Below, piece after piece: positions 1 to 42,411 of a stretch of DNA of 42,411 nt. Origin of the DNA: Acidobacteriota bacterium (lineage in GTDB: Bacteria; Acidobacteriota; Polarisedimenticolia; SMYD01); assembly GCA_004356015.1 (NCBI GenBank), contig SMYD01000013.1, positions 1 through 42,411 on the forward strand, read 5' to 3'. A program made the translations under genes and the position numbers. The stretch's first letter is position 1. Every line of letters starts with the position of its first letter. The notes beneath the pieces were generated by a model. That model saw nothing but the letters and a program-made list of their open reading frames with translations. It was not told the origin of the DNA and did not search any database.

Positions 1-29
1 CTGCTCTCACGGGTTGCAACCGGCAGCAT
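1..29 (-). CDS. Start of an unidentified gene, cut by the window edge
   Basis: Only nine codons are visible, reading M-L-P-V-A-T-R-E-S, and the rest lies outside the window. The case for a gene is its promoter context: a TACACT box ends six bases before the ATG, and a TTGAGG box lies 17 bases further upstream, overlapping the holA stop codon. There is no Shine-Dalgarno sequence, so translation would be leaderless, as proposed for lptE, ksgA and two other genes here. The product cannot be identified. The start does not look like ribosomal protein S20, which often follows holA in other bacteria. Confidence 0.45.
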
Positions 30-35
30 GGCGGC

Positions 36-64
36 AGTGTAGCCGCCCGCCAGCTTCCCCTCAA
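36..64 (-). promoter_or_regulatory. Predicted leaderless promoter for the edge gene
   Basis: On the minus strand TTGAGG (64-59) and TACACT (41-36) are separated by 17 bases, and the ATG at 29-27 begins six bases after the -10 box. Transcription would start at or next to the ATG. The -35 box contains the holA stop codon, so the promoter is embedded in the end of holA. The match is by eye. Confidence 0.5.
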
Positions 65-1113
65 GCGGAGAATCGAGAACGTGGACTGACGCGGGTCGTC
101 AGGAGATCCAGGACAAGCCGGGTCAGGACCACCCGGGGAGATCCGGAACCGCCTCCCTTGAGCGCCGAATCGGCTTCCAGGAGCAGGGCGGGTGCCCTGC
201 TCAGATCCCTCAGATGGTGTTTCCGCACCCGGTTGAGGATGGCACGCCTGAGGCGCGGGGCGGCGCGGGCCCGGGGATGAACGCCCATGGCTTCCAGCAC
301 CTGGTCATCTCCCCCGCGATCTTGCCGCACCGAGCTTCCCGCCAGCATCTGACGGCGGCTGCGGGCCATGAGCCGGAGAATCGACTCGGGCGCTTCCCCC
401 TGTTCCAGCAGGGCCTGAAGTCCGGCCAGAGCACGACCCCGATCACGATCTTCGAGAGCCTCGATGAACGCCCACACCGTCCCGTGAGGAACCGGAGACA
501 GCACCTGAGAAACCGTCTCCGGCGTGATGATGTCGTCCTTGACCCCGAGATAGAGGAGAACCTTGTCAAGACCCCCCAGAAGTTCCTCCGGATCGTCACC
601 CAGGATCTCCTGCAATCGTTGCGCCACGCCTGCGGCGGCACGTCCTCCCCGGCGCTTGATCTCCTCCTCCAGCCAGCGGGGAATCTGGTACGGACGCAGG
701 GATGGACAATCGACCACCACAGCTGCGGCGCGCAAACGCCGCGCAGCACCGCCCGTGGAGGGCAACTTCTCTCCCTCCAGGACCAGGCAGGTGGTAGCGC
801 AGGGAGCCAGGACATACTCGGCCAGAAGCTCCAGGTCGGCGATCTTCAGATTCTCGGCTCCGGTCAAGATCACCAGGCGTCGTGCCACACCCATGGGCCG
901 CGTTCGCGCCCCATCCAGCAACGCTCCCAGATCGGTCTCTCCGGCCCCCCCCCTGCTCACGGCCCAGGGAGAGTCATCATCGCCCACCGATGCCCGGCGC
1001 AGGCCGGCCATGGCCTGGCGCCGCAGCCAGCTCCCAGGGCCCAGGACCAGGTAGACAGGGCCGGGCCCCTGGCGCTTGAGGTCCGCCTGCAGTGTCTCCA
1101 GGCTGACGGCCAC
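61..1113 (-). CDS. holA: DNA polymerase III delta subunit
   Basis: The 350-residue product has the size and layout of HolA, the clamp-loader subunit that opens the beta sliding clamp during replication. Supporting segments are the N-terminal 'GPVYLVLGP' loading region, the central 'CPSLRPYQIPRWLEEEIKRRG' stretch and the 'DDPEELLGGLDKVLLYLG' helix, which matches the family pattern of a helix choosing between E/K pairs after the AAA-like fold. As is common for delta, a canonical Walker A motif is not visible. The start is GTG, two bases after the lptE stop, so the two genes are probably co-transcribed and translationally close. The pairing lptE-holA is a familiar one in Gram-negative genomes. 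Overall sequence is diverged, but the call is reasonably firm. Confidence 0.85.
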   Translation of the reverse strand: MAVSLETLQADLKRQGPGPVYLVLGPGSWLRRQAMAGLRRASVGDDDSPWAVSRGGAGETDLGALLDGARTRPMGVARRLVILTGAENLKIADLELLAEYVLAPCATTCLVLEGEKLPSTGGAARRLRAAAVVVDCPSLRPYQIPRWLEEEIKRRGGRAAAGVAQRLQEILGDDPEELLGGLDKVLLYLGVKDDIITPETVSQVLSPVPHGTVWAFIEALEDRDRGRALAGLQALLEQGEAPESILRLMARSRRQMLAGSSVRQDRGGDDQVLEAMGVHPRARAAPRLRRAILNRVRKHHLRDLSRAPALLLEADSALKGGGSGSPRVVLTRLVLDLLTTRVSPRSRFSA

Positions 1114-1115
1114 TT

Positions 1116-1634
1116 TCAGAATCCCTCGAGGATGGAAGTCACCACGGCTTCGGCAAAATCCCTGGCAACACTTTCCAGGGCGAGAGACTCCACATCCACG
1201 AACTCAGCGCCCTCCTCCCCCACCGGGTAACTCTGGCGAAAGACAAAGTGATCCGCGGCCCAGATGATGCGATCATCGCTGGTGGCCTGGAGGCGGGACC
1301 GGGCCGTGATGACCACTTCGATGGTTCTGGCCCGGCCATCGGGGTTGAATTCGACGGGCAGGGAGCGGAAACTGGTCACTTCGCCCAGAAGCACGGCATC
1401 CACGCCCTCACGTCCGGCCGTGGTGCGCCGCCGGCTGCGCACCTGCAACTGACGCAGGAGTTCCTCGGTGATCCGCTGCTCCAGTTCAGGCCGATCGGTA
1501 CGATTGATGAACTCAGGAACGCCGATGCTCTGGATATCATCGGGTAGGAATCCGCCGTGGCCCACCAGACTGTATCCACAGCCCGCAAACACCAGGGACA
1601 AGACCGCCACAGCTCGTATGAAGAAAACAGCCAC
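1116..1634 (-). CDS. lptE: LPS-assembly lipoprotein LptE
   Basis: The 172-residue protein begins with a short lipoprotein signal: a hydrophobic core to residue 17 followed by the lipobox A-G-C with the acylated Cys at 19. The mature start 'CGYSLVG' is typical of LptE, the outer-membrane plug protein that works with LptD to insert lipopolysaccharide. A later segment, 'PEFINRTDRPELEQRITEEL', fits the conserved core of the family. The start is GTG at 1634-1632 and has no ribosome-binding site. Instead a -10 box (TAGCAT) ends six bases before it, pointing to a leaderless transcript that also carries holA. Its presence implies an LPS-containing outer membrane. Confidence 0.85.
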   Translation of the reverse strand: MAVFFIRAVAVLSLVFAGCGYSLVGHGGFLPDDIQSIGVPEFINRTDRPELEQRITEELLRQLQVRSRRRTTAGREGVDAVLLGEVTSFRSLPVEFNPDGRARTIEVVITARSRLQATSDDRIIWAADHFVFRQSYPVGEEGAEFVDVESLALESVARDFAEAVVTSILEGF

Positions 1635-1640
1635 CTGGTG

Positions 1641-1670
1641 ATGCTAGGCGGCCGGACCGGTCGGGATCAA
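1641..1670 (-). promoter_or_regulatory. Predicted leaderless promoter of lptE-holA
   Basis: TTGATC (1670-1665) and TAGCAT (1646-1641) lie 18 bases apart on the minus strand. Six bases separate the -10 box from the GTG start of lptE. The -35 box overlaps the stop codon of the preceding CheY-like gene, which separates lptE-holA from the chemosensory operon. No Shine-Dalgarno sequence is present. Confidence 0.6.
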
Positions 1671-2068
1671 GGTCTGAGGCAGGCTTCGGCCCTCCGATCC
1701 CTCAGAACCTCCTCCACCCGGCGCACCAGCAATTCCGCTTCAACAGGCTTGGGAATATAAGCATCGGCACCCAGATCCAGACCTCGCTGGCGATCTTCAT
1801 CGGCGCCCTCAGTCGTGATGATGATGATGGGCAGGTCGCGGGTACGGGCATTGCTCCGTAACAAAGCCACCAGTTTGAGACCATCCATGATGGGCATGTT
1901 GATATCGGTGAGAACAAAATCGATCTCCTCGAACGCCATGCGCCGCAGCGCATCGGCCCCATCCACGGCTTCGATGATGCGGCACTCGGGAAACCTGCGC
2001 AACGAAAAACTGATGAGCTGGCGCATGGTCGGCGAATCCTCCACGATGAGAAATGTCATGGGGCTCAT
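1667..2068 (-). CDS. CheY-like single-domain response regulator (last gene of che operon)
   Basis: This 133-residue protein is one receiver domain. It shows the acidic pocket (V-E-D-S), the phosphoacceptor Asp in 'LTDINMPIMDG', the conserved Thr in 'ITTEGAD' and the Lys in 'YIPKPV', so it should accept phosphate from a CheA-type kinase. It has no output domain. The ATG overlaps the stop of the GAF gene (ATGA) and has a strong ribosome site (AAGGGAGG six bases upstream). It is the second CheY-like protein in the operon, so it could be an alternative output or a phosphate sink for CheA; the sequence does not decide between these. Confidence 0.9.
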   Translation of the reverse strand: MSPMTFLIVEDSPTMRQLISFSLRRFPECRIIEAVDGADALRRMAFEEIDFVLTDINMPIMDGLKLVALLRSNARTRDLPIIIITTEGADEDRQRGLDLGADAYIPKPVEAELLVRRVEEVLRDRRAEACLRP

Positions 2069-2916
2069 GCGCGCCTCCCTTCCGACTCGTCGACATGAGC
2101 GCCGGCCGGCGAAGCAGCCGGCCCGGCATCGTCGGACACCATCTCAACCTGCAGGAGCAGCTCATGCCAGGCCACGGGCTTGCCATTGGCCCGGCTCAGG
2201 AAGCGGCGGCGAAGGAGAGCGGACATCAGGGCTGTGCCCGCCGTCTCTGCCAGGAGGGTGAAGAGTTCATGATCCTTGGAAGTCAGAGATTTTTTCTGGG
2301 TGAACAGGCTGTGGACCTGGATGACACCCAACAACCTCCCGTCGGCCTTGAGGGGGACACAGGCAACAGGATTTCTGAAGTCGCCCTCCTGCCGGTCACC
2401 GTCGAAGAACGGAATTCCTGTCTTGGCCACCACACCCATGATGCCCGCGCTCAGCGGGATGCTGCGAGGATTATGGCCCTGGCCGCGCTCGCTGGCGACC
2501 TGGCTCAGAGTCTCCCCGTCACGGTTGAGGAGAAAAATGCCGAACTGCCGCGCGCCGACCAGATCCAGAAGAATTTCCGTCATGGAGGTGAGCACCGAGT
2601 CCCATTCCAAGGCTCGATGAAGATTGAAACCGGCCACGTAGAGGTTGGCCAGCAGGTCCTCCTGGACACCCTCGGGCCGGCGCTCTGTAGCCGTCTCCAG
2701 GCGCAGCGACAGATCACGGTTTTTCATCTCCAGCACCTTGACACGCTCCTCCAGAGATCTGGTCTGCGCCACGTCGGCGGCTTCCGGTCGCTGCGGGTCT
2801 TTCCGGAGTTGCAGGTTCTCGCGGGCGATTTCCCCATGGACGTATCTCAGGGTGTCCAGCGCTGCTTCGAACCGGGCATGGTGTGTTCCCTGCCCGTCTT
2901 TTCCCGGATTTCTCAT
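2065..2916 (-). CDS. Coiled-coil GAF-domain protein of che operon
   Basis: The 283-residue protein has a charged N-terminal half (residues about 15-85) with heptad-like spacing, probably a coiled coil. It is followed by a GAF domain of roughly 140 residues ('LARNxY'-type helix, then 'GARQFGIFLLNRDG', 'VPLKADGRLLGVIQVHS'). GAF domains bind small molecules or mediate protein contacts; no ligand can be named. A longer reading is possible, but the ATG at 2916 is preferred because it overlaps the cheB stop (ATGA) and is preceded by AAAGGGA. No kinase, cyclase or DNA-binding output domain is visible. In this setting it may be a sensory adaptor for the CheA kinase, which is an inference. Confidence 0.75.
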   Translation of the reverse strand: MRNPGKDGQGTHHARFEAALDTLRYVHGEIARENLQLRKDPQRPEAADVAQTRSLEERVKVLEMKNRDLSLRLETATERRPEGVQEDLLANLYVAGFNLHRALEWDSVLTSMTEILLDLVGARQFGIFLLNRDGETLSQVASERGQGHNPRSIPLSAGIMGVVAKTGIPFFDGDRQEGDFRNPVACVPLKADGRLLGVIQVHSLFTQKKSLTSKDHELFTLLAETAGTALMSALLRRRFLSRANGKPVAWHELLLQVEMVSDDAGPAASPAGAHVDESEGRRA

Positions 2917-4019
2917 GGGTTTCCCTTTCCCTGCTGGAACGGCATCGCCATCACTTCCTCCCCGGGATAAGACCTGCACCCCAGCGTCATGCTCTCCATG
3001 AGCGCGGCCATGGATTCCAGTGGCACGACGCGATCAATCATGCCGGCGCGGATGGCGTTTCCCGGCATTCCGAAGACGATGGCTGAACGTTCAGATTCTG
3101 CCACCGCCAGGCCGCCAGCCGCGGCAAGAGCCGAGATGCCACGGGTGCCATCATGCCCCATCCCCGTAAGAACGATTCCAGCCGCTGCCTCGCCGGCCAC
3201 GCGCGCCGCCGAATCCAGAAGGAGATCCCCGCTGGGCACATGAAGATCGCCCTCCTGCGTCGCCACCACTCTCATCCTGAAGCAACTTCCGGTCATCCCC
3301 TCCACAAGCAAATGCCGCCCGCCGGGAGCCAGAAGAATCTGTCCGGGACGCAACAGGTCGCCGTTTCTCGCCTCCCGTACCGGCAGAGAACAGATCGCAT
3401 CCAGACGACGCGCAAAGGGTCCGGTGAACTCGCCGGGCATATGCTGCACCAGAGCTACCGCAGCCGGAAAATCGGCCGGCAGCCGGGCCAGGATGTGTTG
3501 CAGCGCCTGAGGGCCACCGGTGGAGCTCACCATGGCGATGAGCCGGATTCCATGGCTCACTGCGGGCAGGCTCGCCGGAGGCCGTGGCCTTGGCACCGGG
3601 GCACCCTGAGAAACCAGCCGCTCTACCCGGGGACGTGCATGGCCAATCTGCAGGATCTTGGCCATGAGCTCCTCGCCGATGGACGGAAGGTCCGGGCTGA
3701 CCCGTCCCGGCTTGAGGACGAAATCGAGAGCGCCCAGCTCAAGGGCTTGGAAGAGGCTGTAATTGGACTCCCTGGAAGTGACCACAACAATGGGGAGCGG
3801 CTGTTCCGCCATGACCCAGCGCAGGAGGCTCAGACCGTCCATGCCGGGCATTTCCAGGTCCAGAGTCAGGACATGGGGCTCATGCTGCCGGATCATGCGA
3901 ATGCCCTCCAATCCATCCCGGGCCGCCCCCACGACCTGCAGATCAGGATGTCCGGCCAGCAATCGTGAGAGCGTAGCCCGGTTGTAGGCAGAATCATCGA
4001 TGATCAGAACCCGTGTCAC
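2913..4019 (-). CDS. cheB: Chemotaxis protein-glutamate methylesterase CheB
   Basis: This 368-residue protein has an N-terminal receiver (phosphoacceptor Asp54 in 'TLDLEMPGMDG', Lys in 'FVLKPG'), a Pro-rich linker, and a C-terminal methylesterase domain. The catalytic triad of the family is visible: Ser in 'SSTGGPQAL', His in 'VQHMP' and Asp in 'GMGHDG'. CheB removes methyl groups from chemoreceptors, and its activity is switched on by CheA-dependent phosphorylation. The start is GTG, overlapping the cheR stop (GTGA). All key residues are intact, so the protein is likely active although no receptor gene is in this operon. Confidence 0.95.
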   Translation of the reverse strand: MTRVLIIDDSAYNRATLSRLLAGHPDLQVVGAARDGLEGIRMIRQHEPHVLTLDLEMPGMDGLSLLRWVMAEQPLPIVVVTSRESNYSLFQALELGALDFVLKPGRVSPDLPSIGEELMAKILQIGHARPRVERLVSQGAPVPRPRPPASLPAVSHGIRLIAMVSSTGGPQALQHILARLPADFPAAVALVQHMPGEFTGPFARRLDAICSLPVREARNGDLLRPGQILLAPGGRHLLVEGMTGSCFRMRVVATQEGDLHVPSGDLLLDSAARVAGEAAAGIVLTGMGHDGTRGISALAAAGGLAVAESERSAIVFGMPGNAIRAGMIDRVVPLESMAALMESMTLGCRSYPGEEVMAMPFQQGKGNP

Positions 4020-4876
4020 CGCTCCTCCCGACGATAAGCCACATCGTTGTTCAGGCTGGCGAACTCGAACCGATCCGAGAGATCCAGAAGCGATTCCGAA
4101 TGACCCAGAAGCAGGTAGCCGCCTTCGTTGAGACGGTCATGGAAGAGGTTGATAACCTGGCGCCGCGCCTCCTGATGAAAATAAATGAGAACATTGCGGC
4201 AGAAAATTGCGTCGAATTTGACCAGGGGAAGATCGCCTGCCGGCCCCATGAGATTGCAGCGCCCGAATTGGACCATGCGGCGCACACGTGGCACCACCTG
4301 CATTCTGCCAGCCTCTGCTTCCTGAAAGTACCGTTCCTGGTAGCCGTCAGGCATGGAGCGAAAGGAAAAACGTCCATAGATCCCGCGCCTCGCCTTCTCC
4401 AGAGCTTTACGAGACTGATCCGATCCGAATATTTCCACGGCACCCTCCAGCGATGGATCGGTTTCCAGCACCGCCATGGCCAGTGAGTAGGTTTCTTCCC
4501 CGGTGGCACATCCGGCGCTCCACACGCGGACCCGGGCACCGGGCCGGGCCTTCCGCCGCTCCTGCAGAATCTCCCTGGCAAATGTCCAGATCTGAGATGG
4601 CTCGCGAAAAAAGTACGTTTCATTATTGGCCAGCGTTTCGAAAAGGGCTTCGATCTCAGCCTCGCTCTGTTCGTCATAGAGCAGGCGGTAGTAGTAATCC
4701 TGCAGGTTGTCCAGTCCCAGTTCGGCCATTCGCCGGGCCAGCCGGGCGCGGGCCATTTCACGGAATGAGTCGCGGAAAAGGAACCCGAACCGTCGATTGA
4801 GCAGTTCCAGGATTTGCCGAAGGATGTCGTCGGGTAGCTGGCAGGCTTCCACGGCGTGCCCGGTTGCCGGGGTCAC
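4016..4876 (-). CDS. cheR: Chemotaxis protein methyltransferase CheR
   Basis: The 286-residue product matches CheR, which methylates receptor glutamates with S-adenosylmethionine. The N-terminal helical domain is followed by 'NNETYFFRE', the SAM-binding 'SAGCATGEETYS' motif and 'DAIFCRNVLIYF'. The GTG start at 4876 is chosen because it overlaps the HEAT-gene stop (GTGA) and has GGGGGAG just upstream. Starting further upstream would run through the end of the HEAT gene. No C-terminal TPR extension is present. With CheB it forms the adaptation pair of this operon. Confidence 0.95.
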   Translation of the reverse strand: MTPATGHAVEACQLPDDILRQILELLNRRFGFLFRDSFREMARARLARRMAELGLDNLQDYYYRLLYDEQSEAEIEALFETLANNETYFFREPSQIWTFAREILQERRKARPGARVRVWSAGCATGEETYSLAMAVLETDPSLEGAVEIFGSDQSRKALEKARRGIYGRFSFRSMPDGYQERYFQEAEAGRMQVVPRVRRMVQFGRCNLMGPAGDLPLVKFDAIFCRNVLIYFHQEARRQVINLFHDRLNEGGYLLLGHSESLLDLSDRFEFASLNNDVAYRREER

Positions 4877-7083
4877 GTGGTCTCCCCCGGTTCGACGTCG
4901 AGGGTGGCGGAGATCTCCCGGCGGAGGCTCTCCCTGAGGACCGCTGCCAGGCCTTCCCGGACAGCAGGATCTTGAGCCGACGCCCACGCTGCCCGCAGAT
5001 CATCGGAGAACACGGATTGACCCTCTATCAGCAGGGCCGCTGCCGTCTCGGCAACGTCCTTTTCTGCCAGGGCGGACACAAGGTAGGAAAGGGCCGACTC
5101 CGGCTCGGCATGGTACAGGGCGCGCAGCAGCGCTTGCCTGGCCACCGCGTCCCTCTCCCTGTCCATGGCCCGGGCCAGGGGAATGAACGCGCCGGCGTGC
5201 CCCGACTCCCCCAGACTCTCGGCGGCGGCGCAGCGCACGCTCCAGTCCTGGTCCTCCAGGCCCGCCGCCATCATCTCCATGGGTACCGCCTCACCGCCGG
5301 CACCCAGAGCACGCAAGACAGCGCGCCGGATTTCCGGGTCCGGATCCCTGGCCACCTCCTGGAGCACCTCACGGCTCTCCGGCCAGAGCTGTCCCAGGGC
5401 ACAAATTGCGCTGGCGCGCACAGGTGTCGCTTCACGCCGAGCAACCTCCTCCAGGGCAGCCTGCACCTCGACGGCGGCGTGATCCGCCAGGGCCTGGGCA
5501 GCCCGGCAGCGGACCCAGATGGTGCGATCCTGTAAAGCCGCCAGGAGCACCCCCCTGGCGCGGTCGTCACGCAGACGGCCGACCGCCGCAACTGCCTCCT
5601 CACGCACCCTGGCATCCTCATCCGCGAGGGCCACCGTCAAACGCCAGAGCCGTTGCGGATCGGTACTCTCACCGAGCAGTGAAACGGCTGTACGGCGCAC
5701 CGATGGTGCCGGATCGTGAAGGGCCAGATCCAGCGTCTCCGCCGAGCCCTCGCTGCCCAGACCCGCGATGACGGCCAGCGCCGCGCAGCGCATCTCCGCA
5801 CTGGAAGAAGCGGTGAGACCCTCGACCCGGCCGGAAACTTCATCCCTGTTATCGTCGGAAAGAGCCGCCAGGCGGAGAAGACCTTTGACGGCCTCCTGGG
5901 ACACAAGCAGCGACAGGTCCCCCAGCGCCCCCACCAGAGCGTCCAGATCCTCACGCCGCGGCTCAGCAGCCATTGCGGCCGCAGCCGCCTGCCTCACGAT
6001 ATCTTCTTCATGCTCCAGATGGCGGCGCAGAAAGAGATCCACGGCTGAATCACGACGCAAGCCGATGATTTCGACAAGCCTGTGGATGGCATCGGCGGGC
6101 AGAACTGCCTCGGCGGCGACCTTCAGGATTGTCCGTGCGTGCTCCTGGGCCAGGTCGCGCAATGCCTCCACCGCCAGATCAGCCATGAGCGGCTCTGCCA
6201 GGCTCTCCACCATGGCTGGGATAGCGGCTGGGTTGCGGCACCATCCCAGTGTGCGCAGAGCGTACCTTTTGCGATCTCCGTCACTTCGCCCGACCATATC
6301 TTTCAGACCCTGAAACAGGCCTGAACTGGTGACCTCCTGCATCTCTTCAACGATCCGGTTCACCAGGACTTCTCGCGCCCCGCCGATACGGGCGCGCTCC
6401 ACCATCTCGTTGAGAGCAACCAGTGCCGTTCGATCGGGGCAAGGCGTTCCCCCCACCATCGCGTTCACCAGTGGCCCGATGGCAGATTCATCGCCAATGC
6501 GGCCCATGGCTCTCAGAACAGCTTTGCGGTAATACGGTTCATCAACGAGGGGAATAAGCCGGGATACAGCGGCAGCGTGTCCCACCTCCCCCAGAGCGTC
6601 AATGGCGTAGAACATCTGCCAGCGCTCACCGCTGTCCAGCACCGAGAGAAGCGTGGGGACGCAGGAGGGATCTTTCAGCGCACCCAGGCAACTGATGGCC
6701 GCGGCAGCTACCGACGGATCGGCGTGGCGGGCCAGGGGAATGACAACTTCCACCGTCTCACGGCTGGGAATCTTTCCCATGATGACCAGGATCTGGATGG
6801 TGAGGTCCCTCCGGCGCACAGGATCGAGAGCTCGTATGAGCCCGGGAAGCGCTTCCTCCCGGTAGCGCATGAGGACGTCAGCGGCTGAACTGCGCGCCGT
6901 GGCATCCTCCGGGTCAGACAGTGCTGCCAGCAGGCCGGGCATGGTCTCGGCGGGATCGCGCCCGGCCAGACCGGTGATGGCGGCGCGGCGCACTCTCAGG
7001 CTGGAGTGCCCCAGCAGAGCCGTCAATTCTCCCACGCTTTCCTGACCATCCAGGAAAGGGTGCTCTTCCAGATGGGTGCTCAC
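4873..7083 (-). CDS. Large HEAT-repeat protein of che operon
   Basis: The 736-residue protein consists almost entirely of tandem HEAT/PBS-lyase-type repeats of about 30 residues. Recurring units look like 'DPSVAAAAISCLGALKDP', 'DEDARVREEAVAAVGRLRDD' and 'DQDWSVRCAAAESLGES'. No signal peptide, membrane segment or enzymatic motif is seen, so it is probably a cytoplasmic solenoid scaffold. It lies between cheR and the Zn-ribbon gene, with a GTG start four bases after the preceding stop. HEAT-repeat proteins have been reported in some chemosensory clusters (for example in Myxococcus). Here a role in bringing Che proteins to a target is plausible but inferred. Confidence 0.85.
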   Translation of the reverse strand: MSTHLEEHPFLDGQESVGELTALLGHSSLRVRRAAITGLAGRDPAETMPGLLAALSDPEDATARSSAADVLMRYREEALPGLIRALDPVRRRDLTIQILVIMGKIPSRETVEVVIPLARHADPSVAAAAISCLGALKDPSCVPTLLSVLDSGERWQMFYAIDALGEVGHAAAVSRLIPLVDEPYYRKAVLRAMGRIGDESAIGPLVNAMVGGTPCPDRTALVALNEMVERARIGGAREVLVNRIVEEMQEVTSSGLFQGLKDMVGRSDGDRKRYALRTLGWCRNPAAIPAMVESLAEPLMADLAVEALRDLAQEHARTILKVAAEAVLPADAIHRLVEIIGLRRDSAVDLFLRRHLEHEEDIVRQAAAAAMAAEPRREDLDALVGALGDLSLLVSQEAVKGLLRLAALSDDNRDEVSGRVEGLTASSSAEMRCAALAVIAGLGSEGSAETLDLALHDPAPSVRRTAVSLLGESTDPQRLWRLTVALADEDARVREEAVAAVGRLRDDRARGVLLAALQDRTIWVRCRAAQALADHAAVEVQAALEEVARREATPVRASAICALGQLWPESREVLQEVARDPDPEIRRAVLRALGAGGEAVPMEMMAAGLEDQDWSVRCAAAESLGESGHAGAFIPLARAMDRERDAVARQALLRALYHAEPESALSYLVSALAEKDVAETAAALLIEGQSVFSDDLRAAWASAQDPAVREGLAAVLRESLRREISATLDVEPGETT

Positions 7084-7087
7084 GAGA

Positions 7088-8077
7088 TCACGTGCGCAGG
7101 CCCGCGGGCATCCCCGCAGCAGAACGGTGGCGCTCCACAGCGTCCTTCACCGTCTGGTGGTAAACCTGCCCATGGCCTTCCAGATGGCCGAAGCGCGCGC
7201 GCACCAGTGCCTCCCCCTCACGGATCTCCTGGGCGAACGCCTGCAGGAAGGTTCCGGAGGCCATCACCCCATCGGCCGTATCCGGGTTGTACAGGATGAT
7301 GTCGCCCACCACGATGCGGGCCAGCCGCGTGAGTTCATCCCATTCATCACCATCGGTGTCGGCCACGGACGAAGGCAAGGCCTCGCCTGCCCGGCAGAAT
7401 TGCACAAGCTCTCGATGCATTTCATCCCGCTTCCCGTTGCCGTCCAGAAATCCATCGGCTCCGTAGAGGTCGTCAGGATGGCGCATGAATCGGTCCCGGC
7501 GATAGAGGGATCCGACCAGCAGGACCCGCGTCTGGTTCAGCTGCGGGTGGCGTTTGATCTCCGAGCACAAGGTCACGCCCAGGACATGGGGCAGGAATAC
7601 GTTCAGGACCACCAGCCGCGGAGGCCAGCCGGCCAGGAGGCGGCGTACCTCGAGACCATCCTCGACAGCCTTGACTTGGTACCCTTCATGTTGAAGGCTT
7701 CCTGTGAACAGATCCCGCAACACCGGATCCTGTTCCGCCACCAGAGCCCTGGGCCTGCCGGGGGTATGCCCCGCTCCGTGAACATCTGCAGCCTCTGGTG
7801 CATCGCCATCCTGCTGCCCTGTGGCGGTCTGCGCCTTTGCCCCTGTGGTGTCAACCTCCCGGGGACGAGACAACGCAACCACATGGGAGGACGCCTGGGG
7901 CTCATGGATTCCGGGCACATCCCCGGACGCCGGCTGTAAAGCCGCCGGGATATCGACGCGCATGACCGCTTCGCATGTCCGGCAGCGGATACGCACACCC
8001 TGGCTGCCGAATCTGACGGCGTCATAGCGATAACGTCGACCGCATGTGGGGCAACCGATGAGAACCGTGCCTACCAT
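7088..8077 (-). CDS. Zinc-ribbon protein with degenerate receiver domain
   Basis: This 329-residue protein opens with an MJ0042-type zinc ribbon (C-P-T-C near residue 10, C-R-T-C near residue 33). A disordered linker of about 70 residues follows, then a receiver-like domain (about 112-215), then a helical C-terminal region of about 100 residues. The receiver lacks the active site: the phosphoacceptor position reads 'VVLNVFLP' (Asn instead of Asp), the acidic pair is E-Q-D, and the conserved Lys is not where expected. It is therefore a pseudo-receiver that should not be phosphorylated. The ATG has an excellent ribosome site (GAGGAG, five bases). It may be a phosphorylation-independent partner of the che proteins. 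Confidence 0.8.
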   Translation of the reverse strand: MVGTVLIGCPTCGRRYRYDAVRFGSQGVRIRCRTCEAVMRVDIPAALQPASGDVPGIHEPQASSHVVALSRPREVDTTGAKAQTATGQQDGDAPEAADVHGAGHTPGRPRALVAEQDPVLRDLFTGSLQHEGYQVKAVEDGLEVRRLLAGWPPRLVVLNVFLPHVLGVTLCSEIKRHPQLNQTRVLLVGSLYRRDRFMRHPDDLYGADGFLDGNGKRDEMHRELVQFCRAGEALPSSVADTDGDEWDELTRLARIVVGDIILYNPDTADGVMASGTFLQAFAQEIREGEALVRARFGHLEGHGQVYHQTVKDAVERHRSAAGMPAGLRT

Positions 8078-8086
8078 GACTCCTCC

Positions 8087-8593
8087 TCAGACCTTGAGAA
8101 CAGCTTCGCGGTCCAGGATGATGAGAATCGACTCCTGGCGCGTGTCACAAACCCCGGAAATACCCCGTGCAGCCGCATCAACCAGAGTCGAAGGCGGCGG
8201 TGCGATGCTGTCTACCGGCAACTTCTCCACCTGCAGCACTTCATCCACAAGCAACCCCACCGATTCTTCTCCGTGGCGAAGAACAATGATGCGGGAAGCA
8301 GACCCAATCTCCGCTGCTTCCAGTCCCATGCGAACGCGACCGTCCACCACTGTGATGATGCGCCCGCGCACGGAGATGATGCCGTGAATAACGTCCGCCG
8401 CCTGGGGGATGGGCGTCGCTGAGCGATACTTGAGGATCTCGAGGATCTCCTGGATATCCAGGGCATACCGTTCACCAGCCAGACGGAACGCCAGAACCTG
8501 AAGAACAGGAACCGTGGCGCCCGTTCGCGCCTCGTTCAGGGCCATGTCGTGAGATGGCGCCAAATCGCTGATATTCATGGTTTTCCGGCTCAC
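8087..8593 (-). CDS. cheW: Chemotaxis coupling protein CheW
   Basis: The 168-residue protein is a single CheW domain with an N-terminal extension of about 30 residues. Diagnostic segments are 'RYALDIQEILEILKY', 'PIPQAADVIHGIISVRGRI' and 'VGLLVDEVLQVEKL'. CheW couples receptors to CheA in the signalling array. The usual 'DLR' after the second strand reads 'VDGRVRMG', a mild variation. The GTG start overlaps the cheA stop (GTGA). Confidence 0.93.
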   Translation of the reverse strand: MSRKTMNISDLAPSHDMALNEARTGATVPVLQVLAFRLAGERYALDIQEILEILKYRSATPIPQAADVIHGIISVRGRIITVVDGRVRMGLEAAEIGSASRIIVLRHGEESVGLLVDEVLQVEKLPVDSIAPPPSTLVDAAARGISGVCDTRQESILIILDREAVLKV

Positions 8594-10623
8594 GGGGAAG
8601 CCTCCGTTTCAAGCCGTGTGCTGCCGAACATGCGCTGAGGCGTGGCTACCAGGGACGCCAGGTCCAGCACCAGTGCGGCCCGGCCACCACCCATCTCCGT
8701 GGCACCTGAGAGTCCCGGCAGGCCATCAAGTAATGAGCCCACCGGTTTGATCACCACCTCATGCTGACCCAGGAGTTCATCCACTCCCATGGCCAGTCGT
8801 CCCCCTCCGACCCGCGCGACCACGATGAACCCGGGTTTGTCATGTTCCCCCATGGGTATGTGCAGAAGCTCACGCAGGTCCGCATAGGGCATGGTTTCGC
8901 CGCGGAGACGCAGGACAGGGCTCTGGGCCACCGTCTCCACACGCTCCTGCTGGTAGCGCAAAGTTTCCGAAATTCCGGACACGGGAATGGCAAAATCCAT
9001 CTCCCCCGAGCGCACGACCATGCAAGGCATGATGGCCAGAGTGATAGGGAGAATAATCTCGACGGTGGTACCGGCGCCTGACTCGCTGAACAGATGCACT
9101 TCGCCACCAAGCTTCTGGAGCTCACTCTTCACCACATCCAGACCGACTCCACGACCGGAAACTTCCCCCACCTGTCCCACCGAACTGAATCCCGCCTGGA
9201 AGACCAACTGCCTGGCGACATCCAGGTTGCATTCGGCGTGCTCCTCGAGCAATCCCCTCCGCACAGCCGCCTGGCGCACAGCCTCCAGATCCAGGCCTCG
9301 CCCGTCATCACTCAGGCTCAGGACGACTTCGTTCCCCCTCTGGACCGCCTTCAAGAGCAGCCGCCCGGTGGGCTCTTTCCCCGCCTGCTCGCGTTCCCGA
9401 GGCGATTCGATCCCGTGGTGAATCGCGTTCCGCACCAGATGGATCAAGGGACTCTGCAGGTGATCCATCATCATCTTGTCCAGCTCGGTGCCCGAGCCTT
9501 CTGTTTCCAGCGTCACGTTCTTGCCCGAGGCACGCGCGAGCTTTCTCACCAGGCGCTTGAGCCTGCCCACAATGCGCGCCACCGGCACCATGCGGGCGCC
9601 GATGACCGAGCACTGCAGATCTTGAAGTTTCTTATCCAGTTCGCCGGATGCCCGATGCAACTCCTGGCCCAGAGAGTGCGTCCCCTCCCCTTCCATGAGT
9701 TCACGGGAGACACCATCCATGCGATGGCGAAACAGGAGGAGTTCACCCACAACATCCATGATCCGGTCCAGGCGCTCCAGGGGAACACGGACGCTGGCCC
9801 GGTCCAGAGATTCGGTAAAGACATGGTCCTCGTCCCCCGTTTCAGCGGGAGTCTCTTCATGGTGGACCGATGTTCCCTCAGCCGGTGATTCATGGACGGT
9901 CACAACCTCGAGACTTGTGTCTTGCGGGAGGCGCACCTCGATGTCGCCTGCAGGGGACCCACTCGCGTAAAGGAGACGAAAGGAAATTCGCGCCTCGGCG
10001 TCATTGGCCGCATAGGACGGCAGGGTACTGATGACCTCCCCACAGTCATTGAGTTGATCAGCCAGGCGCCGCAAATCTGTATCGAAGGTCTCCAGGGGCA
10101 GAGTGACACTCACGAGCCATAACTTGTGCCCGGCGTGAATGTTCGCTTCCAGGCGATGTTCTTCGTAGCGGGTGAGGGAGCGCAGAATATCCTCAGGCAG
10201 AGAGGTGCTGCTGCCAGCGGTGGCCGACTCCTTCTCCTGCCCAACAGCCAGCCTTTTCAGCAGGCCGGCTGACGCCGCCTCAGCATCCTTTCCCGCGGCC
10301 ACCATGGACTCCATGCGTTCATGGGATTCAAACAGGATGTCCAGAGCCGACTCATCCAGGGAGTGCCGACCCATGCGCAGGCCGTCAAGAAAGTCTTCCA
10401 GAACATGGGCCAGCCGGCCAAGGTGATCATGGCCGAAAAGACCGGACAGCCCTTTGAGAGAATGCACGTGGCGAAAAGCAGCGTTGATTCCCTGGGGACG
10501 CACTCTTCCCTGGCGCCTCTCCTTGTCCAGATTCTGCAATTCACGGCCCAGTTCCTCCAGCAGGTCTTCCGCCTCGCTGACGAACTCGCAGCCGTCGGCC
10601 CTCGTATCCTCGCGCCCGGTCAC
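8590..10623 (-). CDS. cheA: Chemotaxis histidine kinase CheA
   Basis: The 677-residue protein has the CheA layout: an N-terminal HPt domain with the phosphorylated His54 in 'HSLKG', a linker, a dimerisation helix pair ('LDRIMDVVGELLLFRHRM'), a histidine-kinase ATPase domain and a C-terminal CheW-like domain. The ATPase shows the N box ('HLVRNAIHHGIE'), the G1 box ('DDGRGLD') and the G2 box ('GRGVGLDVVK'). No receiver is fused at the C-terminus. The GTG start at 10623 is chosen because it follows the cheY stop by one base and has GGAGG six bases upstream; a longer reading would overlap cheY. All catalytic motifs are intact, so it should phosphorylate CheY, CheB and perhaps the second CheY-like protein. 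Confidence 0.95.
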   Translation of the reverse strand: MTGREDTRADGCEFVSEAEDLLEELGRELQNLDKERRQGRVRPQGINAAFRHVHSLKGLSGLFGHDHLGRLAHVLEDFLDGLRMGRHSLDESALDILFESHERMESMVAAGKDAEAASAGLLKRLAVGQEKESATAGSSTSLPEDILRSLTRYEEHRLEANIHAGHKLWLVSVTLPLETFDTDLRRLADQLNDCGEVISTLPSYAANDAEARISFRLLYASGSPAGDIEVRLPQDTSLEVVTVHESPAEGTSVHHEETPAETGDEDHVFTESLDRASVRVPLERLDRIMDVVGELLLFRHRMDGVSRELMEGEGTHSLGQELHRASGELDKKLQDLQCSVIGARMVPVARIVGRLKRLVRKLARASGKNVTLETEGSGTELDKMMMDHLQSPLIHLVRNAIHHGIESPREREQAGKEPTGRLLLKAVQRGNEVVLSLSDDGRGLDLEAVRQAAVRRGLLEEHAECNLDVARQLVFQAGFSSVGQVGEVSGRGVGLDVVKSELQKLGGEVHLFSESGAGTTVEIILPITLAIMPCMVVRSGEMDFAIPVSGISETLRYQQERVETVAQSPVLRLRGETMPYADLRELLHIPMGEHDKPGFIVVARVGGGRLAMGVDELLGQHEVVIKPVGSLLDGLPGLSGATEMGGGRAALVLDLASLVATPQRMFGSTRLETEASP

Positions 10624-10624
10624 A

Positions 10625-10996
10625 TCAATCCTCCGCGGGCACCAGCGAGCGCAAGACATCTTCCAGTTCTTCGGGCTGGAACGGCTTGGTCATGTAGGCG
10701 GCAGCACCGGCCGCCAATCCCCTGTCGCGATCCTCCTGGGCCATCTGGGTGGAAATGATGATGACGGGAATTGCACGATACCCCGGGTGAGCCTTGAGGT
10801 AACGCAACAGTTCGAAGCCGTTGATATCCGGCATGTTGATATCGGCGATGATGGCGTCGAAGGCCTGTCCGGGCAGAACTCTGAGAGCTTCAAATCCTGT
10901 ACTCGATTCTGTAACCTCCGCTCCGAAGGCTTTTTCCACGGTCCCGCAGATGAAGGCCCGGGTGGAAGGTGAGTCATCCACAACCAGGATTTTCAT
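10625..10996 (-). CDS. cheY: CheY-type response regulator (first gene of che operon)
   Basis: This 123-residue receiver has all functional residues: the acidic pair in 'VVDDSPS', the phosphoacceptor Asp in 'IIADINMPDINGFE', a Ser/Thr in 'IISTQMA' and Lys in 'YMTKPF'. It has no output domain. The start at 10996 is set by the strong GGAGGAGGG ribosome site directly upstream; earlier in-frame starts read through the leader. It is the first gene after a well-formed promoter at 11045-11073, with a leader of about 40 bases. It is the presumed main phosphoacceptor of the neighbouring CheA. Confidence 0.9.
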   Translation of the reverse strand: MKILVVDDSPSTRAFICGTVEKAFGAEVTESSTGFEALRVLPGQAFDAIIADINMPDINGFELLRYLKAHPGYRAIPVIIISTQMAQEDRDRGLAAGAAAYMTKPFQPEELEDVLRSLVPAED

Positions 10997-11044
10997 GCTC
11001 CCTCCTCCCGGGCACACAGCGGCCCGATGGCGCACGCGAAGCGG

Positions 11045-11073
11045 AATATAGGTTCCGGGAAGGCACCCTTCAA
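11045..11073 (-). promoter_or_regulatory. Promoter of the cheY-cheA-cheW operon
   Basis: On the minus strand TTGAAG (11073-11068) and TATATT (11050-11045) are separated by exactly 17 bases, a good housekeeping-sigma match. It lies in the 95-base gap between the receiver-GAF gene and cheY and would give a leader of about 40 bases ending in a strong ribosome site. No second operator-like repeat was seen. Confidence 0.7.
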
Positions 11074-11091
11074 ACCGACCCTGAGGCGGGT

Positions 11092-12087
11092 TCAGGAGCG
11101 CAGAGCCAGGAGGCCGGACAGAGCCATTCGGGCCGCTCCTGCAAGGGCGATCAGGGGCCGGAGATCGGGCAAGGAACCGCCCTTGGGACCAGAATCCGCA
11201 TAAATGACCGCGATGATGCCGTCAGGCCCGAGGAGGGGAAAAGCAACGGCGTCCCCTTGCGGGGGATCTCCCAGACCGGGTGGCAGCGCCTTCTCAGGTG
11301 GACAGGTCGCACGTTGCAGGCGCGCCGACCAGAAGGCGCGCGACGGCAGGTTGTCTCTGTCCAGCGGGATGTTCTCCTCGTCTCCCACCACATCCGTGCC
11401 GAATCGCCCGAGAACCGTGAGGTGATCCCCGTCAACCTCCATGAGCATGCCGCGGGCGGCCAGGTCGGCCGCCACCCGCATGACCAGGAGCAGAATCGCC
11501 ACGCGATCGCGGGCATGGCAGAGTTCTTCCAGAGCACCCAGCAGCACACTGTCCGCCTGGAGTGGTGCCTGCTGGCTGTTCCGGCCCGAACTGTCCTGCT
11601 CTGCCGCCGGAAGGGGGGCCCCTTCTCCAGGGTCACCAGCCTCATCCTCTCCAGCCACCTGCCGGGCAAAGGCACTGAGGGCATTATCCAGGTGTTCAGG
11701 CTGAATGCGGCGCAAATCGGGCTTGCGGATCACCCGGGTGGCTCCCAGGCTGCGGGCGGCTTGTTCCAGCCAGAGGGCGTCGCTGTTCATGACCGCAACA
11801 ATGGACCGGGTTCCTGCCGGTCGCAATCGTCGCAGAAGATCCAGGCCACCCAGATGACCATTGCCCTCACCAGGCTGAATGAGATCCACGACCAGTGACG
11901 GTCTGCGCCCTTCCTCTTCCAGACGCCGGAACGCAGCCTCAGCCGCCGGCAGGTCGTCACAGCAGATCACGGCGTGGCCACGCTTCTCCAGCCCTCCGGC
12001 CATGGCACGTCGATAAAGCCCCTCGTCATCGACAATGACAACCGGGGTCTGGGCTGGGTAAAGTATCGGTTCCACCGCGCGCTCCAC
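11092..12087 (-). CDS. Response regulator with C-terminal GAF-like domain
   Basis: The 331-residue protein has an N-terminal receiver (about 15-130) with the acidic pair in 'VIVDDEG', phosphoacceptor Asp in 'LVVDLIQPG' and Lys in 'VIRKPDL', so it may be phosphorylated. A low-complexity linker (about 145-175) leads to a C-terminal domain (about 180-330) resembling a GAF fold ('FPLLGPDGIIAVIYAD'). No DNA-binding or enzymatic output is seen. The GTG start has no clear ribosome site; a TATATG stretch lies a few bases upstream, and the true start could be a few codons further in. It lies between nusB and the che promoter, so it may be transcribed either from upstream or on its own. Confidence 0.75.
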   Translation of the reverse strand: MERAVEPILYPAQTPVVIVDDEGLYRRAMAGGLEKRGHAVICCDDLPAAEAAFRRLEEEGRRPSLVVDLIQPGEGNGHLGGLDLLRRLRPAGTRSIVAVMNSDALWLEQAARSLGATRVIRKPDLRRIQPEHLDNALSAFARQVAGEDEAGDPGEGAPLPAAEQDSSGRNSQQAPLQADSVLLGALEELCHARDRVAILLLVMRVAADLAARGMLMEVDGDHLTVLGRFGTDVVGDEENIPLDRDNLPSRAFWSARLQRATCPPEKALPPGLGDPPQGDAVAFPLLGPDGIIAVIYADSGPKGGSLPDLRPLIALAGAARMALSGLLALRS

Positions 12088-12116
12088 ACCATATAAGACC
12101 GGTGCTGAGCAAGAAT

Positions 12117-12539
12117 CTAGGGCCGCGACGGCGCGTTTTCAACATCCCGGCGCACGGCATCAAGGACACCGTTGATGAACGGAGCCGACTCGGGAGCACC
12201 ATACTTGCGGACCACTTCGATGGCTTCATCGATGATCACTGCCGGTGGTGTCTGCTCATGGAACAGAAGTTCGAAGATGGCCATGCGCAGAACATTCCGA
12301 TCCACGACGGCCATGCGCTCCAGGCGCCAGTTCTCGGTGGCGCCGGCGATGCGCTGATCGATGATCTGAAGATTTTCCAGGGTCCCGAAAGCGAGAGCCT
12401 CGGCAAACTCTTCGGCCGCCCGGGCATGGCGCTGGGATGACCAGAAGCGGCGAACAACCTCGGCAGCCGGATCCCGAGTCATCTCCACCTGGAAGAGGAG
12501 CTGCAGCGCCAGCTCCCGGCCCTGGCGCCTGAGTCCCAT
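12117..12539 (-). CDS. nusB: Transcription antitermination factor NusB
   Basis: The 140-residue all-helical protein matches NusB, which binds boxA RNA with NusE (S10) in rRNA antitermination. Recognisable segments are the N-terminal 'GRELALQLLFQVEM', the central 'ERMAVVDRNVLRMAIFELLF' and the C-terminal 'IIDEAIEVVRKYG' followed by 'PFINGVLDAV'. The ATG overlaps the ribH stop by one base (TGATG). The ribH-nusB order is a common conserved pair. Confidence 0.95.
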   Translation of the reverse strand: MGLRRQGRELALQLLFQVEMTRDPAAEVVRRFWSSQRHARAAEEFAEALAFGTLENLQIIDQRIAGATENWRLERMAVVDRNVLRMAIFELLFHEQTPPAVIIDEAIEVVRKYGAPESAPFINGVLDAVRRDVENAPSRP

Positions 12540-13042
12540 CAGCCGCGGCCCGCAGCAGAGGAGCCATTGCCGGCAGCGATCTCGGTACTCAGCCGGGCCA
12601 TCTCGATAGCTGCCAGCGCTGCATCCCAGCCGCGATTACCCGCCTTGCCGCCACAGCGCTCCAGCGCCTGTTCCTGGTTTTCGGCGGTCACGACGCCATA
12701 GGTCACCGGGCAGCCACCGCGGCGGGCGCAATCGCCAAGTCCCCGGGCCGCCTCGGCAGCCACCTGCTCATAGTGTGAGGTGGCGCCGCGGATGAGAACA
12801 CCCAGAGCGATCACCGCATGGAATCCGCCCCTGGCCTGCAAGCCCGCAACCGCAGTGGGTAACTCGAAGCACCCCGGCACCCTCACCACCATCAGATCAT
12901 TGTCCAGAGCACCATGCCGCTGGAGACAGTCCAGGGCCGCGCTCAGAAGCCGCCGGCCGAAGATCTCGTTGAAGCGCGGCAAGACCAGGGCGAACCGCAG
13001 CCCTGCGGCGTCCAGCGAACCTTCCAGCGTCTTGACTCCCAT
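12539..13042 (-). CDS. ribH: 6,7-dimethyl-8-ribityllumazine synthase
   Basis: The 167-residue protein is lumazine synthase, which makes the direct precursor of riboflavin from a ribityl-pyrimidine and dihydroxybutanone phosphate. Conserved parts are 'FALVLPRFNE', 'VPGCFELPTAV', 'GVLIRGATSHYEQV' with the catalytic His, and 'KAGNRGWDAALAAIEM'. The start at 13042 is set by GGGGAGG seven bases upstream; a longer reading of the same frame runs into the upstream membrane gene and lacks family similarity. A perfect 9-bp hairpin lies just ahead of the ribosome site. Other riboflavin genes are not in the window. Confidence 0.95.
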   Translation of the reverse strand: MGVKTLEGSLDAAGLRFALVLPRFNEIFGRRLLSAALDCLQRHGALDNDLMVVRVPGCFELPTAVAGLQARGGFHAVIALGVLIRGATSHYEQVAAEAARGLGDCARRGGCPVTYGVVTAENQEQALERCGGKAGNRGWDAALAAIEMARLSTEIAAGNGSSAAGRG

Positions 13043-13054
13043 GACATCCTCCCC

Positions 13055-13077
13055 GGCGGCGAGCGCTCCTCGCCGCC
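13055..13077 (-). promoter_or_regulatory. Perfect 9-bp hairpin directly upstream of the ribH ribosome site
   Basis: GGCGGCGAG and its exact complement CTCGCCGCC flank a five-base loop in the 44-base gap before ribH. No T-run follows, so it is not a typical intrinsic terminator. The stem ends two bases before the GGGGAGG ribosome site, so it could affect ribH translation or mRNA processing. It is far too short to be an FMN riboswitch. Confidence 0.5.
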
Positions 13078-13086
13078 CCGGTCCGC

Positions 13087-13806
13087 TCATCCCGTCAGGC
13101 GGACCAGCCATTGGCGCCACGACGGCGCCAGCATGGCCTTGACGACCGCATCCAGCACCAACCCGGCGAGAACCAGAAACAGCCAGCGACCCCGCCCGGT
13201 CCCGGGGACCCGATTGCTGCCACTGATGCGACGCAGGAGCGGCTCCGCCAGCACCACCCCCAGCACCACAAATGACGCCACGCGCACCAGGGACCACGGG
13301 TGCCAGGCCATAACTCCGGCCAGGAGATCCCCGTCGGCAGCCTGGATCACCCTGGCAACATAATAGGCCATGTAGTTGAGAAGAACAGTCCCGAAGTAGA
13401 TGGAGGCCAGGCTGGCAGTGGCCAGAGACAGGACGGTGAAGAGAACCAGGTGCACGGCATGCTCCACGAGAAACTCCGCCGGGCGGGATTCACGGCCCTC
13501 GCCGGTGCGCAGCCAGTGGAACATCTCATCGGCATAGACCTCCCCGCGCAGAACGGTTGCCGCAGCCTGTTCCGGTGCCCAGAATGACAACATCACGGAA
13601 GTGGGTGCCAGCGTGGCCGCCCAGACAAGCATGGTACAAACCGCACGACCTCTCTGCCCGGCCAGCAGCCGCCGGATCATGAGGGGGTAGGCCGGTGCCA
13701 TGCAGAACAGGGGGAAGAGCAACATGTTGCCGGTGGCGAAGCCAGCCGCAGCCGCCACCATGGTGGACGGAACAAGCCATGCAGTGTGCAGGCGGCCGAT
13801 GTTCAT
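13087..13806 (-). CDS. Polytopic membrane protein of unknown function
   Basis: I do not recognise this 239-residue protein. It has five or six hydrophobic segments: about 8-45 (probably two), 57-78, 115-150 (probably two), 172-192 and 205-225. Basic residues between and after them fit an inner-membrane protein. No catalytic motif, signal peptide or cysteine cluster is seen. The ATG overlaps the stop of the pfkB gene (ATGA), so it is translated as part of the mtnP-pfkB run. A transport or membrane-shaping role is possible but not supported by any motif. Confidence 0.7.
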   Translation of the reverse strand: MNIGRLHTAWLVPSTMVAAAAGFATGNMLLFPLFCMAPAYPLMIRRLLAGQRGRAVCTMLVWAATLAPTSVMLSFWAPEQAAATVLRGEVYADEMFHWLRTGEGRESRPAEFLVEHAVHLVLFTVLSLATASLASIYFGTVLLNYMAYYVARVIQAADGDLLAGVMAWHPWSLVRVASFVVLGVVLAEPLLRRISGSNRVPGTGRGRWLFLVLAGLVLDAVVKAMLAPSWRQWLVRLTG

Positions 13807-14723
13807 CCCCGGGCGCTCAGAGGCTCGAACCGGGTCAAGTCCTGGAACTGGCGGAAGCGTTGCTCCACTTCCTCCCTGGTCAGACGCCAGAGCCGGTCCA
13901 TGCTGAAATCCTCCACGTTGAAGGAGGCCATGACCGAGCCGCAGATCATGGCCTGCCGCATGGTCGCGGCATCGGTGTCTCCAGCCTTGGCCAGGTAACC
14001 CATCATGCCACCGGCAAAACTGTCACCGGCACCGGTAGGATCCAGAACACTCTCCACTGGGAACGCCGGGGCCGCGAAGGTATCGTTGGCCGCGAAAAGA
14101 GCGACTCCATATTCTCCCCGCTTCACAATGACCGATTCGGGTCCCATCTCACGAATGACCCGTGCCGCCCTGAGCAGGGAACTCTCCCGGGCCAGCATGC
14201 GGGCCTCGGCATCATTGATGACCAGGAGATCCACATCTTTCAACGTGCGCACCAGATCGTCACGCTTCCCGTCAATCCAGAAGTTCATGGTGTCCGCCGC
14301 CGTCAGCTTCGCCCCGGGAACCTGCCGGCGGACCTTGGCCTGGAGAACCGGATCGATGTTGGCCAGAAAGAGAAGATCCGCCTGGCGATAGACATCCGGC
14401 AGAACCGGGTCGAAACCCTCCAGGACGTTGAGCTGGGTCTCCAGGGTGTGGGCCTCGTTCAGATCCTGCCGGTACTCCCCTTTCCAGCGAAAGGTCCTTC
14501 CCGGGACGCGGAGAATGCCGGAGGTGTCGATGTCACGCCTGGAAAGATCCTCGAGATACTGCTCTGGAAAATCCTCACCGACCACCGCGAGCATGCGCAC
14601 GGGCGTGAAGAACGATGCCGCCACGGCAAAATATGTTGCGGATCCGCCAAGGGCCTCCTCACGGGCACCTGCGGGAGTTTTAACCGAGTCCAGGGCGACG
14701 GTACCTATGACAACGAGGGACAT
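13803..14723 (-). CDS. PfkB-family carbohydrate or nucleoside kinase
   Basis: The 306-residue protein belongs to the PfkB/ribokinase family. It has the N-terminal 'GGSATYFAVAASFF' substrate-side motif and the C-terminal 'DPTGAGDSFAGG' motif, whose last Asp is the catalytic base and whose GAGD forms the anion hole. The substrate cannot be read from sequence. The gene starts ten bases after mtnP with AAGGAGC upstream, and the tight pairing hints at a substrate linked to nucleoside or methylthioribose salvage. That is inference only, and ribose, fructose-phosphate or nucleosides remain possible. A longer N-terminus starting at 14759 would overlap mtnP and is not favoured. Confidence 0.85.
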   Translation of the reverse strand: MSLVVIGTVALDSVKTPAGAREEALGGSATYFAVAASFFTPVRMLAVVGEDFPEQYLEDLSRRDIDTSGILRVPGRTFRWKGEYRQDLNEAHTLETQLNVLEGFDPVLPDVYRQADLLFLANIDPVLQAKVRRQVPGAKLTAADTMNFWIDGKRDDLVRTLKDVDLLVINDAEARMLARESSLLRAARVIREMGPESVIVKRGEYGVALFAANDTFAAPAFPVESVLDPTGAGDSFAGGMMGYLAKAGDTDAATMRQAMICGSVMASFNVEDFSMDRLWRLTREEVEQRFRQFQDLTRFEPLSARG

Positions 14724-14733
14724 GCCTGCTCCT

Positions 14734-15600
14734 TCATGCGCCGGGAAGACGATGGGCAAGGATGGGCGCCAGTTTCTCGCGTGTGGCGCGAGGGATCGCC
14801 GCCGGGGCGGTCAGGATGGCATGAACCAGGGCTTCGCCGCAATTGCAGGTTCGCTCGCGAGGGAGGGCACCCACAATCCCCTTCAGGATCATGGCCGCAT
14901 GGGCGGCATTGTGCCGCAGGTTGTCAAGAATCTCCCGCACATCCACGGCCTGACCCTCTCGCCAGCAATCATAATCGGTGACCAGGGCGAGAGTGAGATA
15001 ACACAGTTCGGCTTCCCTGGCCAGACGGGCTTCCTGAAGATTGGTCATGCCGATGACAGCAACATCCCATGCCCGATAGAGAACTGATTCTGCCCGGGTG
15101 GAAAACTGGGGCCCTTCCATGCAGAGGTACACGCCTCCCTTGTGCAGCAGCACCGGTACCCTGGCCGCCGCGGCCACCGCTGTTTCCGAAAGTTGCGGGC
15201 AGAAAGGGTCTGCCATGGAGACGTGGGCTACCACACCATCACTGAAAAATGTATCGGGACGGTGGCGCGTGCGATCGATGAACTGATCCGGCAGAACTAT
15301 GTCCCGGGGCGCGATTCCCTCCCGCATGGAGCCTACCGCTGATGCGGAAAGGAGACGCCGAACCCCCAATTTCTTGAAGCCGAAGATATTGGCGCGATAG
15401 TTGATGCAGGTGGGTGAAAGATTATGGTCGACACCATGCCGCGGCAGGAAGGCCACACTTCGACCGCTCAGACGCCCCACCCGGTAGGGCGCCGAGGGCT
15501 CCCCGAAGGGTGTCTCCACCCTCACATCCTGCCCATCTTCAACCCCCGCCAGCTCGTACAACCCGCTGCCGCCGATGATCCCGAACTCGATGGCGTTCAT
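14734..15600 (-). CDS. mtnP: S-methyl-5'-thioadenosine phosphorylase (or related purine phosphorylase)
   Basis: The 288-residue protein matches the MTAP branch of the PNP/UDP phosphorylase family. It has the N-terminal 'GIIGGSGLY', 'PRHGVDHNLSPTCINYRANI', 'ASAVGSMREGIAPRDIVLPD', the substrate motif 'MEGPQFSTRAES' and 'VIGMTNLQEARLAREAE'. The enzyme phosphorolyses methylthioadenosine, a by-product of polyamine and quorum-signal synthesis, to adenine and methylthioribose 1-phosphate. Some members prefer inosine or guanosine, so the exact substrate needs testing. The ATG overlaps the stop of the Spata20-like gene (ATGA). Confidence 0.9.
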   Translation of the reverse strand: MNAIEFGIIGGSGLYELAGVEDGQDVRVETPFGEPSAPYRVGRLSGRSVAFLPRHGVDHNLSPTCINYRANIFGFKKLGVRRLLSASAVGSMREGIAPRDIVLPDQFIDRTRHRPDTFFSDGVVAHVSMADPFCPQLSETAVAAAARVPVLLHKGGVYLCMEGPQFSTRAESVLYRAWDVAVIGMTNLQEARLAREAELCYLTLALVTDYDCWREGQAVDVREILDNLRHNAAHAAMILKGIVGALPRERTCNCGEALVHAILTAPAAIPRATREKLAPILAHRLPGA

Positions 15601-17534
15601 TCCTCCTCCTCGCTTCCTGACCGGGTTCCCTCCGTATCACCCTCTCCGCCAGGTGGGGGGAGGGGCTGGCGTGCTTCCCTGAGAGCCGCCGCCAAGGCAC
15701 CGGGATCCACAACGGGGCCCACGCAGCGTTCACCGACGCAGATCATGGCACCGGCGGCCGGGGGCGCGCTACCGGGCTGGGGGCCACCCCTGAGGATCAC
15801 CACGCTTCCGGCTGCAGGCAGCAGCAAGGCGGCTCGCCGCAGGGCGCGGCCGGCATCAGCAGGAAGAACGGCTCTGACAGGCGGCAACGAGGCTGCCAGG
15901 ACCGCTTCGGTATACGGCGCGGCATGCGCACCGGACATGAGGGGGATCGTTCTGCGCAGGGCACCGAGAATCTGTTCGCCCACAAGACGCCATGCAGGCG
16001 TTGTCGTGAGGGACGCCAGGCGAAAGGAGGCGAGCGCCAGACGGCTGTTGAGGCCGCGGTGAATCCGGGGACGCCGCATTTTTCCGACCGCCTCTGCATT
16101 GCTCACCCTGTCAACGAATAAGCCTGCCGGACGGCGCAGGTTGGCGCGGCAGAAAGCATGGATATCCAGAGCCCGTTCCAGGTCCCCGGGGAGGCCCCTG
16201 ACCTGGAAGGCCATGAGCAGTGCCTCCAGAACCGCCACCTGATCCGCAAGGATCCCGCGCAACCGCGGTGTCCCCGACTCATCCAGATATCGGGCCACGC
16301 CACGACCCCTGGTATAGAGATGCCGAACGATAGAGTCCACCGCCGCCAGACCGGATTCCTCCAGCTTGTCGTCCTCCAGCAGGGCGCCGGCCTCCATGAG
16401 TCCCATGGCCGCCATGGCCAGAGCCTCACCCAGGGGACGAATGACGAGACTCGGGGGGCGCAAGGACTCCCGCCCTTCCTCATCGGACTGAAAGTAAGTG
16501 CCCGGGTCATCCCCGCCAAGCGATCCCTGCTGGGAAAAGGCCAGGGTGCCATCCTCTCTGGCCAGCACAGCAAGCAGGAATCGAGCCGTATCCCTGAGGC
16601 CGGCGCGAATCGTCTCGTCGTCCGGTGCAAGCATCGCCGCGGAGGTCAGCAGGCGCAGAGCACGGCCATTTTCAAGCAACCGTTTTTCGAGAGCCGGAAC
16701 ACCCCACTCCCTGGTGGTGGCGAAATGGTGGAACCCGCCGTCCACCTTGTCGTGGATGGAGCCGGCCAACATGCCGCCGGCGGTGGCCGCCACCGCACGC
16801 CGCAACGCCGGCTGATCCGACTCACCGGCCAGAATCCTGAAAAGGCGCACAGAATCATCCTCGATGAACTTCCATCCCCTGCCGTAGCCCCCATGGGTGA
16901 AGTCCAATCCCTCTCGGGTGCGCGCAATGAGCTCTTCCAGCTGTCCCACAGGCACAGGCCCCGGATCATACTCACCGAGCTTCTGTTCCAGTTCGCCCAC
17001 TTCCCTCGCCTTACGTGCAAGATCCTGCCCATGGACGTCAAAATAGGTCACCACCTGCCTCATGTATCCGTTGAGCCCGTCAGCAGACGTGAAATACCCA
17101 CCCACCCGTTCCAGAGAGGAGGCATCGCCCACCTCGTAGATCGGTTCGCCGTTGGGAAGAAGGAAAATCAGGGTCGGGACCGTGCCCACGACGTAGCGTG
17201 CGGCCAGATCGGGGCGCAGGTCGGCATCCACCACCACGGGCACAAACCACCTGGCGACATTCCGCACGACCGATGCTCTCGCCAGCACCGACTCCTCCAT
17301 GACCAGGCACAAGCGGCAGTCCACAGCGCGCAGGTAGAGCATCACCGGACGCCGCAGGCCTGTTGCCAGTTCAAAAGTCTCGCGGCTCCAGGATCGCCAC
17401 GCGATCCGTATCTGTCCGGTCTTCACATCCAGCTCGGCCCCACCGTCATCCAGCCGGGCGGCGTCGGCGGTGGCCGGCGCCATGAGACTGAACAGAGCCA
17501 GAGTGAGGGCCAGAACGAGGGCAGGGCGCCCCAT
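15597..17534 (-). CDS. Exported Spata20/YyaL (DUF255)-like protein
   Basis: The 645-residue protein begins with a signal peptide (residues 1 to about 25). A thioredoxin-like domain (about 45-180) and a long all-helical region resembling the six-hairpin glycosidase fold follow, which is the order seen in Spata20/YyaL proteins. In most family members the thioredoxin domain carries a C-H-W-C type motif; here it reads C-R-L-C ('AVDCRLCLVMEES'), keeping both Cys. The C-terminus is acidic and Pro/Gly-rich. The family's biochemical role is not established. Export is unusual, since many relatives are predicted cytoplasmic. The ATG overlaps the preceding stop (TGATG). Confidence 0.8.
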   Translation of the reverse strand: MGRPALVLALTLALFSLMAPATADAARLDDGGAELDVKTGQIRIAWRSWSRETFELATGLRRPVMLYLRAVDCRLCLVMEESVLARASVVRNVARWFVPVVVDADLRPDLAARYVVGTVPTLIFLLPNGEPIYEVGDASSLERVGGYFTSADGLNGYMRQVVTYFDVHGQDLARKAREVGELEQKLGEYDPGPVPVGQLEELIARTREGLDFTHGGYGRGWKFIEDDSVRLFRILAGESDQPALRRAVAATAGGMLAGSIHDKVDGGFHHFATTREWGVPALEKRLLENGRALRLLTSAAMLAPDDETIRAGLRDTARFLLAVLAREDGTLAFSQQGSLGGDDPGTYFQSDEEGRESLRPPSLVIRPLGEALAMAAMGLMEAGALLEDDKLEESGLAAVDSIVRHLYTRGRGVARYLDESGTPRLRGILADQVAVLEALLMAFQVRGLPGDLERALDIHAFCRANLRRPAGLFVDRVSNAEAVGKMRRPRIHRGLNSRLALASFRLASLTTTPAWRLVGEQILGALRRTIPLMSGAHAAPYTEAVLAASLPPVRAVLPADAGRALRRAALLLPAAGSVVILRGGPQPGSAPPAAGAMICVGERCVGPVVDPGALAAALREARQPLPPPGGEGDTEGTRSGSEEEE

Positions 17535-17845
17535 CAGACGTCGCTGGCCAGAAAGCTGATGAGAGGGCGCCCCAGACGCTTTTCGGCCCGCTCTGCCAGC
17601 GACGGCATTCCCGATGCCCCCCGGTCCAGCAATACCCGCTCCACCCGCACCATGGGATAGAAGACCAGGGAGAAATGCTGCATGGGATCCCCGCCGTCGG
17701 CCATGTCCTGCAACCAGCTGTCGAAGAGCTCCACGGACAATCCCTCGAGGGTCACACCCCGTTCATCCAGGGCACGCAGCACGCCCCAGATCTGCTCCCT
17801 GGGATCGTGCAGCGTGATCACCACAACATGTCCAGGCTGAATCAC
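17534..17845 (-). CDS. Small conserved-looking protein of unknown function
   Basis: This 103-residue soluble protein is not recognised. It has a beta-rich N-terminus ('GHVVVITLHDPREQIWGVL'), a hydrophobic middle ('HFSLVFYPMVRVERVLLD') and a C-terminal helix with 'SLAERAEKRLGRPL'. The layout of strands around a loop recalls small beta-barrel (Sm-like) proteins, but this is a weak impression. It is clearly coding: the GTG start overlaps the epimerase stop (GTGA), AAGGAGC precedes it, and its own stop overlaps the next ATG. Its place between epimerase and Spata20-like genes gives no firm function. Confidence 0.8.
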   Translation of the reverse strand: MIQPGHVVVITLHDPREQIWGVLRALDERGVTLEGLSVELFDSWLQDMADGGDPMQHFSLVFYPMVRVERVLLDRGASGMPSLAERAEKRLGRPLISFLASDV

Positions 17846-18269
17846 GAACGCTCCTTTTCCACAAGCTCAACCAGCACGCCGGCCATTCCCCGGGGATGAA
17901 TGAAGGCCACGCGACTCCCACCGGCGCCTGCTCTCGGCTTCTCATCCACCAGCTCCACGCCCGCCTTCCTGAGTCTTTCCAGCGTGGCCTCAAGGTTATC
18001 CACCTGGAAGCAGAGATGATGAATGCCTTCTCCCCTGCGCTGCAGAAAGCGGGCAATGGGCGAGTCATCACCGGTTGGCTCCAGGAATTCCAGCCTGGTG
18101 TCACCCATGGGGAGGAAGGCGACGCGGACCTTCTCCGTCGGCAGCTCCTCGATGTCAACGACGGTCAGTCCCAGGCCCTTCTCATAGGGCGCAAGGGCCT
18201 CTTCCAGGGAGCGCACGGCAACCCCCACATGGTCCAGGCGGCCGGGCGCGACATCCTGCTTCCGACGGG

Positions 18270-18273
<4 letters not shown>
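17842..18273 (-). CDS. mce: Methylmalonyl-CoA epimerase
   Basis: The 143-residue protein is a vicinal-oxygen-chelate fold enzyme. It shows 'LDHVGVAV' with the first metal His, 'LEFLEP', 'GIHHLCFQVDN' with the second metal His, and 'VLVELVE' with the last metal Glu. It interconverts (2S)- and (2R)-methylmalonyl-CoA, linking propionyl-CoA carboxylation and the B12-dependent mutase. Its direct neighbour meaB supports the assignment over other glyoxalase-like enzymes. The GTG start overlaps the meaB stop (GTGA). No mutase gene lies in the window. Confidence 0.92.
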
Positions 18274-19220
<947 letters not shown>

Positions 19221-19224
19221 GGGT

Positions 19225-20367
19225 TCAGGCATCCAGCAGGCGGCGGGCAATGACCAGGCGCTGGATCTCCGACGTCCCCTCACCGATGGTACAGATCTTG
19301 GCATCCCGGTAGAATTTCTCCACGGGATAGTCCTTGGTATATCCATATCCGCCATGAATCTGGACCGCCTCGTTGGCCACGCGCACGACCACCTCGGATG
19401 AATACAACTTGGCCATGGCGGCGGCGAGGTTCACGTCCTCGCCCCGGTCCTTCATATCGGCCGCCCGGTACACCAGCATTCGCGCCGCGGCAATCTCGGT
19501 GGCCATGTCGGCCAGCTTCCACTGAATGGCCTGAAAAGACGAGATAGGCCGATTGAACTGCCTGCGTTCCTTGCTGTAGGCCAGTGACGCCTCATAGGCC
19601 CCACGGGCCATGCCCACAGCCAGGGCACCGATGGAGATGCGTCCACCGTCCAGGATCTGCAGCGCGTTCACGAACCCATCGCCGCGCTTGCCCAGGAGAT
19701 TGTCCAAAGGGATGCGACAATCCTCCATGATCAGTTCGGCGGTATCCGAGGCCCGGCATCCCATCTTGTCTTCTTTCTTGCCCGGCTTGAAGCCCTGAGT
19801 GCCCCGCTCGATGATGAAGGCTGAAATTCCCCTCTTGCCTTGTCCCGGGTCGGTCACCGCGAAGACAACCGCGATGTCCCCCGAAGCACCATGGGTCGCG
19901 AAGGTCTTGGCGCCATTGAGGACCCAGGTGCCATCTTCCAGGACCGCTGTGCTGCGCGTCCCGCCGGCATCGCTGCCGGCCGTTGGCTCGGTCAGCGACC
20001 AGCTGCCGATCTTCTCCCCCCGGGCCAGCGGCACCAGGTATCGCTGTTTCTGATCCTCACTCCCGAACATGAAGATGTGGTTGGAGCAGAGGGAATTGTG
20101 TGCGGCCACCGACAGACCGAGAGCGCCGTCCACAGCCGAGATCTCCTCGATGACCGTGACGTAGTCCACGTAGGAGAGGCCCGCGCCGCCGTATTCCTCG
20201 GGGAACAGGCATCCCAGAAGGCCCAGCTTCCCGGCCGCGGCCATGATCTCACGCGGGAACGTCTGGGACTCGTCCAGCGCCCGGCTATGGGGAGCAATCT
20301 CCCGGCGGGCGAACTCACGCACGGTCCTCTGCAGCGCTTGCTGCTCATCATTGAGTTCGAAGTCCAT
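19225..20367 (-). CDS. Acyl-CoA dehydrogenase (short-chain/butyryl type)
   Basis: The 380-residue flavoprotein has the full acyl-CoA dehydrogenase layout. It shows '[12 protein letters not shown]' and '[13 protein letters not shown]' from the FAD/substrate site, '[21 protein letters not shown]', '[22 protein letters not shown]' and 'IGEGTSEIQ', whose first Glu sits at the usual catalytic-base position. It introduces an alpha-beta double bond into acyl-CoA esters, with electrons passing to ETF. Sequence style suggests a short-chain or butyryl-CoA enzyme; the exact chain length is not certain. The ATG at 20367 has GGGAG upstream. It is the first gene of the run, behind a near-consensus promoter. 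Confidence 0.94.
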
Positions 20368-20440
20368 CCCTGCTCCCGGCGATCCTTTCAGACCTGGACA
20401 ATCCGCCACAAATCTTCTGTTTCCTTGCGTTTGTTGGTCG

Positions 20441-20470
20441 ATTATAGAAGCCGGATCAGGGACTGGTCAA
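20441..20470 (-). promoter_or_regulatory. Strong promoter of the acyl-CoA dehydrogenase-meaB-mce run
   Basis: TTGACC (20470-20465) and a perfect TATAAT (20446-20441) lie 18 bases apart on the minus strand, the closest match to a housekeeping promoter in the window. The leader to the ATG would be about 67 bases. It lies in the 138-base divergent gap shared with the plus-strand gene at 20506. No operator palindrome was noticed. Confidence 0.75.
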
Positions 20471-20493
20471 GGCAGCCCATCCCGGGGATCACG

Positions 20494-20499
20494 TAGAAT
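20494..20499 (+). promoter_or_regulatory. -10 box of a predicted leaderless transcript
   Basis: TAGAAT ends six bases before the ATG at 20506. This is the same sequence and spacing as upstream of ksgA. No convincing -35 box is found at 16-18 bases, and only a weak GGGG precedes the start codon. Confidence 0.5.
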
Positions 20500-20505
20500 C
20501 GGGGC

Positions 20506-21195
20506 ATGCATCGAGGCAGATCAGGGTTGTCCTCCCAGTCCGGCGCCCACAGACGCTGCCGTGTCATTCTCACCACCCTCACCCTGGGATCTCTGCCTGC
20601 ATGGCTTCTGGCAGCCCTGGGGCCTCTGCCCGCCCAGAGTGGCGGACTGCGCTGGAGTTTCCTGCTGGCCTCGCCCCTGCTGACCACGGCCCTCCTCCTC
20701 ACAAGTGCCTATGGCATGGCCAGGGAAAGCACCGGCCGTGGCGCCGGCCGGGCACTGACTCTCGCCAGTATCCTGTTCATCATTCTGGCCACGGCCATGG
20801 CCGTTCCCATCCTCGTCTTTCCACGTCTGCCACCGGCAACGGCGCGCCTGATCATGCTGAGCCGGCTGCCGGTAGATCGCCTGAACCGGCAGGCCATGAC
20901 CCACCCCGATCCCAGGCAGCGGCTGGAGTCCGCCCTGAGCCTCTATATGCAGACCGGGCGCCCCGTCATGTTCCTGGACCGGACAGGCCATCCCGCGATC
21001 TACAGCCCGGACGCCGACGAGTCTTCCCGACTGGCCGTGCCACGGTGGCTGGCGGCCCGACCCGGTGCTCTGCCGGGCGAACGGCGCGTTCTGGCCGTGT
21101 CCGATCTCCTGCTCATCTTCGTCATCCTGGGTGGCCTGCCCCTGGCGATCCGCAGTGGGGCACACCCAGCGCCGTCTCCCCGACCGCCTGACTGA
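20506..21195 (+). CDS. Membrane protein of unknown function
   Basis: I do not recognise this 229-residue protein. It has about four hydrophobic segments (about 20-43, 49-70, 82-106 and 196-216), with a region of about 85 residues between the third and fourth that contains 'RPVMFLDRTGHPAIYSP'. It is the only plus-strand gene in the first 30 kb and stands alone, converging on hemW with a 15-base gap. Coding evidence is moderate: one long open frame, a plausible leaderless -10 box and membrane-protein composition. The opposite strand is also open over much of the stretch, so a false gene is possible but less likely. Confidence 0.6.
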   Translation: MHRGRSGLSSQSGAHRRCRVILTTLTLGSLPAWLLAALGPLPAQSGGLRWSFLLASPLLTTALLLTSAYGMARESTGRGAGRALTLASILFIILATAMAVPILVFPRLPPATARLIMLSRLPVDRLNRQAMTHPDPRQRLESALSLYMQTGRPVMFLDRTGHPAIYSPDADESSRLAVPRWLAARPGALPGERRVLAVSDLLLIFVILGGLPLAIRSGAHPAPSPRPPD

Positions 21196-21210
21196 GTGGA
21201 CTCCCCCGCT

Positions 21211-22386
21211 TCAGGGCAGGAACGCCTGAAACACTTCGTTGCTCAGGAGAACACCCCGGGGGGTCAGCCGCAGGCGATCTCCCTGCCGCACCAGGAGTCC
21301 AGCGGAGATCACCCGCGCAAGGCGCTTCATGGGCGGCGACGCATGCCGATTGCCTGACCGCCTGACGACCTCAGCGACGCTCACACCTGCATCCAGGCGC
21401 AGGCCAAGAATCCACACCTCAGCAGTGCGCTCCTCCAGGCCGGACGGATCACGTTCGAGAGGTGGGTCTTCCCGGCGCCTGGCAGCGGCAAGATACGCAG
21501 CCAGATCGCGGGTCACCCCATGACGTTTCCCCGCCACAAGGGAATGGGAGGAGACACCGAATCCGAGGACATCCTGGCACCGCCAATAGCGCAGGTTATG
21601 CTGCGACTGGCAACCGGGCCCGGCAAAATTGCTGATCTCGTAACGTGCAAGGCCCGCCCTGGCCAGTTGCTCCACCGCGCGCGGATAGACGTCCGCGAAC
21701 CAGTCCTCATCGGGGGCATGGGCGCGGCCCGCCTGGACCTGGCGCGCCAGACTCGTGACGCCTCCCACTTCCTCTTCATCCAGTTCAAGAAGGTACATGG
21801 AAAGGTGATCCGGCTCCAGCTCCGTGGCCCGCCGGAGATCATCCAGCAGGTGGTCACCCTGGACGCCGGCGATGATGTCCAGGCTGACCTGGCCGATGCC
21901 CGCCTCCCGCACCCGCTTCAGCGCGACTCCGATGCGCTTCCCGTCGTGCCGCCGGCCAAGGGCCCGCAGAACAGAGTCGCGGAAGGACTGGGCTCCCAGG
22001 CTCACCCGCGTCACACCAAGCGCCTGCCACCCGCCGGCCGCCTCCCGGGTGACCGTTTCGGGATTGGCTTCGAGGGTCACCTCGGCGCCTTCCTGCAGAA
22101 CGAAATGATCGTGAATGGCACCCAGAACATGCTCCATCTGCGCGTGCGTCAGGAGTGAAGGCGTTCCCCCGCCGAGAAACACGGTGGAGATCCTGCGTCC
22201 ATGCTGGGGAGGCAGGGTCACTCCCCCCCTGCTCCGCCCATGGCGCGCGACACTGCGAATCTCCTCTGCCAGGGACTGAACGTACTCTTCACGGGTCCCC
22301 TGGTGGTCCGTGACGGTGGTGAAGGCACAGTACGAGCAGCGGGCGGCACAAAAGGGAAGATGCAGATAGATGCCCGCGGGTTCCAT
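21211..22386 (-). CDS. hemW: Radical SAM haem chaperone HemW (CPO-like)
   Basis: The 391-residue protein has the radical SAM iron-sulfur motif C-x3-C-x2-C ('CAARCSYC'), preceded by 'YLHLPF'. It also has 'VFLGGGTPSLL', 'EVTLEANPETV', 'RVSLGAQSF' and the C-terminal 'HNLRYWR' that marks HemW and oxygen-independent coproporphyrinogen oxidase relatives. HemW is thought to handle haem rather than oxidise coproporphyrinogen, and the Cys spacing favours HemW. It starts nine bases after the BatE-like gene, so it is the last gene of the moxR-bat run, an uncommon partner there. Confidence 0.9.
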   Translation of the reverse strand: MEPAGIYLHLPFCAARCSYCAFTTVTDHQGTREEYVQSLAEEIRSVARHGRSRGGVTLPPQHGRRISTVFLGGGTPSLLTHAQMEHVLGAIHDHFVLQEGAEVTLEANPETVTREAAGGWQALGVTRVSLGAQSFRDSVLRALGRRHDGKRIGVALKRVREAGIGQVSLDIIAGVQGDHLLDDLRRATELEPDHLSMYLLELDEEEVGGVTSLARQVQAGRAHAPDEDWFADVYPRAVEQLARAGLARYEISNFAGPGCQSQHNLRYWRCQDVLGFGVSSHSLVAGKRHGVTRDLAAYLAAARRREDPPLERDPSGLEERTAEVWILGLRLDAGVSVAEVVRRSGNRHASPPMKRLARVISAGLLVRQGDRLRLTPRGVLLSNEVFQAFLP

Positions 22387-22395
22387 GGCAGTCGC

Positions 22396-23214
22396 TCAGA
22401 TGGGAGCCACGGCAGTGGACGGCACCCAGCCGCGCAGGCCATTGGGCAGAAGAACCTCCATCCAGTCGCCCCGGCGCCGGCGCACGCGCACCTTCAGGCC
22501 TTCATGAATGGTGGTTATACGCACCGCGCTTTCGCCCGGTGCCGAGAGGAGGTCGGCTCGCGCCGGTTGCACGATGCCCTGAAGCACCACATCCCGGCGA
22601 TAGACCAGCAACCCGAGGACAGCGCCGCTGCACATGACAACCAGCAGGGCCACGGGGAGCAGGTAGGCCGCCAGACGCCGCAGGCGCGGCACCCTCATGA
22701 ACAACGCTCCCGCCAGGCAGGCATTGAAGAACCACCATGAGACAAGAAAGAGGGATGTGGCGACGGCGGCGGGAAGACGTCCATGCCAGCGCCAGAGAGA
22801 CTCCAGGGGATCGCTGTCTTCTGCACCGCCCACGCGATCGATGATGCGGTCCCCGGCAAAGAGCAGGTTCTCCAGGATGACGCTGTCCGCAGGTGCCCGG
22901 CGTCGGGCCCGCTCCCACGCCAGAATGCTCTCACCGGTTCGGCCCAGCCTGTAAAGACAGTTCCCCAGATTGTAATAAGCAGCGGCACTATCCCGTCCTC
23001 CCTGCACCAGGCGGCGGTATTGTTCCTCAGCGACCGTGAAATCGCCGCGTTCATAAGCCTCCGCCCCGGCTGTGGCCAGCTCAACGGCTTCGGCGTCACT
23101 GAGGGGATCCCGTGCCAGTTCCTGCCCGACAGCGGTGAAGGGAGCTACCAGCATCAGGGACAGCAGCGCAAGAAACATGGGCTGAAACAGGCCGCTGGCG
23201 GCATGACGTTCCAT
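22396..23214 (-). CDS. BatE-like TPR and SH3 membrane protein
   Basis: The 272-residue protein has a signal-like N-terminus (about 10-32), a TPR region (about 45-120, 'AAAYYNLGNCLYRLGR'), two membrane segments (about 150-175 and 190-212) and a C-terminal bacterial SH3 domain ('GLKVRVRRRRGDWMEVLL' then 'GLRGWVPS'). This TPR, membrane and SH3 order is that of BatE in aerotolerance operons. The ATG overlaps the batD stop (TGATG). It probably joins the BatA/B complex at the inner membrane, with the SH3 domain on the periplasmic side. The function in any organism is only partly understood. Confidence 0.8.
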   Translation of the reverse strand: MERHAASGLFQPMFLALLSLMLVAPFTAVGQELARDPLSDAEAVELATAGAEAYERGDFTVAEEQYRRLVQGGRDSAAAYYNLGNCLYRLGRTGESILAWERARRRAPADSVILENLLFAGDRIIDRVGGAEDSDPLESLWRWHGRLPAAVATSLFLVSWWFFNACLAGALFMRVPRLRRLAAYLLPVALLVVMCSGAVLGLLVYRRDVVLQGIVQPARADLLSAPGESAVRITTIHEGLKVRVRRRRGDWMEVLLPNGLRGWVPSTAVAPI

Positions 23215-25031
23215 CAGAGGTTGTCCTCCAGGGCATCCAGGGCCAGGCCGGCACGGGCCACCATCTCGCTGCGCGCCCCCCCGCCGCCGGCCGGCGAGAA
23301 ACGTGCACAATCACATTCCTCGAGCACGGCCAGGTACTCGCCGGCGATATGCTCCGAGATCCGCCGCCGGGCCAGGAGCGCCGCGATCCGGTCATAGGTC
23401 AATCCTGTGGCCGGCGTATTGAACTTGTCGGCGACAAACTCGGTCAAAGCCTGCGCCACGAGGCGGTAAAAGTCCCTGGGATCATCACTGCCGGCCAGGG
23501 CGGTGGCATGGTTCAGCCGTCGCCTTGACGCCCTGCGGGCGCGCCGGCGCCTGACGGCGGGAAGACGGATCAGCGTTCGCCGCGTCCGCCAGCGATAGCC
23601 CAGGACAGCAAGGTTCATCAGCGGAGGCAACCCCAGAAACAACCAGAACCAACCCGATCGGTACATGTCCCGGCCGGCCGCCGCCGGGACAGGAGCCAGC
23701 GGCTTGATGAAATGAATATCCGCCCCCAGCCTTTTCAGATCCTGGCGCAACGGTGACAACCCGACGGCACCCTCCGCCAGTCTGGGCCCCTGGGCGATCA
23801 GTTCCAGTTTCTCGCCCACCAGGGTTTCATAGCGCCTGCTTTCGGGATCGAAATAGCTGAAGCTGACCGCCGGTAGAGGCTGCCGTCCCGGTATGTGGGG
23901 AACCAGGATGTATTCCCAGCGCCGAGCCGTGGCAAAGGGCCCCAGGGAAGTCGGGTCCAGGCTCTGTTCCTGGGGGTCGTAGGGTGTGAAGTCGGGCAGC
24001 GGTTCCAGCCTCGGCGCTCGCGCCGACTTCAGATTGCCCACACCCTGGATGTTCACCACGAGCCCCAGTGCTTCTCCGGTGCGGGCAGTCTCGCGATCGG
24101 CCTGCACCTGCATCCGGAACTGTCCCACGGCCCCGCTGAAATCATCGGGGCGCCCTTCCCTGGGCAGAGGACGAACATTCATCTCCACCGGCAGAGTCCG
24201 CCGATAGACCGGCGCCACGGAGCTCAGGTTGAAAAAGAAGGAACGGCCCTGGCGCGACGTGGAGCGCAGAGGTACGGAAAAGGTTACCTGGGGGAGAACT
24301 TTCTTTCCTGACGCCGTGGGCAGAAGAGCCATTTCGCGAATGACGTAGACCCGGTATTCCTGACCGTTCACATTCTCCAGGGTGGCCCTGATCTTTTGAG
24401 GGCCCTCCAGTTCTCGGGCCAGGAAGTCCGGATAGGGTGGCACCTCCTGCAACTGGGGCACTCCTGCCACTTCCACCTTGCTGTAGAGACGATAGCTCAG
24501 AAGCGTGGGCTGCCCCACGAAGGGATCCCTCGGTTCAACGACAGCTCGGACAAAGACATCCTCAGGGTCCGCCATTCCCGGGGACGGTGATGTCGCGGGC
24601 CTTCCCGCCGCGGGGGCGGCAGGCAGGTCACTCACCCTCACCATCTGGGGGGCGGTGGCGTAATTGCTGCCCTCCACCACCAGGGTCAGAGAGGGGATCA
24701 CCAGGCGCCCCGACCGGGTGGGCGCCAGAATCCAGGTGAAACTATGGCGGGAACTGGAGACGCCGTTGACAAAGCGAAGCTGGGACGATGAGGAAGGGCC
24801 GGTGATCACCTGCCAGTCCTCGAGGCCGTCCAGGCGAGGTGGCTGCACCTGCTTCCCCATGGCACCGTCCAGGACCACCCGCAGGCGCACCGTTCCGTCC
24901 ATGGGGATGCTCTCCGGCTCCACCACGGCCCGCACCGCTACGCCCGCGGCCGGCGTCACCGTCACCGCGGCAGCACACAGAATCGTGAGCAGCCAGCCGG
25001 CGAGAAGGTGTCTCTGAGCACTACCAGTCAT
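23214..25031 (-). CDS. batD: BatD-type membrane protein
   Basis: The 605-residue protein has a signal peptide (1 to about 30) and a long exported part of beta-sandwich character ('VVEPESIPMDGTVRLRVVLDG', 'DPFVGQPTLLSYRLYSK', then the family's 'ARTGEALGLVVNIQGVGNLK'). One membrane segment follows near residues 452-475, then a basic cytoplasmic tail. This is the BatD ('oxygen tolerance') layout. The ATG overlaps the end of batC by 11 bases. It is expected to form part of the vWA-domain Bat complex in the inner membrane. The molecular role is not known for certain. Confidence 0.88.
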   Translation of the reverse strand: MTGSAQRHLLAGWLLTILCAAAVTVTPAAGVAVRAVVEPESIPMDGTVRLRVVLDGAMGKQVQPPRLDGLEDWQVITGPSSSSQLRFVNGVSSSRHSFTWILAPTRSGRLVIPSLTLVVEGSNYATAPQMVRVSDLPAAPAAGRPATSPSPGMADPEDVFVRAVVEPRDPFVGQPTLLSYRLYSKVEVAGVPQLQEVPPYPDFLARELEGPQKIRATLENVNGQEYRVYVIREMALLPTASGKKVLPQVTFSVPLRSTSRQGRSFFFNLSSVAPVYRRTLPVEMNVRPLPREGRPDDFSGAVGQFRMQVQADRETARTGEALGLVVNIQGVGNLKSARAPRLEPLPDFTPYDPQEQSLDPTSLGPFATARRWEYILVPHIPGRQPLPAVSFSYFDPESRRYETLVGEKLELIAQGPRLAEGAVGLSPLRQDLKRLGADIHFIKPLAPVPAAAGRDMYRSGWFWLFLGLPPLMNLAVLGYRWRTRRTLIRLPAVRRRRARRASRRRLNHATALAGSDDPRDFYRLVAQALTEFVADKFNTPATGLTYDRIAALLARRRISEHIAGEYLAVLEECDCARFSPAGGGGARSEMVARAGLALDALEDNL

Positions 25032-25827
25032 GGCCGCCCCGCCTGGCGCGCGGTTGAGGTTTTTCCAGACTCTCTTTCAGATCCTGGCGCTCATCCCGCG
25101 CCAGGGAAGCCAGTAGACGGCGCGCTTCTTCCTCGCTCAGATCCTGCTGCTCATCCACCAGATCGGGCTGGCTGTCCGCCGGCGGCTCCGGTGCCGTGTC
25201 CTCCTCTTCACCGCGTGGCTGAGGCGGCGGCGCTTCGGCGGAATCGGACTCCTGTTGCTGCTGCCGGTCCTGTGCGCCACGCTCCTGGTCCTCCCCCGGC
25301 GCCTCCTCCGCGCCGGCGTTCTCTTCTTGATCTTCCGAGCCCGATTCTTCCTGGCCCGGATCTCCCCCCTGTTTCTGTTGTTCCTGTTGCTTCATCCGGA
25401 TCAGGGCCAGTTCCAGATTGTGTCTGAAGTCCGCATCGGTGGGGTTCGCCCCGACAGCCTGGCGAAGACTGCGCACAGCGGCGGCAAAATCTCCGGCCTG
25501 CAGACTCGCCGTCCCCTCGTTGAACCGGGCCGCCTGCCCCAGTTCCGTATCCGGACGGGCCTGCTCTGCCACGGCGCCATAGGCGTTCAGAGCCTCCTCC
25601 AGGCGGCCCAGCCTGTAGAGCGCGTTGCCAAGGTTGTAGGTCAGCGGAGACGAATCAGGATCCCTGGCCAATGCCTCCGCGTAGCGCTCAAGGGCATCTT
25701 CTGTCCTGCCCTCAGCATAGAGCTCGTTGGCCTCCTGATTGAGGCGGGCCGCCGTGCCATCGGCGGCTGGACTCCAGGCCCCGGAGAGGAGAAACACCAT
25801 CACGCTCCCCGTGGCAACCCGCTTCAC
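25021..25827 (-). CDS. batC: BatC-type TPR protein with acidic tail
   Basis: The 268-residue protein has a signal-like N-terminus (1 to about 22), three TPR units (about 28-140; 'SPLTYNLGNALYRLGRLEEALNAY', 'DADFRHNLELAL') and a very acidic, Gln/Pro-rich C-terminal half (about 150-225, with runs of Gln and Glu). The TPR plus low-complexity layout is that of BatC. The GTG start overlaps the batB stop (GTGA). The acidic tail is probably disordered and may be an extended contact region; this is inferred from composition. Confidence 0.85.
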   Translation of the reverse strand: MKRVATGSVMVFLLSGAWSPAADGTAARLNQEANELYAEGRTEDALERYAEALARDPDSSPLTYNLGNALYRLGRLEEALNAYGAVAEQARPDTELGQAARFNEGTASLQAGDFAAAVRSLRQAVGANPTDADFRHNLELALIRMKQQEQQKQGGDPGQEESGSEDQEENAGAEEAPGEDQERGAQDRQQQQESDSAEAPPPQPRGEEEDTAPEPPADSQPDLVDEQQDLSEEEARRLLASLARDERQDLKESLEKPQPRARRGGHDW

Positions 25828-26837
25828 AGCTCCTCCCGCAAGCTCCGCCCGGGGGAGATCATCATCTCGACAAGGAGGATGCAGACAGCCACCAGCAGCG
25901 GCAACTGATACCGCTCCTGGTGGGTGGTGATCATCCGGCTGGAGAGATCCGATTTTTCCATGCGATCGATCTCCGCGGCGAGAAGTTCCGCTTCCGCCAG
26001 GGCAGCGCCGGCCCTGAGATAACGCCCACCTCCGGACCGGGCAATTTCCTCCAGGTGGTCCTGATCCAGACGGGTGGTGATGATGCGCCCCGCCCTGTCC
26101 TTCTTATACCCTGCTGAACGGGACGAGGTTGCAACCGTGGGAATGGGCCCCCCGGTGGCCGTGCCCAGACCCACGGCATAAACCACAACGCCTGCCTCGG
26201 CGGCGGCGGCCGCTGCGGCCACCGCCCGGCCATCAAAATCCTCTCCATCGGTCAGCAGGATCAGAACCCGGCTACCGCCACTCTCCCTGGGAAAGGCGGT
26301 GAGCCCGACCCGGATCGCCTCCTCAAGGTTGGAGCCAGGATCGGGAACGTCACCCACTTCGAGAATGTCCAGGAAGAGGCGGAGCGCCGATTGATCCAGG
26401 GTCAGGGGACATTGAACAAAACCACTCCCGGCAAAAGCCACCAGGCCCAGGCGATTACCATCGAGACGTCTCACCAGTTCACCGGCCAGCGCCTTGGCCC
26501 GGGTGAACCTGTCCGGTGTGACATCCCGGGAGTGCATTGATGCTGAGACGTCGAGAGCCAGAACCACATCAACGCCGCGCCGTGTCACAGGCTCAACGAC
26601 CTGGCCCCACTGTGGGCGGGCCAGGGCCAGGATCAGGAAAAACAAAGCCGCCAGTATGAGGCCGGCTTTGGCGGTTCGCCGCTGAACACTGGCCGACCGG
26701 GCCAGACGCCGCACCGAACGGCGCTCTCCCAGGCGCGCCAGCAGCGACCGTTGACGCGCCATCCCGAAGCCCGCGAACAGGGCCAGGAGAGGCAGAATCA
26801 ACCCCACAAGGAGGAACGCCGGTTCCGCCATGCGCAT
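25824..26837 (-). CDS. batB: BatB-type von Willebrand A membrane protein
   Basis: This 337-residue protein has hydrophobic segments near residues 8-25 and 57-75, then a von Willebrand factor A domain. The metal-ion-dependent adhesion site is visible (D-x-S-x-S in 'LALDVSASMHSRD', Thr and Asp in 'ILLTDGEDFDG'), and a last membrane segment is at about 305-325. Its layout parallels BatA. The ATG overlaps the batA stop (TGATG); an ATG two codons later is an alternative. BatA and BatB are expected to form the core of the complex with the MoxR ATPase. Confidence 0.9.
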   Translation of the reverse strand: MRMAEPAFLLVGLILPLLALFAGFGMARQRSLLARLGERRSVRRLARSASVQRRTAKAGLILAALFFLILALARPQWGQVVEPVTRRGVDVVLALDVSASMHSRDVTPDRFTRAKALAGELVRRLDGNRLGLVAFAGSGFVQCPLTLDQSALRLFLDILEVGDVPDPGSNLEEAIRVGLTAFPRESGGSRVLILLTDGEDFDGRAVAAAAAAAEAGVVVYAVGLGTATGGPIPTVATSSRSAGYKKDRAGRIITTRLDQDHLEEIARSGGGRYLRAGAALAEAELLAAEIDRMEKSDLSSRMITTHQERYQLPLLVAVCILLVEMMISPGRSLREEL

Positions 26838-27862
26838 CAGGGCACCTGCCGAAAGACGGTCCAGCCCAGGAGGGTTTGCAGGATCAACAGGCCCAGACCC
26901 GGAACAGCGACATAGGGGAAGAGTTCCGTCCGCCGGACCCGTTCCTTGATCTTCACTTCCACGGTCTCAAGAGCATCAATGCGGGCGAAGATCTCCTCCA
27001 GGGCCCGCGCATCGGTCGCACGGAAGTAACGCCCATCGGTCAGATCGGCGATACGCCGCAAGGTCTTCTCATCCAGGTCGACGGGCTGGTAAACATAACG
27101 GCGGCCGAACACCGGATCATTCACCGGGACGGGCGCCACCCCCTCGGTACCCACTCCCACCGTGTAGACCTTCACGCCCATGGTGCTGGCCAGGCGGGCC
27201 GCCGTTTCGGGATCGATTTCGCCGGCGTTGTTGCGCCCGTCGGTCACGAGAATCACGACCTTGCTGCGCGCCTCGCTGTCCTTGAGGCGGTTCACGGATG
27301 TCGCCAGGCCCATGCCGATGGCCGTGCCGTCGTAACGCCGGGTGATCTCGATGCTCCCGAGAATCTGGTTCAGGAGACCATAGTCCAGAGTCAGAGGACA
27401 GCGGGTGAAGGCGCGGCCGGCGAAGACCACAAGGCCTATCCGGTCCGCCTGGCGCCCCTGGATGAACGCCTCGATGACCCGCTGGGCGTAATCGAGACGC
27501 GAGACGGGATCGAAGCCTCCGCCGGGTTTCCGGCCCAGATCCACGGCCGCCATGGAGCCGGACTGGTCCAGGGCGATCACCACATCAACGCCTTCACTCA
27601 GAATTTCCTGCCAGCGGTTCTCCACCTGGGGACGCGCCAGTGCCAGGAGGAGCAGGACCAGGGCCAGGACTTTCAGGACCAGCGGCACGGCCAGGAGGCG
27701 GACGCGCCAGCCCGGCTTCAGGCCCGACAGTATCCGCGTATCGGAATAAGTGAGGGCGGGCAGGCGTCCCCGGCGCCACGTCCAGAACAAGGCCGCAGGC
27801 ACCAGCAGAAGGCCGGCCAGAGCCCACGGCATGGCCAGGCGCAGAGTTTCTCCGGAGTCCAT
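26837..27862 (-). CDS. batA: BatA-type von Willebrand A membrane protein
   Basis: The 341-residue protein has two N-terminal membrane segments (about 10-30 and 58-78), a vWA domain with the MIDAS motif ('VIALDQSGSMAAVD') and later 'ILVTDGRNNAGE', and a C-terminal membrane segment (about 315-335). The ATG at 27862 is preferred because it overlaps the upstream stop as TGATG; a GTG one codon earlier is also possible. It is the sister of the next gene and likely forms a complex with it. MIDAS residues appear intact, so metal-dependent binding is expected. Confidence 0.9.
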   Translation of the reverse strand: MDSGETLRLAMPWALAGLLLVPAALFWTWRRGRLPALTYSDTRILSGLKPGWRVRLLAVPLVLKVLALVLLLLALARPQVENRWQEILSEGVDVVIALDQSGSMAAVDLGRKPGGGFDPVSRLDYAQRVIEAFIQGRQADRIGLVVFAGRAFTRCPLTLDYGLLNQILGSIEITRRYDGTAIGMGLATSVNRLKDSEARSKVVILVTDGRNNAGEIDPETAARLASTMGVKVYTVGVGTEGVAPVPVNDPVFGRRYVYQPVDLDEKTLRRIADLTDGRYFRATDARALEEIFARIDALETVEVKIKERVRRTELFPYVAVPGLGLLILQTLLGWTVFRQVP

Positions 27863-28842
27863 CACGAGCCGCTCACCGCCGTCTCCACCGGCGGCCGGGG
27901 CCGCGTTTCTTCCACAAAGGTTCTTGTCCTGCCCAGCAGTTCTCTGGAGACTCCCGGCAGGGGCTTCCGACGAGCGAACTTGACCAGATCGCAGGCCATC
28001 AACAGGTCCCGCAGGCTGGACCGGGAACCAGGAAGCCTTTCCATCTGTGCGCCCGCGTCGTACACCAGTTCGCTGGTCGTCCGTTCCAGCGTCGGGACGT
28101 TGTACCGCCCACCCAGGTATCGCCTGAGGATATCGGCCAGGCGCACATGGAACACCACCGTGCCCCCACGGGCCAGAACATCATCCCGCGCCAGCGTGTC
28201 CAGCGCGGCCAGGGCCCATGCCGCCGGGTCCAGTCCGCCGAAGGGATCCACTGCCGGCGGGACCACGGTCACGGCGGGACGGGATCTCCGGCGCCACCAC
28301 CAGAACCAGAGGCCGGCGGCGAGAACCAGGAGGAGAAGCCCGAAACCCCATCCGGGCAGGCGGAAGGGCACCGGTATCACGGCGGGACCGCGAATATCAG
28401 CCGCGGTGGCTGCTGCAGGGTCCTCGATGGTGGCAAGAATCGTGAGGGCCAGGGGTCCCGAAACCGATTCTCCCGCGCCACCTCCATCCAGACGCCAGGG
28501 GACCTTGAACCCGCTGAAGGTCACCTGGCCCAATTCCAGCGGGATCAACTCGAAGGAAAAGACCTGGATCATGCCACCACCCGGGCGAGCACTCCCTTGA
28601 GGAACCGCTCCCGGCTGCACGACCAGTTCATCCTGCTCTGCCACTGGCTGCGGAGGCGCCGCCTGGTAGCCCGCCGGCAGGCGAACGGTGACCCGGAGGA
28701 ACACGGGTTCACCCAGATGAATATCAGACGGTGCATCTCCAGGCACCGGCAGGCGTTCCACTTCCACCTGCGGCAGGTCGGCGCCCCTGGCCGCCACCCA
28801 GGCAGACAGCAGCAGAAGAACCGGGATCAGGAGCCGGGACAT
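27862..28842 (-). CDS. Exported single-pass membrane protein, BatD/DUF4381-like
   Basis: The 326-residue protein has a signal peptide (1-20), an exported beta-rich part ('DIHLGEPVFLRVTVRLPAG', 'FELIPLELGQVTFSGF'), one membrane segment (about 164-183) with Trp/Arg residues after it, and a helical cytoplasmic part ('LADILRRYLGGRYNVP', 'LLMACDLVKFA'). This layout repeats that of BatD in shorter form and fits proteins placed between DUF58 and BatA in such operons. The ATG begins directly after the DUF58 stop (TAG-ATG). No catalytic motif is seen; a structural or adaptor role in the Bat complex is inferred. Confidence 0.75.
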   Translation of the reverse strand: MSRLLIPVLLLLSAWVAARGADLPQVEVERLPVPGDAPSDIHLGEPVFLRVTVRLPAGYQAAPPQPVAEQDELVVQPGAVPQGSARPGGGMIQVFSFELIPLELGQVTFSGFKVPWRLDGGGAGESVSGPLALTILATIEDPAAATAADIRGPAVIPVPFRLPGWGFGLLLLVLAAGLWFWWWRRRSRPAVTVVPPAVDPFGGLDPAAWALAALDTLARDDVLARGGTVVFHVRLADILRRYLGGRYNVPTLERTTSELVYDAGAQMERLPGSRSSLRDLLMACDLVKFARRKPLPGVSRELLGRTRTFVEETRPRPPVETAVSGS

Positions 28843-29721
28843 CTAGCGGCAGCGCCTCTGTCGCCGGCGGAAGAACTGCAGCAGAGGCCGCTGGTAGGAG
28901 TGGTCCGTACGCACATGAACAACATCCACGCCGGCCCGTTTCAGCAGGCTATCCCGGGTCTCCCGCCGCACCCTGGCCGCCCGGGCAAACGCGGACCGTA
29001 CACTGCGCCGGGACGTGTCCACCACCATGGACCTGCCTGTTTCAGCATCCTCCAGGCGCAGCAGGCCAAGGGCCGGCAGTGCCTCTTCACGAAGATCCGA
29101 CAGGGTGACGGCGATGAGATCGTGGCGGTGGGCAGCCAGGCGAAGTTGACGCTCATAGCCCTGATCCTGGAAGTCGGAAACCAGAAACACCACGGCCCTC
29201 TTGCGCACCATCTTGTTCAGCTTATCCAGCCCCAGGGCGAGGCTGGTTCCCAGGTGTTTCGGCCGGAAGATGAGCAACTCCCGCACCACGCGCAGAACGT
29301 GTTCCACGCCCTTCCCCGGCGGCACGTAGAGTTCAATCTGATCGGTGAACATCAGGAGGCCGACCCGATCGTTGTTCTTGATGGCGGTGAACGCGATGAG
29401 GGCCGCAATTTCTGCCGCCATTTCCCCTTTGGTCTGGGAGGCGGTGCCGAAGCGATCCGAGGCCGAGCAGTCCACGGCAAGGATCACGGTCAGCTCCCGC
29501 TCTTCCACATATTTCTTGATGTACGGATGCCCCATGCGACTGGTGACATTCCAGTCGATGGCCCGGGTGTCGTCACCGGGCTGGTATTCGCGCACCTCCG
29601 AGAACTCCATGCCCTGGCCGCGAAAGACGGAATGGTAGCGTCCGGCCAGGGTTTCGTTGACCATGCGGTTGGTCCGGATCTCGATACGCCGGACCTGGCG
29701 GAGTATCTCCCTGGGAATCAT
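28843..29721 (-). CDS. DUF58 domain protein
   Basis: The 292-residue protein carries the DUF58 signature 'VREYQPGDDTRAIDWNVTSR', followed by a vWA-like fold ('VILAVDCSASDRFG'). DUF58 proteins are nearly always encoded beside MoxR ATPases and are thought to be their partners, but their biochemistry is unsettled. The C-terminus is strongly basic. The ATG at 29721 is chosen because an earlier frame start would overlap the moxR end; a weak AGGA lies about nine bases upstream. Confidence 0.88.
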   Translation of the reverse strand: MIPREILRQVRRIEIRTNRMVNETLAGRYHSVFRGQGMEFSEVREYQPGDDTRAIDWNVTSRMGHPYIKKYVEERELTVILAVDCSASDRFGTASQTKGEMAAEIAALIAFTAIKNNDRVGLLMFTDQIELYVPPGKGVEHVLRVVRELLIFRPKHLGTSLALGLDKLNKMVRKRAVVFLVSDFQDQGYERQLRLAAHRHDLIAVTLSDLREEALPALGLLRLEDAETGRSMVVDTSRRSVRSAFARAARVRRETRDSLLKRAGVDVVHVRTDHSYQRPLLQFFRRRQRRCR

Positions 29722-29749
29722 GGCGACAATCCTGTCTCCTGCCGCGGTT

Positions 29750-30736
29750 TCAGGGGACCTCCACGGCATCGAAAACCCTCTGGATGACATCTTCAGTGGT
29801 CACTTCCTCCGCCTCGGCCTCGTAGGTCAGAATCAGGCGATGACGAAGAACATCGAAGCCGATGGACTTCACGTCCTCAGGGATGACAAAACCGCGGCCA
29901 TTGATGAAGGCATGAGCCTTTGCGGCCCGGGCCAGGCAGAGGGTCGCCCGGGGCGAGCCGCCATAACGCACGATCTGGGTCAGGTCGAGACCGTATTCCC
30001 CGGGATTCCGCGTGGCGAAGACCAGGTCGAGGATGTAGGACTTGACCCGGTCATCCAGGTAGACAGTGTCCACCATCTTCCGCGCCTCGATCACCTCGTC
30101 GAGGGTGACCACGGCTTTGACCTGGGGGATCTGCCCGCCCTCCATCCGCTCCAGGATCCTCTTCTCTTCCTCACGGCTGGGATAGCCCACCGTGACCTTG
30201 AGCATGAACCGATCCACCTGCGCTTCCGGCAGCGGGTAGGTCCCCTCCTGCTCGATGGGGTTCTGGGTGGCCAGGACCAGGAAGGGGTGAGGCAGCGGGT
30301 ACGTCGTATCGCCGATGGTGACCTGCTCTTCCTGCATGGCTTCCAGCAGCGCCGACTGCACCTTCGCCGGCGCTCTGTTGATCTCATCGGCCAGGACGAC
30401 ATTGGCGAACACCGGTCCCTTCCGCGGGGTGAAAGTTCCCTCCTTGGGATTGAAAATAAGAGTCCCGATGAGATCCGCAGGGAGGAGATCCGGTGTGAAC
30501 TGAATGCGCTGGAACACGCCATGAATCGACTGGGCCAGGGACTTGACGGCCAGTGTCTTGGCCAGCCCGGGCACGCCTTCCAGGAGAACATGTCCCCGGG
30601 CCAGCACGCCGATGAGCAGACGTTCGAGGAGCTTATCCTGGCCCACGACGACGCGCCGCACCTGCTCAAGGATGGGGTTCACACGGGCCAGAGCATCCCC
30701 GATGCGGGCGTTGAGTTCACGAAGATCTGCATCCAC
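29750..30736 (-). CDS. MoxR-family AAA+ ATPase
   Basis: The 328-residue protein has Walker A 'LEGVPGLAKT', Walker B 'VVLADEINRA', sensor motif 'VLATQNPIEQEGTYPLPEAQVDRF' and the C-terminal AAA lid, which is the MoxR pattern. MoxR ATPases act as chaperones that mature or insert metal-dependent vWA partners, here probably the DUF58 and Bat proteins. The GTG start has GGGAGG upstream at longer spacing than usual. It is the first gene of the Bat run and faces the second chemosensory set across a 170-base gap. Confidence 0.94.
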   Translation of the reverse strand: MDADLRELNARIGDALARVNPILEQVRRVVVGQDKLLERLLIGVLARGHVLLEGVPGLAKTLAVKSLAQSIHGVFQRIQFTPDLLPADLIGTLIFNPKEGTFTPRKGPVFANVVLADEINRAPAKVQSALLEAMQEEQVTIGDTTYPLPHPFLVLATQNPIEQEGTYPLPEAQVDRFMLKVTVGYPSREEEKRILERMEGGQIPQVKAVVTLDEVIEARKMVDTVYLDDRVKSYILDLVFATRNPGEYGLDLTQIVRYGGSPRATLCLARAAKAHAFINGRGFVIPEDVKSIGFDVLRHRLILTYEAEAEEVTTEDVIQRVFDAVEVP

Positions 30737-30830
30737 CGGTATCCATCCTCCCTGTGGCCCTCCCCATGGCTCTCACCACCACATGCAATCTCGGGGCCAG
30801 GTTCGACTGCGCCATCACAACGCGCCGGAA

Positions 30831-30839
30831 ACTGTATCA
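30831..30839 (-). promoter_or_regulatory. Possible extended -10 promoter of moxR
   Basis: On the minus strand T-G-A-TACAGT forms an extended -10 box; no -35 box at 16-18 bases is convincing. The leader would be about 88 bases. It sits back to back with the promoter of the chemoreceptor gene, so one regulator could act on both. The call is tentative. Confidence 0.35.
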
Positions 30840-30840
30840 T

Positions 30841-30868
30841 TTGCCCCTTCCCGCCCCCAGCCTATATT
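30841..30868 (+). promoter_or_regulatory. Promoter of the second chemosensory set
   Basis: TTGCCC (30841-30846) and TATATT (30863-30868) are 16 bases apart. Transcription would start about 32 bases before the receptor ATG. The -35 box lies next to the possible moxR promoter on the other strand. Confidence 0.55.
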
Positions 30869-30906
30869 CGCTCTGTTCCGCCCTCACGCCCGGAAATCGA
30901 GCGACC

Positions 30907-32217
30907 ATGCGCAAAAAACTGGCTCTGGCATTCCTGGCCGTCATCGCCCTGATTCTTGGCGGCAACCTGGCCCTGGATCTGGCCCTTCCCCGGGACACCT
31001 CCTCGGGGCTGACATTCCGTATGCTTGGCCAGGTCAGCCTCATGCTGGCCATTGGCCTCACCGCGGCTCTCCTCCTGGCCCGCAACTTCACCAGGGACCT
31101 GCTGCGCCTGGCCGCCGCGGCACGGGAGATGAGCCGGGGGACCCTGCCGGGGGCCGTTCATATCAAGTCCCGGGACGAAGTGGGTGACCTTGCCCGGGCG
31201 TTCAACGACATGGGAGCCGCACTGCGGGCCGCTCTCTGCGAGATCCAGCGCAGCGCAGAACAGATGGCGGAGGCTGCTCTTCTTCAGTCCGGCGGCAGCC
31301 GGGAACTGGATCAGGGCACGGAAGAGATCGCCCGTCTTTCCCGGGAGATCTCACGCGGCGCCGATCAGCAGGCCGACGGCTCCCGCCGGACCTCAGCCAT
31401 AGCCCGCCAGCTGGCGACCTCCCTGGCCGAGGCCGCAACCAGTTGCCATGAAACAGCCCGGGCCGCCGAGAAAGCCCGCGAAGGGGCGGTGACCGGGGTC
31501 GACTCCGCCCGCCAATCGGCGGAGAGTCTGCTTGCCGTCGCGTCATCCAGCGAGCGCTCACGCCTGAGCGTCGAATCGTTCCACGCCAGCGCCGAGGAGA
31601 TCGAGCAAATCGTCGATTTCATCCGGGGCGTGGCACGACAGACTGAGGTCCTGGCGCTGAACGCGACCATCGAGGCGGCCAAGGCCGGGGATGAAGGGTA
31701 CGGCTTCGCCGCCGTGGCCGAGGAGATCCGGGGACTGGCGGATCGCACCGCTCAGTTCAGCCATCGCATCCACGGATTGGTCCGCGCCATCACCCGGCGT
31801 GCCGCGGACGTGGCCAGAACCATGGAGGAGGGCGGCCGGGTGGCGGCCCAGGGCCGGGAAACAGCCCTCCATGCCCGCACGACGCTCGAACAAAACCGCG
31901 CCATATTTGCACAGGTTGTGCGAGCCGTTGACAAGGTGGCATCCGTGACCTCGGAGCAGAGTCTGAATGCGGAAAGACTCGCCGCCGACATGGAGGAGAT
32001 GGCCGCCATCGCCCGCGACCAGGCGGAGAGGACGGAACGCACCTCCGCTGCCGTCAGCGAACAGAAGATCTCCACCCAGGGGATGTCCCAGGCGGCCCAG
32101 ACCCTGGCCGACTCCGCCCGCCTGCTGCGCGAGAAGGCCGGCCGGTTCCAGACCGTGCAGACCATCAGGGATCACGGCGAGGACCCCGTCAAACAGACAA
32201 TCGTGGATCGCCCATGA
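30907..32217 (+). CDS. Methyl-accepting chemotaxis protein without a ligand-binding domain
   Basis: The 436-residue receptor has two membrane segments (about 5-25 and 38-59) joined by a loop of only about a dozen residues, so it has no periplasmic sensing domain. A HAMP domain follows (about 60-112, 'IKSRDEVGDLARAFNDMG'), then a long cytoplasmic signalling part with the hairpin tip 'QTEVLALNATIEAAKAGDEG' and 'GFAAVAEEIRGLAD', a close match to the conserved receptor tip. No C-terminal pentapeptide tether for CheR is visible. The ATG at 30907 is chosen because earlier starts lack a membrane protein pattern. It may sense membrane state, redox or the partner complex rather than a solute. Confidence 0.9.
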   Translation: MRKKLALAFLAVIALILGGNLALDLALPRDTSSGLTFRMLGQVSLMLAIGLTAALLLARNFTRDLLRLAAAAREMSRGTLPGAVHIKSRDEVGDLARAFNDMGAALRAALCEIQRSAEQMAEAALLQSGGSRELDQGTEEIARLSREISRGADQQADGSRRTSAIARQLATSLAEAATSCHETARAAEKAREGAVTGVDSARQSAESLLAVASSSERSRLSVESFHASAEEIEQIVDFIRGVARQTEVLALNATIEAAKAGDEGYGFAAVAEEIRGLADRTAQFSHRIHGLVRAITRRAADVARTMEEGGRVAAQGRETALHARTTLEQNRAIFAQVVRAVDKVASVTSEQSLNAERLAADMEEMAAIARDQAERTERTSAAVSEQKISTQGMSQAAQTLADSARLLREKAGRFQTVQTIRDHGEDPVKQTIVDRP

Positions 32218-32684
32218 ACACGGCCCACCTCCTGTTTCCCCAGGCTGATTTTTTTCTCTCTCTGCCGGCCGACCGAATCCAGCGCATTCAGGAGGCCGGA
32301 TCGGTCGTGCCCTTCCCCGGCGCCGGTGGTGCTGTCCGGGGCCTGTCGGTCTGTGGAGGAAGAAGCCGCATCGTCCTGAACCTGCCGGGCCTGCTCCCGC
32401 CCGGCGCTGCGGGAAGCGACATGATCCTGGCCGATGGACCGCCTCTCTGGGTCCTTCTGGAAGGCGAAGCCGACGGCCTGGTTCTCGAGATCCAGGCGCC
32501 GCTCTCCTTCTCCACACCCGTGGCGAAGGCGCCGCGGCCAACCGGGACCATGGTGATTTGTGACCGTGGTGAGCGCCATTCCGCCGGGGTCGCGGGCCTG
32601 ATCTCGACCCGGCGATTGCTGGTTTCATTCCGCCGCACAGCCGGTTCCCTGACCGCCATCCCTCCCTCCGGTGGGACGCGGTGA
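32214..32684 (+). CDS. Divergent CheW-like coupling protein
   Basis: The 156-residue protein sits between receptor and kinase genes, overlapping the receptor stop (ATGA). The segment 'VVPFPGAGGAVRGLSVCGG' lines up with the CheW pattern 'P-x-P-x-A-P-x-x-V-x-G-L', and 'SRIVLNLPGLL' with the following strand, but the protein is otherwise diverged and Gly/Leu-rich. It probably couples this receptor to the adjacent CheA; its divergence from the other CheW in the window suggests the two sets do not freely exchange adaptors. The assignment rests mainly on position. Confidence 0.6.
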   Translation: MNTAHLLFPQADFFLSLPADRIQRIQEAGSVVPFPGAGGAVRGLSVCGGRSRIVLNLPGLLPPGAAGSDMILADGPPLWVLLEGEADGLVLEIQAPLSFSTPVAKAPRPTGTMVICDRGERHSAGVAGLISTRRLLVSFRRTAGSLTAIPPSGGTR

Positions 32685-34216
32685 TGACCCACTCCGATCG
32701 GTACATGGCGCTCTTCCTGGAGGAGAGCCGCGATCTCCTGCGGCAGGGAGAAGAGTGCCTGCTCGACCTGGAGAAAAATCCGGATCTCTGCAGCACAGCG
32801 CCGTTGAACCGTATCTGGCACAGCATCAAAGGCATGGCGGCAGCACTGGATCTGGAAGACCTGGTCACCCTGGCCCACGCCGCGGAGGAAGGTCTCCCGT
32901 CACCGGATCTGTCTCCGGAGCAACGCCACACTGCTCTGGACCGCCAGGGCCAGGCCATGCAGACAGCCGCCCGCCTCCTGGCGGCGTTGCAGGACGGCCG
33001 GCCCGCCCCGGCCCCTCTGGTCAGCTCAGCGCCAGTCCCGGCGCCACGTGTGCCCGAGACGCTGCGGGTCGCGGTGCGGGAACTGGACGCGCTTCTGGCC
33101 GACGTGGTGGACCTGGAAGGATCACTGGCTGCCGGCGACGACCTGGCCGGTGCCGCCGGCCAGGATGACGCCACGCTCCCGACGACCCGGTGCCTGGCAC
33201 GCATGCGGCACAGACTTGCCCGCCTGCGCCACCTGCCGTTTTCCACCATCGTCCCCTCCCTGGAGAGTCTGGTGCTGACCGGCGCCCGCCAACTGGAAAG
33301 CCGGGCCCATCTCGAGGTCCTTGGCGCCGAGCACCGGCTGGAACGGGGAACCCTGGAACTCCTGGCCGAGATTCTCCCCCACCTGCTGCGCAACGCCCTG
33401 GCTCATGGCATCGAGCCTGAGGCCGTGCGCCGCCGGGCCCGCAAGCCTGAAAGTGGCCTGCTGCGCATCCTTATCCAGCCGCGACGGGGCCGCGTGCGTA
33501 TCGTGGTGGAAGATGATGGTCGCGGTGTCGACCTGAACGCCCTGCAAACAGCCGTTGGCGCATCGACCGGGGAGGGCCGGGCCCTGATGCGGCCGGGTGC
33601 GGACCTTGCTCCGGTACTCTGCCGTCCCGGATTCTCCACCGCGCGGACCACGAATACGGTGGCGGGGCGGGGCACCGGTCTTGATGCGGTCCGCGAGCGC
33701 CTGGCGCTGGCCGGCGGCGGAATGAGCATTCGCCGGCGGAGTCAACATGGAACCCGTGTCATGCTCGAAGTCCCGGCCACCCTGGCCGTCACCACCTGTC
33801 TGGTGGCCCGGATCGGACACAACCACCTGGGATTCCCTCTCCCCGGCATCTGCGGGCTGGAGGTCATTCCCGCCGGCACCACGGCAAGCGGCGGACCTCT
33901 GGAACGCCTCCTGGCCGGCTCGCCCGCGCGGCCGCCGGCTGAATATGCCCTGGAGTTGTCCCTCCGCGGGCAGGGCGGCCACACCTACCATCTCCAGGTG
34001 GACCAGATCATGGGGCGCATGGAGGCTGTGGTCCAGCCCCTTTCGGGTCTGAAGACAGGCAGCGCGATCCTGGGTACCGCGGTGTGGAAGGCCGCAGTCC
34101 CCGTCCTCATCCTGGACCCGGCGATTCTCTTCCTCCACCTGCCCCGGCCATGGGCCGGCGACCAGGATGACAGCGCGGGTGGTCTCCCTACAGGTGCTTC
34201 TCCAGCAGCCGGCTGA
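32684..34216 (+). CDS. Second CheA-type histidine kinase
   Basis: The 510-residue kinase has an N-terminal HPt domain with His46 in 'IWHSIKG', a short Pro/Ala-rich linker with no P2-type CheY-binding domain, a reduced dimerisation region, an ATPase domain (N box 'HLLRNALAHGIE', G1 'DDGRGVD', G2 'GRGTGLDAVRERL') and a C-terminal CheW-like domain. All kinase motifs are present, so it is likely active. The lack of a P2 domain and of a linked regulator leaves its phosphate acceptor unknown; the receivers near cheA at 8590-10996 are candidates. The ATG overlaps the preceding stop (TGATG). The final 29 bases overlap the thioredoxin gene tail to tail. Confidence 0.88.
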   Translation: MTHSDRYMALFLEESRDLLRQGEECLLDLEKNPDLCSTAPLNRIWHSIKGMAAALDLEDLVTLAHAAEEGLPSPDLSPEQRHTALDRQGQAMQTAARLLAALQDGRPAPAPLVSSAPVPAPRVPETLRVAVRELDALLADVVDLEGSLAAGDDLAGAAGQDDATLPTTRCLARMRHRLARLRHLPFSTIVPSLESLVLTGARQLESRAHLEVLGAEHRLERGTLELLAEILPHLLRNALAHGIEPEAVRRRARKPESGLLRILIQPRRGRVRIVVEDDGRGVDLNALQTAVGASTGEGRALMRPGADLAPVLCRPGFSTARTTNTVAGRGTGLDAVRERLALAGGGMSIRRRSQHGTRVMLEVPATLAVTTCLVARIGHNHLGFPLPGICGLEVIPAGTTASGGPLERLLAGSPARPPAEYALELSLRGQGGHTYHLQVDQIMGRMEAVVQPLSGLKTGSAILGTAVWKAAVPVLILDPAILFLHLPRPWAGDQDDSAGGLPTGASPAAG

Positions 34217-34511
34217 GGGCTTCCTTGGGAACAACGCCGACAACCTTGTCGACCATCTCGCCGTTCTTGAAGAGCAGCAGGGTCGGGATGGACTGGATCC
34301 CGTATTGCTGTGCGGCGGCACTCTCCTCATCGACGTTCAGCTTGGCGATTCTGAGGCGCCCCTCGTATTCGCCGGCCAGTTCCTCGAGAATCGGCGTCAG
34401 CATCCTGCATGGCGCACACCAGGCCGCCCAGAAGTCGACCAGGATCGGAATCTCTCCCTGGATGCTTGCCGCGAACCCGGCATCGGTCAGATGTTCCAGC
34501 TCGCTGCTCAT
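34188..34511 (-). CDS. trxA: Thioredoxin
   Basis: The 107-residue protein is a classic thioredoxin with 'VDFWAAWCAPCRML' (Cys32, Cys35) and the cis-Pro segment 'IQSIPTLLLFKNGE'. The active site reads W-C-A-P-C rather than the usual W-C-G-P-C, which may alter redox potential. It reduces protein disulfides in the cytoplasm. The start at 34511 follows AGAGGAGG; a longer reading to 34583 lacks a family match. Its stop codon lies inside the end of the convergent CheA gene. A good promoter lies at 34574-34602. Confidence 0.95.
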   Translation of the reverse strand: MSSELEHLTDAGFAASIQGEIPILVDFWAAWCAPCRMLTPILEELAGEYEGRLRIAKLNVDEESAAAQQYGIQSIPTLLLFKNGEMVDKVVGVVPKEALSRLLEKHL

Positions 34512-34573
34512 GATGTCCTCCTCTGCCGGCTCCCGGGCGGGTACCGCCGGGCCTGCCGCCGCAGACGACGCGA

Positions 34574-34602
34574 ATCCTAACATCCGGTCCTCCCCGTCAC
34601 AA
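34574..34602 (-). promoter_or_regulatory. Promoter of trxA
   Basis: TTGTGA (34602-34597) and TAGGAT (34579-34574) are 17 bases apart on the minus strand. The leader to the ATG would be about 55 bases and contains the AGAGGAGG ribosome site. The gap is shared with the divergent ksgA promoter. Confidence 0.6.
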
Positions 34603-34651
34603 TGACCCGCCGCAGTTGCATTTCCAGCGCGAGGCCAGGCCGACCTTCGGT

Positions 34652-34657
34652 TAGAAT
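34652..34657 (+). promoter_or_regulatory. -10 box of a predicted leaderless ksgA transcript
   Basis: TAGAAT ends six bases before the ksgA ATG at 34664, with no Shine-Dalgarno sequence between. The sequence and spacing are identical to the box before the gene at 20506. No clear -35 box was found. Confidence 0.55.
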
Positions 34658-34663
34658 GCGCCC

Positions 34664-35539
34664 ATGCCGGGAAGATTGATGGAGGACCGGGGAGCGAGAG
34701 ATGTGCCAGGCCGGGCGCCGACCCGGCGCCAGACGGCCGCCCGGCGCCATCGCCTGGGGCAGCATTTTCTCAAGGATCAAAGGGTCATCCAGGCAATCCT
34801 GGCGGCGTTCGCTCCCGGGGCAGGGGATCGTGTGCTGGAGGTCGGACCCGGGCGTGGTGCTCTGACCGAACCTCTGGCGCTCCGGGTCGCGACGTTTGTG
34901 GCCGTGGAACGTGACGCCTCTCTGGCCACGGTTCTTCAGCAACGCTACCAGCAGGAGGCAGACGTCACCATCCTGGAGGGCGACATTCTGGAGATCGATC
35001 TGGAGGCGGAACTGACGGGCGCCGCCGGCGGGCCGGCACGATTCAGGTTGCTGGGAAACCTGCCATACAGCATCGCCACCCCGCTCCTGGTGCAGACCCT
35101 CGCCCGGGCCGATCTCTTCTCCGACATGACCATCATGGTTCAGCGGGAAGTCGCCCGGCGCATGCTGGCGCCGACCGGTACAGCCGACTATGGCCCCCTG
35201 GCCGTCCTTGTAGCCCTCAGGTCGACAGACGCGCGTCTGGTCAGGGATGTCCCCCCCGGCGCCTTCGTACCTCCCCCGGATGTGCATTCCAGCGTGGTCC
35301 AGCTCGACCTTCCGGCGCACGCCGCCACCGACGACACAGCCATGGGGATCGCCCTGGCCAGGCAGGCCTTCCTGCAGCGCCGCAAGAAACTGGTCAACAC
35401 CCTGGGCGGAACTGCACCCCGCCTGGTCGCCGGCGCCATGGCCTCGCTGGGCCTGGCGCCCCGGGTGCGGCCGGAACAGGTCGCACCGGAAGATTACGTG
35501 CGTCTCGCGCGCTGCCTCGGACAGGAGGATAACCCGTGA
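34664..35539 (+). CDS. ksgA: 16S rRNA dimethyladenosine transferase KsgA/RsmA
   Basis: The 291-residue protein has all KsgA motifs: 'LGQHFLKD', the SAM-binding 'VLEVGPGRGALTEPL', the catalytic 'LLGNLPYSIATPLL' and the C-terminal 'FVPPPDVHSSVV'. It dimethylates two adjacent adenines near the 3' end of 16S rRNA during small-subunit assembly. The N-terminus has about 30 extra residues before the core, which depends on the leaderless ATG at 34664; an ATG at 34679 is an alternative. It heads the ksgA-uppP-ftsK run. Confidence 0.95.
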   Translation: MPGRLMEDRGARDVPGRAPTRRQTAARRHRLGQHFLKDQRVIQAILAAFAPGAGDRVLEVGPGRGALTEPLALRVATFVAVERDASLATVLQQRYQQEADVTILEGDILEIDLEAELTGAAGGPARFRLLGNLPYSIATPLLVQTLARADLFSDMTIMVQREVARRMLAPTGTADYGPLAVLVALRSTDARLVRDVPPGAFVPPPDVHSSVVQLDLPAHAATDDTAMGIALARQAFLQRRKKLVNTLGGTAPRLVAGAMASLGLAPRVRPEQVAPEDYVRLARCLGQEDNP

Positions 35540-36375
35540 CCTGGGCCACAGCTCTGCTCCTGGCCATCCTGCAGGGCCTGACGGAGTTCTTCCCTGTCTC
35601 AAGTTCCGGCCACCTGGCTCTCGTTCAGTCCTACCTGGAGAGGCAAAGCGGCCGGCCCATGACCGAGGCCCTGGCGTTCGACATCCTCCTCCACCTGGGA
35701 ACGCTGCTGGCGGTGCTGTTCTACTTTCGCGCGGATCTCGGCCGCCTGGCCTCATCCCTCTTTCCCGCCCCCGCCGGCGGAACGGATGCCCCGGGCCGCC
35801 GCTCCAGCCGTCGTGAACTCGCCTTCCTCGCCATCTCCCTCCTCCCCACCGCAATCATCGGACTTGCTCTGCGCAACCTGGCTGAGCGTCTTCTGCAGTT
35901 GCCGGTGGTGGTGGCAGCCTTTGTCGGCGTGACCGGCCTCATCCTGCTCACAACCCGCCTCAACGCCGCCGGCCGTGGGGAGAACGGGGCCCGGCTCACG
36001 TGGGGCCGGGCACTGGCCATGGGCGCGGCCCAGGGAATCGCCGTGATGCCGGGACTGTCCCGCTCAGGCCTGACCATCGCCGCCGCCCTGGCCACCGGCC
36101 TCTCACCCATGGCTGCCTTTCGCCTCTCGTTTCTGATGTCGATTCCGGCCATCGCCGGCGCCGCCCTGGTGGAGCTGGCCAGGAATCGCGCCGCCCTGGA
36201 GACCCTGGGATGGCCGGCGGTCTGCGCCGCCCTGATCGCCGGCCTGGTGGCCCTGGCCGCACTCCGCCTTCTCTCCAGAACACTTCTGCTGGGGCGCTTT
36301 CATCTCTTCGCGTGGTACTGTTTCGCGGTGGCCGGCACCGGTATGCTGCTGTTCACACTTTGGGGGGGGAGATGA
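35536..36375 (+). CDS. uppP: Undecaprenyl-diphosphate phosphatase
   Basis: The 279-residue membrane protein is UppP (BacA). It has the two catalytic segments 'GLTEFFPVSSSGHL' and 'PGLSRSGLTIA' and about seven hydrophobic stretches. It recycles the undecaprenyl carrier lipid needed for peptidoglycan and O-antigen synthesis, and overexpression is known to cause bacitracin resistance. The GTG start overlaps the ksgA stop (GTGA) and follows AGGAGG. Key residues look intact. Confidence 0.95.
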   Translation: MTWATALLLAILQGLTEFFPVSSSGHLALVQSYLERQSGRPMTEALAFDILLHLGTLLAVLFYFRADLGRLASSLFPAPAGGTDAPGRRSSRRELAFLAISLLPTAIIGLALRNLAERLLQLPVVVAAFVGVTGLILLTTRLNAAGRGENGARLTWGRALAMGAAQGIAVMPGLSRSGLTIAAALATGLSPMAAFRLSFLMSIPAIAGAALVELARNRAALETLGWPAVCAALIAGLVALAALRLLSRTLLLGRFHLFAWYCFAVAGTGMLLFTLWGGR

Positions 36376-38732
36376 GCGCAACAACCCGAAGGTCCGGAAA
36401 ACCGCCCGCGCGCCGCAAGGGTTCCCGCTGGTCCCATATTCTGGACGGACCGCTGGTCAGCGAAGCCCTGACCCTGGCGCTCATGGCCCTGACGGCTCTC
36501 CTGCTCATCAGCTTCCTGACCTATAACGCAGCCGACCCGGCGCCAGTTTTCGGCGCTGCCAGCGGCCGTCGCGGCGTCGCCAACGCCGCCGGTCCCCTGG
36601 GTGCCTTCGTCGCCGCCGCATGCTTTCAACTCCTGGGTCTGGCGGCCTATCTCCTCCCCCTGGGAACGGCTCTCGCCATCTGGGAGCGCCTGCGGCAGCG
36701 CCCCCCCCGGCCGCGGCGGGGAACGAGCGTTCTGGGCATGGGCCTGCTGCTCTGGAGCGGCGCGGCCCTCCTGCACCTGGTGCTGGGAACAGCGGCCTCA
36801 CCGGCCGGACGGTCGCCGGGAGGTCTTCTGGGCTCGGAGACCGCCTCCGGCCTGGTGGGCATGGTCGGTTCCGTGGGCGCCGGCATCGTCCTGGTCACGC
36901 TCCTCCTCCTGGCTCTCATCTTCTCCACCCGTTTGTCTCTCCAGTCAACAGCCGGCTCCCTGGGGCGCAGGGCCAAGAGCACCGGCGCCCAGGGCCGCCT
37001 GGCCTGGGCACGGCTGAAGGAGCAGCACAGGCGCCGGCAGATCCAGCGGCAGGCCGTCCGCCGCCAGCTCAACAAGGAGAGACAGCCGCCCCGGCCCACC
37101 CCTGAGCGGACGCCCATTGTTCTGCGGGATACCGACCTTCCGGAGGGACGGACAGCATCTGCTGCAGCATCCCCTCCGGCTCCCACACCCCGGCGGCACG
37201 CGCCGCCTCAACCCGCACGCCAGCTCACCCTGCCCGATCCGCCGGGTGACTATTCCCTGCCACCCCTCACCCTGCTGACCCCCGGCGATGAGCGGTTGCC
37301 GGTGGATGAGGATGAACTCAAGGATCGGGCCCGCCAGCTCACCGAGAAATTTCAGGAGTTCGGGATCGGCGGCACGGTCGTGTCGATTCACCCCGGACCG
37401 GTCATCACGACGTTTGAATTCAAACCGGACGCCGGCGTCAAGGTGAGCAAGGTCACCAGCATGGTGGATGATCTCTCCATGGCGCTGCAGGCCGACACGA
37501 TCCGCGTCGAGCGCCTGGCCGGGAAGGCCACCATCGGCATCGAGGTCCCCAACAGGCAACGTGAAACCATACGGATCCGCGAGATCCTCGAGGATCCGGC
37601 CTTCATGGACTCCACCGCCTGTCTCCCGCTGGCCCTGGGCAAGGGGATCGACGGCAAGGCATGCTCCACGGCACTGGAGAAAATGCCTCACCTCCTCATC
37701 GCGGGTGCCACCGGCAGCGGCAAGAGCGTGGCTCTCAACTCCATGATCGCGTCGATTCTTTTCCGCGCTTCACCTGACGAGGTGAAATTCATCTTCATCG
37801 ATCCCAAGATGCTGGAGCTGGGCATCTACGAGGATATCCCCCATCTCATCTGCCCGGTGGTCACCGACGCCGACCGCGCCGCCCGGGTTCTGCGCTGGGC
37901 CGTGGGCGAGATGACCCGCCGCTATCAACTGCTGTTCAAGTTCGGCGTGCGCAACCTGGAGCAGTACAATCGCATGGTCAGCGGAGCCGGGAAGGAAGGC
38001 CTGCGCCCCACCGGCAAAGATGGCGAGGTGGACCCCAACAGTGAGCCTGCCACGAAGCAGCCGTTTCTCATCATCGTCATCGACGAGCTGGCCGATCTGA
38101 TGATGGCCAGCTCCAAGGAGGTCGAGGCCTCCATCCAGCGGCTGGCTCAGATGGCCCGGGCCGTGGGAATCCATCTCATCGTCGCCACCCAGCGCCCATC
38201 GGTGGATGTTCTCACCGGCATCATCAAGGCCAACTTTCCCTGTCGCATGGCCTTCCGCGTTTCCAGCCGTACCGACTCCAACGTCATCCTGGACCAGAAA
38301 GGAGCGGAGCGCCTGCTGGGCATGGGCGATATGCTCTTCCTGCCGCCCGGCGCGGCAACCCTCAAGCGCGTTCATGGCGCCTTCCTCGAGGAAGCTGAAG
38401 CCCTGCGCCTCATCGCCTACCTCAGGAAGCAGGGCAAGCCGGTGTACAACAAGGAGATTCTCAAGGACGAGGAGGAGGGCACCGACTCCAGCGGGCTCCC
38501 GACCCTCCCACGGGATGAACTGTTCGATCAAGCGGCCCGCCTTGTGGTGTCCATGGGCCAGGCCTCCGTCTCCAATCTGCAGCGGCGCCTGGCGCTGGGT
38601 TATGCCCGGGCCGCCCGCCTCATGGACTCATTGGAGGCGGAGGGCATCGTGGGTCCCCCGGAAGGCTCGAAGCCGCGCCAGGTGCTGGTGCCTCCCGATT
38701 ACTTTGAAGAGGTGGACAGCACTCATTTCTGA
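36372..38732 (+). CDS. ftsK: DNA translocase FtsK
   Basis: The 786-residue protein has about four N-terminal membrane segments (within residues 30-200), a linker rich in Pro, Arg and Gln, and a FtsK/SpoIIIE motor domain with Walker A 'GATGSGKSVALNSM' and Walker B 'IIVIDELADLMM'. The C-terminal winged-helix gamma domain ('QASVSNLQRRLALGYARAARLMD') reads KOPS-type sequences. It pumps chromosome DNA at the septum during division. The ATG overlaps the uppP stop (ATGA); an open frame extending further upstream overlaps uppP and is not coding. The last ten bases overlap rnc tail to tail. Confidence 0.96.
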   Translation: MSATTRRSGKPPARRKGSRWSHILDGPLVSEALTLALMALTALLLISFLTYNAADPAPVFGAASGRRGVANAAGPLGAFVAAACFQLLGLAAYLLPLGTALAIWERLRQRPPRPRRGTSVLGMGLLLWSGAALLHLVLGTAASPAGRSPGGLLGSETASGLVGMVGSVGAGIVLVTLLLLALIFSTRLSLQSTAGSLGRRAKSTGAQGRLAWARLKEQHRRRQIQRQAVRRQLNKERQPPRPTPERTPIVLRDTDLPEGRTASAAASPPAPTPRRHAPPQPARQLTLPDPPGDYSLPPLTLLTPGDERLPVDEDELKDRARQLTEKFQEFGIGGTVVSIHPGPVITTFEFKPDAGVKVSKVTSMVDDLSMALQADTIRVERLAGKATIGIEVPNRQRETIRIREILEDPAFMDSTACLPLALGKGIDGKACSTALEKMPHLLIAGATGSGKSVALNSMIASILFRASPDEVKFIFIDPKMLELGIYEDIPHLICPVVTDADRAARVLRWAVGEMTRRYQLLFKFGVRNLEQYNRMVSGAGKEGLRPTGKDGEVDPNSEPATKQPFLIIVIDELADLMMASSKEVEASIQRLAQMARAVGIHLIVATQRPSVDVLTGIIKANFPCRMAFRVSSRTDSNVILDQKGAERLLGMGDMLFLPPGAATLKRVHGAFLEEAEALRLIAYLRKQGKPVYNKEILKDEEEGTDSSGLPTLPRDELFDQAARLVVSMGQASVSNLQRRLALGYARAARLMDSLEAEGIVGPPEGSKPRQVLVPPDYFEEVDSTHF

Positions 38733-39469
38733 GGGACAGCTTTGTCCCCGGCCTCCTCCAGAGCACGCCGCGCCGCCTGGCGCTCCGCCTGCTTCTTGCT
38801 GTCCCCTTCCGCCTCCGCCAGCATCCTGCCGCCGTGCCAGACCTGGACCCGGAAGCGGCGCCGGTGATCCGGGCCCGAACTGCCGGCCACCCTGTATTCC
38901 GGGGGGGAGGCGCCGCCCACCTGCAGCGTTTCCTGGAGGGTACTCTTGGGATCGATCTCCCCGGCAGGCAGCCGCTGGAGCAACTCCCCCAAACGCGCCC
39001 CCAGGTGCTTCTCGATCCATTCGCGTGCCGCCGCCAGCCCGCCTGTCCGGTAGAGAGCCCCCATGAGGGCTTCGCAGGCTCCCGCCAGGATCGTCGTCTT
39101 GTCATGCCCTCCGGAGCGGGCCTCGCCCTCGCCCAGGCGCAGTAATGGCCCCAGCTCCAGACGGCGGGCCAGGGCTGCGAGCGCTTCGGTGTTGACCAGT
39201 GCGGCCCGCACCCGGGAGAGCGTGCCTTCCGTGGCCCGGGGAGCCCGTTCCTGGGCCATGTCGGCCACCACCAGGCCCAGAACAGCATCCCCCAGAAACT
39301 CCAGCGTCTCGTTGGCGGTGTAGCGGGCCTGTCCCGCCACGAGGAAGGAGCGGTGTGTCAGCGCCTGTTCAAGAAGCGCCCGTGGCCGGATATCGTGCCC
39401 CAGTTCCTTCTCGAGCCGGCGCAGGCCAAGCCGGCGCCGATCTTCCGGTTCTGTCTCATGGCCGCGCAC
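38723..39469 (-). CDS. rnc: Ribonuclease III with a replaced metal-binding residue
   Basis: The 248-residue protein has a ribonuclease domain ('NETLEFLGDAVLGLVVAD', with Glu54, Glu57 and Asp61) and a C-terminal double-stranded RNA-binding domain ('STLQETLQ' to 'KKQAERQAARRAL'). It should cut double-stranded RNA, including rRNA precursors. In the second metal-binding motif, where the family has I-L-A-D-x-x-E-A-L-I-G, this protein reads 'ILAGACEALMG': the Asp (E. coli Asp114) is Gly130, while Glu133 is kept. The enzyme may have reduced or altered activity. The GTG start follows GGGGGAG. The end overlaps ftsK by ten bases. Confidence 0.93.
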   Translation of the reverse strand: MRGHETEPEDRRRLGLRRLEKELGHDIRPRALLEQALTHRSFLVAGQARYTANETLEFLGDAVLGLVVADMAQERAPRATEGTLSRVRAALVNTEALAALARRLELGPLLRLGEGEARSGGHDKTTILAGACEALMGALYRTGGLAAAREWIEKHLGARLGELLQRLPAGEIDPKSTLQETLQVGGASPPEYRVAGSSGPDHRRRFRVQVWHGGRMLAEAEGDSKKQAERQAARRALEEAGDKAVPQK

Positions 39470-39478
39470 TCGCTCCCC

Positions 39479-41299
39479 CTACCGCATGACGTAACCCAGC
39501 GACTCCAGGCGCCGGATCTCATCTTCCGTGAGGTGTACCCTGGCGCCGCCACCCCGGCTCTGTTCCAGCCAGAAGGCGGCCGCCGGGGCTTGGGGCGTGG
39601 GAATTCCGCTGAGAAGGCCGGCCTGATGGGTGTCGGCTTCGACCCCCCCCGCAGGCGTGAGGTCGCCGTCACGGCCGAGGGCGATGGCCACGTCCCGGCC
39701 GGCACTTGTGGGCGGTGCCACCACCAGGACCGCATCCACGGGGATCACCGCCATCTCCAGGACACTGCCCGGCTCGAGCCGATAGCTGAGTCCACTCCCG
39801 TCAGCATCCATGGTGATCCGGCCGTCACCGCTGCGCAGCCGGGCACTTGAGAAATCACCTGTGGTGGTCACCCGGCCTTCCAGGAGAGCGTCCCCGTCGG
39901 CGAACCAGCGCAGCAGCCAACGATCCGGCACCAGGATGGAGGCCGTGAGCAGGATCTCTGCCCGCATCTCCCGCATGCGCGCAGGCAGTGCCGCCGCCAG
40001 GTTGTGGAGCTCGCCCGGATCCCGGGAGAGATCGAACAACTGCTCCTGCCCGTCCACCAGGTTGAGGATCGCCTTCCAGCCATCACGGCGCACCCCGATG
40101 AGATTGGAATCGAACCGGGAGGTCTCCATGAACGCCGGCCGCGGACCCGAAGGCGTCTTCACGCCCTCGATCTCCTGCAGGTCACGACCTTCCGTGAGGA
40201 GAGGCCAGAGAGAACTGCCGGGGAGGCGGGCAGGACCGGCCAGGGAAAAGGCCTCCATGAGGGTGGGGAGAATGTCCACCTGCCGGACCTGGCCCGGCCA
40301 GCGGCGACCGCCCTCGATCCCGGGTCCCTTCACGATCAACGGCACACGGATGACCTCTTCGAAGAGAGTGTGGGCGTGTCCCCATGAACCCCGCTCGAAG
40401 AATTCCTCTCCGTGATCCGAGGTGATGAGAACCAGCACATCGTCGGCAAGGCCCATCTCCTCCAGGATGCCGTGCAGTCGGCGCAACTCCGCATCCACGA
40501 AATGAATCTCCGCGTCGTAGAGTGCCACTTCCTGGGCCAGGAGATCGGGCGGCAGGGGATGATCCGGATAGTAGGAATACTTCCTGTACGGTTCCCGCGG
40601 GCCGGTATAGCCGGTCGCGAAGAGGGCGGCGTGCCGGGCAGGAGGGGCATAGTTGAAATGTGCGTCATAGAGATGGACGAAGAGAAAAAACGGATTGTCC
40701 CCATGCGCCCGCAACCAGCGGCCGGCGGCGTCGATGACCTGGGTGGCGGTGATCTTCTCCCTGGTGTTGTTCTGGAGGGTGCGCTGGAAATCGTCGAACT
40801 GATCGAAGCCGCGGTCGAAGCCGTATCGGCGCGAGACGAACCAGGAGGCCACGAAGCCGCCGGTGGCGTAGCCGGCGTCCCTGAACATCTCGGCGGCCAT
40901 GGTGACGTCGGCCGAGATCGCTGCATTCCCCTCCACCGCACGATGGGTCACAGGGTCCAGGCCGGTCATGATGCTGGCATGGGCAGGCAGGGTCCAGGGG
41001 GCCGAGCTGACGGCGTTCTCGAACAGCACACCGCCGGCGGCCACCTCATCCATGAAAGGGCTGGTGGCCCGTTCATAGCCGTAAGCGCCCAGGTGATCCG
41101 CCCGCAGGGTATCGATGGAGATGAGCACCAGACCTCGCGGCGTGCCCCGCAGGCCGGCGGAACGCGCCGCATGATCGCCCTGGCAGGCGAGAAGAACCAT
41201 GCAGGATAAGGCGGCGAGAGGGAGTCCCAGCCATCCGGCGACGCGCCGCCGGGAGCCGCACCTTCCGGCTCGATCAGGAATGCTGGCGGCTTGCCTCAC
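39479..41299 (-). CDS. Sulfatase-like lipoprotein
   Basis: The 606-residue protein has a long N-terminal basic stretch, a hydrophobic core and a lipobox L-L-A-C with Cys39, so it is predicted to be lipid-anchored outside the cytoplasm. The alkaline-phosphatase-type fold follows: metal Asp63 in 'ISIDTLRADHL' and 'TSDHGEEF'. The usual C-x-P-x-R sulfatase site reads S-A-P-W-T (residues 99-103), so the formylglycine route is doubtful. The substrate is unknown; it may be a phosphate or phosphonate ester rather than a sulfate. The end 'DEIRRLESLGYV' is common in such proteins. The GTG start is predicted to be leaderless. Confidence 0.82.
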   Translation of the reverse strand: MRQAASIPDRAGRCGSRRRVAGWLGLPLAALSCMVLLACQGDHAARSAGLRGTPRGLVLISIDTLRADHLGAYGYERATSPFMDEVAAGGVLFENAVSSAPWTLPAHASIMTGLDPVTHRAVEGNAAISADVTMAAEMFRDAGYATGGFVASWFVSRRYGFDRGFDQFDDFQRTLQNNTREKITATQVIDAAGRWLRAHGDNPFFLFVHLYDAHFNYAPPARHAALFATGYTGPREPYRKYSYYPDHPLPPDLLAQEVALYDAEIHFVDAELRRLHGILEEMGLADDVLVLITSDHGEEFFERGSWGHAHTLFEEVIRVPLIVKGPGIEGGRRWPGQVRQVDILPTLMEAFSLAGPARLPGSSLWPLLTEGRDLQEIEGVKTPSGPRPAFMETSRFDSNLIGVRRDGWKAILNLVDGQEQLFDLSRDPGELHNLAAALPARMREMRAEILLTASILVPDRWLLRWFADGDALLEGRVTTTGDFSSARLRSGDGRITMDADGSGLSYRLEPGSVLEMAVIPVDAVLVVAPPTSAGRDVAIALGRDGDLTPAGGVEADTHQAGLLSGIPTPQAPAAAFWLEQSRGGGARVHLTEDEIRRLESLGYVMR

Positions 41300-41306
41300 G
41301 AGAATG

Positions 41307-41336
41307 ATTGTAGGCCACCTGCCTCCGCCAGGTCAG
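41307..41336 (-). promoter_or_regulatory. Predicted leaderless promoter of the sulfatase-like gene
   Basis: CTGACC (41336-41331) and TACAAT (41312-41307) lie 18 bases apart on the minus strand, and the GTG start follows the -10 box by seven bases. No ribosome site is visible. It lies directly downstream of the terminator at 41350-41383, so the sulfatase gene begins its own transcript. Confidence 0.6.
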
Positions 41337-41349
41337 ACCTGCCGGCAAG

Positions 41350-41383
41350 AAAAAAGCCACCGGAGCCGATGCTCCGGTGGCTT
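41350..41383 (-). terminator. Intrinsic terminator after the right-edge gene
   Basis: On the minus strand a 12-bp perfect stem (AAGCCACCGGAG with its complement) has a six-base loop and is followed by a run of T residues. This is a textbook rho-independent terminator, 45 bases after the stop codon of the preceding gene. It separates that gene from the sulfatase transcript. Confidence 0.9.
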
Positions 41384-41428
41384 TGAGAACTCACGTTGGA
41401 CCTTCAATCACTCGCGCTGTTGTTCAGG

Positions 41429-42411
41429 TCAGCGCCGGGATCTCCCACGAGAGGGCTTCACCGAGAGATCCACCGACTGGAAGATCTGGGTCAGGTTGCC
41501 GTTGAAGTCCTCGGCGATGATCCGGTAGGTCGCGGAAGCCGGACGGCGGCCGCGGATGGTGTCGGTGAAGGAATAGTCGGTTTCACCGGTTGCGGCCACC
41601 GTGCCAAGGTCCACGAAGCTGACCCCGTCATCGGCCCGCTGGATGGTGAACTCCACGAAGCTGCCACCCACCGTCTGAAAGTCGATGACCACGCGGTTGC
41701 CGCTGGCGTCGATGCGCGTGAAGCTGACCCGCGCTACCAGGGCGCTATACGACACGCGGGTTGAAGCCGCCGAGAAGAGCGACACCATGCTGGCATTCAC
41801 CGCGGTGACACCCGGGTTGGCCTGAGATCCGGCCACGGAGCCGCGGTAATGAACCTTGGTCAGGAACACGGCCACATTCTCGCCCAGAGGCGCGCCCAGG
41901 GCCGCATCGACCACCGGGGAACTCACGTCGAAGCTGCCGCCACCCGGCGCCAGCAGGTCGCCGAGACAGGTGGCCCCGCCCAGGGAACTGCAGGGGATGA
42001 ACGCAACACCCGGGCAATCACCGGTGGCACTGTTATCGGTGCAGGCCATGCCGCTGCTCGGATTGATCAGTGTGGTATGAAGGCTCGCAGTCCCTTCCAG
42101 ATCAAGGAGGGTCCGGAAGGGGGCGCCGGCGGGAAGAGAGTAGACATACAGGCCGACGCCATAGACGGCACCGGGTCCTTCTGCCGCCGTCAGATCATCG
42201 AAGAAGAACGGCACAAAGTCAGATGATGTTTCCAAGCACGGGTCAGACGCAGCGCAATCTCCGCACGGCACACCGGTCTTGCTGGGCGTATTGAGGTTAT
42301 TGCCCAGATTCAGGGCATCCACCGAAAGAGTCGCCACGTTGGACGAGGCGCCGTTGGTGACCACCGTGGGCACCGGCACGGGCGTAAAGCCACCCTCGGC
42401 CGACAGAGCAC
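41429..42411 (-). CDS. C-terminal part of a large exported protein, cut by the window edge
   Basis: The open frame runs to the right edge without a stop, so the N-terminus lies outside and the visible part is about 327 residues. It is rich in Ser, Thr, Val, Ala and Gly, and its six to eight Cys are grouped near 'VPCGDCAASDPC' and 'CTDNSATGDCPG', typical of a secreted or surface protein. The C-terminal 100 residues look like a beta-sandwich ('FTRIDASGNRVVIDFQTVGG', 'TYRIIAEDFNGN'). No sorting signal is recognised. The gene ends before a strong terminator. Function is unknown. Confidence 0.75.
   Translation of the reverse strand, partial: ALSAEGGFTPVPVPTVVTNGASSNVATLSVDALNLGNNLNTPSKTGVPCGDCAASDPCLETSSDFVPFFFDDLTAAEGPGAVYGVGLYVYSLPAGAPFRTLLDLEGTASLHTTLINPSSGMACTDNSATGDCPGVAFIPCSSLGGATCLGDLLAPGGGSFDVSSPVVDAALGAPLGENVAVFLTKVHYRGSVAGSQANPGVTAVNASMVSLFSAASTRVSYSALVARVSFTRIDASGNRVVIDFQTVGGSFVEFTIQRADDGVSFVDLGTVAATGETDYSFTDTIRGRRPASATYRIIAEDFNGNLTQIFQSVDLSVKPSRGRSRR

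Follow-up and report, generated by a model that had tools for sequence, protein, structure and literature searches.

The gene at 7088..8077 (reverse strand) encodes a protein that we rather favour, by analogy with the polarity proteins of Myxococcus xanthus, as a single-chain, phosphorylation-independent regulator of MglA resembling the RomR receiver and RomX, and this protein would bind MglA itself. The gene lies in a chemosensory (che) operon within the window, by which we mean the whole stretch of 42,411 nucleotides of an Acidobacteriota bacterium contig (SMYD01000013.1) analysed here. Through this protein, and with no phosphorylation of it, the chemosensory system is probably connected to the polarity switch by which the cell sets its front end. 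Even for M. xanthus there is no settled account of how chemosensory signals reach MglA. With a receiver and RomX joined in one unphosphorylatable polypeptide of a che operon, their contact would be fixed, and the gene order names candidate partners. The features of the operon and of the gene are as follows.

1667..4987, reverse strand: cheR, cheB, a GAF gene and a second cheY (Pfam and synteny)
4873..7083, reverse strand: HEAT-repeat protein, next gene of the operon (PF13646, E=5e-59)
7088..8077, reverse strand: zinc ribbon–linker–pseudo-receiver–RomX gene, 329 aa (open reading frame and translation)
7127..7351, reverse strand: RomX domain, about residues 243-317 (profile A1 against PDB 8ZNA; Foldseek)
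7388..7750, reverse strand: pseudo-receiver, residues 110-230 (PF00072; the D, T and K catalytic positions are all replaced)
7454..7468, reverse strand: LYGAD motif, residues 204-208, in a remodelled alpha4-beta5 region (near-invariant in 39 sequences)
7601..7603, reverse strand: codon AAC of Asn159 at the phospho-acceptor position (sequence and alignment)
7973..8053, reverse strand: MJ0042-type zinc ribbon with Cys9, Cys12, Cys32 and Cys35
8087..8593, reverse strand: cheW, the preceding gene (PF01584 and synteny)
8590..10659, reverse strand: cheA (Hpt, H-kinase_dim, HATPase_c and CheW domains)
10625..11035, reverse strand: cheY-like receiver with Asp and Lys intact (PF00072, E=4.7e-25; residues by inspection)
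11092..12087, reverse strand: receiver/GAF-like gene next to nusB, whose relatives have an added N-terminal DUF4388 (PATAN) domain

The gene starts with an ATG at 8077 and stops at 7088, and is separated by 9 bp from cheW upstream and by 4 bp from the HEAT-repeat gene downstream. The operon runs in the order nusB, DUF4388/receiver/GAF gene, cheY, cheA, cheW, the gene 7088..8077, HEAT-repeat gene, cheR, cheB, GAF gene and cheY. Apart from small losses or contig ends, this order from nusB to cheY is conserved in eight families (f1, f14, f21, f22, f34, f39, f46 and f48), in all of which the HEAT gene adjoins the orthologue of 7088..8077, and the assignment of the protein to a che operon in the initial annotation is thereby borne out. 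In complete operons the orthologue always sits between cheW and the HEAT gene. This position speaks for a scaffold or decoy of the che system, as was suggested at first. In such a role the pseudo-receiver would bind, with no turnover, to CheA, CheW or the HEAT protein, and would tune the phosphorylation of CheY, for whose place on CheA a receiver fold could compete, while RomX would serve as an adaptor unrelated to MglA. The evidence against this explanation comes from the distribution of the gene and its domains, which is described below.

Some other chemosensory loci were noted in passing. A second cluster lies at 30754-34216 (forward strand) of the window, and consists of a HAMP-MCP and a CheA-like kinase of 511 aa, in which Pfam detects Hpt and HATPase_c domains and no H-kinase_dim or CheW domain. 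In family f7 (L046:3151-3744, L042, L044, L047, L050, L051, L052), cheB is a methylesterase domain without receiver, and the f7 locus is missing the HEAT gene and cheR.

Orthologues of 7088..8077 are known from 37 or more genomes of the phylum. We built a profile (A2) from 17 of them and ran it against 396 genomes of the phylum, where 36 full-length members scored above 198 bits and formed a clear group, followed by a gap in score. Adding three divergent or fragmentary members gave the set of 39 receiver-bearing homologues used below. A contig scan gave one true orthologue, which comes from a record of the same genus (an Acidobacteria bacterium MAG), and a second hit that resembles a generic receiver.

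The N-terminal zinc ribbon named in the initial annotation is matched above cut-off by NCBIfam TIGR02098 (MJ0042_CXXC) and below threshold by Pfam PF13717 at residues 7-39. Where members carry the ribbon, its four cysteines are almost always retained. A comparison of the two members of the window's genus gives dN/dS values of 0.04 for the zinc ribbon, about 0.18 for the receiver, 0.18 for the C-terminal domain and 0.56 for the linker.

The receiver domain is matched above cut-off by Pfam PF00072 at residues 112-217 (E=1.9e-10). Here the N of the segment LVVLNVFLP is residue 159, and alignment pairs this Asn with the phospho-Asp of RpaA, in agreement with the initial observation that Asn stands where Asp is expected. 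The other active-site positions are also changed: Thr is replaced by Gly189, the conserved Lys, reported as lacking from the start, by Gly213, and the acidic pair is Glu115/Gln116. The operon encodes four further receivers (10625-11035, 2913-4019, 1667-2068 and 11092-12087), and inspection shows Asp and Lys in all of them. The same replacements run through the family. At the phospho-acceptor position, the 39 homologues have Asn in 31, Ser in three, Glu in three, Gly in one and Ala in one, and Asp in none (0 of 39 receiver-bearing homologues in the phylum). The Lys position holds Glu (20), Asp (9), Pro (4), Thr (3) or Gly (2), with one gap, and Lys in none of the 39, and the Thr position holds Gly in 36 and Ala in three. 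Thus the phospho-Asp, Thr/Ser and Lys of canonical receivers and response regulators are missing family-wide, the features are those of a pseudo-receiver, and the domain is predicted to be incapable of phosphorylation in the usual way, as was first thought.

Since none of the 39 homologues retains Asp, a local mutation at this position is ruled out, and the substitution is a fixed one. In the family tree, whose deep forks are weak, Ser arose three times and Glu once, each inside an Asn background. It follows that the Asn is old; Asp is absent from all 39 sequences. A new motif, RxFxRxPxxLYGAD, occupies the alpha4-beta5 region and is almost invariant across the 39 sequences.

It could be argued that the receiver is a functionless relic in decay, with zinc ribbon and RomX alone mattering, as every catalytic residue is lost and one relative (in genome G002) has no receiver at all. 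However, dN/dS of the receiver is lower than that of the neighbouring linker, and the new motif is near-invariant over a deep tree, so that we regard this explanation as very improbable. Decay of the gene as a pseudogene is ruled out by the dN/dS value and motif conservation. Judged from these sequence comparisons, the receiver is an old, constrained and working pseudo-receiver with a conserved surface.

A different explanation holds that the domain is still a switch, operated by another route such as a ligand or metal, modification of Asn/Ser, or an MglA-dependent contact, and that it gates RomX. In accordance with this, the first acidic residue is Asp or Glu in 34 of 39 homologues, and the position of CheY Tyr106 is Tyr or Phe in 36 of 39. 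Moreover, binding of SgmX by the pseudo-receiver of FrzS depends on MglA-GTP (PMC12632262). However, with Thr, Lys and the second acidic residue gone, metal-dependent chemistry is unlikely, and we consider a switch of this type unlikely as a whole, if worth keeping in mind. In the single-chain MglA regulator that we prefer, the receiver cannot take a phosphate and would therefore serve as a constitutive binding surface.

The C-terminal region, described at first only as helical, is helical and can now be identified as a RomX domain. It looks nameless because neither Pfam nor NCBIfam matches anything in this part of the protein. When a profile of 12 orthologous C-termini (A1) was run against PDB, the best match was RomX of M. 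xanthus (8ZNA; E=1.9e-13 over 67 residues), with the next match at 0.011. Five residues never vary in the profile (L, R, D, Y, R), and M. xanthus RomX has each of them. An AlphaFold model of the full-length protein from a single sequence had a pLDDT of 42 and was set aside. The C-terminal domain was modelled from the window sequence and one orthologue with moderate confidence (pLDDT 72). The top Foldseek match of this model was again 8ZNA, with a probability of 0.99 and a TM of 0.60 but an E-value of 0.2, and the next match had a probability of 0.28. By profile and by predicted fold, the C-terminus belongs with RomX, and a domain unrecognised by Pfam and NCBIfam now carries a name that bears a function.

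RomX does not stand alone in this family: every full-length member has it on one chain with the zinc ribbon and the pseudo-receiver. Among the papers covered by a literature search, from which the RomX paper of 2019 and two preprints of 2024 were absent, none described a RomX fusion. Other carriers of the domain were seen in the phylum. The commoner type, found in most other genomes, consists of a GAF domain, a long acidic/Pro-rich linker and a C-terminal RomX ('ARRFARLLVSEIKLYNE'), for example L058:5024-6253 in the window's genome (G000:C146). A zinc ribbon-RomX protein of 133 aa is encoded at L063:4736-5137 (G050), and a coiled-coil protein of 962 aa at L069:2656-5544 (G055) has RomX at its end. 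RomX is thus a mobile domain across the phylum, carried on zinc ribbons, GAF domains and coiled coils.

The genome of the window has mglB and mglA next to recR (G000:C6), at a site that the gene 7088..8077 does not adjoin. The MglA encoded there aligns with M. xanthus MglA over the whole length (E=9e-96), and the MglB with M. xanthus MglB (2e-40). A second MglA-like GTPase (G000:C56:7785-8366), 56% identical, is embedded in an open frame that extends to 526 aa, and such long frames with an MglA domain recur across the phylum. Of 149 near-complete genomes of the phylum, 98 have both RomX and MglA, six have RomX without detected MglA, nine have MglA only and 36 have neither. This co-occurrence (Fisher p=6e-20) ignores kinship, and its signal comes largely from other RomX proteins, namely the GAF-RomX type. 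MglA is present in every carrier of the gene within the same set.

As for the motility machinery, PilB/PilT-type ATPases were found in all 18 genomes tested, whereas FliG was absent from each of 15 carriers examined, the receiver-less G002 among them, and for this reason a flagellar role is rejected. Because of these two results, type IV pili and not flagella are the likely machine, and the motility output of the protein would likely run through them.

Several lineages have lost che genes. In the f10 locus, only nusB, the DUF4388/receiver/GAF gene and the orthologue of 7088..8077 remain. Four carriers of the gene (G012, G018, G027 and G033) have no match genome-wide to PF02895, the CheA dimerisation domain, or to PF00015 (MCP), and two of them (G012 and G018) are rated 100% complete. 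The gene is therefore not confined to genomes that have CheA and receptors. In G008 the orthologue directly follows nusB, and in G002 (L155:2235-3293) the gene after nusB encodes a zinc ribbon and RomX without a receiver. The lasting part is RomX plus the zinc ribbon, while chemotaxis and, in one case, the receiver have been lost. Since the DUF4388/receiver/GAF gene (11092-12087) adjoins the orthologue in che-less genomes, its product may be the true partner of the protein.

The survival of the gene in four genomes without CheA and MCP, the persistence of RomX where the receiver is lost, and the way in which RomX follows MglA across the phylum all count against the che scaffold or decoy introduced above, and we think it quite unlikely. 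As the main role, a che-only decoy or scaffold is not supported, given the RomX domain and the che-less carriers: the characterised partner of RomX is MglA and not CheA or CheY, and the receiver-less relative points the same way. What may be kept of the original proposal is a wider scaffold bridging the che array and MglA, which is possible.

In the mechanism that we propose for the single-chain MglA regulator, the pseudo-receiver, which follows the zinc ribbon and a flexible linker and is covalently joined to RomX, would occupy the place of the RomR receiver. Locked in one state, it would offer a constitutive binding or docking surface through the conserved alpha4-beta5 motif, in contact with RomX or with the HEAT protein. 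The likely job of the protein would be to hold or activate MglA, as a GEF or as an effector, where its partners set the site, these being the che array, the HEAT protein and the DUF4388/receiver/GAF protein. Surface motility that depends on MglA, probably driven by type IV pili, would be under the control of the CheA-CheY pathway through other members of the operon and not through phosphorylation of this protein, and encoding the regulator in this operon would allow the array to be coupled with MglA-driven motility. The fullest form of this proposal, to which we give about an even chance, is a natural one-chain RomR-receiver/RomX complex with a permanently locked receiver, which couples the array to MglA outside Myxococcota without phosphorylation and which in some lineages survived the loss of the chemosensory system and now regulates MglA by itself.

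In M. xanthus, the receiver of RomR binds RomX, and RomX engages MglA-GTP (PMC12719032, PMC9481161). The RomR/RomX complex, described as a GEF or, in a later view, as an effector, determines which pole leads in movement by type IV pili and in gliding (PMC9481161, PMC10329633, PMC12719032). RomX of M. xanthus (8ZNA) is a small stand-alone protein, whereas here it forms the tail of a zinc-ribbon/pseudo-receiver protein in a che operon. The protein resembles RomR in having a receiver on the N-terminal side that would work with RomX on MglA. In RomR the mutation D53N lowers and D53E raises the reversal frequency (PMC3441718), and Asn and Glu, the residues of these mutants, occur naturally in this family, where the corresponding site holds Asn and rarely Ser or Glu. 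However, RomR keeps its phospho-Asp, whereas Asn159 takes its place here, and RomR has a disordered linker and an MglC-binding, Glu-rich C-terminus, in whose place this protein has RomX. FrzS, and likewise AglZ, is similar in lacking the phospho-Asp, in the change of Thr to Gly, and in MglA-dependent polarity without phosphorylation (PMC1974792, PMC12632262). FrzS differs in its coiled-coil C-terminus, its retained Lys and the absence of a zinc ribbon and of RomX. The zinc ribbon of GltJ/AgmX is part of an MglA-responsive switch. It is also of the MJ0042 type (PDB 7ZOK) and matches ours weakly in sequence, but GltJ sits in the membrane as a part of the gliding motor and has neither receiver nor RomX. 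The genes romR and romX are not known to be part of the frz operon. The Frz system of M. xanthus is comparable as a che-type operon acting on the MglA polarity module (PMC10329633, PMC3441718), but it acts through FrzX and FrzZ as outputs, while in our case the che operon itself encodes the RomX protein. Compared at the sequence level, the whole protein is neither RomR, as it has no Asp and no RomR-C, nor FrzS, as RomX replaces the coiled coil.
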